A DNA stretch of 64,000 bases, from NCBI RefSeq assembly GCF_000731095.1, contig NZ_JMTZ01000010.1:1-64000 (forward strand), read 5' to 3'. Position numbers and translations under genes: made by a program. The notes under the pieces are model-generated. The model was not told the DNA's origin, did not search any database, and saw nothing but the letters and a program-made list of their open reading frames with translations. Numbering within the stretch: position 1 is the stretch's first letter; every line of letters starts with the position of its first letter. The DNA comes from Lysobacter antibioticus. Its GTDB lineage: Bacteria > Pseudomonadota > Gammaproteobacteria > Xanthomonadales > Xanthomonadaceae. This document shows, in pieces, positions 1 to 64,000 of this stretch.

Positions 1-56
<56 letters not shown>

Positions 57-100
57 CCGCTGAAGCGTATGCGCCCATCGCGACCGACGACGGGCGCGGA

Positions 101-290
101 ATGTATGCGGTCGCGGCTCGCGCCGCTCCTACCCAGGAGCCCGAGCTGCGGGAAGTGACGGCGCGAGATGAGGGCGGTGCGGTTGCGGCTCATGACCGAA
201 GGAAATCCAGTAGGACGCCGCTCCTACAGAAGCCGAGCGCGAGCCCGAGCGAGTCGGTACGAGCTTGCGCGGATCCAGCGCGAGGCCGCG
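101..290. repeat. Interspersed GC-rich hairpin repeat fragments
   Basis: Positions 107-135 carry GCGGTCGCGGCTCGCGCCGC followed by TCCTACCCA. Positions 178-230 carry a second variant that includes the GACCGAAGGAAATCC block. Both match, in one orientation or the other, the two longer copies at 42081-42205 and 42326-42467. No gene is supported between 1 and 294. I interpret the stretch as copies of a REP-like family interspersed in this genome. Confidence 0.7.
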
Positions 291-294
291 CCGA

Positions 295-945
295 TCAAAG
301 CGCAAAGCGCAGATACCGGCCCTTGGACGTCTGCGAATTACGCAAGTCGATCCGCGCCTGCAATCCTTCGAGCCGCTGCGTACGCGGCAACAGATAGGCG
401 TGCTGGAAGCGGAACGGGCGGCCCGGCAGGGCGATGATCGATTTGTATTGCGCGTCGTAACCGCTGCCGCAGGTGTTCGGCAGCTTGGCGCCGCTCAGCC
501 GCGGCAGGCCGGTCGGATTCGCGTCCCACAAGCGGCCCTGCGCATCGGACACCTGGCCCTTGCACAGGTCCAGGGCCTTGGCCTGGGTGCCGGAATCGGC
601 GATCACTTCGAATTGCAGCAGCAAGACTCCGGCGTCCTTGCGCAAGGGTCCGCCGATGCGAGGGTCGCGCGGGGCCAGGGCTTCGGCCGAGACCAGGCGC
701 CAACGCGCGCCTTCGTACTGCGCCCACTCGCCCTTGGGCACGTCGATGGCGTGCGAGGGATGACGGTTCTGGTAGGCCTGCAAGGCCTCGCGGTAGGGCG
801 CATAGATCGCCCAGGCGCCGAACACCAGGGTGCCCAGCAGCCACAGTGCGTTGCGCCGCCACCAACCGGCCGGAGCCGTGCGGGCGGTGTCGAGCTCGGA
901 AGGTTCGGGCGTCATCGGCGCGGAACTTATGGGCGTGGAACTCAT
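295..945 (-). CDS. Membrane-anchored hypothetical protein, third gene of a three-gene operon
   Basis: A protein of 216 aa of unknown function. After a short Ser/Thr/Pro-rich N-terminus there is one membrane segment (about residues 31-48, ALWLLGTLVFGAWAIYAPY), so most of the protein is predicted to be periplasmic. Two cysteines in the second half (DLCKGQ and NTCGSG) could form a disulfide. The start ATG overlaps the stop of the upstream gene in an ATGA arrangement, which argues for translational coupling and fixes the start. The three genes of this operon share a plan (short N-terminus, one membrane helix, 150-180 aa exported domain) and may act as one complex. This is inferred from architecture only, since I recognise no family. 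Confidence 0.75.
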   Translation of the reverse strand: MSSTPISSAPMTPEPSELDTARTAPAGWWRRNALWLLGTLVFGAWAIYAPYREALQAYQNRHPSHAIDVPKGEWAQYEGARWRLVSAEALAPRDPRIGGPLRKDAGVLLLQFEVIADSGTQAKALDLCKGQVSDAQGRLWDANPTGLPRLSGAKLPNTCGSGYDAQYKSIIALPGRPFRFQHAYLLPRTQRLEGLQARIDLRNSQTSKGRYLRFAL

Positions 946-1574
946 GGGCGCAGGTCCAGTACCGGCTTGGCTTCGGCCATCAGCTTGCGCGCGCGCGCCG
1001 CATCGATGCCCAGGTCGACGTCGACCAGGCTGTCGCCGCCGCGCGGCAGGCCGTTGCCCCAGTAGAACTGCAGATGGGCGCCCTGCAGACGGTCGGCCGG
1101 CACTTCGAAGAACCAGGCGCCGCTTTCCGGCAGGCCGGGGACGACCACGCGCTCGCGCAGGTTGAGGCCTTTGAGTTTCGGCCGGTCCTGGCTGGAGGCG
1201 ACATAGGTCAGGCCGTCGCGGGTGAGCAGTTGCGCGCCGACGTAGCCGCTCTGGTCGCGTGCTTCGACTTTGGCGACCACCGACAGCCACACCCCGGGGG
1301 TGCGCAGCAGATAGTCCTCGGGATGGCTGTAGTCGCCCTTGAGCAGATAGGCGTGCGCGGCCTTGAAGCCGGTGACGTCGACGGCGAAGTTGCGGCCTTC
1401 GACCCGGCCCAGGCCTTGCGCGTGCTGCACCAAGGGCGTGTCGCGCTGTTCGTAGCTGGACTCGCCCTTGCGCAAGGCGACCACCGCGATCAGAGCCAGG
1501 AGAATCCACAGGGCGTCGCGCCAGCGCCAGCGCGGCAGGCGCCAGGCGGTGCGGGCGGCGGCGGGCGCGCTCAC
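942..1574 (-). CDS. Membrane-anchored hypothetical protein, second gene of the operon
   Basis: A protein of 210 aa of unknown function, started at a GTG that overlaps the preceding stop codon (GTGA); it overlaps the next gene as ATGA. One membrane helix lies at about residues 18-35 (ALWILLALIAVVALRKG). The remainder is predicted to be periplasmic and is rich in beta-type sequence, with the motif YWGNGLPRGGD near the C-terminus. Codon usage matches its neighbours. Both junctions overlap, so the three proteins are very likely made in fixed ratio. No enzymatic motif is visible. Confidence 0.72.
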   Translation of the reverse strand: MSAPAAARTAWRLPRWRWRDALWILLALIAVVALRKGESSYEQRDTPLVQHAQGLGRVEGRNFAVDVTGFKAAHAYLLKGDYSHPEDYLLRTPGVWLSVVAKVEARDQSGYVGAQLLTRDGLTYVASSQDRPKLKGLNLRERVVVPGLPESGAWFFEVPADRLQGAHLQFYWGNGLPRGGDSLVDVDLGIDAARARKLMAEAKPVLDLRP

Positions 1575-2185
1575 GGCGCCACCGCCCGGTCGCGCAGGTC
1601 CTGCACGGCCATCGCGTACTTGGCGGCGGGCTTGCCCTGGACCCAGGCGCCTTCGTCGTTGAGATAGGCCTTGGCCTTGTAGGCGCGAGCGAATACGCCG
1701 AAGGTCGCTTGCGGCGTGTAGACGTAATTCTTCGGCAAGGTCCAGACCAGGTCGATGCGTTGCTTGAGGCGCGGATGCAGGTCGCCGGCGACGGAGTGGT
1801 CGTCGGACCTCATCAGCAGGTCGGACTGGATCGGTTCGCGCTTGCTCGACACCAGGATCAGGTCCTGCTGCGGATAGCCGAACGCGCTGAAGCTGCGCGG
1901 CGTGCGGTTTTCGACCTCGACCTGCAGCACCAGGTAGGACTTCGGGTTGAAGGCATCGATGCGGCCGCCGGGCTTGTAGCGCGCGACCCAGGCCCGCAGC
2001 GGCGTCACCGCGAGGGCGCCGCCCTGGTAGCGATGGCCGGCCTTGTACTCCGGCAAGGGCTTGCTCTTGGCCTGGCCGAAGCCGCCGAGTGCGGCGGTGG
2101 CGACGACGGCGACGAGCGCCACCGCCGCAGCGCCCTGCCACCAGGGGTTGCGTGCCGTCTGGACCAGTTCGTCCTTGTTCGCCAT
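1571..2185 (-). CDS. Membrane-anchored hypothetical protein, first gene of the operon
   Basis: A protein of 204 aa and the first gene of the minus-strand trio. The N-terminus (MANKDELVQTARNPWWQG) precedes a membrane helix at about residues 19-37 (AAAVALVAVVATAALGGFG). The exported part contains a beta-rich stretch around YLVLQVEVENRTPRSFSAFG that resembles the protein-protein interaction folds of periplasmic domains; this is only an impression. The ATG start agrees with the end of coding bias. The promoter should lie in 2186-2299. Function unknown. Confidence 0.75.
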   Translation of the reverse strand: MANKDELVQTARNPWWQGAAAVALVAVVATAALGGFGQAKSKPLPEYKAGHRYQGGALAVTPLRAWVARYKPGGRIDAFNPKSYLVLQVEVENRTPRSFSAFGYPQQDLILVSSKREPIQSDLLMRSDDHSVAGDLHPRLKQRIDLVWTLPKNYVYTPQATFGVFARAYKAKAYLNDEGAWVQGKPAAKYAMAVQDLRDRAVAP

Positions 2186-2299
2186 GCCGCTGTCTGCCGA
2201 TCGAGTGGCGGCACCCTATCACAGCGTGAAGGCCGCGCCGCGCGCGGAAATCTCAATACCGGATGCGGCGGCCGCGCGACGCCGGGCCGCGCTTGCGGC

Positions 2300-2509
2300 T
2301 CAGGCCGGTTCGTCGGGAATCAGGGCGCTTTCGAGGCGGGCGATACAGTCCTTGAGCCAGAGCTTGCGCTTCTTCAGGCGCTTGACCGTAAGTTCGTCGG
2401 CCTGCGGGTCCAGGCCCAGGCGGTCGATGGCCGCGTTCAGATCGCGATGTTCCAGGCGCAGCTCGGCGAGCTGGCGGGCGGTCTCGGCGGGATCGGCGCT
2501 TCCGGTCAT
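2300..2509 (-). CDS. YdcH-like (DUF465) small coiled-coil protein
   Basis: A small protein of 69 aa (71 aa if the ATG six bases upstream is used). It is almost wholly helical and charged. It carries the family signature of LxxEHRDLxxAI near the start and LTVKRLKKRKLWLKD in the second half, as in YdcH/DUF465 proteins. These are soluble two-helix coiled coils whose molecular function is not well established. The gene stands alone, divergent from ttcA with about 100 bp between them. Confidence 0.85.
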   Translation of the reverse strand: MTGSADPAETARQLAELRLEHRDLNAAIDRLGLDPQADELTVKRLKKRKLWLKDCIARLESALIPDEPA

Positions 2510-2608
2510 GCGCATCAGCTTAGCGCGCCGCCACGACCAACGTCATCGGCCCCCTCGATCGGCGCGCGGGCGGTGTTCACCGACCCGTAGCGTAGAATTG
2601 GCGCCCTC

Positions 2609-3514
2609 ATGAGCATCGTCCTGCCCCTCGCCGAACCGACCCGTCCCGTCCGCGCCGAGACCCGCCGCGGCAGCGACGGCGAACGCCTCGCCACCCGCCT
2701 ACGCCATCAGGTCGGCCGGGCGATCGCCGATTTCGGCATGATCGAAGAGGGCGACAAGGTCATGGTCTGTCTGTCCGGCGGCAAGGACAGCTACACCCTG
2801 CTCGACGTTCTGCTGCAGTTGCAGAAGAAGGCGCCGGTGAAGTTCGAGCTGGTCGCGGTGAACCTGGACCAGAAGCAGCCCGACTTTCCCGAGCACGTGC
2901 TGCCGGCCTACCTCGAATCGATCGGGGTGCCCTACAAGATCCTCGAGCAGGACACCTATTCGGTGGTGACCCGGGTCGTGCCCGAGGGCAAGACCATGTG
3001 TTCGCTGTGCTCGCGCCTGCGGCGCGGCGCGCTCTACACCTATGCCGAGGAACAGGGCTTCACCAAGATCGCCCTGGGCCACCACCGCGACGACCTGGTG
3101 GCGACCTTCTTCCTCAACCTGTTCTTCCACGCCAAGCTCAGCGGCATGCCGCCCAAGCTGCTGTCCGACGACGGCAAGCACGTGGTGATCCGGCCGCTGG
3201 CCTACGTGCGCGAGGACGACATCGTCGACTACGCCGCGATCAAGGGCTTCCCGATCATTCCCTGCAACCTGTGCGGCTCGCAGGAGAACCTGCAGCGCAA
3301 GCAGGTCAAGCGGATGATGGACGCCTGGGAACGCGAGACGCCCGGCCGCATCGAGACCATCTCGCGCGCGCTCGGCGACATCCGCCCCTCGCAGTTGAGC
3401 GATCCGAAATTGTTCGATTTCCTCGGCCTGGGACAGGCCGGCGGCGTGCCGGCCGCCGACGCGCCGGTGTGGCTGGACGCAACGATTGATACCAACGACG
3501 CGCAGACTGGATGA
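2609..3514 (+). CDS. ttcA: tRNA 2-thiocytidine(32) synthetase TtcA
   Basis: A protein of 301 aa. TtcA is a cytoplasmic iron-sulfur enzyme that uses ATP to activate C32 of certain tRNAs for thiolation. The PP-loop SGGKDS is at residues 56-61. The cluster-binding cysteines are visible as CSLC (131-134) and CNLC (219-222). The catalytic GHHRDD block and the length agree with the family. The N-terminal 25 residues are variable and a little long, but the ATG at 2609 follows the promoter-like TAGAATTGG and is the only reasonable start. It appears to be transcribed alone, with rdgC following 128 bp later behind a REP-like hairpin. Confidence 0.96.
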
Positions 3515-3571
3515 GGCGTCGTTTCTTCGGCCCCGCCTCAGGGGCTTCATCGCGATATGACTCTGAAGTTT

Positions 3572-3602
3572 CCGGATTCCCGCTTTTGCGGGAATGACGA
3601 GC
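3572..3602. repeat. REP-like hairpin (GGATTCCCGC...GCGGGAATGACG)
   Basis: An inverted repeat with arms ATTCCCGC and GCGGGAAT around TTTT, in the gap between ttcA and rdgC. The motif CGTCATTCCCGCAAAAGCGGGAAT is a very common dispersed element in xanthomonads and related bacteria; that generality comes from background knowledge, and only the one hairpin is seen here. It may double as a transcript-end hairpin for ttcA. Confidence 0.65.
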
Positions 3603-3642
3603 CAGAGCATTCGACTCCATTCCTCTCCAATTCGGTCCTTCG

Positions 3643-4554
3643 ATGTTCTTTCGCAATCTGACCTTCTTCCGCTTTCCCACCACCCACAAACTCGACGAAC
3701 TGGATAAAGGCCTGGAAGAGTGCAGGCTCAAGCCGGTCGGTCCGCTCGAACTGTCCTCGCGCGGTTTCATCTCGCCGTTCGGCCGCGACGCCGAGGACGC
3801 GATGATGAGCAACCGCATCGGCGACGCGATCTGGCTGACCTCGGGCGGCGAAGACCGTCTGCTGCCGGGTTCGGTGATCAACGACATGCTGGCCAAGAAG
3901 CTCGCCGAAATCGAGCAGAAGGAAGGCCGCAAGCCCGGCGGCCGCACCCGCAAGCGCCTCAAGGACGAGTTGATCGTCGACCTGATGCCGCGCGCCTTCA
4001 TCAAGCCCAGCCGCACCGACGCGATGATCGATCTCGAACACGGCCTGGTCATCGTCGACACCTCCAGCCGCAAGACCGGCGAGAACGTGATCAGCGAGAT
4101 CCGCCGCGCCATCGGCAGCTTCCCGGCCCTGCCGTTGAACGCCGAGATCGCCCCGCGTTCGATCCTGACCGGCTGGGTCGCCGGCGAGGAATTGCCCGAC
4201 GGCATCAGCCTGGGCGACGAGTGCGAGCTGCGCGACCCGGTCGACCAGGGCGCGGTGGTCAAGTGCCAACGCCAGGAGCTGGAGAGCGACGAGATCGCCA
4301 AGCACCTGGAAACCGGCAAGCAGGTCACCCGTCTGGCGCTGACCCTGGACGATCATGTGTCGTTCGTGATCGGCGAGGACCTGGTGGTGCGCAAGTTCAA
4401 GCTGCTCGACGGCGCCGTGGACCAGCTCGAACACAGCGAAGGCGACGGCCTGCGCGCCGAACTGGATGCGCGTTTTGCGCTGATGAGCGCGGAAGTGAAG
4501 CGTCTGTTCCGGGTGCTGGAATCGGCCCTGAAGCTGAGCAAGGTCGAGGCCTGA
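3643..4554 (+). CDS. rdgC: Recombination-associated protein RdgC
   Basis: A protein of 303 aa, the normal length for the family. RdgC is a nucleoid-associated, ring-shaped dimer that binds double-stranded DNA and restrains RecA activity. The sequence is colinear with RdgC throughout: the MFFRNLTFFRF start, the SRGFISPFGR region, and the conserved PRSILTGWVAGEELP and LGDECELRDP blocks. Downstream, the first strong hairpin is the REP-like element at 4578-4612. Confidence 0.96.
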   Translation: MFFRNLTFFRFPTTHKLDELDKGLEECRLKPVGPLELSSRGFISPFGRDAEDAMMSNRIGDAIWLTSGGEDRLLPGSVINDMLAKKLAEIEQKEGRKPGGRTRKRLKDELIVDLMPRAFIKPSRTDAMIDLEHGLVIVDTSSRKTGENVISEIRRAIGSFPALPLNAEIAPRSILTGWVAGEELPDGISLGDECELRDPVDQGAVVKCQRQELESDEIAKHLETGKQVTRLALTLDDHVSFVIGEDLVVRKFKLLDGAVDQLEHSEGDGLRAELDARFALMSAEVKRLFRVLESALKLSKVEA

Positions 4555-4577
4555 TCCACGCCGGCTTTCGCACCACA

Positions 4578-4612
4578 ACCCTCTCCCGCTTGGCGGGAGG
4601 GGGTAAGGGCAT
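4578..4612. repeat. CCCTCTCCCGC...GCGGGAGGGGG dispersed hairpin
   Basis: An imperfect inverted repeat (CCCTCTCCCGC, short loop, GCGGGAGGGGG) followed by TAAGGGC. A sister copy lies at 15306-15345 between glyQ and glyS, and a degraded one near 36310-36400. This is a typical interspersed xanthomonad element located just after stop codons. Confidence 0.65.
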
Positions 4613-4763
4613 CGAGTCGCACGCAAAGCGTTTCCGAGGAACTCGATGGTCGAGCGAGCCGCCTCTTCGAAGGTCCTGATACGTCGTCATTGAAGTTTCA
4701 CTGCGCCGCCGCATCGTCGCAGCGTCCGTGGCGTTATGCTTCGCCCATGGCGGTCCCCCACCC

Positions 4764-5558
4764 ATGACGAGCCTCCTGCGCCTGCTGACCGGCAAGCCGC
4801 AAGCCGCCTCGCGCACGGTCTCGCGCGAAACCCTCGCGATCGACCTCGGCAACGGCCGCGTGGTCGAGGTCTTGCGGGTGCGCGATCCGCGGGCGCGCCG
4901 GATCAAGCTCAGCGTCGATGAACGCGGCCCGCGCCTGACCCTGCCGATGCGCGCCAGCGAGATCGCCGGCCAGCGTTTCGTGATCGAACACGGCGACTGG
5001 CTGCTGGCCCAGATCGCCCAGGCCGACAGCGACGCGGCCCGTCTGCAGCCGCACGTCAGCGCGAGCATCCCCCTGCGCGGCGCGGACCTGCCGGTGCGCT
5101 GGCAGGTCGCGCGCTACCTGCGTCTGCAACTCAACGAAGACACGCTCGACATCGCCGCGCCCGAGGCGGTCAACGCAGCCGCGTTGCAGCGCGCGCTGCG
5201 CGATTTTTACGAAGGCCAGGCCCGCGCCGACGTCGGCCGCTGGCTGCCGAAGTACCTGCCCGGCCTGCCGCGCGCGCCGTCGCGGTTGCGCTATCGGGTG
5301 ATGTCCTCGCAATGGGGGTCGCTCGCGCCCGACGGCGCGCTGACCTTGGACCTGTCGCTGGTGTTGGCGCCGCCGCCGGCGTTCGAGTACGTGCTGGTGC
5401 ACGAGCTCTGCCATCTGATCCACGCCGACCACTCGCGGGCGTTTTGGCGCGAAGTCGAGGCGCGCTGCCCCGATTGGCGCGATCAGCGCGAGTATTTCCG
5501 CGCCTCCGGCCGCAGCCTCAAGGCCGGCCTGCGCCGCTTGATCGCTGCCGACGCATAA
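4764..5558 (+). CDS. YgjP-type (DUF45/M48-like) metallopeptidase
   Basis: A protein of 264 aa. The C-terminal zinc-binding motif HELCH is at about residues 213-217, followed by HADHSRAFW with the likely third ligand, then the YF...R tail usual for this family. The N-terminal half is the DUF45 region (VLRVRDPRARRIKLSVDERG). Members are predicted zinc metallopeptidases; in several bacteria they accompany restriction or repair genes, but here the neighbours are rdgC and hemH. An in-frame ATG 36 bases upstream would add 12 residues. I prefer 4764 because MTSLLRLL is a cleaner start. Confidence 0.85.
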   Translation: MTSLLRLLTGKPQAASRTVSRETLAIDLGNGRVVEVLRVRDPRARRIKLSVDERGPRLTLPMRASEIAGQRFVIEHGDWLLAQIAQADSDAARLQPHVSASIPLRGADLPVRWQVARYLRLQLNEDTLDIAAPEAVNAAALQRALRDFYEGQARADVGRWLPKYLPGLPRAPSRLRYRVMSSQWGSLAPDGALTLDLSLVLAPPPAFEYVLVHELCHLIHADHSRAFWREVEARCPDWRDQREYFRASGRSLKAGLRRLIAADA

Positions 5559-5591
5559 ACCAGCGCTCAGCCGGCTGCCCGATCGGCGCGC

Positions 5592-6458
5592 TTAACCGGC
5601 GAGGAAGGCGCGGAACAGTTCGCCGACGTCGCGCGGCTGCTCCATGTGCAGGTGATGGGTTCCGGCCAACACGTGCATCTCGCCGCGCGGCAGCAGGGTC
5701 GCGCGTTCGCGGCGCAGCTCGTCGGGCATATAGGGCTGGGCCGGGTCGGCCCAAACCATGCAGGTCGGGCTTTCGATCGCCGCGATCAGCGAGCGCATCT
5801 GCGCCTCGCTCATGCGCATCGCCGTGGTCAGGGTCAGGCGGGGATCGCTGCGCCAGACGAAACCGCCCTGGCTTTCGTCGCTGCGTACCGGCGCCACGCC
5901 GCGTTCGACCAGCAGGCGCGCGACCGGTTCGCTGAGGCTGTTGGCGGTCATGCGCGCGCGCACCGCGGTGGCGATGTCGCCGAACACGCGCAACTGTTTG
6001 CCGACCAGCGCGGCCTGGCCGGCGAAGGCCTCGCGCAGGCGCGCGGCGACGCGGTCTTCGGGTTCGGCCAGCGAGCCCAGGGCTTCGATCAGCAACAGTC
6101 GGTCGACCCGCTGCGGCGTGGCCGCGGCGACGACGCTGGCGGTGGCGCCGCCGAGCGAATGGCCGAGCACATGGAAGCGATCCCAGCCCAAGGCGTCGGC
6201 GACTGCGAGCGCGGCGCGCGCGGCGGTGATCAAGGTGTAGTCGGCGGCCGGCGGCAGATGCGCGCTGGCGCCGTGGCCCGGCAAGTCCGGGGCGACCAGG
6301 TCGAAGCCCTCGAACCAGGGCGCGATCGGCACGAAGCTGGCGGCGTTGTCGAGCCAACCGTGCAGGGCGAGCAGGCGCGGCGCGCCGATCTGGCCGTTGC
6401 GCAGGCCGGCCAGGCGGCCGAACACGCTGTCGACGGCGAATTCCTGCAGCGCCGTCAT
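5592..6458 (-). CDS. Alpha/beta hydrolase
   Basis: A protein of 288 aa with the alpha/beta-hydrolase fold. The oxyanion-hole HG is at residues 33-34, the DLPGHGAS loop at about 58-65, and the nucleophile elbow GHSLGG has Ser101. A C-terminal HHLHMEQP provides the catalytic His. It is soluble and has no signal peptide. The start ATG overlaps the hemH stop (TGA within CATCA on the minus strand), so it is translationally coupled to hemH. The substrate is not predictable; ester or lactone hydrolysis is typical. Confidence 0.88.
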   Translation of the reverse strand: MTALQEFAVDSVFGRLAGLRNGQIGAPRLLALHGWLDNAASFVPIAPWFEGFDLVAPDLPGHGASAHLPPAADYTLITAARAALAVADALGWDRFHVLGHSLGGATASVVAAATPQRVDRLLLIEALGSLAEPEDRVAARLREAFAGQAALVGKQLRVFGDIATAVRARMTANSLSEPVARLLVERGVAPVRSDESQGGFVWRSDPRLTLTTAMRMSEAQMRSLIAAIESPTCMVWADPAQPYMPDELRRERATLLPRGEMHVLAGTHHLHMEQPRDVGELFRAFLAG

Positions 6459-7456
6459 CGCTCCCAGGCTCCGAGCGCGCGCCGGGCGATGCCGGCCAGC
6501 AGCGCGGCATGCGTCGGCGACTCGTTGAGACAGGGGATATAGCGCAGCTCGCCGCCGTGTTCGGCGAAATCCTCGGCGAGCATCATCGCGACCTCTTCCA
6601 GGGTTTCCAGGCAGTCGACCGCGAAGCCGGGCGCGACCACGTCGACGCGCTTGATGCCGCGCGCCGCCAGCGCATCCAGGGTGCCGGCGGTGGATGGCTC
6701 CAGCCAGCGTTCGCGGCCGAAGCGCGATTGGTAAGTGAGCGTCCAGGCCGCATCGGGCAGGTGCAGGGCCCGGGCGATGGCGCGCGCGCTGGCTTCGCAC
6801 TGGCGGGCATAAGGGTCGCCGCCGTCGACGAAGCGTTGCGGCAGGCCGTGGAACGAGAACAGCAGGTGCTCGCCGGCGCCCTCGTTGGCGCGGTGGCGAT
6901 GGATCGAGTCGGCGATCGCCGCGACCCAGTCCGGATCGTCGTGATAATCGTCGACCAGACGCGTCGCCAGGCCTTCGGCACGGCCGAGCACGTCGCCGAC
7001 CGAGGCGGTGGTCGAGGTCGAGTACTGCGGATACAGCGGCAGGGCCAACACACGTCGCACGCCCTCGGCCTGCAGCCGTTGCAACAACTGCTTCCACGAC
7101 GGTTGGCCGTAGCGCATCGCATGCAGCACGCGCACCTCGGGCAGCTCGTGCTGAACGGCCTGGGCGAGGCGGCGCGTGTGCACGGCCAGCGGCGAGCCTT
7201 CCGGCAGCCAGACGCTGGCGTATTTGTTGGCGACCTTGCCACTGCGCAGGGGCAGGATGGCGAAATGCAGCAGCGGGCACCACAGCCAGCGGCTCATGTC
7301 GACCACGCGGCGGTCGTGCAGGAACTCGGACAGATAACGGCGCACCGCGCGCGTGTTCGGCGCCTCGGGCGTGCCGAGATTGACCAGGACCACGGCGGTG
7401 TCGGCGGTGGAGGGGGCGTCGCGGTCGGTGATGCTGGCGGTTGCGGGCATGGGCAT
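6455..7456 (-). CDS. hemH: Ferrochelatase HemH
   Basis: A protein of 333 aa that inserts ferrous iron into protoporphyrin IX, the last step of protoheme synthesis. Family blocks are visible in order: VVLVNLGTPEAP at the start, the LPLYPQYSTSTTASV block, LLFSFHGLPQR with the catalytic His, YQSRFGRERWLEP, and the FAVDCLETLEE block with the conserved acidic residues. The ATG at 7456 is preferred; one six bases downstream is also possible. It is first in a two-gene operon with the alpha/beta hydrolase. Confidence 0.96.
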   Translation of the reverse strand: MPMPATASITDRDAPSTADTAVVLVNLGTPEAPNTRAVRRYLSEFLHDRRVVDMSRWLWCPLLHFAILPLRSGKVANKYASVWLPEGSPLAVHTRRLAQAVQHELPEVRVLHAMRYGQPSWKQLLQRLQAEGVRRVLALPLYPQYSTSTTASVGDVLGRAEGLATRLVDDYHDDPDWVAAIADSIHRHRANEGAGEHLLFSFHGLPQRFVDGGDPYARQCEASARAIARALHLPDAAWTLTYQSRFGRERWLEPSTAGTLDALAARGIKRVDVVAPGFAVDCLETLEEVAMMLAEDFAEHGGELRYIPCLNESPTHAALLAGIARRALGAWER

Positions 7457-7690
7457 AGGATGACACCCGGCGCCCCGCCTGCGAAATCTCCGCGGGATCG
7501 AAGTTTTCGATGGCAGCGATAGGCGGGGGCGGATGAGGCGGCGAGACGCTGTGTCGCTCGAGCGTTCGTACGTGCGTGTCGCAGGTCCCGCGTCGGTGTG
7601 CGCCCGATCGGCGATCATGCCCGGAGGGAGCGACGCCACGCGCCCCTGGACCAGATATCCCGACCGCAGCCGTATCCTGGAGAAGCGCGC

Positions 7691-8689
7691 GTGAGCAAAG
7701 CCGTACTGAAGATTGCCGTACCGACGATAGCGGGGTTGATCCTGGGATCCAGCCTGCCCCTGGCCGCACAACAGATTCCCGACCGCGACTACCGCGCGCC
7801 GATCCTGGCGCCGACCTACGCCAAAGGCACCGGGCCGGTGGTGTGCCTGGACGAGGCCCACCATAACTTCCACACCCTCGACGGCCGCTATTGGTCGTTC
7901 GGCGAGCTGTTGCGCCGCGACGGCCATTCGGTGCGGCCGCTGCGCGGCAGGCTCGAGGCGGCGACGCTGGCGCCGTGCGCGATCGTGGTGATCGCCAATG
8001 CGCAGCCGAGCGATGCCGATTGGAACGACTACCCCAGCCCCACCCCGTCGGCCTTCAGCGACGCCGAGATCCGCGCGACCCGGCGTTGGGTCCAGCGCGG
8101 CGGCAAGCTGTGGCTGATCGCCGACCATATGCCGCTGGCGGGCGCGGCGGCGTCGTTGGCGCGGGCGTTCGGGGTCGAGTTCAGCGACGGCTTCGCGATG
8201 CCGGGCTTCGACGCCGATCCGCAGCGGCGTGCGGCGATCTTCAAACAGCCGACGCTGTTCCGGCGCAGCGACGGCACCCTCGTCGCGCATGCCGTACTGC
8301 GCGGTCGTCGCAGCGGCGAAACGGTGACCCAGGTGCGCAGTTTCACCGGCCAGGCCTTCCGCTTGCCGGATGGCGCCGAGCCGGTGCTGGCGCTGCCGTC
8401 GGGCTATGTCTCGCTGCAACCGCTCAAGCCCTGGCAATTCCATGCCGATACGCCGCAGATTCCGGTCGCGGGCTGGTCGCAGGGCGCGGTATTGCGGGTG
8501 GGGGCAGGACGCGCTGCGTTCTTCGGCGAGGCGGCGATGTTCACCACGCAGCTGCAAGGTCCGGATAAGCGCCCGATGGGCATGAATGCGCCCGGGGCGG
8601 AGCAGAATTTCCAGCTCGCCTTGAACGTAGCGCATTGGCTGTCGGGCCGGCTCGACGCCGACGCGCCCTCGCCGAAGCCGGCGCGATAA
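7691..8689 (+). CDS. Secreted DUF4350-like protein
   Basis: A protein of 332 aa begun at a GTG preceded by the CTGGAGAAG ribosome-binding site. The N-terminus KAVLKIAVPTIAGLILGSSLPLAAQQ is a Sec signal peptide, probably cut after ALAAQ or LAA. The mature part resembles DUF4350/GATase-like exported proteins: VVCLDEAHHNFHTL, then GRYWSFGELLRRDGHSV, RRWVQRGGKLWLIADHMP and a late FFGEAAMFTTQL block. This fold usually lacks peptidase residues and may bind a ligand. It is divergent from hemH. The family assignment is moderate, the signal peptide strong. Confidence 0.7.
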   Translation: MSKAVLKIAVPTIAGLILGSSLPLAAQQIPDRDYRAPILAPTYAKGTGPVVCLDEAHHNFHTLDGRYWSFGELLRRDGHSVRPLRGRLEAATLAPCAIVVIANAQPSDADWNDYPSPTPSAFSDAEIRATRRWVQRGGKLWLIADHMPLAGAAASLARAFGVEFSDGFAMPGFDADPQRRAAIFKQPTLFRRSDGTLVAHAVLRGRRSGETVTQVRSFTGQAFRLPDGAEPVLALPSGYVSLQPLKPWQFHADTPQIPVAGWSQGAVLRVGAGRAAFFGEAAMFTTQLQGPDKRPMGMNAPGAEQNFQLALNVAHWLSGRLDADAPSPKPAR

Positions 8690-8913
8690 GCGCGCGGCCG
8701 CATTGCGCCGGTTCGCGCAGTGCGGCCGCGAGCCGGTCGCCCTTCAGCCGCGATTCGGCGAAGATTCATCGCCGAATCGCTAGCCTCGCAAAAGGCTCGT
8801 TCCTGCGATCGGGCCCGTTACGATGAACGTGCCCGCTGCGCGTTCGCGACCTGCCGAACCGGCGCTGTCGAGCCGGTGCAGCGTCGATGCGACGTACCGT
8901 CGAGCGCGCCGAG

Positions 8914-8934
8914 CATGTTCTACTTCCGAACATG
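8914..8934. promoter_or_regulatory. Inverted repeat CATGTTC-N7-GAACATG before the SYLF gene
   Basis: A perfect 7-bp inverted repeat with a 7-nt spacer, centred about 40 bp upstream of the ATG at 8964. The geometry suits a dimeric regulator. It lies inside the leader of the SYLF-domain gene. No T-run follows, so it is unlikely to be a terminator. Confidence 0.45.
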
Positions 8935-8963
8935 TCTGTTTCCGCCGTCCGCCGGAGTCCCCC

Positions 8964-9881
8964 ATGTCCCGTTCCTTGCCTCGCGTCCTGAGTCTGAGTC
9001 TCGCCCTGAGCCTGGGTATCGCCGCCACCGCCGCCGTGGCCGGCCCGACCGAGGATCAACGCGCACGCGACGCGGTGCGCGTGCTCGGCGACATCCAGCA
9101 AATTCCCGAATCCTCGATTCCCGACAAGCTGTTCGACGAAGCGCGCGCGATCGTCGTGGTGCCCGACACCCTGAAGATCGGCCTGGTCGTCGGCGGTCGC
9201 CGCGGCCACGGCCTGGTCTCGGTCAAGAACCCGGACGGCACCTGGTCGAACCCGAGCTTCGTCAAGCTCACCGGCGGCAGCTTCGGCTTCCAGGCCGGCG
9301 TGCAGTCCTCCGACATCGTCCTGGTGTTCCGCGGCGACCGCGGCCTGGATTCGATCGTCAACGGCAAGGTCACCCTCGGTGCCGACGCCAGCGTCGCCGC
9401 CGGCCCGGTCGGCCGCACCGCCGCGGCCGCCACCGACGGCCAGCTCAAGGCCGAGATCTGGTCGTGGTCGCGCGCACGCGGCCTGTTCGCCGGCATCGCT
9501 CTCGACGGCGCCGCGCTGTCGATCGACGACGACGCCAACCAGGCCGTCTACGGCGAAGGCAGCACCCCGCGCATGATTTTCGAGGGCCGCGCGAACGGCC
9601 AGCCGTCCACTGCCGTGGTCGATTTCCGCGACCGTCTCGAAGAGGCCAGCGCGACCGCGCGCGCCAACCGCACCGCCGAGGACCAGCGCCCCGCGCTCGG
9701 CGCCACGGTCTATCCGGAATCCGGGATCACCCCCGCCCAAGCCGCGGCCGCTGCCCAGGCCGCGCCGGCGCGGACCCGCCTGGCGCCGGCCGAGCCGGCC
9801 CAGCCGCAGCCCGTTCAGGGCCAGCCGCAGCCGTTCGAGACCGTGCCGGCCAACCCGGCCAAGGTCGAACCGCTGCCCTGA
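8964..9881 (+). CDS. SYLF-domain (Ysc84-like) exported protein
   Basis: A protein of 305 aa. It has a Sec signal peptide (MSRSLPRVLSLSLALSLGIAATAAVAG). A SYLF lipid-binding domain then spans about residues 35-215, with DEARAIVVVPD, LVVGGRRGHGLVS and WSNPSFVKLTGGSFGFQAG. The C-terminal 70 residues are low-complexity, Ala/Pro/Gln-rich. SYLF domains bind phospholipid in yeast and plant proteins; bacterial homologues are periplasmic with unknown roles. The start at 8964 is chosen because it begins the signal peptide. It is monocistronic, upstream of tatABC. Confidence 0.85.
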   Translation: MSRSLPRVLSLSLALSLGIAATAAVAGPTEDQRARDAVRVLGDIQQIPESSIPDKLFDEARAIVVVPDTLKIGLVVGGRRGHGLVSVKNPDGTWSNPSFVKLTGGSFGFQAGVQSSDIVLVFRGDRGLDSIVNGKVTLGADASVAAGPVGRTAAAATDGQLKAEIWSWSRARGLFAGIALDGAALSIDDDANQAVYGEGSTPRMIFEGRANGQPSTAVVDFRDRLEEASATARANRTAEDQRPALGATVYPESGITPAQAAAAAQAAPARTRLAPAEPAQPQPVQGQPQPFETVPANPAKVEPLP

Positions 9882-10004
9882 TCGGCCTGCCGGTTGCGGT
9901 TCGATGGCGGCCGCATGACGGTTCGCCAACGGCCGCGCCGGTGCGTGACCGCAGGCTCATTAGCCCGTGGCCGGGCAGTGTCGATCTGTATCGGACGGCC
10001 GGTG

Positions 10005-10032
10005 CCGCAACCTTCTGTTACAAAGGTTGCGG
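10005..10032. promoter_or_regulatory. Perfect hairpin CCGCAACCTT-N8-AAGGTTGCGG upstream of tatA
   Basis: Ten-base perfect inverted arms around an 8-nt loop, about 115 bp before tatA. No T-tract follows, so a regulatory role (operator or mRNA-leader hairpin) or a transcript end for the SYLF gene is possible. What binds it, if anything, cannot be told from sequence. Confidence 0.45.
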
Positions 10033-10146
10033 TATCCTCACGGCCCCGGTTGCGCGCATCGACATCGCGCCGGCCGCGGACGAGCTGATCGGACCAGCCG
10101 GCTTGAGGTTCTCATCCACTATCAACGGGTTTAACGGGACACCGCC

Positions 10147-10380
10147 ATGGGCAGCATGAGTTGGATTCACTGGGTCGTCGTCCTGCTGATCGTCGTTCTG
10201 GTTTTCGGCACCAAGCGTCTGGGCAACATCGGCAAAGACGTCGGCGAAGCCGTGAAGGGCTTCAAGAAGGGCATGCACGACGACGACAAGCCGACGCAGC
10301 AGCTCAACGACGAAACCCGTCAAGACAACGCCTCCGACAAGACGCCGTCCTCGCGCAACGACGAGCACACCCCGCGCTGA
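10147..10380 (+). CDS. tatA: Twin-arginine translocase subunit TatA
   Basis: A protein of 77 aa. TatA polymerises in the inner membrane to form the route for folded Tat substrates. The single N-terminal helix ([17 protein letters not shown]), the [23 protein letters not shown] amphipathic helix (positions about 20-43) and the acidic polar tail are all present. It is the first gene of a tatABC operon, with tatB starting 49 bp later. Confidence 0.95.
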
Positions 10381-10429
10381 CGCTCGCGGCCCCGACGCGC
10401 TCCGCCCTTCCGCAGGCCAGCCCCAGACC

Positions 10430-10942
10430 ATGTTCGACATAGGCTTCTCGGAAGTCTTCGTGATCGCGATCGTGGCTTTGATCGTGCTCGGTCCCGAACG
10501 CTTGCCCAAGGCCGCGCGTTTCGCCGGTCTGTGGGTGCGGCGCGCCCGGGCGCAGTGGTATTCGGTCAAGTCCGAACTCGAGAACGAGCTTGCCGACGAA
10601 GACCTCAAGCGCAGCCTGCGCCAGGCCCAGGACGATCTGCGCGACGTGCAGGGCCAGTTGCGCGACAGCGGCCGGGCCATGCGCGACGAAGTCGATGCCA
10701 TGAACCGCAGCATCGCCGCGCCGGTCGGCGCCGCCGCCAGCCAACCCGAGGACGTCCCCGCCGACAGCGCGACCGCCTCCGGCGACGCGCATGGCGCCGA
10801 GCCGGCTTCAACCGAGCCGGCTGAGCAAGCGCCGGCCGAGCCGGCCGCGGACGCACCGCCGACCCACGATTACGCCAGCGCCGCCTTGCCGGACTACCGG
10901 CCTTCCTCCAAGACACCGACGCCGAACGATGAGCGACGCTGA
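10430..10942 (+). CDS. tatB: Twin-arginine translocase subunit TatB
   Basis: A protein of 170 aa. TatB pairs with TatC to recognise twin-arginine signal peptides. The MFDIGFSE start with its conserved Glu, the short hydrophobic helix VFVIAIVALIVLGPERLP and the following amphipathic helix identify it. A long coiled Gln/Arg/Asp-rich region and an Ala/Pro/Glu-rich tail (about 110-170) follow. Its end overlaps the start of tatC by 14 bp. Confidence 0.94.
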   Translation: MFDIGFSEVFVIAIVALIVLGPERLPKAARFAGLWVRRARAQWYSVKSELENELADEDLKRSLRQAQDDLRDVQGQLRDSGRAMRDEVDAMNRSIAAPVGAAASQPEDVPADSATASGDAHGAEPASTEPAEQAPAEPAADAPPTHDYASAALPDYRPSSKTPTPNDERR

Positions 10943-11747
10943 ATCCCGCGCGCCGCAAGCCGGCGGCCCCGGCGACGATGCCTCGCCCGAACCGCGTCTG
11001 CTCGATCACCTGATCGAACTGCGCGCACGCCTGCTGCGCGGCGTGACCGGCCTGATCGTCGTCTTCCTCGGTTTTCTGCCGTTCGCCAACAAGCTCTATC
11101 ACTACCTGGCGACGCCGCTGCTGGCCAAACTGCCGGCCGGCAGCCAGCTGATCGCGGTGGAAGTCGCCTCGCCGTTCTCGGCGCCGCTCAAGCTGGCGTT
11201 CTTCGCCGCGCTCATGGTCACCATGCCGTGGCTGCTGTATCAGGCCTGGGCCTTCGTCGCGCCCGGCCTGTACCGGCGCGAGAAACGCCTGGCCCTGCCG
11301 CTGCTGGTGTCGGCGCTGGTGTTGTTCTACGCCGGCTGCGCGTTCGCGTTCTTCCTGGTGTTGCCGTCGGTGTTCGGTTTCCTGGTCAAGGTCACCCCGG
11401 TCGGCGTGGCGATGATGACCGACATCAACGCCTACCTGGATTTCGTGCTGATCCTGTTCCTGGCCTTCGGCATCAGCTTCGAGGTGCCGGTGGCGCTGGT
11501 GATCCTGGCCCTGCTCGGTTGGGTCACCCCGGCCCAGCTCAAGGAAGCGCGCGGTTACGCGGTGGTCGGCATCTTCGTCATCGCCGCGGTGATCACCCCG
11601 CCGGACGTGGTCTCGCAGCTGATGCTGGCGATTCCGATGTGCATCCTCTACGAGATCGGCATCATCGCCGCGAAGTGGGTGGCCTCCGACCGTCGCGACC
11701 GCGACGGCGAGGACGACGCTTCGACCGGGGACGCGCGCGACCGATGA
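10929..11747 (+). CDS. tatC: Twin-arginine translocase subunit TatC
   Basis: A protein of 272 aa. TatC is the polytopic receptor for Tat signal peptides. Six membrane segments are recognisable. The cytoplasmic N-terminal LLDHLIELRARLL motif, the PWLLYQAWAFVAPGLYRREKR loop (about residues 100-120) and the later FGISFEVP and DVVSQLMLAIPMCILYE blocks are characteristic. The start lies inside tatB and the stop overlaps the next ATG, so the whole cluster is coupled. Confidence 0.96.
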   Translation: MSDAESRAPQAGGPGDDASPEPRLLDHLIELRARLLRGVTGLIVVFLGFLPFANKLYHYLATPLLAKLPAGSQLIAVEVASPFSAPLKLAFFAALMVTMPWLLYQAWAFVAPGLYRREKRLALPLLVSALVLFYAGCAFAFFLVLPSVFGFLVKVTPVGVAMMTDINAYLDFVLILFLAFGISFEVPVALVILALLGWVTPAQLKEARGYAVVGIFVIAAVITPPDVVSQLMLAIPMCILYEIGIIAAKWVASDRRDRDGEDDASTGDARDR

Positions 11748-12445
11748 GCGCACCGGCGAGCGCGCCGGCCGGGTTCTGGCCGCGCTACGCGGCCTGGTCG
11801 CTGGATGCGGCCGCGGTCGCCGCGGCGACCAGCGTCATCGGCGCCGGCCAGTGGCTGGCCCTGGCCGAATCGGCCCGGCGGGCCTATGCGGCGATGGCTG
11901 CACGCACCGCCGAGGTGATGGCCGATTCGGTGCTCGACGACCTGTCATTCGGCGGTTTCGCGCAACGGCTGCTCGCCGATCCGGCCCTGCATGCGGCGGC
12001 CACGACCACGGTGACCGCACTGACCGCGCTGGTGTTCGGCTGGATGCTCGCCTTCGCACTGCTCGGCGCGGTGTATGAGCTCGGTTTCGTGCTGTCGCCG
12101 TGGCAGGCCACGCCCGGCAAGCGTGCGCTGGGGCTGCGCGTGACCGGCATGGACGGACAGGCGCTTGGCCTGGGCCGCATCGCCCTGCGTTATTTCGGCG
12201 GCGGTCTGTCGTGGCTGAGCTTGAACATCGGCCATCTGCTGGCGATGGCGAAACCCGAACACCGCGCCTTGCACGACCGCCTGGCCGGTGCGCGGGTGGT
12301 GCGCGACGGCGACGCGCGCATGCCGCTGTGGGGTTGGGCCTGGGTGTTGCTGCAGCTGTCGGCGACCTTGTTCGCGATGGTCCGGCTGTTCGGCGCGATG
12401 CAGGCCACGATGGACGCGGCCGTGTATCAGGCCGGCGGCCTGTAG
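11744..12445 (+). CDS. RDD family membrane protein
   Basis: A protein of 233 aa. The RDD domain is shown by RYAAWSLDAAAVA in the first helix, then SPWQATPGKRALGLRVTGMDGQ between helices and RALHDRLAGARVV near the end, giving about four to five membrane segments. RDD proteins are integral membrane proteins, often suspected of transport or ion homeostasis. The ATG overlaps the tatC stop (ATGA), which makes it the fourth gene of the tat operon. A link to Tat secretion is inference from coupling only. Confidence 0.88.
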   Translation: MSAPASAPAGFWPRYAAWSLDAAAVAAATSVIGAGQWLALAESARRAYAAMAARTAEVMADSVLDDLSFGGFAQRLLADPALHAAATTTVTALTALVFGWMLAFALLGAVYELGFVLSPWQATPGKRALGLRVTGMDGQALGLGRIALRYFGGGLSWLSLNIGHLLAMAKPEHRALHDRLAGARVVRDGDARMPLWGWAWVLLQLSATLFAMVRLFGAMQATMDAAVYQAGGL

Positions 12446-12467
12446 CTCACCAGCCGCTACCGTGGGC

Positions 12468-13400
12468 TCAGGCTTCCAGCTGTCCCGGACGCGGCGTCGA
12501 TGAGGCCTGCTGCGTGACCGGCTGTTCGCCCTGGCCGAACACGTCGCGCCAGGCGTAGTAACAAGTGCCGACCATGACCACCACCACCACCGCGCCGTAG
12601 GCCAGGTACAACGAGGCGGCGAGCAGGGCGCCGACCACCGGGTGGATGAGGCTGCCGATCTGCACCAGCACGATCGCGATCACGCTCGCCAGCACCGCCG
12701 ACACCACCACGCCGAGCACGAACAGCATCGCCGCGAGCAGGTAGGCGCCGAGGTTCCACAGCGAGGCGCTGACGCTGCGCTTGACCGCATCCGACAGGCT
12801 CAGCCCCGAGAACATGATCAGCGGCACCGAGATCAGCAGGATCGCGTTGCTGAAATAGTTGAACAGGAACTGCACCAGCATCATCAGGCCCGGGTGATCG
12901 GGCTCCGGTGCCGTGGCGACATGGCCGCTGAGCGCGCTGCGCATCATTTCCAGGTACTGCGGCCAGTAATCCTGGCCGGCCAGCCAGATCACCAGCGCGG
13001 TGCTGACCAGGGTCAGGGCGATCTGGATCAGGCCCAGCAGGGCGAGCGGGCCGGCCTTGCCCTGGCGCAGCGGCGCGAACAGGTCGCGCGCGCGCGTCGG
13101 CCGTCCGGCCTCGGCTTCGCGGATCACGTGCATGAGGCCGGCCAGCAGGATCGGCAGCAACAGCACCAGGGCGACGAACATCGGGATCAATGCGGTCGCG
13201 ACGCTGGCCATGTCGGGGTTGGCGCCGCCGGCGAGACTGCGCGCCGGGGTCGCCAGCACCAGCGCCAGCAGATACAGCACCGCCATGAACAGCACCGCGG
13301 CGCCGAAGATCGCGCGCGGATTGCGCGTGCCCAGGTTGATCGCGCGGATCAGCCATTGCACGCCGTGGGTCAGCGGTACCTTGCGCATCGGTGGGGTCAT
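12468..13400 (-). CDS. Polytopic membrane protein (BPSS1780-like)
   Basis: A protein of 310 aa with about six hydrophobic segments: residues 29-50, 67-95, 117-140, 175-200, 210-240 and 245-270. The N-terminal VPLTHGVQWLIRAINLGTRNPRAI resembles the BPSS1780 family of membrane proteins without known function. It is convergent with the RDD gene (22 bp apart) and downstream of the broken amidotransferase gene on the same strand. An internal ATG 12 bases downstream is an alternative start. Confidence 0.75.
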   Translation of the reverse strand: MTPPMRKVPLTHGVQWLIRAINLGTRNPRAIFGAAVLFMAVLYLLALVLATPARSLAGGANPDMASVATALIPMFVALVLLLPILLAGLMHVIREAEAGRPTRARDLFAPLRQGKAGPLALLGLIQIALTLVSTALVIWLAGQDYWPQYLEMMRSALSGHVATAPEPDHPGLMMLVQFLFNYFSNAILLISVPLIMFSGLSLSDAVKRSVSASLWNLGAYLLAAMLFVLGVVVSAVLASVIAIVLVQIGSLIHPVVGALLAASLYLAYGAVVVVVMVGTCYYAWRDVFGQGEQPVTQQASSTPRPGQLEA

Positions 13401-13503
13401 CGGATCGATCCTGGCCGTGGGGCCGTATTGCTCGGTGAATACGAAGTCGGTGCAACGAATGAGGCCGCACGGTCGCAGGCCCGCGACCGTGCGGACGCGG
13501 CGC

Positions 13504-14260
13504 TCAGCGCCCGTGCAGCGCGCGCGCGTGGCCGACGAAACGCCGCAGCACGCGCCGTGCGAACGGCGTGGCGCTGACGCTGCCGGCGATGGTCCGGGGG
13601 CAATGGCCTTCGTTGCGCAGCGCGTCCTGGCGCGCCCGCACATAGCCGCGCATATGCGTGGCGCTGAATTCGGGGTGGAACTGCACGCCCCAGGCGTTTT
13701 CGCCCCAACGGAAGGCGTGGCAGGCATCGTGGGCGGAACGCGCCAGCACGGTGGCGCCGTCGGGCGCGCGCAACACGGTCTGCAGATGCGTGGCCTGGGC
13801 CGGGAACTGGTTGGGCAGGCCGGCGAACAAGGGGTCGTCGCCGGCGCTGGCGTGCAGCTCTAGGCCGATCGTGCCCATCTCGCGGCCGGCCGGGTGGTTG
13901 CCGACTTCGCCGCCGAGCGCATGGGCCAGCAGCTGGTGGCCGTAGCAGATGCCGAACAGCGGCAGGCGCGCGTGCGCGGCGTCGCGCAACCAGGCGGCGC
14001 TGCGTTCGCTCCAGTCGGCGCGGTCGGTGACCATCGCGCCCGAGCCGGTGACGATGGCGCCGGCGAAGGGGGGAGCCGGTGACGATGGCGCCGGCGAAGC
14101 CTTCGCGGCTCGGCAGCGGCTCGCCGTGTTCGACGTTGACCACCACCGCCTCGTCGCGATCGAGCCCGGCTGCGACCCGGATCCAATGCGGAAAGCCGCG
14201 GTGGCGGCGCATGGAGGCGACCGGCTGGCCGGTCTCGAGGATCAGGAAGGGCGGATTCAC
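13504..14260 (-). pseudogene. Glutamine amidotransferase (class I, GMP-synthase-like), frameshifted by a 31-bp duplication
   Basis: The amidotransferase is split between two frames. The N-terminal part starts at a GTG at 14260 (NPPFLILETGQPVASMRRHRG...) and reads to GFAGAIVTGS. The C-terminal part (AMVTDRADW...) carries the nucleophile motif LFGICYGHQLLAHALGG, GVQFHPEFS with catalytic His and Glu, and ends at 13504. Between them a 31-bp unit is present twice in tandem (14042-14072 and 14073-14103 region), which shifts the frame by one. Removing one copy restores VTGSGAMVTD and a full-length protein of about 240 aa. Either a true disruption or a sequencing/assembly artefact is possible. Confidence 0.85.
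14042..14099. repeat. 31-bp tandem duplication inside the amidotransferase gene
   Basis: The 27-mer beginning GAGCCGGTGACGATGGCGCC and ending GGCGAAG occurs at 14042-14068 and again at 14073-14099, with the period of 31 made up by four G residues. Copies are identical, so the event is recent or artefactual. The period is not a multiple of three. Confidence 0.95.
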
Positions 14261-14360
14261 GGCGTGGCGGCAGGCGGGAGCGGTGCGAAACCAGGGGGAA
14301 AGCCCTGGCGCGCAAGGCTCGTCGCTATACTAACCCGCTTTGCTGCACTGCGATGAGACC

Positions 14361-15296
<936 letters not shown>

Positions 15297-15305
15297 CCCG
15301 CCGAA

Positions 15306-15345
15306 GCCCTTCCCCGCATGCGGGAGAGGGGTTGGGGTGAGGGCA
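15306..15345. repeat. CCCTTCCCCGCATGCGGGAGAGGGG dispersed hairpin
   Basis: An inverted repeat CCTTCCCCGCATGCGGGAGAGG followed by GGTTGGGGTGAGGG, in the 167-bp glyQ-glyS gap. It is the same family as the copy at 4578-4612. It lies inside a probable operon, so it could act as an mRNA-stability or attenuating hairpin, though that is inference. Confidence 0.6.
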
Positions 15346-15463
15346 GGCGCCTGAAGTCCGCCTGACCTCGCACCGAACACCTGCAGTTCGCTCGAATCTC
15401 ACCCACCTCGCCGCAGCAAGCGCGAGGCGTCTTCCCCGAAGACGAAAACGCAAAGGCATCCGC

Positions 15464-17560
15464 ATGAGCACGACGCAACCCCTACTGATCGAACTGGGCA
15501 CCGAGGAACTGCCGGTCAAGGCCCTGCCCGGTCTGGCCCAGGCCTTCTTCGATGGCGTGCTCGACGGTCTGCACAAGCGCGGCATCGGTTTCGATCGCGA
15601 AGGCGCCAAGCCGCTGTACACGCCGCGCCGCCTGGCCGTGCGCCTCAACGGCGTGGCTACCGAGCAGCCCGAGCAGAAGAGCGAAGTGCTCGGCCCCTAT
15701 CTCAACATCGCCCTCGACGCCGACGGCCAGCCGACCAAGGCGCTGCAGGGTTTCGCCCAGAAGGCCGGCATCGACTGGAGCGAGCTCGAACGCACCAGCG
15801 ACGCCAAGGGCGAACGTTTCGTCCACCGCGCGACCAAACCCGGCGCCGACACCGCCAGCCTGCTGCCGGACATCGTGCGCGAAGCGCTCGCGGCGATGCC
15901 GATCCCCAAGCCGATGCGCTGGGGCGACCACGACTACGGTTTCGCCCGCCCGGTGCATTGGCTGGTGCTGCTGCTCGGCACCGAGGTGGTGCCGGCCGAC
16001 TTGCTGGGCGTGCGCAGCGACCGCATGAGCCGTGGCCACCGCTTCATGCACGACAAGCCGGTCTGGTTCAGCGCGCCCGAGGACTATGTCGAATCCCTGC
16101 GCAGCGCCAGCGTGCTGGTCGACGCCGACGAGCGCCGCGAGCGCATCGTCCGCGAAGTCACCGCCGCGGCGCAGCAGGCCGGCGGCCAGGCGCGCATCGA
16201 CGAAGGCATCCTGGAAGAGGTCAACGGCCTGACCGAATGGCCGGTCGCCATCGCCTGCGGCTTCGAGAGCGAGTTCCTCGCCGTGCCGCAGGAAGCCTTG
16301 ATCGCGACCATGGAAGCCAACCAGAAATTCTTCCCGGTGCTCGACGCGCAAGGCCAGCTGACCGAGCGTTTCATCGGCATCGCCAACATCCAGTCCAAGA
16401 ACGAGGCCGAAGTCCGCAAGGGCTACGAGCGGGTGATCCGCCCGCGTTTCGCCGACGCCAAGTTCTTCTTCGACGAAGACCTGAAGCAGGGCCTGGAGTC
16501 GATGGGCGACGGCCTGAAGACGGTGACGTACCAGGCCAAGCTCGGCAGCGTGGCCGACAAGGTCGCGCGCGTCGCCGCGCTGGCCGCAGCGATCGCGCCG
16601 GCGGCAGGCGTCGACCCCGCGCAGGCGCGCCGCGCCGCGGAACTGTCGAAGAACGACCTGCAGTCGCGCATGGTCAACGAGTTCCCCGAATTGCAGGGCA
16701 TCGCCGGCCGTTACTACGCCCAGGCCGCGAACGAATCGGCCGCAGTCGCCGCGGCGATCGACGAGGCCTATATGCCGCGTTTCGCCGGCGATGCGATCGC
16801 GCCGTCGAAGCTGGGGCAGGTGGTCGCAATTGCCGAGCGTCTGGATACCTTGGCGGGCGGTTTCAAGGCTGGTTTACAGCCAACAGGTAATAAGGACGCA
16901 TTTGGTTTGCGCCGCGCTGGCTTGGGCTTAGCTCGAACTCTTATTGGGGGAGAGCATGACGCGAGCATCTGGAAGCTTGTCTTCGGAGCGGTCTCGGCGC
17001 AGCCGATTCAGTCATATGCAGGGCTGAGTGACGCTGAGACCAGCTTGTTAATTGTTGATTTTATTTATGACCGCTTGAGAGGGTTCTTCGCAGAGCGGGG
17101 CACGACTTCGCAACAGTTCGACGCGGTGAGAAGCATCGTTAATGAGGAGTCTTCGCTCATAGATTTTTCACGTCGTCTGGAAGCCATCGCCGAATTCGCC
17201 AAGCTGCCCGAAGCCGAAGCGCTGGCCGCGGCCAACAAGCGCATCCGCAACATCCTCAAGAAGGTCGACGGCGACGTGCCGACCGCGATCGACCCGGCGC
17301 GTTTCGTCGAGAGCGCCGAGCGCGAGCTCGCCGACGTCGTCGATGCCGCGATCGCCGATACCGATCCGTTGTTGGCGCAACGCGATTACGTCGCAGTGCT
17401 CGGCCGGCTCGCCCGCCTGCGTCCGCAGGTCGATGCCTTCTTCACCCACGTGATGGTCAACGTCGACGACCTGGCGGTGCGCAACAACCGTCTGGCCCTG
17501 CTGAAGCGTTTGTCCGACCGCCTCGGCAGCGTCGCCGCGATCGAGCATCTGTCGATCTGA
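15464..17560 (+). CDS. glyS: Glycine-tRNA ligase beta subunit GlyS
   Basis: A protein of 698 aa, normal for the family. The beta subunit binds tRNA and supports aminoacylation. It starts with [12 protein letters not shown] and has the [18 protein letters not shown] block, the [23 protein letters not shown] and [20 protein letters not shown] blocks, and the anticodon-binding C-terminal region. The reading frame is intact, but about 300 bp (16830-17175) have a different base composition and rare codons (TTA, ATT, AGA). By hand count 16861-17160 is about 53% GC. The encoded protein still fits the family, which suggests replacement by a lower-GC homologue rather than decay. Confidence 0.96.
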
Positions 17561-17583
17561 GTTCGGGCACCTCGCAGAAAACG

Positions 17584-17609
17584 AAAGGCCGGCGCAAGCC
17601 GGCCTTTTT
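17584..17609 (+). terminator. Rho-independent terminator after glyS
   Basis: Stem AAGGCCGGC / GCCGGCCTT with a GCAA tetraloop, followed by TTT, 24 bp after the glyS stop. It serves the glyQS transcript. Confidence 0.85.
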
Positions 17610-17702
17610 GTTGCGTGCGGTTACGGTGCGGCCGAGTCTCATCGGACCCGAGGTCGTGCGCCAGACGAATCCGCGGCCTCGGCTCTGTTGCGAGTAGCCA
17701 TG

Positions 17703-17730
17703 AAAAAGGAGCCGGCTTGCGCCGGCTCCT
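17703..17730 (-). terminator. Rho-independent terminator after the TonB-dependent receptor gene
   Basis: Read on the minus strand: a 10-bp perfect stem AGGAGCCGGC / GCCGGCTCCT around GCAA, followed by TTTTT. It lies 31 bp past the receptor stop and shares its loop and core with the glyS terminator that faces it. Confidence 0.85.
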
Positions 17731-17760
17731 CGTTTCACGCTGCAAATTCCCGAGTCGAAC

Positions 17761-20676
17761 TCAGAAGAACTTGTAGTTCACGCCGACGTAGTAGGCGCGG
17801 CCGATCGAGTCGTACAGACCCGAGCCGAAGCCCGTGCCGAACAGGTTGACCGGCGGATCGGAGTCGAACAGGTTGGTCACACCGCCGTAGATCTGCCAGC
17901 CGCTGTCCTTGATCGTGTAGCTGCCGCGCACATCGTGGAACACGCCCGAACCGGCCTTGATCGGCCTCGTCGAGGTCGGGTTCGAACGGTAGCTGGCGTT
18001 GGTCACGCGCAAGCCGCCGTCGGCGAAGCGGGTGCTCCAGTTCACGTCCCAGTTGTCGCGCATGTAGGAAGCGCGAACGGTGGCCTTCCATTCCGGGAAG
18101 CCCAGGGTCTTGTTCTGGTCGACCGACTCGTCCTTGTCTTCCTGGAACGGATAGTCGGTGTAGCCGAGCACCTTGGTGGCGTTGAGGTCCCAACGCATGC
18201 GGCCGCCCCACAGCCCGTGGCTGTAGTACATGCCGAGGTCGATACCGTCGGTGGTGGTGGCGGCGATGTTCTGGTTGATCGAGGTCAGGAAGCTGATCTG
18301 ACCGTCGGGACCACGTTCGGTGTTGCGGCAGTAGATGTTGTCGATGCCGTTGGGGTTATCGACGCAGCGATCGGCGGTTTCCTGGAAGGTCGGCGCGGTG
18401 ATCGAGTCGATGAGCTTGATCTCCCAGTAGTCGACGTTCATACCGAAGCCTTCCAGGAAGGTCGGGGTGAACACGAAACCCGCGGTCCAGCTGCGGCCGG
18501 TTTCCGGATCGAGATCCGGGTTGCTGCCCGACAGGCCTTCGTTGGTGGCGGAGAACTCATCGGTGAACGTCGGCGCCAGACCCAACGCGGCACAGTTGCG
18601 GGCGCGCACCGCGGGGTTCTTGGCGTTGCCGATGTTGTCCATATCGCAAGGATCGGCGACGCCGCCGAAGTTCTGCGACTGGCCGCCGAACAGTTCGTCG
18701 ATGTTCGGCGCTCGCACCGCGGCCGACATGTTGCCGCGGACGCGCAGGCTGTCGTTGATCGCCCAGTCCAGGTTGTAGCGCCAGGCTTTGGCGCCGCCGA
18801 TGGTGTCGTACTTCGAGTAACGCGCTGCAGCGCCGACGGTCAGGCTCTTGATCGCCGGCAGGTCGGCCAACAGCGGCACCGCGACTTCGGCCCAGATTTC
18901 GCGGACGTTGTAGCTGCCGCCCGAATTCGGGATCGCATTGAGGAAGGTCTCGAAGTTGATGTCCAGCGGATCGTTGATCGAACGGCTGGTTTCGCGGCGG
19001 TACTCGACACCGGTGCCGAAGCTGACCGGGCCGGCCTTGAGCTCGAACAGGTTGTTGTTGGTCAGCGAACCGCCGGCCACGAACTGGGTCAGGCGCGCCT
19101 TGGAGATCGTGGTGACGTTGAACCAGTTGGCCGCGGCCGGGCTGATCGCGCCTTCGCCGAAGACCGAGAACGGAATGCACGAGGCGGCGACTTCCGGCGA
19201 CACTTGACCGTAGCCCTGGTTGAAATCCAGCGCCAGATTGGTGTGGCCCGGGTCGATCTTGGAACGGCAGACGATATTGCCGTTCGCGTCCTTGACCGCG
19301 TCCAGACCGGCGTAGAACCGCTCCATGTGACGGTTGTTGAGATTGCGGCGGCGCTCGTGGGTGCGGCCGTAGTTGACCGACACGTCGTACAGCCAGTCGC
19401 TGGTCAGCGCGCCTTCGGCGCCGAACACGACGCGGGCGGTCTGGCGGTCGGTGTCTTCGCCGCGCAGGCCGGCATCGACGTCGTTACGTCCGACGCGAAT
19501 GGACTGGCGAGCGCCCATCAGCGCCAGCAGTTCCGGCGTCACGTAGGCGTTATCCCGCTCGATGATGTGCGGGTTGCCGGTGCCGCCGAACGCAGGCGAG
19601 AAGTACGACTTGCTGTGCACCTTGCTGTACATGCCTTCGAAGTACAGGCGGTGGTCCTGGTTCAGATCGAAGCCGGCGACGGCGCTGACGGTGTCGCGCT
19701 TGTACTGCGGCTGGATCTGCAGGTCCTGGTTGCCGTCGAGGCGGTCGCAGTTCTGGCAGGTGGCGTTGGTATTGCGCAGGGTCGGACTATCGCGATCGAA
19801 CGGACCGTCGAAGCGCTGCTTGCGCACCTGGCCGTTCGGATCGAAGGTGTAGCGCAGTTCCGGCAGGAAGTTGCTGCCGAGCGAGAAGGTGCCGGCGCTG
19901 GTGATGGTGTAGTTGCCGGCGTTCGGCAGCAGGGTGTTGTCGAAGCCGCTGCCGGGCGAACGGATGGCGCGGTAGGCCTGCTTGCCGAAGCGGTCGCCGA
20001 ACATCAGGCGGTCCTGCTGGCTGTGCTCGAACGACAGTGCGACGTTGCCGCGGTCTTCGGCGAAGTTCCAGCCACCGGTCAGCGAGATGAATTCCTTGCC
20101 GAAGCTGCCGTGCTGGCTGTCGCCGATCTGCGCGTGCAGGTTGGCGCCTTCGAACTTCTTCTTGAGGATGAAGTTGACCACGCCGGAGACGGCGTCGGCG
20201 CCGTACACCGCGGAAGCGCCGCCGGTGATGATTTCGACGCGCTCGACCCAGTCGGCCGGGATCAGGTTGGTGTCGACGGCCGAGGTGCCGGCGGACGCGC
20301 CGACCATGCGGCGACCGTTGACCAGCACCAGGGTGCGGGCGGTGCCGAGGTTGCGCAGGTCCTGCATCGCCACGCCGGCGGTGCCGATGAAGCGACCGGA
20401 GTTGCCCATCGTGAACGTGGTGGCCAGCTGCGGCATCGTCGTCAGCAGGTCGCCGATGTTGATCGCGCCGGTCGCCTTGATGTCTTCGGCGGTCAGGACG
20501 CTGACCGGGGCCGGGGAGACGACGTTCGGGTTGGAGATGCGCGAACCGGTAACGGTAACGGTTTCGATCTTGGTGACGTCTTCATTCGAAGCCGTTTCCG
20601 CCTGCTGTGCATAGGCGGGCGCGACGACGCCGACCAGTGCGGTACAAACAGCAGTGGTGAGTATTTTTCTGTTCAC
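17761..20676 (-). CDS. TonB-dependent outer-membrane receptor
   Basis: A protein of 971 aa. Such receptors import bound ligands across the outer membrane with energy from TonB-ExbBD. A signal peptide (NRKILTTAVCTALVGVVAPAYAQ) precedes the TonB box region (ETVTVTGSRI) and a plug domain at about residues 35-170 (DLRNLGTARTLVLVNGRRM, GGASAVYGADAVSGVVNFIL). A long beta-barrel follows and ends in the membrane-insertion signature YVGVNYKFF. The GTG at 20676 is chosen because AGGAG lies at good spacing upstream; an ATG 30 bases further up would put extra residues before the signal peptide. The ligand is unknown. The type resembles the large-receptor group of xanthomonads. It stands alone, divergent from tamA. 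Confidence 0.93.
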   Translation of the reverse strand: MNRKILTTAVCTALVGVVAPAYAQQAETASNEDVTKIETVTVTGSRISNPNVVSPAPVSVLTAEDIKATGAINIGDLLTTMPQLATTFTMGNSGRFIGTAGVAMQDLRNLGTARTLVLVNGRRMVGASAGTSAVDTNLIPADWVERVEIITGGASAVYGADAVSGVVNFILKKKFEGANLHAQIGDSQHGSFGKEFISLTGGWNFAEDRGNVALSFEHSQQDRLMFGDRFGKQAYRAIRSPGSGFDNTLLPNAGNYTITSAGTFSLGSNFLPELRYTFDPNGQVRKQRFDGPFDRDSPTLRNTNATCQNCDRLDGNQDLQIQPQYKRDTVSAVAGFDLNQDHRLYFEGMYSKVHSKSYFSPAFGGTGNPHIIERDNAYVTPELLALMGARQSIRVGRNDVDAGLRGEDTDRQTARVVFGAEGALTSDWLYDVSVNYGRTHERRRNLNNRHMERFYAGLDAVKDANGNIVCRSKIDPGHTNLALDFNQGYGQVSPEVAASCIPFSVFGEGAISPAAANWFNVTTISKARLTQFVAGGSLTNNNLFELKAGPVSFGTGVEYRRETSRSINDPLDINFETFLNAIPNSGGSYNVREIWAEVAVPLLADLPAIKSLTVGAAARYSKYDTIGGAKAWRYNLDWAINDSLRVRGNMSAAVRAPNIDELFGGQSQNFGGVADPCDMDNIGNAKNPAVRARNCAALGLAPTFTDEFSATNEGLSGSNPDLDPETGRSWTAGFVFTPTFLEGFGMNVDYWEIKLIDSITAPTFQETADRCVDNPNGIDNIYCRNTERGPDGQISFLTSINQNIAATTTDGIDLGMYYSHGLWGGRMRWDLNATKVLGYTDYPFQEDKDESVDQNKTLGFPEWKATVRASYMRDNWDVNWSTRFADGGLRVTNASYRSNPTSTRPIKAGSGVFHDVRGSYTIKDSGWQIYGGVTNLFDSDPPVNLFGTGFGSGLYDSIGRAYYVGVNYKFF

Positions 20677-20921
20677 GAAGTGGACTCCTGAAATATGCAG
20701 TGACATTGCTTCCCTACCGTGTGACTTCCCTGATGGCTGGGAGTGGTGGATTGGCTGTTTTCTAGGAGACCCCGATGAGCCCGCAGCACAGCCCCCAGCG
20801 CTTGCGGTCAGTTCCCCTGAGGCCGAAATTACGACTTCTTAACGCCAGATGCAACGAATCTGCAAAGTGGCTGAACAAAATACGTAAGCAATACAAGCCT
20901 TTACCGGTTATCCTGATCGCT

Positions 20922-22892
20922 ATGCCATTGATCCCCCGTCTTTTTTTCGCCGTCGCCCTGGTACTTGGAGCCGCCGGCACGGCCCGGGCGGCCAAAATCG
21001 GCAAAGTCGAGATCGTCGGCCTCGATGAGGCCATGACCCAAAACGTGCGCGTTTCCCTGTCCCTGGTCGATACGATCGGCAAGGACGTGTCCGGGCGCCG
21101 CCTGGGCTATCTGCTGCGCGAGGCCGAAAACGAGGCCCGCGAGGCCCTGGAGCCGTTCGGCTACTACTCGCCGACGATCAAGGTCGAGGATTCCCGCGGC
21201 ACCCGCCGCCGCGCCCCGGCGCTGCCCGCCGACTCCAGCCCGGCTGAAGCCAGCCCGGTCGGGGCGAGCCCGGCCGACGCCGATCAGGCTGAAGCGAGCC
21301 AGGCCGAGGCCGGCATCGGCGAAGACCCGTCCGCCCGAGACGCTTCGTCCCAGGGCTCGGCCGCCTCGGCAGCGACCCCTTCGGTGCCGATCACCGTCAC
21401 CCTGACCATCGACAAGGGCGAACCGGTCAAGGTGCGGCGCTCCGACATCGCCATCCTCGGCGCCGGCAGCGACGACCGTTACCTCAACCAGGACCTCGAC
21501 GCCTTCCGGCCCGGCCCGGACCAGGTCTTCAATCACGAGCTGTACGAGGCCAGCAAGACCAAGATCACCCGGCGTCTGGCCGAGCGCGGCTACTTCGATG
21601 CGGATTTTTCTTCGCGGCGGGTGGAAGTGACTCGCGCCGAACATGCCGCCGACATCGACCTGGTCTGGACCAGCGGTCAGCGCTACGACATGGGCCCGAT
21701 CACCTTCGAGCAGACGCCCAAGCGGATCATCCGCGACAGCCTGCTCGAGCGCCTGGTGTACTGGGAACAGGGCAGCTACTACCACCAAGGCAAGCTCGAC
21801 CGCTTTCGCGAGTCGCTGTCGCGGCTGGATTATTTCGCCAGCATCGACATCGAGCCGCAGCCGGATCAGGCGGTCGACGGCCAGGTGCCGGTCAAGGTCG
21901 TCCTGACCCCGGCCAAGCGCAGCATCTATACCGCCGGCCTGAGCTACGGCACCGACAGCGGCGCCGGCGTGCGTCTCGGCCTGGAACGGCGTTACCTCAA
22001 CGACCGCGGCCACAAGGCCCTGGCCCAGGTCGATTTCGCCGAGCGCCGCAAGACCGCGACCCTGCAGTACCGCATCCCGGCCTTCGCCTGGCTCGACGGC
22101 TGGTACACCTTCAGCCTGCAGGGCACCGACGAGCAGACCGACTACATCGACTCGCGCCGCATCGAATTGGTCGCCAGCCGCAGCGGCAAGATCAACCAGC
22201 GCTGGACCGCCACCGCCTCGGTGCACGGCCTGCGCGAGCGTTGGGCCTATGCCGACGAGGACGACGACGATCCGACCACGCCGGTCGAATACCGTTCGGC
22301 GACCTTTTTGTATCCCTCGTTCCGCGTCGAGTACGTCGATGCCGACGACCGCTTGTATCCGCGCAACGGCATCGCCGCCACCGCGATGCTGCGCGGCGGC
22401 CTGGAAAGCGTCGGTTCGGATGCGAACTTCCTGCAACTGCACACGACCGCGCGCTGGTACAAAGGCCTGGGCCCGCGCAGCCGCCTGATCGCCCGCGGCG
22501 AACTCGGCCACACCTTCACCGACGCCTTGGTCGACATGCCGCCGACCCTGCGTTTCTACGCCGGCGGCGACCGCAGCATCCGCGGCTACGAATGGCGCGA
22601 AGTCGGGCCGCGCATCCCCGCGATCGACGGCCGTAAGGCGTTCGCGCTGGGCGCCAAGAACGTGGTCACCGGCAGCGTCGAGTACGAGCAGTACTTCAAC
22701 GACAGCTGGGGTGCGGCGGTGTTCGTCGACAGCGGCAGCGCGTTCGACAACACCCCGAAGCTGCGCACCGGCGTCGGCGTGGGCGTACGGTGGCGTTCGC
22801 CGGTCGGCCCCTTGCGGATCGACATCGCGCGCGGCCTGGACGACCCGGATTCGGGTTTCCAGCTGTATCTCAACATCGGCGCCGATCTCTAA
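20922..22892 (+). CDS. tamA: Autotransporter/outer-membrane assembly protein TamA
   Basis: A protein of 656 aa. TamA is an Omp85-family barrel that works with TamB in outer-membrane assembly and envelope lipid homeostasis. It has a signal peptide (RLFFAVALVLGAAGTARAA), three POTRA repeats over about residues 25-330 and a 16-strand barrel. The family signature DRSIRGYEWREVGP and the C-terminal LYLNIGADL are present. The first POTRA is interrupted by about 55 residues of Ala/Ser/Glu/Asp-rich low-complexity sequence (about residues 100-155). The ATG at 20922 begins the signal peptide. It is followed by tamB after 30 bp. Confidence 0.94.
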   Translation: MPLIPRLFFAVALVLGAAGTARAAKIGKVEIVGLDEAMTQNVRVSLSLVDTIGKDVSGRRLGYLLREAENEAREALEPFGYYSPTIKVEDSRGTRRRAPALPADSSPAEASPVGASPADADQAEASQAEAGIGEDPSARDASSQGSAASAATPSVPITVTLTIDKGEPVKVRRSDIAILGAGSDDRYLNQDLDAFRPGPDQVFNHELYEASKTKITRRLAERGYFDADFSSRRVEVTRAEHAADIDLVWTSGQRYDMGPITFEQTPKRIIRDSLLERLVYWEQGSYYHQGKLDRFRESLSRLDYFASIDIEPQPDQAVDGQVPVKVVLTPAKRSIYTAGLSYGTDSGAGVRLGLERRYLNDRGHKALAQVDFAERRKTATLQYRIPAFAWLDGWYTFSLQGTDEQTDYIDSRRIELVASRSGKINQRWTATASVHGLRERWAYADEDDDDPTTPVEYRSATFLYPSFRVEYVDADDRLYPRNGIAATAMLRGGLESVGSDANFLQLHTTARWYKGLGPRSRLIARGELGHTFTDALVDMPPTLRFYAGGDRSIRGYEWREVGPRIPAIDGRKAFALGAKNVVTGSVEYEQYFNDSWGAAVFVDSGSAFDNTPKLRTGVGVGVRWRSPVGPLRIDIARGLDDPDSGFQLYLNIGADL

Positions 22893-22922
22893 GGCACGCG
22901 GCCAGGACGACCCTGCAACGAC

Positions 22923-25900
22923 ATGAGCGATACGCCGAAAACTCCCGAACAACTGCTGCTCGAACGCCGGCAGCGTCGTCGCGCGGCGGCCAAGCGCTGG
23001 GCCTGGCGCAGCAGTTTCATCGCCGGCTCGTTGACCCTGTTGATCGCGGCCGGCCTGTACTGGCTGATCAGCACCATCGCCGGCCGCGACCTGTTGCTGG
23101 CGCAGATCGTTTCGCGCCTGCCGGCCGATTCGACCTTCACCTGGACCGCGGCCGAGGGGCCGGTGTCGGGGCCGCTGACCTTGCGCGGCGTGCGCTTCGC
23201 TTATAAGGGCACGGTGTTCACCGCCGAGCGCATCTTCGTCGATCCGGCCTTGGGCCCCCTGCTCGGCCGCAAGCTGCGCCTGGACGCGCTGCAGGTCGAG
23301 AACGCCACCCTCGACCTGCCCAAGAGCGACGAGCCCTTCGAGTTGCCGAGCTGGCCCGAGGTGCTGCCACAGATCGAACCGCCGCTGGCCTTGCAGGCCG
23401 ACGACGTGCGCATCGACGGTTTCAAGCTCAGCCAGGAAGGCGAGCCGCTGATCGACGTGCGCCGCCTGCGCGCCGGGCTCGATGCGCAGTCGGGCAAGCT
23501 GCATGTCGAGAAACTCGAAGCGCTGACCGACCGCGGCCGTTTCACCGTGCACGGCGAGTACGAACCGCGCAACGACTTCAAGACCGACGTGGTGGCGACC
23601 GTGGTGTTGCCGAGCGCGCCGGGGCGCACGCCGCCGCGGCTGGGCCTGGTCGCGCGCGGCGACCTGTCGCGCATGGACGTCGCCATCGCCGGCGCCGCAC
23701 CCGGTCCGGTGCGTGCGAGCCTGACCCTGCGCGGCAAGGACGATCCGCGCTGGCAGTTGCGCGCGCGCGCCGATGCGCTCGATGTCGGCTTGCTGCTCTC
23801 GCCCGAGGCCAAGCCGAGCGACACGCCGATGGCGTTGCGCTTCGAGGCCGGCGGCGTCGGCGGCAACGCCGACCTCAACGGCGAATTCCGCCAGGGCGAT
23901 CTGGCGGTGACGGTGTTGCCGTCGAAGATTTCGCTCAAGGACCAGGTGCTCGACGTGCAGCCGTTGGCGCTGCAGTTGTTCGATGGCACCGCGACGCTGC
24001 GCGGCCATGCCGACTTCACCGACGCCGACAACGGCCAGTTCAAGTTTGCCGTCAATGCGCGTGATCTGCGTTGGGGCGGCCAGCCCGCGGCGACCACCGC
24101 GACCGCGGCCGCCATCGCCAAGCCTTCGCGCGCGCCGCAGGCGCCGGCCACGCCGGCGATCGTGCTGGAGACCGCCGAGCTCGGGTTCGCCGGCACGGTC
24201 AAGGCCTGGGCGGCGATCGGTAAGGCTCGGCTGCTGCGCGACAAGCAAGCCGCGACGGTCGAGTTCGACGGCCGCGGCGACGACCAGCGCATGAGCCTGA
24301 AGACGCTCAAGGCCAAGATGCCGACCGGCCAGCTCGACGGCAGCGGCGACGTCGCCTGGGCGCCGGCGCTCGGCTGGAACTTCAAGGCGACGCTGTCGGG
24401 TTTCGACCCGGGTTATTTCGCGCCGGAATGGAAGGGCGCGGTCGACGGCCAGCTCGCCAGCACCGGCGCCACCCGCGCCGACGGCGGCCTGGACATCCGC
24501 GTCGACGCCGAACGCCTCGGCGGCCGTCTGCGCGACCGGCCGCTCGGCGGACGCGGTCGCTTCGCGATGCACGGTGCCGCGCCCGGCAAGAGCGACGACG
24601 CTTACGAAGGCGACGTCGCCCTGACCCTAGGCGGCAGCCGCGTCGATGCCAAGGGCAAGCTCGCCCAGGCGATCGAACTCGACGCCAAGCTGGCGCCGCT
24701 GCAGCTCAACGATCTGTTGCCGAACACCGCCGGCAGCCTTACAGGCACGCTCAAGCTCAGTGGCGCGCGCGATGCGCCGAACATCGACGCCGACCTGACC
24801 GGCAGCGGCCTCAAGTACGGCGACTACACGGCGGCGAGTTTCAGCGCCAAGGGCCGCCTGCCCTGGCGCGGCCGCGGCGGCGAACTGGCCCTGCGTGCGA
24901 GCGATCTCAATGCCGGCCTCGCCCTGTCGTCGGTGAGCGTCGATGCGCGCGGCGCGGTCGAGTCCCTGCAACTGCAGGCGCAGGCCGACAGCGAGGTCGC
25001 CCAGCTCGCACTGGCCGGCCATGCCGACAAGCGCGGCGCGACCTGGCAAGGCGCGCTGGCATCGCTGCAGCTGACGCCGAGCAAGGGCGCCTCCTGGCGT
25101 TTGCAGCAGGCCGCGCAGTTCCGTTGGGACGGACGCAATGGCGCGTTGACGAATGCCTGCCTGGCTTCGAGCAGCGGCGGTTCGCTGTGCGCCAGCGCGG
25201 ACTGGCCGCGACGCGGTGTCGATATCAAGGGGCAGGGGTTGCCGCTGTTGTTGGCGCAAGCCTATCTGCCCGAGCGCAGCGACAAGCGGCCGTGGCTGCT
25301 GCGCGGCGAAATCGCGCTCGACGGCGAACTGCGTCCGGTCGGCAACGGCTGGCGCGGCCAGGTCGATATCAGCTCGGCCGGCGGCGGTCTCAAGTTCAGC
25401 GAACGCGCGCGCCGCGAACTGCTGCGCTACAACGCTCTGTCGCTGAAGGCGACCTTCGACCCGAACAAGCTCAACGCCGAACTCAAGGCCGGCTTCAACG
25501 ACGACGGCCACATCGATGCCAAGATCGCGACCGGTTGGGACGCCTATGCGCCCCTGTCCGGAGACGTCTCGGTCGACACCGACGAACTCACCTGGCTGGA
25601 GATGTTCTCGCCCGACATCGTCGAGCCCAAGGGCCGTCTCGAAGGCCGCATCAGCCTGGCCGGCACGCGTTCGCAACCCTTGCTCGGCGGCCAGGCCCAG
25701 CTGAGCCAGTTCACCACCGAACTGCCCGCGCTCGGCATCGTCCTGCAGAACGGCAACGTCCGCCTCGACGCGCAGAGCGACGGCAGCGCGCGCATCGCCG
25801 GCAGCGTGCGCTCCGGCGAAGGCACCTTGAATATCGACGGCACGCTCGGTTGGCAGGGCGACGACACGCCGCTGGTGCTCAACCTGCGCGGCACCAACGT

Positions 25901-26807
25901 GCTCGCCTCCGACACCCGCGACCTGCATGCGATCGCCAACCCCGACCTGACCGTGCGCTACGCGGCCAAGCAGCCGCTGCAAGTCACTGGCACCGTGACC
26001 ATCCCGACCGCGCGCATCGACCTGGAACGCCTCGACCAGGGCGTGTCGGTGTCCGAGGACGTCGTGGTGCTCGACCCGGCCGATCCGGAAGACACCGGCG
26101 CTTCGCCGCTCGACCTCGATCTGACTCTGGTGGTCGGCGAGCAGGTCAAGCTCAACGGCTTCGGCCTCGACGGCAAGCTCGGCGGCCAGATGCGGGTGCG
26201 TTCGCGCCCGGGTCGCGAGATGACCGCCAACGGCGCGCTCAACGTCGAAGGCCGCTACACCGCCTACGGCCAGAAACTGCAGATCACCCGCGGCCGCCTG
26301 GCCTGGAACAACGGCCCGGTGTCGGACCCGATCCTCGACGTGCGCGCCGAACGCGAAGTCGGCGCGGTCACCGCCGGGGTCGACATCAGCGGCCGGGTCA
26401 GTTCGCCGCAGGTCAATGTCTGGTCGAACCCGGCCAGCTCGCAGTCCGAAGCGCTGGCCTATCTCGCACTCGGCCGGCCGTTGTCGTCGGTCAGCGGCGA
26501 CGAAGGCCGCCAGCTCAACGCCGCCAGCGCTGCGCTCTCGGCCGGCGGCGGCATGCTCGCCTCGCAGCTCGGCGCCAAAATCGGCCTCGACGATGCCGGC
26601 GTGATGGAAAGCCGCGCCCTCGGCGGTTCGGTGCTCGGCGTCGGCAAATACCTGTCGCCGCGCCTGTACGTCGGCTACGGCGTGTCCCTGCTCGGCACCG
26701 GCCAGGTGCTGACCTTGAAGTATCTGCTGCGCAAGGGCTTCGACATCGAGATCGAGTCGAGCACGATCGAGAACCGCGCTTCGATCAATTGGCGCAAGGA
26801 AAAATAA
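22923..26807 (+). CDS. tamB: Translocation and assembly module protein TamB
   Basis: A protein of 1294 aa. TamB is a long periplasm-spanning beta-helix anchored in the inner membrane that partners TamA and is thought to move phospholipid toward the outer membrane. One N-terminal membrane helix lies at about residues 28-48 (SSFIAGSLTLLIAAGLYWLI). Repetitive beta-sheet sequence follows over most of the length, and the conserved C-terminal DUF490 region covers about 950-1294 (GRLAWNNGPVSDPILDVRA, LALGRPLSSV, LSPRLYVGYGVSL, then YLLRKGFDIEIES). It is co-transcribed with tamA. The protein is slightly shorter than many but complete. Confidence 0.94.
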   Translation: MSDTPKTPEQLLLERRQRRRAAAKRWAWRSSFIAGSLTLLIAAGLYWLISTIAGRDLLLAQIVSRLPADSTFTWTAAEGPVSGPLTLRGVRFAYKGTVFTAERIFVDPALGPLLGRKLRLDALQVENATLDLPKSDEPFELPSWPEVLPQIEPPLALQADDVRIDGFKLSQEGEPLIDVRRLRAGLDAQSGKLHVEKLEALTDRGRFTVHGEYEPRNDFKTDVVATVVLPSAPGRTPPRLGLVARGDLSRMDVAIAGAAPGPVRASLTLRGKDDPRWQLRARADALDVGLLLSPEAKPSDTPMALRFEAGGVGGNADLNGEFRQGDLAVTVLPSKISLKDQVLDVQPLALQLFDGTATLRGHADFTDADNGQFKFAVNARDLRWGGQPAATTATAAAIAKPSRAPQAPATPAIVLETAELGFAGTVKAWAAIGKARLLRDKQAATVEFDGRGDDQRMSLKTLKAKMPTGQLDGSGDVAWAPALGWNFKATLSGFDPGYFAPEWKGAVDGQLASTGATRADGGLDIRVDAERLGGRLRDRPLGGRGRFAMHGAAPGKSDDAYEGDVALTLGGSRVDAKGKLAQAIELDAKLAPLQLNDLLPNTAGSLTGTLKLSGARDAPNIDADLTGSGLKYGDYTAASFSAKGRLPWRGRGGELALRASDLNAGLALSSVSVDARGAVESLQLQAQADSEVAQLALAGHADKRGATWQGALASLQLTPSKGASWRLQQAAQFRWDGRNGALTNACLASSSGGSLCASADWPRRGVDIKGQGLPLLLAQAYLPERSDKRPWLLRGEIALDGELRPVGNGWRGQVDISSAGGGLKFSERARRELLRYNALSLKATFDPNKLNAELKAGFNDDGHIDAKIATGWDAYAPLSGDVSVDTDELTWLEMFSPDIVEPKGRLEGRISLAGTRSQPLLGGQAQLSQFTTELPALGIVLQNGNVRLDAQSDGSARIAGSVRSGEGTLNIDGTLGWQGDDTPLVLNLRGTNVLASDTRDLHAIANPDLTVRYAAKQPLQVTGTVTIPTARIDLERLDQGVSVSEDVVVLDPADPEDTGASPLDLDLTLVVGEQVKLNGFGLDGKLGGQMRVRSRPGREMTANGALNVEGRYTAYGQKLQITRGRLAWNNGPVSDPILDVRAEREVGAVTAGVDISGRVSSPQVNVWSNPASSQSEALAYLALGRPLSSVSGDEGRQLNAASAALSAGGGMLASQLGAKIGLDDAGVMESRALGGSVLGVGKYLSPRLYVGYGVSLLGTGQVLTLKYLLRKGFDIEIESSTIENRASINWRKEK

Positions 26808-26837
26808 TGCTGCGCGAGCGATCAGTGGGCATTGTTT

Positions 26838-26863
26838 AGGAGTGCCGGAGCGGCCGGCTCCTT
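26838..26863 (+). terminator. Weak hairpin after tamB
   Basis: Imperfect stem AGGAG-CCGG / CCGGCTCCT with a two-base bulge, 30 bp past the tamB stop, without a clear T-run. It could end the tamAB transcript but is a weak candidate. Confidence 0.3.
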
Positions 26864-27024
26864 GCCGCATATAAGAAGGGGCCGGAACAGCCCCGCTTCT
26901 TGCAGCGCGCAGTACATCGAGTGCGCCAAGGACCGCCCTTGTCGGTCGACCAGAGTTCTACAGCATAACTGTGGAGTCGCGTTGGTTGAGTCTTGTGTGA
27001 ACATCACTCGGAAATCAAAGTGCC

Positions 27025-27330
27025 ATGACATCTTCGCCATTAGTCCGCCATATAGGGGTTGCTGCTGTCTCGCTAGCAATTTCGTTGATTTCAGTGTGGC
27101 TATATGTGCGCCTGGGACAGCCGCCTCTGAACGTCATCTACGAACTCCTGTTTCTTGTCGGCATATACGCAGGATTTCTATGGTCTAACTGGCCCCTGTT
27201 TGCTGAAAGGAGCGCGCTCGAGAAAGCGGTAGGGAGGGGCATTTTTTCAGCAATCGCTACGGCGGTCTGGTTGCTTATCGACTTCTGTGCAGCTGCAGCG
27301 TTTCAGCTTGCGATTGGGGGAGCCCTTTGA
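27025..27330 (+). CDS. Small multi-spanning membrane protein, unknown function
   Basis: A protein of 101 aa with three hydrophobic segments: about residues 10-30 (GVAAVSLAISLISVWLYVRLG), 36-54 (LNVIYELLFLVGIYAGFLW) and 73-97. Composition differs from neighbours: by hand count 27061-27300 is about 53% GC, against a much higher surrounding average, with frequent A/T third positions. I do not recognise the family. The low GC suggests transferred or relaxed sequence. Three membrane segments in frame argue that it is real. Confidence 0.55.
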   Translation: MTSSPLVRHIGVAAVSLAISLISVWLYVRLGQPPLNVIYELLFLVGIYAGFLWSNWPLFAERSALEKAVGRGIFSAIATAVWLLIDFCAAAAFQLAIGGAL

Positions 27331-27434
27331 CCTGATCGGCTTGGGAGCGTGTCGCTCAGTTGGTGCAAGGAGAGTAGGCGGTATCGTTCGCGGGCTACGG
27401 CGATGAAAGCCGCTCGCCAGTAAGGAGAGCCACG

Positions 27435-27980
27435 ATGAAGCTGTGCGAACACGCGGTGCTGATGGCCGGCTACAACCGCTGGATGAACGACAAGATTTAT
27501 GCGGCGGCCGCGCGGTTGCCGCACGAGGCGGTGAGCGAAGACCGCGGTGCGTTCTTCGGTTCGATCCTGGGCACGCTCAATCATTTGCTGGTGGCCGACC
27601 TGATCTGGCTGCATCGTTTCGCCAGTTATCATCCGACGCGTTTCGAGGCGCTGGACCCGATTCGCAACATGGCGCCGCCAACCGCCATCGATCAGCAACT
27701 GCACGATCGTCTCGCACCCTTGCAGGCGCAGCGAAGCGAGCTCGATGCGCGGATCGAGGATTGGGCCGGGTGCCTGACCGATGCGGATCTCGATCAGGTG
27801 TTGGTCTACGCGAACACCAAAGGCGTCGTTTCGCGTCGCGATTTCGGCGGCCTGTTGATGCATTTCTTCAATCACCAGACCCATCACCGCGGCCAGGTCA
27901 CGACCTTGTTGACCCAGGCCGGCGTGGACGTCGGCGCAACCGATTTATTGTTGCTGTTGCCGCAGCACGCGCCGGACTGA
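27435..27980 (+). CDS. DinB family protein (metal-dependent four-helix bundle)
   Basis: A protein of 181 aa. The DinB/DfsB four-helix bundle is indicated by His50 in LGTLNHLLVADLIWLHRF and by the late NHQTHHRGQ motif (His147, His150, His151), which usually bind a divalent metal. DinB-like proteins include thiol transferases and stress-induced proteins, so a precise reaction cannot be given. The gene is preceded by the purine-rich AAGGAGAGCC ribosome-binding site. No operon partner is visible. Confidence 0.88.
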   Translation: MKLCEHAVLMAGYNRWMNDKIYAAAARLPHEAVSEDRGAFFGSILGTLNHLLVADLIWLHRFASYHPTRFEALDPIRNMAPPTAIDQQLHDRLAPLQAQRSELDARIEDWAGCLTDADLDQVLVYANTKGVVSRRDFGGLLMHFFNHQTHHRGQVTTLLTQAGVDVGATDLLLLLPQHAPD

Positions 27981-28497
27981 AGAGCGGGGTTCCGCCGGGC
28001 CACAGCGTCCGCGGCATGGCCCGTGACGCGACCTGAATGCGCCGCGCCTTCGCGCAAATCCGCATACAGCGCACGAATCCAGGCCATGCGGATGATGGCT
28101 TCGCGTAGAGGGCCGCTGTTGTCGCCACGATAAAGAAACGTTTCGGCGCGCCGAGCTCGTGTCGTCGAGGCGCGACATCGTTGCGTTCGGATTGTGCGCG
28201 CAGTCACGACTCGCGCATGCGACTTCGCGCATGCCGTGCGCGTGCTCGCGACGAGCTGTGCTAATGAAACGTAGGCAGCGCTTGCACGCGCTGCGCTTGC
28301 ACATGCATGGGTGTCGCGCTTGGCCGTGCGCAAGCCGCGCATGGCGACGACGCGTCGCGATTGCATGGGTATGATGCGGTCCGCCGGATCGTGGGGAGAC
28401 GATCGCGCCGATCGGCGACGGCTCATACGCAGGATGCTCCATCCATACGCCATTCACTGGCGCGGGCGCAGAGGTTCGTGCCACAGGGGGAACCAGC
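27981..28497. other. Gene-free leader region before the M66 peptidase
   Basis: About 515 bp without a supported gene. It contains short palindromic and direct repeats such as GCGCATGC around 28217-28240 and two GCGCTTGCAC copies near 28280-28305. The spacing before the M66 gene is long enough for its own promoter and a 5' leader. I see no clear promoter hexamers. Confidence 0.5.
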
Positions 28498-30663
28498 ATG
28501 CAGACACCTCGCTTCACCACAACCGCGTTGTGGCTTTCGATCGCACTGACCTTGAGCGCCTGCGGAGGCGGCGGAGGTGGCGACAAGAAAGGCGGCGAAA
28601 CCGCGCCGGCTCCGGGCACGCCGCCCGGCACGCCGCCGACTACGCCGCCCCCGCCGCCCACGCCGCCGGGAGCGGTTGCGTTGGAGATCGCTCAACTCGA
28701 ACTCGCCCAGACCCACGTGCTGCCGGAAGCCGGGCTGAGCTGGACTTTGCGCCAGGCCAAGGAGCGGCTGCATGCGGTCGGCGGGCGCGAAGCGCTCGCA
28801 CTGCTGCGCCTGTCGGCCGAAAACGCCGGCAATCCGCAGTTGGAAGGCTGGGCCAACGGCGTTCAACTCGGCACCGTTGCGGTGTCCGCTTCGATCCCCG
28901 CCACCGAGGCCGGCGGTGCGGCCTATCCGGGCGCGCGTTACAGCGCGAGTTTGCCGGCGGCGTGGTTGGTGCCCGGTTTGCAGTTGCGCGTGCGCGCCGA
29001 CAATTACCGCGTCGGCGCGTTTCGCTCGCCCACGATCGGCGCCGACAGCCCGGTGACCCTGCGAGTGCTGCCGCTGTATCTGTTCGGCGCGAACGAGAGC
29101 AACTCGGTGCCGCTGGCGACCTCCGGCGCGCCCGATGCCGCCACCGTGACCGAGATCTTCGCCAAATGGCCGGTGGCCAGCGTGGTTGCGCAGAACCATC
29201 CGGCGCAGCGCGCGGTATGGCCGACCTTGTCGATCGCGCCGAGCGGCGGCAAACCGGCTTATCTGGCGCGCAGCACCGACGACGAACAAGCGGGCTTCCA
29301 GGTCATGGGCGCCACCTTGAATCTGCTCGGCGGACTGCTCGCCGCCAACGGCGAATCCTCCGGGCCGGTGCAGTACTACGCGCCGCTGATCCTGTTCGAT
29401 GCGGCCGGCAAGCTCAAGCATCCCGGTGGCGGCCTGGGGTCGATCGGCGGCGACACCGGCGTCGGCGATCATGGCTACTCGGGCATCTTCATCCATGAGC
29501 AGGGCCATGCGATGGGGTTGCCGCATCAGGGCGGCGCCTACACCGACGGCAAGTACCCCTATCTCGCCGGCAGCTTGAACGGATCGGTTTGGGGCTACGA
29601 CAGCACGCGCAAGGAGTTCCTGGCGCCGTTCGTACCGGCCACCGCATCGCGTTATCGCAACTGCGCCGGCGATACCTTCGACAGCACGCCGCGACAACTC
29701 GATGCGCAGGGCCGCTGCATCAAGCAGGACCCGATGCAGAGCGGTTCCGGCGACGAGGCGCGCGGCTACCGCTTCGCCACCTTCTCCGATTACAGCGTCG
29801 CGATGATGCAGCGCCATCTGGAAGGCACCACCTCGACCGACAAGAACGGAGCGCGCGTGTACTCCGGCGGCAGCATCGTCGCCGATGCGGCCTTCCCCGG
29901 CGGCTACAAGCGTTGGGACGGGATCGACCGGCGCTGGATCGACGTTGCGCCGAAGACCGCCGACAACGGCCTGTACGGCTTCAACCAGGGTTTGCCGGAG
30001 CGGCGCGACGTGCCGGTGCAGGCGATCGCGGTCGCTTACAGCCGGGCCGGTACCGCCAACGTTTCGCAGATCTACCCGCCGATCGGTTTTCGCGGCAACC
30101 TGCTGCGCTACATCGATCCCACCGATGCGGCGCAGCGTACGAGCATCGTGCCGAACACCGGGACCTATGCGTGGTACTGCCACAACGGCGGCTGCGACTA
30201 CACCTTGCGCGTGACCTATGCCGATGGCGGCGTGCGCCACGTGCTGCTGCAAGGCGGCTTCCGTCCCTGGTTCGGCCCGACCACCGCGCCGCCGGCCAGC
30301 GCCGGCGATCCCAACAACGGCGACAGCTTCCGCACCTGGGTGGTCAACGTGCCCGCCGACAAGGCGATCTCGCGGATCGAGCTGCTGGATTCGCCGAAGG
30401 GGTGGGAAGGCCTGCCGGCTGCGCCGACGGTGTTGCTGTCGCGTCAGGTGCCGGCGGTGAGCGCCCGCGCCACCGAAGCCGGCGCGAACGATGCCGCCTG
30501 CATCGAGCTGGCGACCGTCGCCGTACCGCTCAAGGCCGCACCGGAGCCGCGTTGCGCCTCCACGCCGCGCCCGGCCGCGTTGCCGGCGAGCGAAGCGTCG
30601 GCGCCGCAACCGGCGGCGGACCTGCGTCTTCGCGCATGGCTCAGCAGCTTGCTCAGGCGTTGA
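28498..30663 (+). CDS. M66 (StcE-like) metallopeptidase lipoprotein
   Basis: A protein of 721 aa. The N-terminus MQTPRFTTTALWLSIALTLSAC ends in a lipobox with Cys22, so a lipid-anchored surface or periplasmic protein is predicted. A Gly stretch and a long Pro/Thr-rich linker follow (about residues 23-60). The zinc site HEQGHAMGLPH sits at residues 333-343, with His333, His337 and His343 as ligands and Glu334 as catalyst, in the extended M66 arrangement. M66 members cleave mucin-type glycoproteins. The gene is transcribed alone, convergent with the kinase gene; a large hairpin at 30691-30726 separates them. Confidence 0.88.
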   Translation: MQTPRFTTTALWLSIALTLSACGGGGGGDKKGGETAPAPGTPPGTPPTTPPPPPTPPGAVALEIAQLELAQTHVLPEAGLSWTLRQAKERLHAVGGREALALLRLSAENAGNPQLEGWANGVQLGTVAVSASIPATEAGGAAYPGARYSASLPAAWLVPGLQLRVRADNYRVGAFRSPTIGADSPVTLRVLPLYLFGANESNSVPLATSGAPDAATVTEIFAKWPVASVVAQNHPAQRAVWPTLSIAPSGGKPAYLARSTDDEQAGFQVMGATLNLLGGLLAANGESSGPVQYYAPLILFDAAGKLKHPGGGLGSIGGDTGVGDHGYSGIFIHEQGHAMGLPHQGGAYTDGKYPYLAGSLNGSVWGYDSTRKEFLAPFVPATASRYRNCAGDTFDSTPRQLDAQGRCIKQDPMQSGSGDEARGYRFATFSDYSVAMMQRHLEGTTSTDKNGARVYSGGSIVADAAFPGGYKRWDGIDRRWIDVAPKTADNGLYGFNQGLPERRDVPVQAIAVAYSRAGTANVSQIYPPIGFRGNLLRYIDPTDAAQRTSIVPNTGTYAWYCHNGGCDYTLRVTYADGGVRHVLLQGGFRPWFGPTTAPPASAGDPNNGDSFRTWVVNVPADKAISRIELLDSPKGWEGLPAAPTVLLSRQVPAVSARATEAGANDAACIELATVAVPLKAAPEPRCASTPRPAALPASEASAPQPAADLRLRAWLSSLLRR

Positions 30664-30690
30664 CCCCACACGCGACCGATCGTCGCGATG

Positions 30691-30726
30691 CGCCCTGCCC
30701 CGTCCGCAATTGCGGCGGGGCAGGCG
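30691..30726. terminator. Large hairpin between convergent genes
   Basis: Nearly perfect outer arms GCCCTGCCCCG and CGGGGCAGGC enclose the inner palindrome CCGCAATTGCGG, between the M66 gene (+) and the kinase gene (-). No long T-run is present, so this is a candidate bidirectional transcript end. Confidence 0.5.
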
Positions 30727-30813
30727 CCCTGCGTCGGTACTTCGCGCCCTCATGAGGTGCAGCTGCTGCGACGCGCCGTTCGTTGGTCAGGCGAGCGAAC
30801 CAGCGAGTGGCGC

Positions 30814-33639
<2,826 letters not shown>

Positions 33640-33766
33640 GCGCGGTCAGTCGGTTTCGATACGACGGTCGTCGGCGATGTGGATCATGACGATGCGCATG
33701 GTGTGCGGGCGCGCTGCGCGGCGGCAGCCGGGGCGATGACGGAACGCGGCAGGCGCGGACCGTGCG

Positions 33767-34339
33767 TCAGCGGCTGGGCTCGTCTTGCAGCGAGGCCAGC
33801 AGGAACAGACGGGCCTTCTGCCAGTCGCGGCGGATGCTGCGCTCGGAGCGTTGCAGCAGCGCGGCGATTTCCAGTTCCGAAAGGCCGGCGAAATAGCGCA
33901 GCTCGACCACCTGGGCGAGGCGCTGATCGACGGCGGCCAGTTTGGTCAGGGCGGTGTCCAGACCGAGCGTGTCCTCGTCCAGGCGCAGGCCGCCTTCGAC
34001 GTCGTCGGGCAACTCGGTGACGCGGTGCAGATCGCCGCCGCGCTTCTGCGCCAAGCGCTGGCGCGCGTAGTCGACGACCACGCTGCGCATCGCCGAGGCG
34101 GCGTAGGCGAAGAAATGGGCGCGATCGTCGAACTGCGCTTCGCGCCGGCCGACGAGTTTGAGGTAGGCCTCGTGCACCAGCGCGGTCGCGTCCAGGGTCT
34201 GGCCGTGCTGGCCGGCGAGCTGGCGCCGCGCCATGGTGTGCAACTCCTGATACAGAGTCGCGAGCACGCGATCGAGTGCGCCGCGATCGCCTTCGCGGGC
34301 GGCATCCAACAGGATCGTGATGTCAGCGCTTTCGGCCAT
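33767..34339 (-). CDS. ECF-family RNA polymerase sigma factor
   Basis: A protein of 190 aa. Region 2 (ALVHEAYLKLV ... FFAYAASAMRSVVVDYARQR) and region 4 (ALTKLAAVDQRLAQVVELRYFAGLSELEIAALLQRS ... RDWQKARLFL) are in place, as in the sigma-70 ECF group associated with Ser/Thr kinases. It directs RNA polymerase to a restricted promoter set. It precedes the membrane kinase gene on the same strand by 127 bp, with no anti-sigma factor gene nearby. The ATG at 34339 was chosen over one 66 bases upstream because the coding bias begins here. Confidence 0.92.
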   Translation of the reverse strand: MAESADITILLDAAREGDRGALDRVLATLYQELHTMARRQLAGQHGQTLDATALVHEAYLKLVGRREAQFDDRAHFFAYAASAMRSVVVDYARQRLAQKRGGDLHRVTELPDDVEGGLRLDEDTLGLDTALTKLAAVDQRLAQVVELRYFAGLSELEIAALLQRSERSIRRDWQKARLFLLASLQDEPSR

Positions 34340-34507
34340 ATCGCCCCTCGACTCGGTGGAGACTATAGCGCGTTCATCTTCACATGATAGCGACCATGGT
34401 GGCATCGCCCGCGCCGCGCCGGCGCCGTTCGTCCGGAACCGGCGCCCGCAACCTGCGGACCGCTGAGGACGAGCCGGCCCGGCGGCGGGCAGCGCCGGGT
34501 CGCCGCT

Positions 34508-35320
34508 TCAGCGTTGGCAGTGCCCGCACCAGACCGTGGTGCGCTGGCCGATGCTGGCCTGTTTGAGCGGCCGTCCGCAGCGCGGGCAGGGTTCGCCGCC
34601 GCGGCCGTAGGCCGACAGCTCCTGCTCGAAATAGCCGGGCGCGCCGTCCGGGCTGATGAAGTCTCGCAGGGTCGTGCCGCCGCGCTGGATGGCGTAGGCC
34701 AGGATGTCCTTGATCGAGGCCGCGAGCTCGCCGTAGCGGTCGCGCGAGACCTTGCCGGCCGCGCGCAGCGGCGACACCCCGGCCGCGAACAAGGCCTCGG
34801 CGACGTAGATGTTGCCTACCCCGACCACCACCCGCTGATCCATCAGGAAGGTCTTCACCGGCGCCTTGCGGCCACGGCTGAGCTCGAACAGGTAGTCGCT
34901 GTCGAAGGCGTCCGAGAGCGGCTCCGGGCCGAGGTCGCGCAGCAACTCGTGGGTCTCGCCGGGCGCCTGCCACAGCAGGCAGCCGAAGCGGCGCGGGTCG
35001 TTGAAGCGCAGCACCTGGTCGGAATCGAGCAGCAGGTCGACGTGGTCGTGCGCGCGCACCGGCGTGTCCGCGGGCAGCACGCGCAGGCTGCCGGACATGC
35101 CCAGGTGCAGCAGGGCGCTGCCGGCGGCGGTGTCGAGCAACAGGTACTTGGCGCGGCGGCGCACCGCGTCGATGCGTTCGCCGGGCAGGGTGTCTTCGAT
35201 CTGCAGCGGGATCGGCCAGCGCAGGTCGGGGCGGCGCAGGATCGCGGTGACGACGCGGCGGCCTTCCAGATGCGGCGCCAGCCCGCGCCGGGTGGTTTCG
35301 ACTTCAGGCAATTCAGGCAT
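34508..35320 (-). CDS. mutM: Formamidopyrimidine-DNA glycosylase MutM (Fpg)
   Basis: A protein of 270 aa that removes 8-oxoguanine and formamidopyrimidines and cleaves the resulting site. The catalytic N-terminus PELPEVET starts right after Met, so the start is certain. Other marks are the H2TH region [19 protein letters not shown], the LHLGMSG core and the C-terminal zinc finger CPRCG ... CGHCQR (four Cys). The gene is divergent from the CHAD gene with 64 bp between starts. Confidence 0.97.
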
Positions 35321-35384
35321 GCGGCAAGGGTACTATCCCGGCCAGGCCGCGCATCGTTCGAAGGCCGAAACTGGGAGTCGCTTC

Positions 35385-36299
35385 ATGCCGCACGCGCCTG
35401 CGTCCGAGGAAGCCGCCGCACACCGGTCACGGCTCGCCGCGAAGGCGCCGGACGAACCGCTCGCCGCGAAGGCGCCGGACGAACCGGCCGCGCACCCGCC
35501 GGGCCGGCGCCTGCGCAGTTTCGCCAGCGCCGAGATCGACATGGCGCTCGACGCCCTGGGCTGGCGCGGCAATCGCATCCATGCCGGCGTGCACCTGGCG
35601 CGCAAGGGGCTGCGGCGGGTCCGCGCCACGCTCGCCCTCGGCGGCGGCGCGCTCGGTCCGGGCGCGGTGTTGGTCGACCGCGAGTTGCGCCGGCTCAACC
35701 GCGATTTGTCGGCATTGCGCGACGCCCATGCGCTGGTCGAAACCCTGGACCGTCTGCTGCGCCTGTCGCTCGAGGCCGAGGTCCGCACCCTGCTGCGTCG
35801 CGCCCGCCGCCGCGCCGCGCAGGCCCGCGCGCGGGTCGCGCACCAGGCCCGCGCCGACGACCCCGAGCTCGGCGCGCGCCGTTCTTTGTTGCGGGTGTTG
35901 CGCGCCGCGCTGCGGGCGCTGCCCTGGGACGGCCTGAAGCCGGAGGACTGGCGCGGGGCGGTCACCGCCAGCCTGGCGCGGGTCGCCCGCGGCGCCGAAC
36001 GCGCGCGCCGCAGCGGCGTGGACGAGGACTGGCACGACTGGCGCCGGCGTGCGCGGCGGTTGTCGCAGCAGCAACGCGCCCTGAAAGCGGCCAAGCTGGG
36101 CCGCGATGCGCCGAAGTTCGACAAACACACGATCGAGCGCCTCGGCGCGGCCCAAGACCTGAACCTGCTGCTCGATCATTGCGGGCGCCGTTCGGTGTTC
36201 GGCAAAGCCGACCGCGGCGCCTTGCGGCGCTATGCCGAGGGCGAGCTGGCGCGGTCGCGCGGGGAGATCGTGAATGGGGAAGGGCGCGGCTCGGACTAA
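35385..36299 (+). CDS. CHAD domain-containing protein
   Basis: A protein of 304 aa. The CHAD domain, an alpha-helical bundle of conserved His and basic residues, is visible in ALDALGWRGNRIHAGVHLARKGLRRVRATL, LNRDLSALRDAHALVETLDRL and the late DWHDWRRRARRLSQQQRAL. CHAD proteins bind polyphosphate in several bacteria and may be recruited to granules. A 27-bp in-frame tandem duplication (35433-35486) yields two copies of LAAKAPDEP before the domain. The start at 35385 follows a GGGAG ribosome-binding site. Confidence 0.88.
   Translation: MPHAPASEEAAAHRSRLAAKAPDEPLAAKAPDEPAAHPPGRRLRSFASAEIDMALDALGWRGNRIHAGVHLARKGLRRVRATLALGGGALGPGAVLVDRELRRLNRDLSALRDAHALVETLDRLLRLSLEAEVRTLLRRARRRAAQARARVAHQARADDPELGARRSLLRVLRAALRALPWDGLKPEDWRGAVTASLARVARGAERARRSGVDEDWHDWRRRARRLSQQQRALKAAKLGRDAPKFDKHTIERLGAAQDLNLLLDHCGRRSVFGKADRGALRRYAEGELARSRGEIVNGEGRGSD
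35433..35486. repeat. 27-bp in-frame tandem duplication in the CHAD gene
   Basis: Two adjacent perfect copies (35433-35459 and 35460-35486) of CTCGCCGCGAAGGCGCCGGA plus CGAACCG, each encoding LAAKAPDEP in the variable N-terminus. The length is a multiple of three, so the frame is kept. Confidence 0.9.
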
Positions 36300-36619
36300 G
36301 GGCTGTTCCTCGCTGCTGGACCCTCGCCCCAACCCCCTCAGCTTTGCACTTTCTGCGGTCGCCGCGAGCCGGAAAGGGAGTAGGGAGAGGGAGCAAAACG
36401 GGTTGGAAGACAGGCTGGGCCGGGCTGCCGCGACCGCCGGTCGGCGGGCGCCGGCTGAACCCTTTCGGCCGCGCCCGTTGCGGGCGTCCTTGCCCGTTGG
36501 AATAAACGACCCCATCACATCGCAGAGCCGTACCGGCGCGAAGGGTCCGCGCCGGGTGGCATCATTTGCTCAGGACCGGCCGCTTCGGGCCGGCCCCCGT
36601 GGTCTGTCGGAGTTTCGAA
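36300..36619. other. Gene-free region with degraded dispersed-repeat sequence
   Basis: About 320 bp without a gene. Near 36325-36400 there is CTCGCCCCAACCCCC with a distant partner AGGGAGTAGGGAGAGGGAG, which looks like an eroded copy of the CCCTC element found at 4578 and 15306. The rest probably contains the desaturase promoter. No promoter hexamer stands out. Confidence 0.45.
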
Positions 36620-37825
36620 ATGCCCGCTTCCCTGATCGATTTCCTTGCCGGCGGCCTGGTCCAGGCCGGCTTCTGGGAACTCGCCGTGTACTTCCTCGCG
36701 GTCACCCAGCTCACCATCATGTCGGTGACGCTGTACCTGCATCGCTCGATGGCGCACCGCTCGGTCGATTTTCATCCCGCGCTGGCGCACGTGTTCCGTT
36801 TCTGGACCTGGCTGACCACCTCGATGATCACCAAGGAGTGGGCGGCGATCCATCGCAAGCACCACGCCAAGTGCGAGACCGAGGAAGACCCGCACAGTCC
36901 GCAGTTCAAGGGCATCGACACGGTCATGTGGCGCGGCGTCGAGCTTTACCGCGAAGCGCGCGGCGAGCGCGAGGACATCGAGAAATACGGCAAGGGCTGC
37001 CCGGACGACTGGATCGAACGCAAGCTCTATACGCCGCATGCGACCTTCGGCCCGACCTTGCTGCTGTTCATCAGTTTCGTCCTGTTCGGCTTCGCCGGCG
37101 TGGCGATCTGGGCGCTGCAGATGGTGTGGATTCCGTTCTGGGCCGCCGGCGTGGTCAACGGCCTCGGCCATTGGTGGGGCTATCGCAATTTCGAGACCAC
37201 CGACACCGCGACCAACCTGACCCCGTGGGGCTTCTGGATCGGCGGCGAAGAGCTGCACAACAACCATCACGCCTTCCCGAGCTCGGCCAAGTTCGCCCTG
37301 CGCAAGTGGGAGTTCGACATCGGCTGGGCGGCGATTCGCGGCCTGCAGGCCGTGCGCCTGGCCAAGGTGCTGCGCGTCGCGCCGACCCTGGACGTGCGCC
37401 CGAACATCGCCATGCCGGACACCGAAACCCTGCGCGCGTTGCTGGCGATCCGCTTCCAGGCGATGACCGACTATTACCGCAGCGTGACCCTGCCGACCCT
37501 GCGCGAAGAAGCCGCGCACGCCGGCGACCGCATGCGCACCCTGCCGCGTCGTCTGCGCAAGGGCCTGGCCGACGGCGGCCGCTGGCTCGACGACGGCGCG
37601 CGTGCGCGCTTGCAGAGCTGGATCGACGAGCGGCCGCGCATGGCGACCTTGGCCGAATTCCGCCAGCGCCTGGCGCAGGTGCTCGACGACCGTTCGCACG
37701 ATGCGCAGGCCACCTTGAACCGTCTGCACGCCTGGTGCGTCGACGCCGAGGCCAGCGGCATCCAGTCGCTGCAGGCGTTCTCCGCGCGCATGAAGGGCTA
37801 CGCGCTGGCGCCGGCGCGCCACTGA
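36620..37825 (+). CDS. Fatty acid (acyl-CoA type) desaturase
   Basis: A protein of 401 aa. Membrane-bound diiron desaturases introduce a double bond into acyl chains, here likely at position 9. The three histidine boxes are present: LHRSMAH, HRKHH and the final ELHNNHH, with hydrophobic segments between them. The C-terminal ~130 residues after RVAPTLDVRPNI are soluble and helical, longer than plain desaturases but seen in related xanthomonad and pseudomonad proteins. The ATG at 36620 gives the usual short leader before the first helix. It is followed by a strong terminator. Confidence 0.92.
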   Translation: MPASLIDFLAGGLVQAGFWELAVYFLAVTQLTIMSVTLYLHRSMAHRSVDFHPALAHVFRFWTWLTTSMITKEWAAIHRKHHAKCETEEDPHSPQFKGIDTVMWRGVELYREARGEREDIEKYGKGCPDDWIERKLYTPHATFGPTLLLFISFVLFGFAGVAIWALQMVWIPFWAAGVVNGLGHWWGYRNFETTDTATNLTPWGFWIGGEELHNNHHAFPSSAKFALRKWEFDIGWAAIRGLQAVRLAKVLRVAPTLDVRPNIAMPDTETLRALLAIRFQAMTDYYRSVTLPTLREEAAHAGDRMRTLPRRLRKGLADGGRWLDDGARARLQSWIDERPRMATLAEFRQRLAQVLDDRSHDAQATLNRLHAWCVDAEASGIQSLQAFSARMKGYALAPARH

Positions 37826-37865
37826 GCGTTCGAAGCCGGTTCGCCGGTTGGGTCGTTCCAATAAG

Positions 37866-37895
37866 AACCCGCGCAGCGATGCGCGGGTTTTTTAT
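37866..37895 (+). terminator. Rho-independent terminator after the desaturase gene
   Basis: Stem AACCCGCGCA / TGCGCGGGTT with GCGA loop, followed by TTTTATT, 40 bp after the desaturase stop. Confidence 0.85.
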
Positions 37896-38271
37896 TGCCG
37901 CACATGCAGCGCGCCGTGCAGGCCGCGGCGGCTCGGCCGCCGCCCTGCGCGGCAGCCTCTTCAGGACCGCGACGCCCATCAGCATTTGCCGCCCGGCGAG
38001 GGTGTAGCGTGCGCAGGAATGGAGTCGCCGCGCCGGACCGCGTCCCGCGCCGCATAAGGAGATGCCGCATGCGCAGGGACATCGCTGCCCGAGACATCGC
38101 TGCTCGGACCATCGCCGCCGTCCGCGCGCCGCTTCCGATTCCCTCTTTCCTGCCTGCCCGTGCCGCCCTGGGCCGTACGGGATCGACGTCATTGCAAGGA
38201 CGAACCCGCCACCCGTGAACGCGCCGCGCGCCAGGGACGGGGCCGCGCTTCAAGCAAAGGAGACAGAACAG

Positions 38272-38442
38272 ATGAAGGTATTCCGTAGCAAGCGCATCAA
38301 GCTGCTCATGCTGGCCTCGTTGTTCGCTGCCGGCATCGGCTTCGGCGTGGCCCAGGCCGACAGTCCCTACCGCGAAGGCTGCCCGCCGAAGGCCGGCTGC
38401 AAGTACGGCGGCCAGCGCGTCGGTTGCTGCATGCTGCCCTGA
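38272..38442 (+). CDS. Small secreted cysteine-rich peptide, first of a tandem pair
   Basis: A precursor of 56 aa, recognised by its AAAGGAG ribosome-binding site (38256-38262) well placed before the ATG. Residues 1-29 form a Sec-type signal peptide (KVFRSKRIKLLMLASLFAAGIG, ending in AQA), giving a mature peptide of 27 residues. Four cysteines follow C-x5-C-x8-CC, and the motif GCxPKAGCx(Y/F)GGxR is shared with the next gene. Two disulfides are likely. The arrangement with a paralogue 12 bp downstream implies co-expression. I do not recognise the family; a toxin-like, antimicrobial or extracytoplasmic signalling role would be speculation. Confidence 0.8.
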   Translation: MKVFRSKRIKLLMLASLFAAGIGFGVAQADSPYREGCPPKAGCKYGGQRVGCCMLP

Positions 38443-38454
38443 GGATCGCGAACC

Positions 38455-38628
38455 ATGAGGACTTTTCGCAGCACCCGCGTGAAGTACCTGGCGATCGCCG
38501 CGCTGTTCGCCGCTTCGGTCGGTTTCGGCGCGGCCCAGGCCGACAACAAGTACGCCGAGGGCTGCGCGCCCAAGGCCGGCTGCCAGTTCGGCGGCAATCG
38601 CTTCGCCTGCTGCATGGACGATTCCTGA
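38455..38628 (+). CDS. Small secreted cysteine-rich peptide, second of a tandem pair
   Basis: A precursor of 57 aa, too short for many gene callers. The signal peptide (RTFRSTRVKYLAIAALFAASVG, ending in AQA) is clearly homologous to that of the preceding gene, as is the mature part of 28 residues with the same C-x5-C-x8-CC spacing. The GC.PKAGC..GG.R and CCM elements are conserved, while the residues between and the charged C-terminal DDS differ. Paralogous duplication with conserved cysteines and drifting loops suggests selection on the fold. Translation may be coupled through GAGGAT at the end of the first gene. Confidence 0.8.
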   Translation: MRTFRSTRVKYLAIAALFAASVGFGAAQADNKYAEGCAPKAGCQFGGNRFACCMDDS

Positions 38629-38835
38629 TCCGAGGCGGTCGATGATCCGTGCGCGACCGGCCTTGCGCCGTGCGCACCCGTGTTGCCGGCGTCGCCTGCG
38701 CGCCGCCGGCAACCCTGATCGGCCGAGTCGGCAGCGCAGGATCCCGCGATCCGCGGCCCGGACTTGCCTGGCGCCGCCGCCCGCGTCAGGCTGCGCGGCA
38801 AAGCCGCCGTTCCCGGCGCCACCCGGTTCCCGTGC

Positions 38836-39174
38836 ATGCGCCGACTGATTGCGATCGCGTTCTGTATTCCGTTCGTCTGCGCGGCGCAGCACGTCGCCTC
38901 GACCGGCGACTATTTGTCGCGCATGGACGGCGACCAGGACGGCAAGATCTCGCTGCTCGAGTACCAGGACTGGCTCAGTTACGCCTTCGACGCGATGGAC
39001 GCCAATCGCGACGGCCAGTTGGATGCGCAGGAGCAGCCCGCGAGCGGCCGCGGCGCACGCGCCGCGCTGTCGCGCGAGCAGCATCGCCTGACCCTGGCCG
39101 AGCGTTTCGGCAAACAGGACCGCAACCGCGACGGCTGGCTCGACGCGCGCGAACTGGCCTCGCCCCCGCAGTGA
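38836..39174 (+). CDS. Secreted EF-hand calcium-binding protein
   Basis: A protein of 112 aa. A signal peptide (RRLIAIAFCIPFVCAAQ) is followed by three EF-hand-type loops, DGDQDGKISLLE, DANRDGQLDAQE and DRNRDGWLDARE, spaced about 25-35 residues apart. The Asp/Asn/Gly pattern at positions 1, 3, 5 and 12 of each loop is conserved. It is presumably a periplasmic calcium-binding protein. It follows the cysteine-rich peptides after a 207-bp gap. Confidence 0.85.
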   Translation: MRRLIAIAFCIPFVCAAQHVASTGDYLSRMDGDQDGKISLLEYQDWLSYAFDAMDANRDGQLDAQEQPASGRGARAALSREQHRLTLAERFGKQDRNRDGWLDARELASPPQ

Positions 39175-39337
39175 TCGCCGGCCTGAACGGCTCGCTGGGC
39201 CGAGGCGAACGCTAAGGTCACGAGCGTCGCGTTTCCGGTGCGTTGCGCGATGCGCATCCGGCGAATTCTCCGCAGCCCGTCGCATTGCCCGGATTGCGCA
39301 ATTGCCGCCGCTGCGCCGCGCGTGATACCTAGTCGCG

Positions 39338-40156
39338 ATGAATTACGCATTGCCCCGCGGCGAACTGGATACGCTGTTCGCCGGCCCCCAATCGGTCACT
39401 TCCGAACAACGCCGCGAACTGGCCGAACTGATCGTCGAACGACTGCGCCAGGTCCATGGCGAACGCCTGCTGGCGGTCGCCATGTACGGCTCGACCGCGC
39501 GCGACGGCGACGGCCCGTACTCGGACATCGAACTGTGGGCGGTGCTCGACGACGACGCCCTCGGCGCCGACTACGACGAAACCCTGGAATGGGTGCACGG
39601 CCGCGGCAAGGCCGAGCTCAACCTGATGTCGCGCACCGCCATCGAGGCCTACGCGCGCGAAGTCGACGAAGGCTGGGCGCTCAGCCACGGCCAGTTCGTG
39701 CATGCGCGCGCGCTGTGGATCGCGCCCGACCACGGCGCCCTGGTCGAGACCTTGCGCTCGCTCGCCGCGCATCCGAACGATGAGGCGGTGGACGCGGCCT
39801 TGGCCGAAATCGTGGTCGGCGAGCTGTACGAACTGGTCGGCAAGCTGCGCAATCGCTATGCGCGCAAACCGCTGTCCCTGCTCGCCTGCGAGTTCGCCCA
39901 GCACCTGGCCTGCCTGATCGGCCTGGCCGAGCGGCACGTGTTCGCATCGAGCGGAACCATGTTCGACGAGGCCGCCGACCTGCCCGGGCCGGACGGCGCG
40001 GCGCAATTGTTCGGCCTGGTGGGCCAGGGCGATCTGCGCGACGAAGTGGTGCTGAGCATGGCCGTGGAGCGAGTCTGGACCGGCCTGGAGGAATGGGCGC
40101 ACGCCGCTTCCTTGAACGACGCGCTGGAACTGCGCTGCGCCGCGTCGGAGCGCTGA
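39338..40156 (+). CDS. Kanamycin nucleotidyltransferase-like (ANT(4')-type) protein
   Basis: A protein of 272 aa. It aligns along its whole length with the aminoglycoside O-nucleotidyltransferase ANT(4') group, which adenylylates the 4' hydroxyl of kanamycin-type drugs. The nucleotidyltransferase core is MYGSTARDGDGPYSDIELW (GST at 51-53, Asp63 and Glu65 as metal ligands), then KAELNLM, SHGQFVHARALWI and ELYELVGKLRNRYA (about 162-176), where the family has its catalytic base. Known resistance genes of this class are usually on plasmids, whereas this one has native codon usage, suggesting an old chromosomal homologue. Whether it confers resistance is unknown. Confidence 0.82.
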   Translation: MNYALPRGELDTLFAGPQSVTSEQRRELAELIVERLRQVHGERLLAVAMYGSTARDGDGPYSDIELWAVLDDDALGADYDETLEWVHGRGKAELNLMSRTAIEAYAREVDEGWALSHGQFVHARALWIAPDHGALVETLRSLAAHPNDEAVDAALAEIVVGELYELVGKLRNRYARKPLSLLACEFAQHLACLIGLAERHVFASSGTMFDEAADLPGPDGAAQLFGLVGQGDLRDEVVLSMAVERVWTGLEEWAHAASLNDALELRCAASER

Positions 40157-40318
40157 GCGGCGCCGATCCGGTACAGTCCGCATCGTCGATGGGACCGCTG
40201 CGGGGCGGCTTGGGCGTGCTCACATCGGCGCGACGCGCGCGTCGCGGCCTTGATCCCGCGCAGTGCCGTCGACCATGCCGATTCCGGCTTCGCGAATGAT
40301 CGACGAGGGCCTCACACC

Positions 40319-41317
40319 ATGGGCCGACTGCTGCACCCTTGGTTCGCCGAAGCGCGCCTCGTCGCCGCGCGCGGCGGCGCATGGCGACGCGGCCGGACCC
40401 TGTCGACGGCCGCCGCCGCGGCGATCGTCTTGCCGTTGCTGCTGCGTGGCTGGGGGGGCGATGCCGCGGCCCTGGCCGAGGCCCTGCCGCGCCTGATCGA
40501 ACGTTTGCCGCTGCCGTTCGGTCTGCTCGCCATCGCTACGGCGTATGCGGTCGCGCGCGGACGCTCGATCGCGCTCGATGAGTACCTGCGCCTGGGGTGG
40601 TGGGCGGCGGCGCCGATCGAGCCGTCGCGGGCCACGCGCAGCCTGGTCTTGCTGGCCGGCCTGGCGACGCTGGCGGCGATGGCATTCGCGGCGACCGTGC
40701 TCGCCGCTTGCGGTGGCGACCGCGCGAGCCTGCGCGCCGCCTACTGGGTCGTCGACGGCGGGCTCGCGCTCGGCGCCGTGCTGGGCCTGTTCGCGGCCCT
40801 GCGCCATCGCCGCCATCCGGCGCAGCGTTTGCGCGAAGGCGCGCGCCTGCCGGTGTTCGGCCTGGCCTGGCTCGACGATGCGCGACTGCCGCACCTCAGC
40901 GACTGGCAACGGCGCGAAGGCGTGTTGCGTTGGCGCCGTGGCGGTCACGCCTGGATGATCGGCGCGGTGCTGTTCGGCCTGCCGAGTTCGACCGGTGCGA
41001 GCAGCGGCATCGGCGTGTTGCTGATCGCCATCGCGCTGGCCTGGTTCAGTCTGATCCTGCAAGCCTGCGTCGCCGCGACGCTCGATGCCGACGCCTTGCT
41101 GGCGAGCACGCCGCGCGCGCCGCATCGACTGGCGCAGGCGGCCTGGCGGTATCCGGCCTTCGCCTTGCTCTGCGCCCTGGCATTCGCGAGCGTCGGTGCC
41201 GCGCTGTTGGCGCTGACCTGGCGTGCTGCGCCGGTATTGCTCGCGATTGTGCTCATCCTTTCATCGCCGGCGCTGCTTGCGCTGCGTCCCCTCCTTCACC
41301 GGCCTTTGTCGCGATGA
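40319..41317 (+). CDS. ABC-type exporter membrane protein
   Basis: A protein of 332 aa with about seven hydrophobic segments: residues 33-47, 66-85, 104-132, 142-160, 228-262, 290-312 and 313-328. It has no other motif. It overlaps the ATP-binding protein gene in an ATGA arrangement, so the two very likely form one ABC transporter. Substrate unknown. The start at 40319 precedes the first charged N-terminal stretch; no signal peptide is needed. Confidence 0.78.
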   Translation: MGRLLHPWFAEARLVAARGGAWRRGRTLSTAAAAAIVLPLLLRGWGGDAAALAEALPRLIERLPLPFGLLAIATAYAVARGRSIALDEYLRLGWWAAAPIEPSRATRSLVLLAGLATLAAMAFAATVLAACGGDRASLRAAYWVVDGGLALGAVLGLFAALRHRRHPAQRLREGARLPVFGLAWLDDARLPHLSDWQRREGVLRWRRGGHAWMIGAVLFGLPSSTGASSGIGVLLIAIALAWFSLILQACVAATLDADALLASTPRAPHRLAQAAWRYPAFALLCALAFASVGAALLALTWRAAPVLLAIVLILSSPALLALRPLLHRPLSR

Positions 41318-42063
41318 CCGTCCTGCTCGAACTCGAAGGCCTGCAGCACCGCTATGACGAGCACGCGGTGCTGCACGGCATCGATCTGCGCTTGCAGGCT
41401 GGCGAATTCGCCGCGCTGATCGGTCCGAACGGTTCCGGCAAGACCACCCTGCTGCATTGCCTGGCCGGGCTGCAGCGGGCGAGCGCGGGGCGCGTGTTGA
41501 TCGGCGGCCACGACCTCGCCCGCGCACCGCTGCAGGCGCGGCGCCTGCTCGGCTTCGCAGTCGACCCGGCGCGTCTGCCGCCGTTGTTGACCGGTCGCGA
41601 ATGCCTGCGTCTGTTCGCCGGTACGCGCGAGCTCAGCGAAATTCCCGCGCCGACGCTGGCCCTCGCCGAGATCCTGGCGCTGGCGCCGATGCTGGATCGC
41701 CGCATCGGCCAGTACTCGCTCGGCACCCGCCAGAAACTGGCGATCGCGCTGGGTCTGCTCGGTGAGCCGCCCTTGCTGGTGCTCGACGAACCGCTCAACG
41801 GCCTCGACCCGCTCAGCGCCTACGCACTCAAGCGCCATCTGCAGCAGCTAGCTCACGATCGCGGCACCGCCGTGTTGCTGGCGACCCATTCGCTCGACGT
41901 CGCCGAGCGCTTCATCAGCCGCGCGCTGTTGCTGATGGACGGCCGTTTGCGTCGCGATTGGCCGGCCGGCGAGCTCGATGCGATCCGCGCCGACCCGCAG
42001 CGGTCGCTGGAGCAGTCGATGGTCGAGGCCTTGGCGGACGATCGGCCGGCGGATGCGGAGTAG
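41314..42063 (+). CDS. ABC transporter ATP-binding protein
   Basis: A protein of 249 aa. Walker A GPNGSGKTT is at residues 37-45, the signature is the divergent YSLGTRQKL (about 130-138), Walker B is LLVLDEP and the H-loop is ATHSLD. The start ATG overlaps the stop of the membrane partner. The C-terminal ADDRPADAE is acidic. A single-domain ATPase with one membrane protein implies a small exporter; the substrate cannot be told. Confidence 0.9.
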   Translation: MTVLLELEGLQHRYDEHAVLHGIDLRLQAGEFAALIGPNGSGKTTLLHCLAGLQRASAGRVLIGGHDLARAPLQARRLLGFAVDPARLPPLLTGRECLRLFAGTRELSEIPAPTLALAEILALAPMLDRRIGQYSLGTRQKLAIALGLLGEPPLLVLDEPLNGLDPLSAYALKRHLQQLAHDRGTAVLLATHSLDVAERFISRALLLMDGRLRRDWPAGELDAIRADPQRSLEQSMVEALADDRPADAE

Positions 42064-42080
42064 TTTGGGGCAGCGGCGCG

Positions 42081-42205
42081 ACGTCATCGTCTTACGGCCG
42101 GTGGCGTCGTCGATGCCATTGCGCGGTCGCGGCTCACGCCGGTCCTATCCAAGAGCGACGCCGCTTCAAGGGTAGGAGCGGCGCGAGCCGCGACCGCGAT
42201 ACCGC
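42081..42205. repeat. Long interspersed hairpin repeat, copy A
   Basis: Inverted arms GCGCGGTCGCGGCTC and GAGCCGCGACCGCG, with TCCTATCC and GGTAGGAGCG inside them, around the loop AAGAGCGACGCCGCTTCAA. A second copy about 245 bp downstream (42326-42467) shares nearly all of it, and a variant is at 101-230. This is a REP/MITE-like element with no coding capacity. Confidence 0.75.
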
Positions 42206-42251
42206 AACCGCCCGCGCAACCTGCCCGGCCCCGCAATGAACCCGCCAGCCG

Positions 42252-42286
42252 AGTCCCCCTTCGGAAAAGGGGGGCAAGGGGGGATT
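42252..42286. repeat. AATCCCCCCT(T/A)xCCCCC dispersed hairpin, copy B
   Basis: On the reverse strand it reads AATCCCCCCTTGCCCCCCTT followed by TTCCGAAGGGGG. Arms CCCCCT and AGGGGG can pair. Two more copies lie at 49789-49820 and 49936-49969. Confidence 0.7.
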
Positions 42287-42325
42287 GGCGACAGCGCCGC
42301 AGTTCTTATGTCACCGCCGAGCCCA

Positions 42326-42467
42326 ACGTCATCGTCCTACGGCCGCTCGCGTCGTCGACACCATTGCGCGGTCGCGGCTTGCGCCGCTCCTACCCAAGAG
42401 CGACGCCGCTTCAAGGGTAGGCCCACGGGGATTTCCTTCGGTCGCAAGCCGCGACCGCGATCCCGCA
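42326..42467. repeat. Long interspersed hairpin repeat, copy B
   Basis: Starts ACGTCATCGTCCTACGGCCG, then GCGCGGTCGCGGCTTGCGCC, then the loop AAGAGCGACGCCGCTTCAAG, and returns through GTAGGCCCACGGGGATTTCC to the AGCCGCGACCGCGA arm. Same family as copy A, but the right arm contains an extra GGGGATTTCCTTCGG block that also occurs, inverted, near 195-210. Confidence 0.75.
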
Positions 42468-42528
42468 AACATCGGCGCTACCGATGAGCCCCGGTTTGGA
42501 TGCGCCACCCGACTGCTACCATGCCCCC

Positions 42529-42735
42529 GTTGCAGAAGAGTGGCGCCGGCCGAAGGCCGCTGCCCGCCGAAGGCGCAGGCTCCCATAATCGTTCAGGCTC
42601 GGCCCTTCATCGGCCGGAACACTGCAACGAACACGCCGATCTGGAGAGAGGCCGCGACGCGGCCCACCGAAGGGGCAAGCGGCCGCTGTCGCGACAGCGC
42701 GCCGCCCAAACTCTCAGGTAAAAGGACAGCGGGAG
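42529..42735 (+). ncRNA. Tandem glycine riboswitch (two aptamers)
   Basis: Aptamer 1 is closed by GTTGCAG (42529-42535) with CTGCAAC (42622-42628) and contains GCCCGCCGAAGGCGCAGG and TTCAGGCTC. A 12-nt linker follows. Aptamer 2 begins at 42641 with CTGGAGAGAGGCC and contains CACCGAAGGGGCAAG and AAACTCTCAGGTAAAAGGAC, the hallmark glycine-aptamer core. The tandem arrangement is the classical cooperative form. It lies in the leader of the UPF0126/TRIC gene at 42898; in other bacteria, glycine riboswitches also precede this transporter family. The second core is near textbook, so confidence is high. Confidence 0.93.
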
Positions 42736-42766
42736 CGGCACCGCGGCCTTCGGGCCACGGAGACAG

Positions 42767-42803
42767 GCAAGCGCATGCGGCTCACGGCCGCGCCTGCGCT
42801 TGC
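42767..42803 (+). promoter_or_regulatory. Candidate expression-platform hairpin of the glycine riboswitch
   Basis: Perfect 9-bp arms GCAAGCGCA and TGCGCTTGC enclose a GC-rich loop with its own pairing potential, between the aptamers and the gene start. It is positioned to act as an intrinsic switch element, but no T-run follows, so control of translation or a Rho-related mechanism is also possible. Confidence 0.5.
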
Positions 42804-42897
42804 CGTGCTGTCCGGCCGCTCGTCCTCATCGCAGCGGCGCGTCCGCGTCTTCGTGCCCGGCCGCGGTTCATTCGTGCCCGCCCGACGGAGAACCGCC

Positions 42898-43503
42898 GTG
42901 TTGCTGCAACTGATCTATCTCATCGCCATCAGCGCCGAAGCCATGACCGGCGCGCTCGCCGCCGGCAAGCGGCGCATGGACCTGTTCGGCGTCGTCATCA
43001 TCGCCAGCGTCACCGCGCTCGGTGGCGGCTCGCTGCGCGACATCGTGCTCGGCCACTACCCGCTCGGTTGGGTGCGGCATCCCGAGTACCTGGGCTACAC
43101 CATCGGCGCGGCGATCGCCGCGACCTTCCTGGCCAAGAGACTGCACCGCTTGCGCCGCGCCTTCCTCTGGCTGGATGCGCTCGGCCTGATCGCCTTCACC
43201 CTGATCGGCTGTTCGGTCGCGCGCGAAGGCGGGCACGCCCCGGTCATCGTCGTCATCGCCGGCATGTTGACCGGCGCGTTCGGCGGCGTGTTGCGCGACG
43301 TGCTGTGCAACGAGATCCCGCTGGTGTTCCAGCGCGAGTTGTACGCGGTGATTTCGCTGCTGACCGGCGTGGCCTATCTGGCGATGCTGCGCTTCGGCGT
43401 CGCCGAGAACCTGGCCGTGCTGCTCTGTCTCGGCGGCGGTTTCTCCTTCCGCCTGTTGGCGATCCGCTACGAGTGGGAGATGCCGAAGTTCGTTTATCAG
43501 TGA
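42898..43503 (+). CDS. UPF0126/TRIC-type membrane protein, probable glycine transporter
   Basis: A protein of 201 aa started at a GTG with GACGGAG at seven bases. It has about seven membrane segments and two repeats of the UPF0126 domain (EAMTGALAAGKRRMDLFGVV ... GGGSLRDIVLGHYPLGWV and the second GMLTGAFGGVLRDVLCNEIPL). Members of this family (YicG/YadS, trimeric intracellular cation channel-like) are linked to glycine transport in several bacteria. The tandem glycine riboswitch directly upstream supports that role here. An ATG 123 bases upstream falls in the riboswitch platform and is rejected. Confidence 0.88.
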   Translation: MLLQLIYLIAISAEAMTGALAAGKRRMDLFGVVIIASVTALGGGSLRDIVLGHYPLGWVRHPEYLGYTIGAAIAATFLAKRLHRLRRAFLWLDALGLIAFTLIGCSVAREGGHAPVIVVIAGMLTGAFGGVLRDVLCNEIPLVFQRELYAVISLLTGVAYLAMLRFGVAENLAVLLCLGGGFSFRLLAIRYEWEMPKFVYQ

Positions 43504-43534
43504 GCGTCGGCGCAGCCTGCGCTGCAGAGCGCGC

Positions 43535-44128
43535 TCAAGCGTCTTCGGACAGCGCCTGCGCGACGCGTTCGCGGATGGCCGGCACCAGCTCGCGTTCGAA
43601 CCAGGGGTTGCGCTTGAGCCAGAGATTGTTGCGCGGGCTCGGATGCGGCAGCGCCACCGTATGCGGCCAGCGCTCGCGCCAGGACGCGACCGCGGCGGTC
43701 AGCGTGCCGCCGGCGCCGGGCAGGTGATAGGCCTGCGCGTACTGGCCGATGACCAGGGTCAGGCGCAGCCGCTGGAACTGCGCCAGCAGACGCCGGCGCC
43801 AGGCCGGCGCGCACTCGGGGCGCGGCGGCAGGTCGCCGGACTTCGCGGTGCCGGGATAGCAGAAGCCCATCGGCAGGATCGCCACCTGGTCAGCGTCGTA
43901 GAAGCGTTCGCGATCCAGGCCGAGCCAGGCGCGCAGGCGTTCGCCGCTGGCATCGTCGAAGGGCAGGCCGCTCGCGTGCACCTTGCGGCCGGGCGCCTGT
44001 CCGGCGATCAGGATGCGCGACTGCGCGCTCATCTGCAGCACCGGCCGCGGGCCATCGGGCAGATGCGCGGCGCACAGCCTGCACGCGCGAACGTCGGCGA
44101 GCAGGGCGGCAAGGGATTCCATCGGCAT
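43535..44128 (-). CDS. Uracil-DNA glycosylase family protein
   Basis: A protein of 197 aa. It carries the superfamily signatures CRLCAAHLPDGPRPV near the start, ILIAGQAPG (active-site loop), the segment from LPMGFCYPGTAKSGDLPPRP and the closing HPSPRNNLW. The residues CRLC, CYPG and PECAP may be iron-sulfur ligands, as in family 4 and 5 enzymes, but the pattern does not match these exactly. The role is presumably base-excision repair of uracil. It is convergent with the UPF0126 gene. Confidence 0.85.
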   Translation of the reverse strand: MPMESLAALLADVRACRLCAAHLPDGPRPVLQMSAQSRILIAGQAPGRKVHASGLPFDDASGERLRAWLGLDRERFYDADQVAILPMGFCYPGTAKSGDLPPRPECAPAWRRRLLAQFQRLRLTLVIGQYAQAYHLPGAGGTLTAAVASWRERWPHTVALPHPSPRNNLWLKRNPWFERELVPAIRERVAQALSEDA

Positions 44129-44244
44129 CGGTTCCGGCAAGGAGGCAGCGGCGGTCGGGTTTGCGCGTGCAAGCCGCGGCCGAGTGTTGGTCGCGGCGCG
44201 AAACCCTGTCAAGCCGCGAACCCGCAGCGCAGGGCGGCAGCGCA

Positions 44245-44279
44245 AAAGACGACGCCGGCGCTAGGCCGGCGTCGTCTTT
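44245..44279 (-). terminator. Rho-independent terminator after the MFS transporter gene
   Basis: A 15-bp perfect stem AAAGACGACGCCGGC / GCCGGCGTCGTCTTT with a 5-nt loop, read on the minus strand and ending TTTTGC. It lies 22 bp beyond the MFS stop codon at 44302. Confidence 0.88.
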
Positions 44280-44301
44280 GCAGCGCTAGTGGGCGGAGAG
44301 A

Positions 44302-45966
44302 TTATGCAGTGATGTCGCGGTCCTTGGTTTCCGGCAGGAACAAGGCGCCGATCACCACCGTCATGGCGGCGACGATGATCGGATACCACAGGCCGCTGTA
44401 GATGTTGCCGGTGGCGGCGACGATGGCGAACGCGGTGAACGGCAGGAAGCCGCCGAACCAGCCGTTGCCGATGTGGTACGGCAGCGACATCGAGGTGTAG
44501 CGGATGCGGGTCGGGAACAACTCGACCAGCCAGGCGGCGATCGGGCCGTAGACCATCGTCACCAGCAGCACCAGGAAGGTCAGCAGCGCGATCACCATCG
44601 GCTTGTTGATCTGCGCCGGGTCGGCCTTGGCCGGATAGCCCGCGGTCTGCAGCGCTTCGGTCAATTGCTTGCCGAAGGCTTCCGACTGCGTCTTGAAGGC
44701 GGCGCCGTCGAGCGATTCGCCTTCGAAGCTGCTCAGGCTGGCGCCGCCGATGCTGACCGTGGCGACGCTGCCGGCCGGGCCGGCCGCGTTGACGTAGGGA
44801 ATGCCCTTCTTGGCCAGCGCCGACTTGATGATGTCGCAGGACTGCTTGAAGGTCGCCTTGCCGACCGGGTCGAACTGGAACGCGCAACGATCCGGATCGG
44901 CGGTGACGGTGACCGGCGATGCCGCGACCGCGGCTTCCAGCGCCGGGTTGACGTTGTGGGTGAGCGCCTTGAACACCGGGAAGTAGGTGAACACCGCGAT
45001 CAGGCAGCCGGCCAGCACGATCTTCTTGCGGCCGATCTTGTCCGACAGCCAGCCGAAGAAGATGAAGCCGCCGGTGGCCAGGGCCAGGGCGATCGCGATG
45101 AAGATATCGGCCTGGTTCGGGTCCATGCCGAGGGTCTTGGTGAGGAAGAACAGCGAGTAGAACTGGCCGCCGTACCAGACCACGGCCTGGCCGGCGGTGG
45201 CGCCGAGCAGGGCGAACAGGGCGATCTTGCCGTTCTTGGAGAAGAAGCTCTCGGTGATCGGCGCCTTGGAGGTCTTGCCTTCGGCCTTCATCTGCTGGAA
45301 CAGCGGCGATTCGGCCAATTGCATGCGGATCCACACCGACACGCCGAGCAGGATCACCGAGAACCAGAACGGGATGCGCCAGCCCCAGGACTCGAAATCT
45401 TCCTTGCCGAGGTAATTGCGGCAGGCCCAGATCACCAGCAGCGACAGGAACAGACCGAGCGTCGCGGTGGTCTGGATGAAGCTGGTGTACAGGCCGCGCT
45501 TGCCGTTGGGCGCGTGCTCGGCGACGTAGGTCGCCGCGCCGCCGTACTCGCCGCCGAGCGCCAGGCCCTGCAACAGCCGCAAGGTAATCAGAATGACCGG
45601 CGCGGCGATGCCCAGGGTGGCGTAACTGGGCAGGATGCCGACCAGGAAGGTCGCCAGGCCCATGATCACGATGGTGACCAGGAAGGTGTACTTGCGTCCG
45701 ATCATGTCGCCGAGGCGGCCGAACACCAGCGCGCCGAACGGCCGCACCGCGAAACCAGCGGCGAAGGCGAGCAGGGCGAAGATGAACTGGCTGGTCTCGT
45801 TCAAACCGCCGAAGAACTGCTTGCCGATGATCACGGCGAGCGAACCGTAGAGGTAGAAGTCGTACCACTCGAACACGGTGCCGAGGCTGGAAGCGAAGAT
45901 GACCTTCTTGTGGTCCTTGGTCAGCGGCGCGGTGTGCGGCGCTGCGTTTGCGGTGATGCTGGACAT
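44302..45966 (-). CDS. MFS transporter, metabolite:H+ symporter (MHS) type, with a large periplasmic insert
   Basis: A protein of 554 aa. Twelve membrane segments of the sugar-porter/MHS group are visible, with signatures SSLGTVFEWYDFYLYGS, RPFGALVFGRLGDMIGRKYT and LQGLALGGEYGGAATYVAEH in the first half and SDKIGRKKIVLAG in the second. MHS members carry small organic acids or osmolytes with protons. Between TM9 and TM10 there are about 100 extra, polar residues with two cysteines (DRCAF and QSCDI), predicted to face the periplasm. It lies 82 bp downstream of the DcaP-like porin gene on the same strand. Confidence 0.9.
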   Translation of the reverse strand: MSSITANAAPHTAPLTKDHKKVIFASSLGTVFEWYDFYLYGSLAVIIGKQFFGGLNETSQFIFALLAFAAGFAVRPFGALVFGRLGDMIGRKYTFLVTIVIMGLATFLVGILPSYATLGIAAPVILITLRLLQGLALGGEYGGAATYVAEHAPNGKRGLYTSFIQTTATLGLFLSLLVIWACRNYLGKEDFESWGWRIPFWFSVILLGVSVWIRMQLAESPLFQQMKAEGKTSKAPITESFFSKNGKIALFALLGATAGQAVVWYGGQFYSLFFLTKTLGMDPNQADIFIAIALALATGGFIFFGWLSDKIGRKKIVLAGCLIAVFTYFPVFKALTHNVNPALEAAVAASPVTVTADPDRCAFQFDPVGKATFKQSCDIIKSALAKKGIPYVNAAGPAGSVATVSIGGASLSSFEGESLDGAAFKTQSEAFGKQLTEALQTAGYPAKADPAQINKPMVIALLTFLVLLVTMVYGPIAAWLVELFPTRIRYTSMSLPYHIGNGWFGGFLPFTAFAIVAATGNIYSGLWYPIIVAAMTVVIGALFLPETKDRDITA

Positions 45967-46048
45967 GTCTGTTCCCCCGAACAGTGGAGAGGAGCGGGCC
46001 GGGGCCCGCCGGGGTAATTCTTTCTATGTTGCTGTCGCGACTTTCCGA

Positions 46049-47461
46049 TCAGAAGCTGTACTTGACGTGGGTCTGCAGGCGGTTGATCTCGCCGCGGTCG
46101 CCGCTTTCGATCTCGCGCTGGCCCCAGATGTACTCGGCACCCAGGTCGAGTTTCGGGATCGGGGTATAGATCAGGTTGATGTGGGCCGATTGCGCCGACT
46201 TGGTGATGCCCAGGCCGGTCAATGCGGTCTTGTTGTCGTATTCGGCGCGCGAATAGAACAGGTTGCCGCGCAGCTTCGGGGTGAACGCGTGGCGCCAGCC
46301 GACGAAGCCCGAGACCAGGTCGATGTTCTCCAGGTCGCCGCTGGCGTCGAGCACGGCATCGTTGTTGAGCGCCAGGCCGACGTAGCGGCCGATGCCGCTG
46401 CCGGTGGTGATCATGTAGCGCAGGTCGTCCTTGGCGCCGAGGTTCCACTTGCCCGACAGGCTCAGGCCGTAGCCGGTGTTGCTGTCGTTGATGCGACCGG
46501 ACTGATACTTGAGCTGGCGGGCGAGCGCGCCGACGCTGAAGTGGCCCCAGTCGCCCTTGGCGGTGTAGCGCGCGGTCACGTCCGGCACCGCGCCGTCGTC
46601 GCCGGCGACCTGGGCCATGTTGCCGCGGAACGGCGTGTACACGGTTTCCGGGTTTTCGATCGAGAACGACCACGGGCCGCTGGTGTAGCGCAATTGCGCC
46701 TGGCGCACGAACACCGTGCCCTCGGTGGGGCCGAGGAAGTCGACCGTGTCCGGCAACGCCGCGGTGTCCTGGAAGTTCGACCAGGCCTGGCCGGCCATCC
46801 ACTTGTTCCAGGTCACGTAGGCCTGGCGCAGTGTCAGCGCGTAAGTGTTGGTGGCGACCTCGCTGCCGGTGAAGGCGGTGCTGCCGCCGCCGTAGAGGTC
46901 GAATTCCAGATAGCCCTTGAGCTTGTCGCCGCTTTCCAGGTCGGTGTCGGCGGCGAACCAGAAGCGCGAGAAGTTCGCGCCCATGTCGGTGTCGCTGCCG
47001 CCTTCGCGGGTGGCCGCGCCGCCGACCGGAATCGCCTTGGGCACGTAGAACAGGCGTCCGACCGAACCGTCGGCGATGTCGCCGTCGTTGGTCTGGGTGA
47101 CCGAGGCGTCGAGCTTGATGAAACCGCCGTAGCTGAAACGGGTGCCGGGGTTGCCGGCGGTCGAGATCGGCGTGCTCTGGATGCCGGGCTTGGCCGGCGT
47201 CGCCGCGACCGCGGCCGGCGCGGCGGCCTGTGCGGCCTTGACCTCGGTGACCTGGGTCTGCACCTGCTGCTGTTGTGAGACCAGTTGCTGGACCATGCGT
47301 TCGAGTTCGGCGACGCGCGTTTCTAGTTCTTTTTCCTTTGCCGTCTGCGCGAAAGCCAGGCCGGGCAGCGCCAGGGCGACCAGCAAGGCCGCGGCCAGGG
47401 GCCGCCGTCGCATCGCCGCGCGCCGCGGTGCCGTGCGTGTGAGCACACTAGTGAACGTCAT
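46049..47461 (-). CDS. DcaP-like outer-membrane porin
   Basis: A protein of 470 aa. It has a signal peptide with two basic patches (TFTSVLTRTAPRRAAMRRRP then AAALLVALALPGLAFAQ), a short coiled coil rich in Gln (about residues 40-75: LETRVAELERMVQQLVSQQQ) and a 16-stranded barrel ending in F. DcaP-type porins are trimers that admit negatively charged small molecules, such as dicarboxylates. The AGGGAATC ribosome-binding site supports the ATG at 47461. It is upstream of the MFS gene (82 bp) and divergent from acs, which suggests a shared carboxylate uptake and use route. Confidence 0.88.
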   Translation of the reverse strand: MTFTSVLTRTAPRRAAMRRRPLAAALLVALALPGLAFAQTAKEKELETRVAELERMVQQLVSQQQQVQTQVTEVKAAQAAAPAAVAATPAKPGIQSTPISTAGNPGTRFSYGGFIKLDASVTQTNDGDIADGSVGRLFYVPKAIPVGGAATREGGSDTDMGANFSRFWFAADTDLESGDKLKGYLEFDLYGGGSTAFTGSEVATNTYALTLRQAYVTWNKWMAGQAWSNFQDTAALPDTVDFLGPTEGTVFVRQAQLRYTSGPWSFSIENPETVYTPFRGNMAQVAGDDGAVPDVTARYTAKGDWGHFSVGALARQLKYQSGRINDSNTGYGLSLSGKWNLGAKDDLRYMITTGSGIGRYVGLALNNDAVLDASGDLENIDLVSGFVGWRHAFTPKLRGNLFYSRAEYDNKTALTGLGITKSAQSAHINLIYTPIPKLDLGAEYIWGQREIESGDRGEINRLQTHVKYSF

Positions 47462-47542
47462 GATTCCCTCCCGAGGAACGCCGCGCGGTACGTGCGGCTG
47501 CGGCCAGCCTGCGCGCGGCCGAGACGGCTTCACCATTCGCCA

Positions 47543-47594
47543 TTGGTCGTAACGGCGCGATTCAGTTCTCCATTTACGGCCAAGTTACGACCAA
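47543..47594. promoter_or_regulatory. Perfect 11-bp inverted repeat TTGGTCGTAAC...GTTACGACCAA in the porin-acs gap
   Basis: Arms TTGGTCGTAAC (47543-47553) and GTTACGACCAA (47584-47594) are 30 nt apart in the divergent promoter region between the porin and acs genes. Each arm could be a half-site for a dimer bound at two places, about four helical turns from centre to centre. A low-GC stretch with TTCAGTTC sits between them. It is a candidate operator for coordinated control of porin-MFS and acs. Confidence 0.5.
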
Positions 47595-47660
47595 GGTCTA
47601 AATGGGTGCCGCAGCGGCGGTCGCGATGAATGCGGCAAACTGGGAAGCCCGACGGGTCGA

Positions 47661-47740
47661 GGGCGGGGATTGCGGATTCGGGATTCGTAAGCTGCGATGA
47701 TGGCTTGGTCGATTCTCGAATCCCCAATCCCGAATCCCAG
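47661..47740. repeat. Dispersed GGGATTCGG-type repeat before acs
   Basis: Left block GGGGATTGCGGATTCGGGAT (47664-47683) and right block CGAATCCCCAATCCCGAATC (47717-47736) form an imperfect inverted repeat directly before the acs start. The motif is a known style of xanthomonad dispersed element. Confidence 0.6.
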
Positions 47741-47762
47741 CCGTCTTACGGAGCCCCCACTC

Positions 47763-49715
<1,953 letters not shown>

Positions 49716-49764
49716 GCGCGCGTTGCCAGCGGGCACGGCCGTTGTGCGGCCGTGCCGATGGGGT

Positions 49765-49790
49765 AACAGCAACAGCAACAGCAACAGCAA
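49765..49790. repeat. AACAGC tandem repeat
   Basis: Four copies of AACAGC plus AA, directly abutting the AAATCCCCCCT element. CAGCAACAGC resumes just after it (49820-49829), as if the element had been inserted in a longer repeat array. Confidence 0.8.
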
Positions 49791-49820
49791 ATCCCCCCTG
49801 CCCCCTTTTCAAAGGGGGGA
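49789..49820. repeat. AAATCCCCCCT dispersed hairpin, copy A
   Basis: Reads AAATCCCCCCTGCCCCCTTT, then TCAAAGGGGGGA. Related, inverted copy at 49936-49969; together they bracket 115 bp. Confidence 0.75.
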
Positions 49821-49935
49821 CAGCAACAGCACGGCAACACCAATGCCAGCGCCAGCTTGAGCATGAGCTAGCAAAGCGAGGCTCCCCGTGGCCTCACTCG
49901 TGAATCACCCAGTCGATGAATCACCGCCTATCGCC

Positions 49936-49969
49936 TCCCCCCTTTGAAAAAGGGGGGTAGGGGGGATTT
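49936..49969. repeat. AAATCCCCCCT dispersed hairpin, copy C (inverted)
   Basis: Reads TCCCCCCTTTGAAAAAGGGGG, then GTAGGGGGGATTT, the reverse orientation of the copy at 49789. Inverted copies flanking a short segment resemble REP doublets or small mobile units. Confidence 0.75.
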
Positions 49970-49986
49970 GCTTCGGCTTTTTGCCT

Positions 49987-50373
49987 TCAATCGTGACTCA
50001 CGATCCCAGGCAAACGCTCGGACACGACGCGATATATCTCCTCCATCACCGCAGCCGTTTCCCTGAGCACTTGCAGGTTGTCGAACCGGATTACCTGCAA
50101 CCCCAGCCTCTCCAACGCAGCCGTCCGCCGCGCATCCGCCGCCAGGCCTGAATCGGTGGCGTGCTGCGAGCCATCGACTTCGACGATCAGCCCCGCCGCC
50201 GGCGCATAAAAGTCGACCATATAACGCAGCAACGGCTTCTGCCGGTAGAACTGCACGCCGAGCATCTGCTTGCGCCGCAACAGCCGCCACAACCGCTGTT
50301 CGGCGGCGCTGGCGTCGCCTCGCAGGCGGCGCGCGGGCGTTTTGAGACTGGGTTCATACGAATGCATACCCAC
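49987..50373 (-). CDS. DUF559 (Vsr-like endonuclease-fold) protein
   Basis: A protein of 128 aa. The core is RLRGDASAAEQRLWRLLRRKQ followed by FYRQKPLLRYMVDFYAP and LIVEVDGSQH, with the Asp-Glu-Asp-His positions typical of the DUF559 nuclease-like fold. Family members are mostly uncharacterised and often near repeats or mobile regions; here it lies beside inverted dispersed repeats. The ATG at 50373 gives the earliest start; a Met two residues later is also possible. Confidence 0.85.
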   Translation of the reverse strand: MGMHSYEPSLKTPARRLRGDASAAEQRLWRLLRRKQMLGVQFYRQKPLLRYMVDFYAPAAGLIVEVDGSQHATDSGLAADARRTAALERLGLQVIRFDNLQVLRETAAVMEEIYRVVSERLPGIVSHD

Positions 50374-50483
50374 ATTTCACCCGCCTTCACCCATCGTCCA
50401 ATAGCGGACGAACCCCCTGTACGACGTAAGATTCCTGCCATGTACGTCGTCCGCAGCACCCTTCCCCCGACCAGGCCCGCCCC

Positions 50484-51152
50484 ATGCCGACCCTGCTGAT
50501 CGCCGACGACCACCCGCTGTTCCGCGAAGCCTTGCGCGGCGCGGTCGCGCGGGTGCTGCCGGACGCGGCCCTGCGCGAAGCCGACAGCGTCGATGCGCTG
50601 TACGCGCTGGTCGAGGCCGAATCCGACGCCGATCTGTTGCTGCTCGACCTCAACATGCCCGGCGCGCAAGGCTTCAGCGCGCTCGTGCATCTGCGTGCGC
50701 TGCATCCGCAGTTGCCGATCGTGGTGGTGTCGGCGCGCGAGGAGCCGGCGACGATGCGCCGCGCGCTGGATCATGGCGCGGTCGGTTTCATTCCCAAGTC
50801 CGCCGACGCGGCGACGCTCGGCGCGGCGCTGACCACGGTGCTCGACGGCGACCGTTGGGCGCCGGCCGCCGCCTTCGCCGCGCCGGCCGCGAATGCCGAC
50901 GAACACGAAGCCGCGCAACGCCTGCGCGACCTCACCCCGCAGCAGTTCCGCGTTCTGCAGATGCTCGGCGCCGGCCTGCTCAACAAACAGATCGGCTACG
51001 AACTCGGCGTCTCCGAAGCGACGGTCAAGGCCCACGTCACCGCGATCCTGCGCAAGCTCGGCGCCAACAACCGCACCCAGGCGGTGCTGATCGCCGGCCG
51101 TCTCGCCCTCGATCCCAGCGCGATCGTGCCGCCGCCGGAAGAGGTCGAGTAA
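50484..51152 (+). CDS. NarL/LuxR-type response regulator (orphan)
   Basis: A protein of 222 aa. The receiver has the acidic DD pair near residue 8, phospho-acceptor Asp55 in LLLLDLNMPG, Ser83 and Lys105. A C-terminal LuxR helix-turn-helix covers about residues 147-205 (LTPQQFRVLQMLGAGLLNKQ then IGYELGVSEATVKAHVTAIL). No histidine kinase gene is adjacent. Regulators of this type control acs in Pseudomonas and relatives, and this one is located about 770 bp beyond acs, so a role in acetate metabolism is plausible but inferred. Confidence 0.92.
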   Translation: MPTLLIADDHPLFREALRGAVARVLPDAALREADSVDALYALVEAESDADLLLLDLNMPGAQGFSALVHLRALHPQLPIVVVSAREEPATMRRALDHGAVGFIPKSADAATLGAALTTVLDGDRWAPAAAFAAPAANADEHEAAQRLRDLTPQQFRVLQMLGAGLLNKQIGYELGVSEATVKAHVTAILRKLGANNRTQAVLIAGRLALDPSAIVPPPEEVE

Positions 51153-51220
51153 GCGGGTTCACCGGCGACCACCGCTCGCCGCTTGCGCGCACTCGAACCG
51201 TCGCAGGGAATCCGCAGACG

Positions 51221-51685
51221 ATGGACGGCCACCCGAGTTTCCCCGACCAGGTAACCAAAAGCATCGACATCCAGGCCGCGCCGACGACGGTATGGCAGGC
51301 GCTGACCGATCCTGTGCGCATGCCGGCGTGGATGTCGGAGGAGACGCTCGAAGTCGTCACCGACTGGGCCATCGGCAGCCCGATCGTGATCCGCGGCGTG
51401 TTGCACGGACGGCTGCGCTTCGAGAACAGCGGCATCGTTCGCGTCTTCGAAGCCGGGCGCGTCCTCGAATACAGCCATTGGAGCTCGCTGTCGCGGCGAG
51501 CGCTCGCCGACGCGCCCGAGAACCACGTCGGCATCGCATTGCGGCTGCATCCGAGCGACCACGGCACGCGACTCGAGCTGAGCCTGAGCAATCTCGGCCA
51601 CTATGCGGTCTACGGCCACATGAATTTCTACTGGGAAGTCACCCTGGCGGTGCTCAAGCGTTACTGCGAAGCCCAGGCGCGGTAA
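51221..51685 (+). CDS. SRPBCC (AHSA1-like) domain protein
   Basis: A protein of 154 aa. The SRPBCC/START-like fold is suggested by the start VTKSIDIQAAPTTVWQALTD, the PAWMS loop, the HWSSLSRRALADAPEN region and the closing HMNFYWEVTLAVLKRYCEAQ helix. Such proteins bind hydrophobic ligands in an internal cavity. The ATG at 51221 starts the strongest coding region. Not clearly in an operon with the regulator (68-bp gap), though on the same strand. Confidence 0.8.
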   Translation: MDGHPSFPDQVTKSIDIQAAPTTVWQALTDPVRMPAWMSEETLEVVTDWAIGSPIVIRGVLHGRLRFENSGIVRVFEAGRVLEYSHWSSLSRRALADAPENHVGIALRLHPSDHGTRLELSLSNLGHYAVYGHMNFYWEVTLAVLKRYCEAQAR

Positions 51686-51818
51686 CGAGCGTCCGTTGCG
51701 CGGCCACGCTCGCCGCCCGTCGGCGCGATGCGAGTTGCCGCGGACGGCCATTGAATCGGCAACGCAGCTGCCGGCATAGTCGCGCCATCAATGGACCGCC
51801 ATCGAGAAAGGAAGCGGC

Positions 51819-52322
51819 ATGAATCGCTCGACCCGCTGGATGCTGTCGTTGGCGATGCTCGTAATCGCGCTGCCCGCAGCCGCGCAGGACATCGAATGCG
51901 ACTTCGACCAGGACTATCTGGCCAAGCGCATGCAACAAATCGCCGCGCGCCACGGCGGCCGACTCGATGCCGCCACCGGCACCGCCATCTGGAAACTGCG
52001 CAACGGCGAGACGGTCACGGTCGCCAGCGGCGGTTGCCTGCATTACGGCACGACGGTGAGTCTGGTCTATGCGCCCGGCGCGTCCGCACCTTCCCGTGAA
52101 GTCGCCATCGAGCGCCTGTTCGCCGCGGTCTCGAAGTACTGGCAGCCGGCGGCTGCACGCCGTCTGCAGGCTTTGGTGCAGGCCGGCGCGTATGCAACCA
52201 AGACCTTGGACGACGGCAGCATCGAACTGGTCGGCTCGCTCGACCCGGGGGAAAGTTTTTCGTTCGAATATCGCCTCATCCTCGGCAAGCACGAGGTGCG
52301 GATCAGCTGGGAAGAAGCCTGA
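51819..52322 (+). CDS. Secreted hypothetical protein
   Basis: A protein of 167 aa. It has a signal peptide (NRSTRWMLSLAMLVIALPAAAQ) and a mature part with two cysteines (ECDFD and GGCLHYG), probably paired. The C-terminal half is beta-rich (SIELVGSLDPGESFSFEY). No family was recognised. The gene follows a GAAAGGAAGC ribosome-binding site at 51807-51816. Confidence 0.75.
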   Translation: MNRSTRWMLSLAMLVIALPAAAQDIECDFDQDYLAKRMQQIAARHGGRLDAATGTAIWKLRNGETVTVASGGCLHYGTTVSLVYAPGASAPSREVAIERLFAAVSKYWQPAAARRLQALVQAGAYATKTLDDGSIELVGSLDPGESFSFEYRLILGKHEVRISWEEA

Positions 52323-52457
52323 TCCGCGAAACCGCAACCCGCGCACAAACTTGAAAACCGCGCGGCGCGGGTGTTAGCTGGCCGCCTCAATGCGCCGCCG
52401 CGCAGTCGCGGTCGGCGCGCACGCGCGACGATCGCGATGCGGTTCAACGGAGGCGCA

Positions 52458-53258
52458 ATGAAGCGGGAACTCGAAGGCAAGGTCGCGGTGATCCACGGCG
52501 GTGGCGGCGCGATCGGCGGCGCGGTGGCGCGTGCGTTCGCGCGCGAAGGCGCTCGCTTGTTCCTCGCCGGCCGTAGCCAGGCGCGTCTCGATGCGGTCGT
52601 GACGGACATAGCGGACGCCGGCGGCGTGGCCGAAAGCGCGCAGGTCGATGCGCTCGATGCCGGTGCCGTCGAGCGCCACGCCGAGGCGGTCGCGGCGAAG
52701 GCGGGCGCCATCGATATCGTTTTCAACGCGGTGGCCTTCGTGCACGTGCAGGGCGTGCCGTTCGCCGAACTGCCGCTGGCCGACTTCGAGTATCCGGTCC
52801 ACTCGTACATCCGCTCCAACTATCTGACCGCACAGGCGGCCGCGCGCCACATGGGCGAACGCGGCGGCGTCATCCTGAGCCTGGTCACGCCGGTCGCGCG
52901 CATGACCGGTCCCGGCTATCTGGGCCATTGCGTCGCCTGCGCCGGTGTCGAAGCGATGTCGCGCCATCTCGCCGGCGAACTCGGCGGGCGCGGTATTCGC
53001 ACCGTCTGTCTGCGTTCGCATGCGATCCCCGAAGCGCTGGACGCGGGTTCGCACAGCCGCGAGGTGTTCCAGCCGCTTGCCGACCAGGCCGGCATCTCGG
53101 TCGAAGCGATGCTGCAGGGCGCGGCCGAGAGCACCCTGCTCAAGCGTTTGCCGACGCTCGCCGACATCGCCGGCAGCGCGGTCTACGCGGCTTCGGATCG
53201 CGCCTCGGCGATGACCGGCGGCATCCTCAATCTCACCGGCGGTTTCCTGGTGGATTGA
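52458..53258 (+). CDS. SDR-family protein lacking the YxxxK catalytic pair
   Basis: A protein of 266 aa with the Rossmann fold of short-chain dehydrogenases. The nucleotide-binding segment is VAVIHGGGGAIGGAVARAFA, which replaces the usual TGxxxGxG with GGGGAIGG. A FNA motif (VFNAVAF) follows in the place of NNAG. At the usual active site the sequence reads GYLGHCVACAGVEAMSRHLA, so the position expected for Tyr-x3-Lys has Cys instead of Lys. The ending SDRASAMTGGILNLTGGFLVD is normal. It may reduce a special substrate by another mechanism or be non-catalytic. Confidence 0.85.
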   Translation: MKRELEGKVAVIHGGGGAIGGAVARAFAREGARLFLAGRSQARLDAVVTDIADAGGVAESAQVDALDAGAVERHAEAVAAKAGAIDIVFNAVAFVHVQGVPFAELPLADFEYPVHSYIRSNYLTAQAAARHMGERGGVILSLVTPVARMTGPGYLGHCVACAGVEAMSRHLAGELGGRGIRTVCLRSHAIPEALDAGSHSREVFQPLADQAGISVEAMLQGAAESTLLKRLPTLADIAGSAVYAASDRASAMTGGILNLTGGFLVD

Positions 53259-53270
53259 AACGCGGGCGAC

Positions 53271-53558
53271 TCAGGGCTCGTCGCGTTGCGCATCCGGCGC
53301 CCACACCACGCCGAGCGCGCGTATGCCGAAACCGGACACGCGCTGTACTTCGCGCCACGGGTCCAGCGAGGTGTCGAATTCGATGATCTCGTAGGAGCGG
53401 CCGCAGGTGCGCCAACCCGTGCACGGCGCGATGTTCGGCGCCTGGTCCCAGGGAATGCCCGACAAGCGCCGTAACTCCACCCACGCCTCGGCCAGCGAGC
53501 CGTGTTGGCTCAGCGATTGCGCGTGATCGGTGTCTTCGATGATGAAGCGCGTCGCCAT
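53271..53558 (-). CDS. Small hypothetical protein
   Basis: A soluble protein of 95 aa of unknown function. It starts ATRFIIEDTDHAQSLSQHGS and includes CTGWRTCGRSYEIIEFDTSL, where two cysteines may bind something. It is convergent with the SDR gene and 12 bp from its stop. The first in-frame ATG at 53600 would add 14 residues. I chose 53558 for the better codon profile. Confidence 0.65.
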   Translation of the reverse strand: MATRFIIEDTDHAQSLSQHGSLAEAWVELRRLSGIPWDQAPNIAPCTGWRTCGRSYEIIEFDTSLDPWREVQRVSGFGIRALGVVWAPDAQRDEP

Positions 53559-53914
53559 GATGTCGATGCGTGCTACCCAGAGAGTGGGACTGCGGGGCAA
53601 GACCGGGCAGTCGGGCCGGCCTTCCCCAAGGCCGACGATCCCGCGGCATCGTAGCCGGGCTCATGCGTCAGGACAAATCGCCCTGCGTCGCTGTCCTCGC
53701 GAACCGCGAGCGGGACTGGAGATCAACCGCGGCGGCAAGATCGCGATCGCGAAAACCCGGATCGCGATCACACCCGGCTACGGCGCCTGCGCACTCGTGC
53801 GACACGAAGCGCGATGGCGCGCCCGCTTGCGATGGCGGCTCAAGGAAAGCAGCGGTGCGCGCGACGAGGCGTGCGTACTGCGAACACGGACGACGACGTC
53901 CTCGCAACCAGACG
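53559..53914. other. Gene-free region with repeated GATCGCGATC palindromes
   Basis: About 350 bp with no supported gene. GATCGCGATC occurs at 53739-53748 and again at 53760-53769, about two helical turns apart. It might hold the promoter for the gene at 53271. Confidence 0.45.
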
Positions 53915-54226
53915 CTAGGGCAGGGTGAACTTGCGCATCGCGCGCAGCGGCCACAGCGAAGTGAAGCGCGCACCGCCGACCAGGCGATGCGCGGCCGACA
54001 TGCCCTGGATCAGGCCCAGGCGTTCCAGCACGTCCTTGGCGCGGCGGAAGCTATGGCGCGGGTCGGCGGTCAGCATGAACAGATTGATCTCTTTCGCGCT
54101 GACGTCGTAACCCTCCAGCTCGACCGTATCGCCCAGCGCGGCCTTCAACTCGGCCTCGATCGTCGCCAGGAAGGCCTCGTCGGCCAGGGACTTGCGCCAG
54201 AACTTGATGATGAGTTGATGATCCAT
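53915..54226 (-). CDS. Small hypothetical protein
   Basis: A protein of 103 aa, soluble, with the pattern DHQLIIKFWRKSLADEAFLA at the start and LTADPRHSFRRAKDVLERLG in the middle. It has no signal peptide or membrane segment. A mix of short helices and strands is expected. No family was recognised. The ATG at 54226 lies 48 codons inside the longest open frame and fits the coding bias better. Confidence 0.6.
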   Translation of the reverse strand: MDHQLIIKFWRKSLADEAFLATIEAELKAALGDTVELEGYDVSAKEINLFMLTADPRHSFRRAKDVLERLGLIQGMSAAHRLVGGARFTSLWPLRAMRKFTLP

Positions 54227-54392
54227 CCGCCGATTGTAGGCGCAACCGCGAACGGCGCGATCTGCCCGTGCCGCAATGCCGATGCGCGATCGCGTCGCGC
54301 GCCGCGTTGCAGTCGTAATGCCGGATGCGGCCGACAGCAAAGCGGCCCGGTTTCCCGGGCCGCTCGTCAAACTTCCCTGCCTGCCTCGCAGC

Positions 54393-56879
54393 TCAGTCCT
54401 GGGCGCTCTGGTAGGCGACCAGGTAACGGCCTGCGGCGACCGCGAAGGCGGCGCGGGTCACCGTCTTGCCGGGGTCGAAGTAGGCGTGCAGGGTCGGCTG
54501 CAGGTCGAACGGCCCCTGGGTGACGGCGAAGCGCGCGTTGATCAGGCCGCGGTCGAGGGCCAACTGCACGTAACCGCGCAGGCTGGCCGGGATCGACGCC
54601 GCATCGTCGACGGCAATGCGCTTGCCGTCGTAGAACGCGGTCAGCTGGCCGTTGAACGCGCGCGCTTCGCTCTGCAAGGCCAGGCTCTGCACCAGCGAAT
54701 AGGCCAGGCTGACCCGGCTGACGCTGTCGTTCGGGCGGAACGCGCCGTTGAGCGTGCCCATCACGCCGTCCTGCGACTGGCTCAGGTCGCGCAGTGCGCC
54801 GCCGTTGGCGACCGCGGATTCGGCATAGGCGTAACGCGCGTCGCCGGGCGAGAGGTCGCTGAAGCTGGAGCGGCCGTTGAACGGCAGGTACTGGCGCACG
54901 CTCTGGCCCATCAACAGGTATTGCGCCAGTTCGCTGCGCTTGAGCGTGGCATCGGGGCGGAACTGCTGGTCCGAGTAACCGTCGACCAAGCGGTTGGCGA
55001 CGGCGAATTCGATCGCCGAGCGCGCCGGGTGGGTGGCGACATCGCCCATGCCGGTGTAGCCGCCGCTCTTGAGGAAACTGATTTCGCCATCGACCGTGCC
55101 GGGCAGGCCGTAGCCGTTGGTGACCTTGGCCGGGTCGAGGTTGGTGCCGGACACCGAGCCGACGCCGCGCACGCTGACCTTCCACAGGCCAGGCTTGCCG
55201 GGCGCGCCGGTGGTGACGGTGTCGCCGAGCACCGGCAGGGCGATCGAGGAGCCGTACTTGATGCCGTCCGGATCGGTCAGCACCACCGCCAGCGTGTTCT
55301 CGCCGATGGTGGCGCGGGCCGCGACCCAGGCGATGTCGCTGGCGACGGTGAAGCTTTGTTCCTCGACCGTGCCGACCGGTGCGAAGTCGACCGAGAACGG
55401 CAGGTTCGGCACGCCGCCGGACAGGATCGCGTTGGCGTTGAACGCACGCAGCGGGTTGACCGTGGCGCCGAAGCCGTAGCGCAGCGCGGCGGCCTCGGCG
55501 ACCGCGGTGTAGGCGTTGACGTGGCCGGCACCGGCTTCCCAGGCCAGGCGGCCGGTCATGTTGGTCGAGGTGCGCTCGAGGATGTCCTTGATCTGCGCCG
55601 GGGTCAGGTTCGGATTGGCTTCCAGCATCAGCGCCACGATGCCGGCGACGTGCGGCGTCGCCATCGAGGTGCCGCTCATGTGGGTGTAGTGGGCCAGATA
55701 GGCCGGCGCCAGGGTTTCGGCGTCGTGCTGCGCTTCGGTCGCCGGCAGGGCGCCGGTCAGCGCGCGCGTGGAGACGATGTCCACGCCCGGCGCGACGATG
55801 GTGGGCTGGTTGACGTAGGTCCACTGGCGGCCGTCGGGCATGGTGAAGCTGCCGCTCTCGCCGCGCTTGCCGCGCGAGGAGAAGCCGGTCAGCACGCCGT
55901 CCTTCTCGCCGGCGCCGACCGAGATTACCCACGGCGCCTGTGCGTAGGGGTTGTGGGTGTCTTCGCCGGGGCCGTCGTTGCCGGCGGCGAACACGCTGAC
56001 GATGCCGCGCTTGTACAGCTCGTAGGTCGAAACGTTGACCGGGTTGAGCGGATCGAACTTGCCGCTGCTGCCCCAGGAGTTGCTGGTCACGCGGATCGGG
56101 TGATCGAAGCTGAACTGCTTGGTCGCGGCGTAATCGAGGCCGCCGACCGCATCGAGGATCAGCAGCACCGCACCCGAGCCGTAACCGACCAGGTCCGCGC
56201 CCGGCGCCACGCCGCGGTACAGGCCGTTGGAGCGGGCGCCGTTGCCGCCGATGGTGCCGGCGCAATGGGTGCCGTGGCCGGAACCGAGGTCGGTGTTGAT
56301 CACGCCCTCGGTGTAGGAGATCGGCAGCATCGAGTCGAGCGAGTTGAGGTTGGTGGTGCCGAGGGTGTTCTCGACCACGTGCTCGCGGAACTTGAGGTCG
56401 TCGTGGGTGGCGTCGATGCCGGAGTCGTTGACCACCACGGTGACGCCGGCGCCGCTGAACGGCACGGCGCGCACGTAGTCGCCGGGGTTGTCGACGGTGC
56501 GGGCGGCGCCGGTGATCTCGCGCGCTTCCTTGTTGAAGTAGCGCAGCGGCGCATTCCAGTAGATCGAGGCGACGTCGTCGCGCTGGGCCAAGGCGCGGAT
56601 CTCCGCCGGCGTCGCCAGGGCGCCGGCGATCGGCAGGGTCCGCATGGTCACGCCCTGGTCGATGCCGAGCGCGCGCAGCGCCGCGACCTGGGCCGGGGTC
56701 ACCGGGCTGGACTGCTTGTAGCTGACCACCACCTGCAGCGGCTCGGTGCCGGCGACGGCGGCCATGCGCTTGAGCAACTGCGGGTCGAGGTGGGCGTCGG
56801 CCAAGGCGACGCCGCTGGCGAGTACGCCGACGGCGATGGCGCAGACGCGGAAGGTCTTACGGGGAATTCGCGATGACAT
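54393..56879 (-). CDS. Secreted S8 (subtilisin-like) protease with three SLH repeats
   Basis: A protein of 828 aa. It has a signal peptide (RKTFRVCAIAVGVLASGVALA) and a propeptide-like part (VVVSYKQSSPVTPAQVAALR). The catalytic triad is Asp152 in VVNDSGIDATHDD, His202 in GHGTHCAG and Ser404 in MSGTSMATPHVAG. A beta-rich segment (about 470-630) is followed by three S-layer-homology-type repeats (about 635-685, 700-755, 775-828), for example FAVANRLVDGYSDQQFRPDA. SLH repeats normally tether proteins to cell-wall polymers in Gram-positive bacteria. It has a paralogue without this tail directly upstream. Confidence 0.93.
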   Translation of the reverse strand: MSSRIPRKTFRVCAIAVGVLASGVALADAHLDPQLLKRMAAVAGTEPLQVVVSYKQSSPVTPAQVAALRALGIDQGVTMRTLPIAGALATPAEIRALAQRDDVASIYWNAPLRYFNKEAREITGAARTVDNPGDYVRAVPFSGAGVTVVVNDSGIDATHDDLKFREHVVENTLGTTNLNSLDSMLPISYTEGVINTDLGSGHGTHCAGTIGGNGARSNGLYRGVAPGADLVGYGSGAVLLILDAVGGLDYAATKQFSFDHPIRVTSNSWGSSGKFDPLNPVNVSTYELYKRGIVSVFAAGNDGPGEDTHNPYAQAPWVISVGAGEKDGVLTGFSSRGKRGESGSFTMPDGRQWTYVNQPTIVAPGVDIVSTRALTGALPATEAQHDAETLAPAYLAHYTHMSGTSMATPHVAGIVALMLEANPNLTPAQIKDILERTSTNMTGRLAWEAGAGHVNAYTAVAEAAALRYGFGATVNPLRAFNANAILSGGVPNLPFSVDFAPVGTVEEQSFTVASDIAWVAARATIGENTLAVVLTDPDGIKYGSSIALPVLGDTVTTGAPGKPGLWKVSVRGVGSVSGTNLDPAKVTNGYGLPGTVDGEISFLKSGGYTGMGDVATHPARSAIEFAVANRLVDGYSDQQFRPDATLKRSELAQYLLMGQSVRQYLPFNGRSSFSDLSPGDARYAYAESAVANGGALRDLSQSQDGVMGTLNGAFRPNDSVSRVSLAYSLVQSLALQSEARAFNGQLTAFYDGKRIAVDDAASIPASLRGYVQLALDRGLINARFAVTQGPFDLQPTLHAYFDPGKTVTRAAFAVAAGRYLVAYQSAQD

Positions 56880-57023
56880 GGTCGAATGGCTCCGGAAACG
56901 CCCAGGACGTGAGGCGTGTCCGGAGTATTCGCAGCCGCCCGGGGCGATCGCATCGGGACTTCCCCCTAACCCGGCTGGGGAGAAACCCTCAGGTGCCGAG
57001 GGCCGAGCAAGGCCGTGCGACGG

Positions 57024-57053
57024 CCCCTACCGCGCTGCCGCGGCAGGGGCCTG
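57024..57053 (-). terminator. GC-rich hairpin near the second subtilase gene end
   Basis: Arms GGCCCCTACCG and GGCAGGGGCC can pair around GCTGCC, between the two subtilase genes (10 bp past the upstream gene's stop at 57062). Perhaps a transcript end or processing hairpin. Confidence 0.45.
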
Positions 57054-57061
57054 CCGCCGTG

Positions 57062-58438
57062 CTACAGCCCCTGTGCGACCTGGGCCGCCTCGTAGGCATC
57101 GACATGACCGCTGCCGACCTCGTAAGGCTGGCGTCCGGCCATCGGGTCGGCGGTGGATTGCAGCACCTGCTTGACCTCGAGCGGGCTCAGCCCGGGGTTG
57201 GCCTCGAACAGCAGCGCGACGATACCGGCGACATGCGGCGTCGCCATCGAGGTGCCGCTCATGTGGGTGTAGAACGGCGCCTGCAGGCCGAGGGCGGCAT
57301 CCTGCGGCGTGGCTAACAAGGGCAAGGCGCCGGTCAAGGCGCGCGCGGACACGACATCGACGCCGGTCGCGACCAGGCTCGGCTGGTTGACGTAGGTCCA
57401 GTGCGAGCCGTCGCTCATGGTGAAGCTGTCGCTTTCGCCGCGCTGGCCGCGCGAGGAGAAGTCGGCCAGCGTGCCGTCCTTCTCGCCGGCGCCCACCGAG
57501 ATCACCCACGGCGCCTGCGCGTAAGGGTTGTGGGTGTTTTCGGCCGGGCCGTCGTTGCCGGCGGCGAACACGCTGACGATGCCCTTCTTGTACGCCGCAT
57601 AGCTGGCGAGGTTGACCGGGTCGGTGGGGTCGAAGGCGCCGCTGCTGCCCCAGGAATTGGAGATCACCTTGATCGGCGAATTGAACGCGTGTTGCTTGGC
57701 GATGGCGTAGTCGAAGCCGCCGACCGCATCGAGGATCGAGATCACCGCGCCGGAACCGTAGCCGACCAGGTCGGCGGCCGGGGCGACGCCGCGCTGCTGG
57801 CCGCCCGAACGCGCGCCGCTGCCGCCGACGCTGCCGGCGCAATGGGTGCCGTGGCCGGAGCTGAGGTCGGTATTGAGTTGGCCTTCCAGGTAAGTCGCCG
57901 GGCCGAAACCGGTCACCGAAGCCAGGTTGGTCAGCGCCTGTACGTTCTCGACCACGTGGTTGCCGAATTTCAGGTCGTCGTGAGTGGCGTCGATGCCGGA
58001 ATCGTTGACCATCACGGTGACGCCGCGACCGGTGTAGCCGAGCGAGGGCGCCGCCTGCAGGCGGTCGACGCCGGACAGACGGCGCGCGTCGGCGTTGTAG
58101 TAGCGCAGGCTGCGGTTGAAATGGATCGCGGCGATATCGTCGCGTTGCGCGAGGGCGCGGATCTGCGCCCCGGTCGCCAGGGCGCCGGCGATCGGCAGGC
58201 TGCGCATGCGGATGCCCTTGGCGATGCCGAGCGCCTGCAGAGCGGCGACCTGGCCGGTCGTGACCGGGCCGGTTTGCTTGTAGCTGACCACGATCTGCAG
58301 CGGCTCGTTCGTGGCCGTCGAATTCAGCTTCGACAGCAACTGCGGATCGAGCCGGGCCTCGGCCAGGGCCAGGCCGCTGCTCAGCAGGCCCAAAGACAGG
58401 GCGGACAGTTTCAGTGCCTTGCGACGAGTGCGATTCAT
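57062..58438 (-). CDS. Secreted S8 (subtilisin-like) protease, paralogue without tail
   Basis: A protein of 458 aa. It is closely related to the protease at 54393-56879 from the signal peptide through the catalytic domain, with the same MVNDSGIDATHDD, SSGHGTHCAG and MSGTSMATPHVAG motifs and the same RRKALKLSALSLGLLSSG signal-peptide style. It stops after the catalytic core, so the beta-rich and SLH parts are missing. It is first in the likely transcript. Tandem duplication with loss or gain of the tail is the simplest history. Confidence 0.93.
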   Translation of the reverse strand: MNRTRRKALKLSALSLGLLSSGLALAEARLDPQLLSKLNSTATNEPLQIVVSYKQTGPVTTGQVAALQALGIAKGIRMRSLPIAGALATGAQIRALAQRDDIAAIHFNRSLRYYNADARRLSGVDRLQAAPSLGYTGRGVTVMVNDSGIDATHDDLKFGNHVVENVQALTNLASVTGFGPATYLEGQLNTDLSSGHGTHCAGSVGGSGARSGGQQRGVAPAADLVGYGSGAVISILDAVGGFDYAIAKQHAFNSPIKVISNSWGSSGAFDPTDPVNLASYAAYKKGIVSVFAAGNDGPAENTHNPYAQAPWVISVGAGEKDGTLADFSSRGQRGESDSFTMSDGSHWTYVNQPSLVATGVDVVSARALTGALPLLATPQDAALGLQAPFYTHMSGTSMATPHVAGIVALLFEANPGLSPLEVKQVLQSTADPMAGRQPYEVGSGHVDAYEAAQVAQGL

Positions 58439-58648
58439 GCGAGCGAAGACTCCCTAATGACCCGATGGCCGTGTCGGCCGAACATGAACCGGCCGCGGCG
58501 GTCGGGGCATCCGGGATTCCCTTCAGCGGCAAGCGCGGAAAACCCCCAGTCAGCTTCCTGGGGACGGCGCTGAGGGAAATCCCCTAGAGACACACGTCAC
58601 ATTTCGGTTTAGCCTGCCTCTCCGCGTGGTCGTACGCCGGAGTAAGCG

Positions 58649-59488
58649 ATGGGGAAGTTGGCGTTGGCGTCGAGGCTGCTGGCAGCCGCCGCCCTGTTCG
58701 TATCCAGCGCGGTCGCATCGGCGCAATCGTTGCCGGTCACCGTCAACGCTTCCGGCAACACCGCCACCATCGTGGTCGGCGATCCCACCCAGCCGGTCGC
58801 CGACCTCACCCTGACCTTCGACGATGCCAGCGGCCTGCAGGCGTCCAGCCTGGGGGTCAGCGCCCAGCTGGTCAGCCTCAGCGACAGCGCCCTGCTCGCG
58901 CGCCTGCCTGGCCTCGGCCTGACCCCGCTCGACCCGGCCTTTCCGCTGCTGATCACCATCGAGCCGCCGGCGCTCGGCGGGCTCAGCTTCCGCCGCAGCG
59001 TGCGGGTCGAGGTGCATACCCATGCGCTGAGCTACAGCGCGGGCAGCTCGTATCGTTTGTTCAAGGCCCCGCTGGGCGGCAACTTCCGCGACATCTCCGA
59101 CGAAATCGCTCCGGGCAGCGTGCGCGCGCGCGGCACCACCGGCGGTTTCTCGCAGTTCCTGGTGCTGTCGGACCTGCGCGCCACCGGCAGCGTGATCGCC
59201 CAGAAGATCGCCTGGCTGCGCGCCCGTGTCGATCAACTGCCCTTGGCCGAGCAGGCGGCGTTCGATGCCTGGCTCGACACCGTCGCCACCGCCGTCGCCG
59301 CGGCCGAGTACGCCGATGCGATCGCGGCGCTGGATGCGTTCCGCGCCCGCGCCGTCGCCCGCGCCGGCAGTCCGCTCGCCGACCAGTGGCGCGCCGCCCG
59401 CGACCTCGACAACCATGCCGGCGAACTGATCGCGGGGGCCGCGACGCTGAAGTTCAGCGTCGCCTACCTGCGCGACTTCGGCCAATAA
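58649..59488 (+). CDS. Secreted hypothetical protein (possibly DUF6689)
   Basis: A protein of 279 aa. It has a signal peptide (GKLALASRLLAAAALFVSSAVA, cut near SAQ), then a beta-rich immunoglobulin-like part (about 25-150) and a helical C-terminus (about 165-270). I have a weak memory of this type as DUF6689, common in Lysobacter. The function is unknown. It is divergent from the subtilase genes. Confidence 0.7.
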   Translation: MGKLALASRLLAAAALFVSSAVASAQSLPVTVNASGNTATIVVGDPTQPVADLTLTFDDASGLQASSLGVSAQLVSLSDSALLARLPGLGLTPLDPAFPLLITIEPPALGGLSFRRSVRVEVHTHALSYSAGSSYRLFKAPLGGNFRDISDEIAPGSVRARGTTGGFSQFLVLSDLRATGSVIAQKIAWLRARVDQLPLAEQAAFDAWLDTVATAVAAAEYADAIAALDAFRARAVARAGSPLADQWRAARDLDNHAGELIAGAATLKFSVAYLRDFGQ

Positions 59489-59566
59489 GCACACCGCGTC
59501 ATCGGCGGCTTGCGCTTTGCGCCGTCGCGCCTGCCTTTCCCGCATCGGCGACGCTAAGATGATCCG

Positions 59567-60457
59567 ATGCAGGCGCGCCTGATCGCCTATCCGCCAGATC
59601 ACGCTGCGGTCGTCCGGTCATTGCGGCCGGGCGACGCGTTGAGTATCGGCCGCGCGCCCGACTGCGACCTGGTCATCGCGCACCCTTCGATCTCGCGCCG
59701 CCACGCCGAACTGCGTGGCGAAGCCGACGGCTGGCGCCTGCGCGACCTCGGCAGCAAGAACGGCAGCTTCGCCGACGGCCTCGCGGTCGACGAACTGGTC
59801 ATGACCGAGCCGTATTGGCTGCGCTTCGGCGACGTGCATTGCGAATTCGCGCCGCTCAGCGCCGCCGAGATCGCCGCCGGCGAACAGGGCCAGTCGCTGC
59901 GCCGCGCCGCGGCCACCGCACACACGATGCGGCTGCAAGGCCTGACCCGGCTCGACGACTTGCTCGACGGCAGCCTGCGCGCGGTGTTGGACCTGGCCCA
60001 ATGCGAGCGCGGTTTCGTCCTGTTCGAAGCCGGCGACGGTGACGGCTATAAGGTGCACAGCAGCCTGGCGCTCGACCCGGGCCGGCTCGGCGCGCGCGAA
60101 TTCTCCGGCAGCGTCGGCGCGGTGCGGCGGGCCTTGCAGCAACGCCGCGCGGTCGTCGCCAACGATGTCCGCAGCGAAGCCTGGCTGGCGACGCGCGCCT
60201 CGGTGGTCGCGGCCGGAATCAACACCCTGGTATGCCTGCCGCTGCTCGACGGCGAACAAACCCTCGGCGTGCTGTACGCCGATCGCGTGCGCCCGGGGCC
60301 GGCGATCACCACCCTCGACCTGGAATTGCTCGAAGCCTTCGCCGAAGGCGCGGCGGTATGGATCGCCGTGCGCCGTACCAGCGAATGGCTCGATGCCCAG
60401 CCGGCCGCGCCGCAGTGGGAGCGCATCGTCGCCGCCCAGTTCGGGGAGGCGGGATGA
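59567..60457 (+). CDS. FHA-GAF signalling protein
   Basis: A protein of 296 aa. An N-terminal FHA domain (about residues 22-97) shows SIGRAPDCDL, HPSISRRHAEL and LRDLGSKNGSF, the phospho-threonine-reading core. A GAF domain (about 130-285) follows, with LDLAQCERGFVLFE and NTLVCLPLLDGEQTLGVLYAD. It is translationally coupled (ATGA) to the Ser/Thr kinase gene, which suggests it reads the kinase's phosphorylation and a small ligand at the same time. No membrane segment. Confidence 0.92.
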   Translation: MQARLIAYPPDHAAVVRSLRPGDALSIGRAPDCDLVIAHPSISRRHAELRGEADGWRLRDLGSKNGSFADGLAVDELVMTEPYWLRFGDVHCEFAPLSAAEIAAGEQGQSLRRAAATAHTMRLQGLTRLDDLLDGSLRAVLDLAQCERGFVLFEAGDGDGYKVHSSLALDPGRLGAREFSGSVGAVRRALQQRRAVVANDVRSEAWLATRASVVAAGINTLVCLPLLDGEQTLGVLYADRVRPGPAITTLDLELLEAFAEGAAVWIAVRRTSEWLDAQPAAPQWERIVAAQFGEAG

Positions 60458-63400
60458 GCGCCTCCGGCGGTGCCGGGCACGACGCGACCGCCACCGGTCT
60501 CTATCGACACGCCGATCTGCCGCCGGGCAGCGTGCTGGCCGGGCGCTTCCGCATCGAGTCGATGCTCGGCGTCGGCGGCATGGGCGTGGTCTATCGCGCC
60601 ACCGACCTCGCCTTGGACATCCAGGTCGCGCTGAAACTGCTGCGCCCGGAACTGATGCACCGCCCGGATGCGCTCGAACGCTTCCGTCAGGAACTGCTGC
60701 TGGCGCGGCAAGTGTCCAGCGCCCACGTCGTGCGCATCCACGATCTGGCGCAGCACGAAGGCCGTTGGCTGATCAGCATGGATTTCGTCGACGGCGAATC
60801 GCTCGATCGCCGCCTCGACCGCGACGGGCCGTTCGCCGTCGACAGCGCCCTGCGCATCGCCCGTCAACTCGCCGAAGGCCTCGCCGCGGCGCACGCCAAG
60901 GGCGTGGTGCACCGCGACCTCAAGCCGGCCAACGTGCTGCTGGATGCGCAAGGCAATGCCTACATCAGCGATTTCGGCGTGGCGCGCTCGCTCGCCAGCA
61001 GCGGCCTGACCCAGTCCGGCGCGGTGATCGGCACGCCGGACTATCTGTCGCCGGAGCAGGCGCGCGGCGAAGCGCTCGATGCGCGCAGCGATCTGTATGC
61101 GCTCGGCCTGATCCTCTACGAAATGCTGACCGGGAAGCTGCCGTTCGCCGGCGGCACGGTCAGCGAAGTGCTGGCGCAACGCATGCTGCGCACACCGCCG
61201 CCGGTGACCGCGCAGCGCGCCGAACTGCCGGCCTGGATCGCGCGCCTGGTCGACAAGCTGCTGCGGCCGCAACCGGCGCACCGCTTCAAGGACGCGGCCG
61301 CGGTGATCGCCGCGCTCGACGCCAAAGAAGTGCCTCGCGACGGCTATCGCGAAGGCGGTCGTTCCACGCGCGCCCTCTGGCTGGCCGCGGCCGCCGCACT
61401 GGCCTTGCTCGCCGGCGCCGGCGCGTGGTGGTGGCAGCGCGACAGCGCACCGGTGCAGATGGCCTCGGCGCCCCTGGACCGTCTGCTGGTCTTGCCGATC
61501 CGCCATGCCGGCGACGATGCGCTGGCGCCGCGTCTGCTCGGTTTGGGCGCGCATTTGCGCGATGCGCTCGCGGCATCGCCCGGTGTCGCGGTGGTCGATG
61601 AAGAACGCACCGTGCAGGCACTGCGGCAACTCGACCCGACCGGCAACGCCGTACCCGATAGCGCCGCCTTGAGCCGGCTCGCCGCGGCGCGGCGCGTGTT
61701 GCAGCCGCGCTTGGTCGAGCGCGACGGCCGTTGGCGCATCGACGCCGAACTGCGTGTCGGCGGCGCCCCGGCGCAGACCCTCGCCGGGCCGCTTGCCGCC
61801 GACCCGACCGCGGCCTTGCAGGCCTGGGCGGCGAAGCCGGACACCGTGCGCGCGCTGGCCTTGCCGTCGGCGATCGCGCTGGCCTTGCCCGATACGGGCA
61901 AGGCGCTCGATGCCTATGGCGCCGGCCTGCTGGCGCGTCGCCAAGGCCGCTTGAGCGATGCGCTGACCCAGTTCGGCCTCGCCACCGCCGCCGCGCCCGA
62001 TTACGCCATGGCCTGGCTCGCGCAGGGCGAAGCCGCCCTCGCCATCGGCGAGCAGGACGCCGCCTTCGAAGCGATCGAACGCGGCCAGGCCGTGGCCGGC
62101 ATCGGCGAACGCCTGCGGCGCCGGCTCGATGCCGAACATGCCCTGCTGCAAGGCGACCCGCCCAAGGCCGTCGCGGCCTGGCGCGAGTGGTTGGCCAAGA
62201 CCCCGGACGACACCTACGCCGAACTCAACCTCGCCCGCGGCCTCGGCGCCGGCGGCGATTTCAAGGCCGCCGTCGCCGCCTTGCTGCGCCTGGCCGAGCG
62301 CGACGGCGACGACCCGCGGGTGTGGTTCGAACTCGGCAAGTTTTCGATCCTGCAGGGGCAGGCGCGGCGCGCGGTCGACGACTACCTCGTGCGCGCGCTG
62401 GTCTTGTTCAAGCGCAGCCGCAACCTCGGCGGCGAAGCCGAAACGGTCAACGCGCTCGGCGTCGGCTACGGCCGTCTCGGCCAGTCGGCCGACGCCGCCG
62501 AGCAATACCGCAAGGCGGTGGAGCTGCGGCGTGCGCTCGGCAACCGCCGAGGCGTGGCGACCAGCTTGCGCAACCTCGCCAACGTGCTTGCCACCACCGG
62601 CAAGTTCGACGAGGCCGCTGCCGCGTTGGCGCAGGCGCGCGCGCTGCATGTCGAGCTGGACGATCGCGCCGGCTTGGCCGCGGTCGAAAACGAACTCGGC
62701 CTGCTCGCCGAGGAGCGCGGCGACTACCCCGGCGCGCTCGACGCGTTCCGTCGCGCTTTGCAGGCCTGGCGTCAGGTGGAGGACCCGCACGGCACCGCGC
62801 AGGCGCTCAACAACATCGGCTTCGCCGACTATCAACTCGGCGCCTACGACGACGCCCAGGTGTATTGGCAGCAGGCCGCCGAGGCTTATGCTGCGCTCGG
62901 CGAACAGACCGGGCGCATCCGCACCGAACAGAATCTCGGCCTGCTTGCGACGGCGCGCGGTCAGTGGGGCGAGGCGCGCCGCCTGCTGCAGCATTCCTTG
63001 AGCGCCGCCGAACAGCAGCAGATGTTGGAAGAGGTCGCGGTGAGCCGCCGCAACCTCGCCGAACTGGAACTGCTGCAAGGCCATTACGCTGCGGCGATCG
63101 ATCAGGCGCGCCAGGCCGGCGAGCTGTTCCGGCAACGCGAAGACGCGCGCGGCCAGGTCGATGTCGACCTGCTGCGCGTCCAAGCCCTGATGCAAGCGCA
63201 GGCCCTGGTCGAGGCCCGGCGTTTGCTCGACGAGCAAGACAAACCGCTCGCACAAGCGTCCAGCGAACAACGCGCGATCGCCTATCTGCTGCAAGCGCAG
63301 CTGGCCGCGCGCGGGCAACGCGCGGCGCAGGCCGGCCCCGCCTTGCGCCAGGCCCGGCAACTCGCCGAGGCCTCCGGCGTGCGCCAGTTGCAACTGCAGA

Positions 63401-63777
63401 TCGCGCTGGAGCAGGCCGCCAATGAGCGCGTTGATCCCTCGCTCGACCGCGCCACCGCCAGCCTCGGTCACGCCGGCTTGCGGCTGGCCTGGCTGGAGTT
63501 GGCGATGCGGCAGGCCCTGGCCGCAAGCAATCCCGCGCTTGCCCTGGGCCATTACCGCGAAGCCGTGCAGCGCCTGCGCGACGGCGACTTCCATCGCGCC
63601 CGAGCGCTGCATCGTCTCGGCGCGCGCGCCTACGCAGCGACCGGCGACGTCGCCGGCGAACGCAGCGCCCGCAACAAGGCCGATGCCGCACTGAAGACCA
63701 TGCGCGACGGATTGCCGCCGGCCCTGCGCGCCGGCTTCGACCGCATCGAAACGCCGTCAGGCAAGGAGGCGCCATGA
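60454..63777 (+). CDS. Ser/Thr protein kinase with long TPR-repeat C-terminus
   Basis: A protein of 1107 aa. The kinase domain (about 28-290) has the loop MLGVGGMGVVYRA, the VALKLLR lysine, VVHRDLKPANVLL, DFGVAR and the PDYLSPEQARGE segment. A membrane helix (LWLAAAAALALLAGAGAWWW, about 310-330) separates it from the outer part, which holds a LRQLDPT... region and many TPR repeats to the end. It is the second gene in an overlapping operon after the FHA-GAF gene and before the histidine kinase gene. This domain order resembles a signalling scaffold with sensor and output joined. Confidence 0.93.
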   Translation: MSASGGAGHDATATGLYRHADLPPGSVLAGRFRIESMLGVGGMGVVYRATDLALDIQVALKLLRPELMHRPDALERFRQELLLARQVSSAHVVRIHDLAQHEGRWLISMDFVDGESLDRRLDRDGPFAVDSALRIARQLAEGLAAAHAKGVVHRDLKPANVLLDAQGNAYISDFGVARSLASSGLTQSGAVIGTPDYLSPEQARGEALDARSDLYALGLILYEMLTGKLPFAGGTVSEVLAQRMLRTPPPVTAQRAELPAWIARLVDKLLRPQPAHRFKDAAAVIAALDAKEVPRDGYREGGRSTRALWLAAAAALALLAGAGAWWWQRDSAPVQMASAPLDRLLVLPIRHAGDDALAPRLLGLGAHLRDALAASPGVAVVDEERTVQALRQLDPTGNAVPDSAALSRLAAARRVLQPRLVERDGRWRIDAELRVGGAPAQTLAGPLAADPTAALQAWAAKPDTVRALALPSAIALALPDTGKALDAYGAGLLARRQGRLSDALTQFGLATAAAPDYAMAWLAQGEAALAIGEQDAAFEAIERGQAVAGIGERLRRRLDAEHALLQGDPPKAVAAWREWLAKTPDDTYAELNLARGLGAGGDFKAAVAALLRLAERDGDDPRVWFELGKFSILQGQARRAVDDYLVRALVLFKRSRNLGGEAETVNALGVGYGRLGQSADAAEQYRKAVELRRALGNRRGVATSLRNLANVLATTGKFDEAAAALAQARALHVELDDRAGLAAVENELGLLAEERGDYPGALDAFRRALQAWRQVEDPHGTAQALNNIGFADYQLGAYDDAQVYWQQAAEAYAALGEQTGRIRTEQNLGLLATARGQWGEARRLLQHSLSAAEQQQMLEEVAVSRRNLAELELLQGHYAAAIDQARQAGELFRQREDARGQVDVDLLRVQALMQAQALVEARRLLDEQDKPLAQASSEQRAIAYLLQAQLAARGQRAAQAGPALRQARQLAEASGVRQLQLQIALEQAANERVDPSLDRATASLGHAGLRLAWLELAMRQALAASNPALALGHYREAVQRLRDGDFHRARALHRLGARAYAATGDVAGERSARNKADAALKTMRDGLPPALRAGFDRIETPSGKEAP

Positions 63778-64000
63778 GCCGCTCCGATCCCACCGAGCCA
63801 GACCTGTCGCTGGAACGCATCCGCGATCAATACCGCAGCCTGCTGCAACGCCTGGAAGCCAACGAACGCGAGTTCCGCCGGCTCGGCCGCTCGGTGTGGC
63901 GAGTGCAGGAAGACGAGCGCCGCCGCCTCGCGCGCGAACTGCACGACGGCATCGGCCAAAACCTCACCGCCCTCAAGCACCGCCTGGTCCAACTCGGCGA
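63774..64000 (+). CDS. Histidine kinase, NarL-type (HisKA_3), partial at window end
   Basis: The first 75 codons of a histidine kinase; the gene continues past the window. It begins with a coiled coil of Arg/Glu (SLLQRLEANEREFRRLGRSV) and then the dimerisation/phosphorylation helix ARELHDGIGQNLTALKHRLV, where the His of ELHDGIGQ is the phosphorylation site. It overlaps the kinase stop (ATGA). The response regulator is probably next, outside the window. Confidence 0.88.
   Translation, partial: MSRSDPTEPDLSLERIRDQYRSLLQRLEANEREFRRLGRSVWRVQEDERRRLARELHDGIGQNLTALKHRLVQLG

Follow-up and report, generated by a model that had tools for sequence, protein, structure and literature searches.

The window analyzed here is a stretch of 64,000 nucleotides of Lysobacter antibioticus DNA (contig NZ_JMTZ01000010.1, positions 1 to 64,000). 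It contains two tiny genes in tandem, separated by 12 bases, and their features are shown in Table 1. A first-pass annotation made from the sequence had described adjacent genes of 56 and 57 codons encoding homologous precursors with the same cysteine spacing, a shared GCxPKAGC core, and mature parts of 27–28 residues. The two genes were found where it placed them, the core is common to both peptides, and the homology was confirmed (61% identity between the precursors). Both precursors have a leader that reads as Sec-like, with a basic n-region, a hydrophobic core, and an AQA end, and the mature lengths assume a cut after AQA.

Table 1. Features of the peptide locus, in window coordinates. A2 is the 22-row protein profile described in the text
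Feature	Position	Strand	Description
Upstream flanking gene	36620..37825	+	Presumably desaturase-like, by histidine boxes; adjoins the peptide locus in 17/17 loci of this arrangement
Gap where 5 sister Lysobacter loci hold a thioredoxin-like gene	37826..38271	.	From synteny; no remnant detected
Intrinsic-terminator-like hairpin and T run after the upstream gene	37863..37892	+	Fold -21.8 kcal/mol, z -5.1
Shine-Dalgarno-like AAGGAGA of gene 1	38257..38263	+	From sequence
Peptide gene 1	38272..38442	+	56-aa precursor; mature part with 4 Cys; A2 match of 99 bits in its own genome
Putative Sec-type leader, peptide 1	38272..38358	+	Residues 1–29, end GFGVAQA; cut site predicted by the AxA rule
Predicted mature part, peptide 1	38359..38439	+	27 aa, C-x5-C-x8-CC
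Shine-Dalgarno-like GAGGA of gene 2	38441..38445	+	Overlaps the stop codon of gene 1
Peptide gene 2	38455..38628	+	Precursor of 57 aa; 4 Cys; A2 match of 95.6 bits; ten 57-aa orthologues under purifying selection
Putative Sec-type leader, peptide 2	38455..38541	+	Residues 1–29, end GFGAAQA; cleavage predicted from sequence
Predicted mature part, peptide 2	38542..38625	+	28 aa, C-x5-C-x8-CC
Downstream flanking gene	38836..39174	+	Which we take to be EF-hand-like, by DxDxDG repeats; adjoins the peptide locus in 17/17 loci of this arrangement

The position of the second Shine-Dalgarno-like motif over the stop codon of gene 1 suggests that a single message serves both peptides. In 7 of 7 aligned upstream regions, a GGAGA-like motif lies ahead of the peptide start. 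Because a strong hairpin follows the upstream gene, the pair is probably a transcription unit of its own; this hairpin was missed by a consensus scan yet folds well. No sigma-70-like promoter for the peptide pair was found by consensus scan. The structure predicted for peptide 2 (pLDDT 64.6, pTM 0.25) was too weak for use, and no close solved structure was found for the peptides.

The profile search across relatives that the first-pass annotation had proposed did reveal homologues. The A2 profile, used against six-frame translations, matched 19 of the 20 same-genus genomes drawn, all 19 at E ≤ 3e-9 (among 199 relatives), and in two of the 19 (G309 and G138) the match lies at another locus. At E ≤ 0.1, 63 of the 199 genomes matched, the near-limit ones looking like chance (leader-only matches, long frames). 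The F, A, and Q positions of the peptide 1 leader are conserved in the A2 alignment. With a single window peptide as query, 23 of 395 family genomes had matches at E ≤ 0.01; L. antibioticus and Lysobacter enzymogenes are among the named organisms with matches at the peptide locus. When 274 genomes of the class, at least three of them from the same family, were searched with a 4-Cys profile (E ≤ 0.001), only the genome of origin matched. A match in Halothiobacillaceae (L067; tblastn E 2e-5, 26 bits inside a longer frame) is doubtful, and the outside-family matches in G446 and G459 were discarded as weak, the one in G446 (L190) being a longer protein of another kind. A mobile or phage origin was also rejected, since two scans confirmed no relative in viral contigs. 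One 6-Cys and one 4-Cys query found no relative in 72,556 plasmid records.

Ten 57-aa orthologues had an uncorrected pN/pS of 0.56 overall, 0.48 in the mature part and 0.64 in the leader; for three 56-aa orthologues, two of which are the same protein, the uncorrected value was 0.41. These counts indicate that purifying selection acts on the mature part, which tolerates somewhat less change than the leader; nothing here points to loops that evolve fast. The earlier impression of a conserved framework with a varying surface is weakly true at most, given this purifying selection. The homologues and the selection together rule out antisense or chance ORFs.

The suggestion that the peptides belong to no described family agreed with our searches, in which the window pair had no Pfam or NCBIfam match. 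The same collections, searched with 22 and 7 relatives, gave scattered weak hits (best E 0.014), none common to more than four members. Judged by profile matches, the window peptides make up the 4-Cys branch of a peptide family of Xanthomonadaceae, which also has a 6-Cys branch with the pattern C-x(2–5)-C-x3-C-x(11–17)-C-x-CC. At E ≤ 0.001 a first 6-Cys profile had matches in 55 of the 297 family genomes, a figure to which the 4-Cys branch contributes some weak cross-matches. A second 6-Cys profile had matches in 16 of the 20 genomes from genus g7 and in 31 of the 35 from genus g17. Several genera have in common the 6-Cys end GELGPGGPG...CYCCG, and loci of g28, g14, and g29 hold up to three peptide copies. 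The genome of the window strain carries a 6-Cys member on contig C57, and contig C30 has another that is more distant. Scores between the branches are modest (about 15–26 bits), and both have a leader with F-G-x-x-Q near its end. This leader, the Cys-rich end and the shared partner described below, taken together, make a common origin of the branches likely.

Some members stand apart. The C30 peptide (L131 6842–7036) is a distant 6-Cys relative of 64 aa that ends in CRCCD, and copies like it were seen in other Lysobacter genomes (L145, L147, L148, and L192). A third Lysobacter subfamily of FQTT-type peptides (L079–L083, near 9.9–10.1 kb) has six cysteines in the arrangement C-x6-C-x-C-x3-C-x8-CC (x7 in L082) and occupies other loci.

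Cysteine number is almost strictly even. When the count starts at residue 29, 4 or 6 Cys are present in 82 of the 83 distinct precursors; the sole odd count belongs to a degenerate copy (L084, near 9886–10053) with five Cys and no normal start codon. The Cys-rich end closes with CC in all 83, and with CxCC in the 6-Cys-profile group. Within the 4-Cys-profile group (37 precursors), 7 have both of the cysteines that stand first and third in the 6-Cys form and 30 have neither, a paired presence or absence that may reflect one event. GCPCKPGC-type 6-Cys peptides differ from 4-Cys members by these two cysteines, which come and go together, as a single shared disulfide would predict. The covariation and the even counts make full disulfide pairing likely, and with full pairing a dedicated oxidase or isomerase would be the simplest role for a partner.

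Charge was also compared. The net mature charge, counted by eye, is about +2 for peptide 1 and about -1 for peptide 2 with D30 kept; if D30 is assigned to the leader, the values are +3 (via the identical copy L068) and 0. The branch means are +0.2 (4-Cys, 36 precursors) and -2.1 (6-Cys, 41 precursors). The charge and Cys-framework sets omit precursors shorter than 50 residues, which are two pieces of the broken locus L117 of genome G240. The net positive mature charge expected of a cationic antimicrobial was not found across the window pair and the family groups.

Loci in several genera have, immediately before the peptide gene, a gene for a protein of ~190–215 residues with a thioredoxin fold and, by eye, an N-terminal hydrophobic stretch. 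The first-pass annotation could not have seen this partner because its gene is absent from the window locus. We built a profile (A4) from nine peptide-linked copies, and all nine match Redoxin/AhpC-TSA models at E ≤ 0.01; the first member exceeds the gathering thresholds of PF08534 (41.5 vs. 26.6 bits) and PF00578 (30.9 vs. 26 bits). The nearest models are ResA, StoA, and MauD, for which the same member stays below the NCBIfam cut-offs (MauD 35.8 of 188.6, ResA 33 of 170, StoA 27.5 of 210 bits). A CxxC motif was present in 42/42 linked copies, a count that is no rate because these loci were hand-chosen and all linked. The motif varies with peptide class: CPVC or CPIC accompanies GCPxKPGC-type peptides, CPHC or CPYC most CYCC peptides, and CRYC, CKFC, or CRFC is found in genus g29. 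The protein appears to be membrane-anchored and periplasmic.

At E ≤ 1e-40 the A4 profile matched at 47 places, spread over 42 of the 247 family genomes, and 44 of the 47 have a family peptide on the same strand no more than 0.9 kb downstream, a proportion that favours copies like the nine in the profile and that includes one approximate coordinate (G245). The exceptions are two g28 genomes, G070 and G144, with peptides and thioredoxin on different contigs, and G099, where a thioredoxin is present and no peptide was found nearby. In the reverse direction, an uneven sample of 87 distinct peptide genes or pieces included 53 with a thioredoxin gene no more than 0.7 kb upstream (12/37 in the 4-Cys-profile group and 41/50 in the 6-Cys-profile group). 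At several loci the two genes overlap by 4 bases. No thioredoxin gene was found in the fetched stretches around the C30-type or the FQTT-type 6-Cys peptides. In one locus, L117, the thioredoxin and peptide frames are both interrupted, as in a decaying module.

A tree of the 42 linked thioredoxins chosen from these loci contained one split by peptide class (support 93/82). Six genomes carry both modules, and their two thioredoxins, 34–43% identical, group by peptide class rather than by genome; three Lysobacter thioredoxins of the 4-Cys class are 49–53% identical to the copy of another genus, G048. Thioredoxin and peptide distances correlated with r 0.89 over 37 pairs (the 42 loci with identical-peptide pairs merged to one), relatedness not being controlled. 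This co-divergence could be plain co-inheritance of neighbours. In the loci read, other neighbours mostly differ between genera. The 6-Cys modules of one g7 genome (L191 7977–10664) and one g17 genome (L140 8561–11207) lie near the same sugar-catabolism-like run, by eye aldo/keto reductase-, amidohydrolase-, and SDR-like, a place common to both genera.

At the window locus the partner is absent. Window positions 36501–39500 were searched for a remnant by tblastn, with 12 query frames taken one per locus (11 of them thioredoxin-like proteins, the other a C-terminal piece), and no hit had an E below 0.2. Synteny among 17 Lysobacter loci showed the order flank, thioredoxin, single peptide, flank in five, and flank, peptide(s), flank in 12, including the window. 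The tandem pair occurs in 8 of the 17, all among the 12 without thioredoxin. G048 carries an overlapping thioredoxin–peptide pair, and its thioredoxin is sister to the Lysobacter ones of the window-type locus; on these grounds, loss in the window lineage would be more economical than gain. The genome of origin has one family thioredoxin (225.8 bits; next match 64.8), beside the 6-Cys peptide on contig C57, and DsbB is present. Genomes G273 and G293 have 4-Cys peptides at this locus and no A4 match at E ≤ 1e-20, so these peptides can persist without the thioredoxin. Beyond the peptide locus, at window positions 40319–42063, we noted by eye a membrane protein gene and an ABC-type ATPase gene, which occur in the 12 thioredoxin-less loci and were not seen in the fetched stretches of the other five; this may only reflect lineage.

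The reading we prefer, with a probability of roughly 0.57, is that these genes encode exported, disulfide-bonded mini-peptides of a family that evolved with a dedicated folding partner. The precursors would be exported through Sec and cut to peptides of 27–28 residues, each with two disulfides. The ancestral unit was most likely a two-gene operon, in which the gene for a membrane-anchored periplasmic thioredoxin-like protein was followed by one, two, or three peptide genes. The most likely task of the thioredoxin is to form or repair the disulfides in its own peptide on exit from the Sec channel, each peptide class travelling with its own thioredoxin class. The window pair would then be a lineage-specific duplication inside the 4-Cys/6-Cys family of Xanthomonadaceae, in a lineage that probably lost the thioredoxin gene from the locus. 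Its peptides probably now depend for folding on the general DsbA/DsbB route or on the family thioredoxin encoded elsewhere in the genome, and once folded they may have their site of action in the cell envelope or beyond it. The role of a secreted ligand or effector has a slight edge over that of a weapon: the duplications and divergence in Lysobacter, g14, g28, and g29 favour the former, and the neutral-to-acidic mature parts, the lack of a recognised immunity-like neighbour, and the conservation across genera disfavour a classical weapon. More tentatively, and at somewhat less than even odds, Xanthomonadaceae would possess a two-gene module not described before, with a membrane-tethered thioredoxin that serves one exported mini-peptide and classes that change in step, from which some lineages, that of the window included, shed the thioredoxin and duplicated the peptide to yield autonomous, disulfide-stabilised extracellular ligands or effectors.

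Other roles could be proposed for such a pair. If the thioredoxin acted as a reductant with the peptide as redox partner, the two would form a redox-homeostasis couple that relays electrons in the periplasm or keeps thiols reduced. ResA and DsbE-type proteins are reductants, and both are among the best profile matches of the partner; the presence of the 6-Cys peptide in most g7 and g17 genomes is also what a housekeeping function would predict. Such a couple is a serious rival, though unlikely: G273 and G293 keep peptides in the absence of the thioredoxin, the peptides are duplicated in the window lineage, cysteine numbers change in pairs, and the CPHC and CPYC active sites are of the kind found in DsbA and DsbG. 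Clustered cysteines, CC in every precursor and CxCC in the 6-Cys-profile group, could instead be periplasmic ligands of a soft metal such as Cu(I), with the thioredoxin keeping them reduced, and dedicated thioredoxin-like proteins do occur in copper-site assembly. Against this, the paired cysteine change and the almost strictly even count point to disulfides, and the loci read showed no recognisable metal-transport neighbour, which makes metal handling very unlikely.

The first-pass annotation had offered antimicrobial, predation-related, and signalling roles as options. The peptides could indeed be bacteriocin- or defensin-like weapons, secreted by a lytic soil genus for antimicrobial action or predation. 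They are tiny, exported-looking, Cys-rich, tandem duplicated, and divergent in sequence, with the multiple copies of g28, g14, and g29; the ABC-type ATPase and membrane protein near the 12 thioredoxin-less loci would suit this role, and the 6-Cys profile touches the defensin ARD1 in PDB, at E 0.66 only. We consider it quite unlikely all the same: the branch mean charges, neutral to acidic, do not favour a classical cationic antimicrobial, the loci read by eye revealed no immunity-like gene as a shared neighbour, several genera hold the same 6-Cys end, and the mature part is under purifying selection. Bacterial cis-defensins comprise five classes with the pattern C-x(2,18)-C-x3-C-x(2,12)-C-x(4,17)-C-x-C, and 55 of 74 sequences come from deltaproteobacteria (PMC11561630, section 6). 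They too are tiny and Cys-rich, and they are exported, as our peptides are predicted to be; the 6-Cys branch shares the C-x3-C and C-x-C spacings of the pattern. The full pattern, in the form stated there, fits none of the 83 distinct precursors, and membership was rejected; the words "Lysobacter" and "Xanthomon" are absent from the main text of the paper (PMC11561630).

Returning to a dedicated folding partner, we found no published description of the peptide family or of its pairing with a thioredoxin in the open-licence literature. The operon treated in PMC12637426 is an unrelated one. If our reading is true, the many small, class-matched pairs would offer a way to learn how an enzyme recognises a client of fewer than 45 residues, and what follows the loss of that enzyme, as in the window. 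It would also concern a conserved, exported-looking peptide, for which no family model was found, in most species genomes of g7 and g17, both further genera of Xanthomonadaceae, and in the lytic genus Lysobacter.

Sublancin-type bacteriocins are small two-disulfide peptides with a double-glycine leader and a gene for the thiol oxidoreductase BdbB in their operon. Our modules resemble them in joining a small, probably disulfide-bonded peptide to a thiol oxidoreductase gene, but the leaders here look Sec-type, and no glycosyltransferase, exporter, or immunity gene was recognised by eye beside the modules read. ResA and StoA have in common with the partner the Redoxin/AhpC-TSA fold, the CxxC, and the N-terminal hydrophobic stretch; all nine A4 members match both models, and the solved structures nearest in sequence include ResA chains. 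The partner differs in scoring below their curated cut-offs and in being genetically tied to a peptide. To our knowledge, dedicated thioredoxin–client pairs are few. MauD pairs with methylamine dehydrogenase, and DsbL/DsbI with AssT; in both, as would be the case in our modules, a thioredoxin-fold oxidoreductase is encoded near the exported, Cys-containing substrate that it serves. The MauD model matches seven of the nine A4 members, the first one far below its cut-off as noted above, and no DsbI- or MauE-like membrane partner was recognised by eye as a shared neighbour in the loci read. The kind is already known, and the client family and its pairing are apparently undescribed. Unlike the clients of MauD and DsbL, which are enzymes, the presumed client here is a peptide of roughly 25–45 residues.
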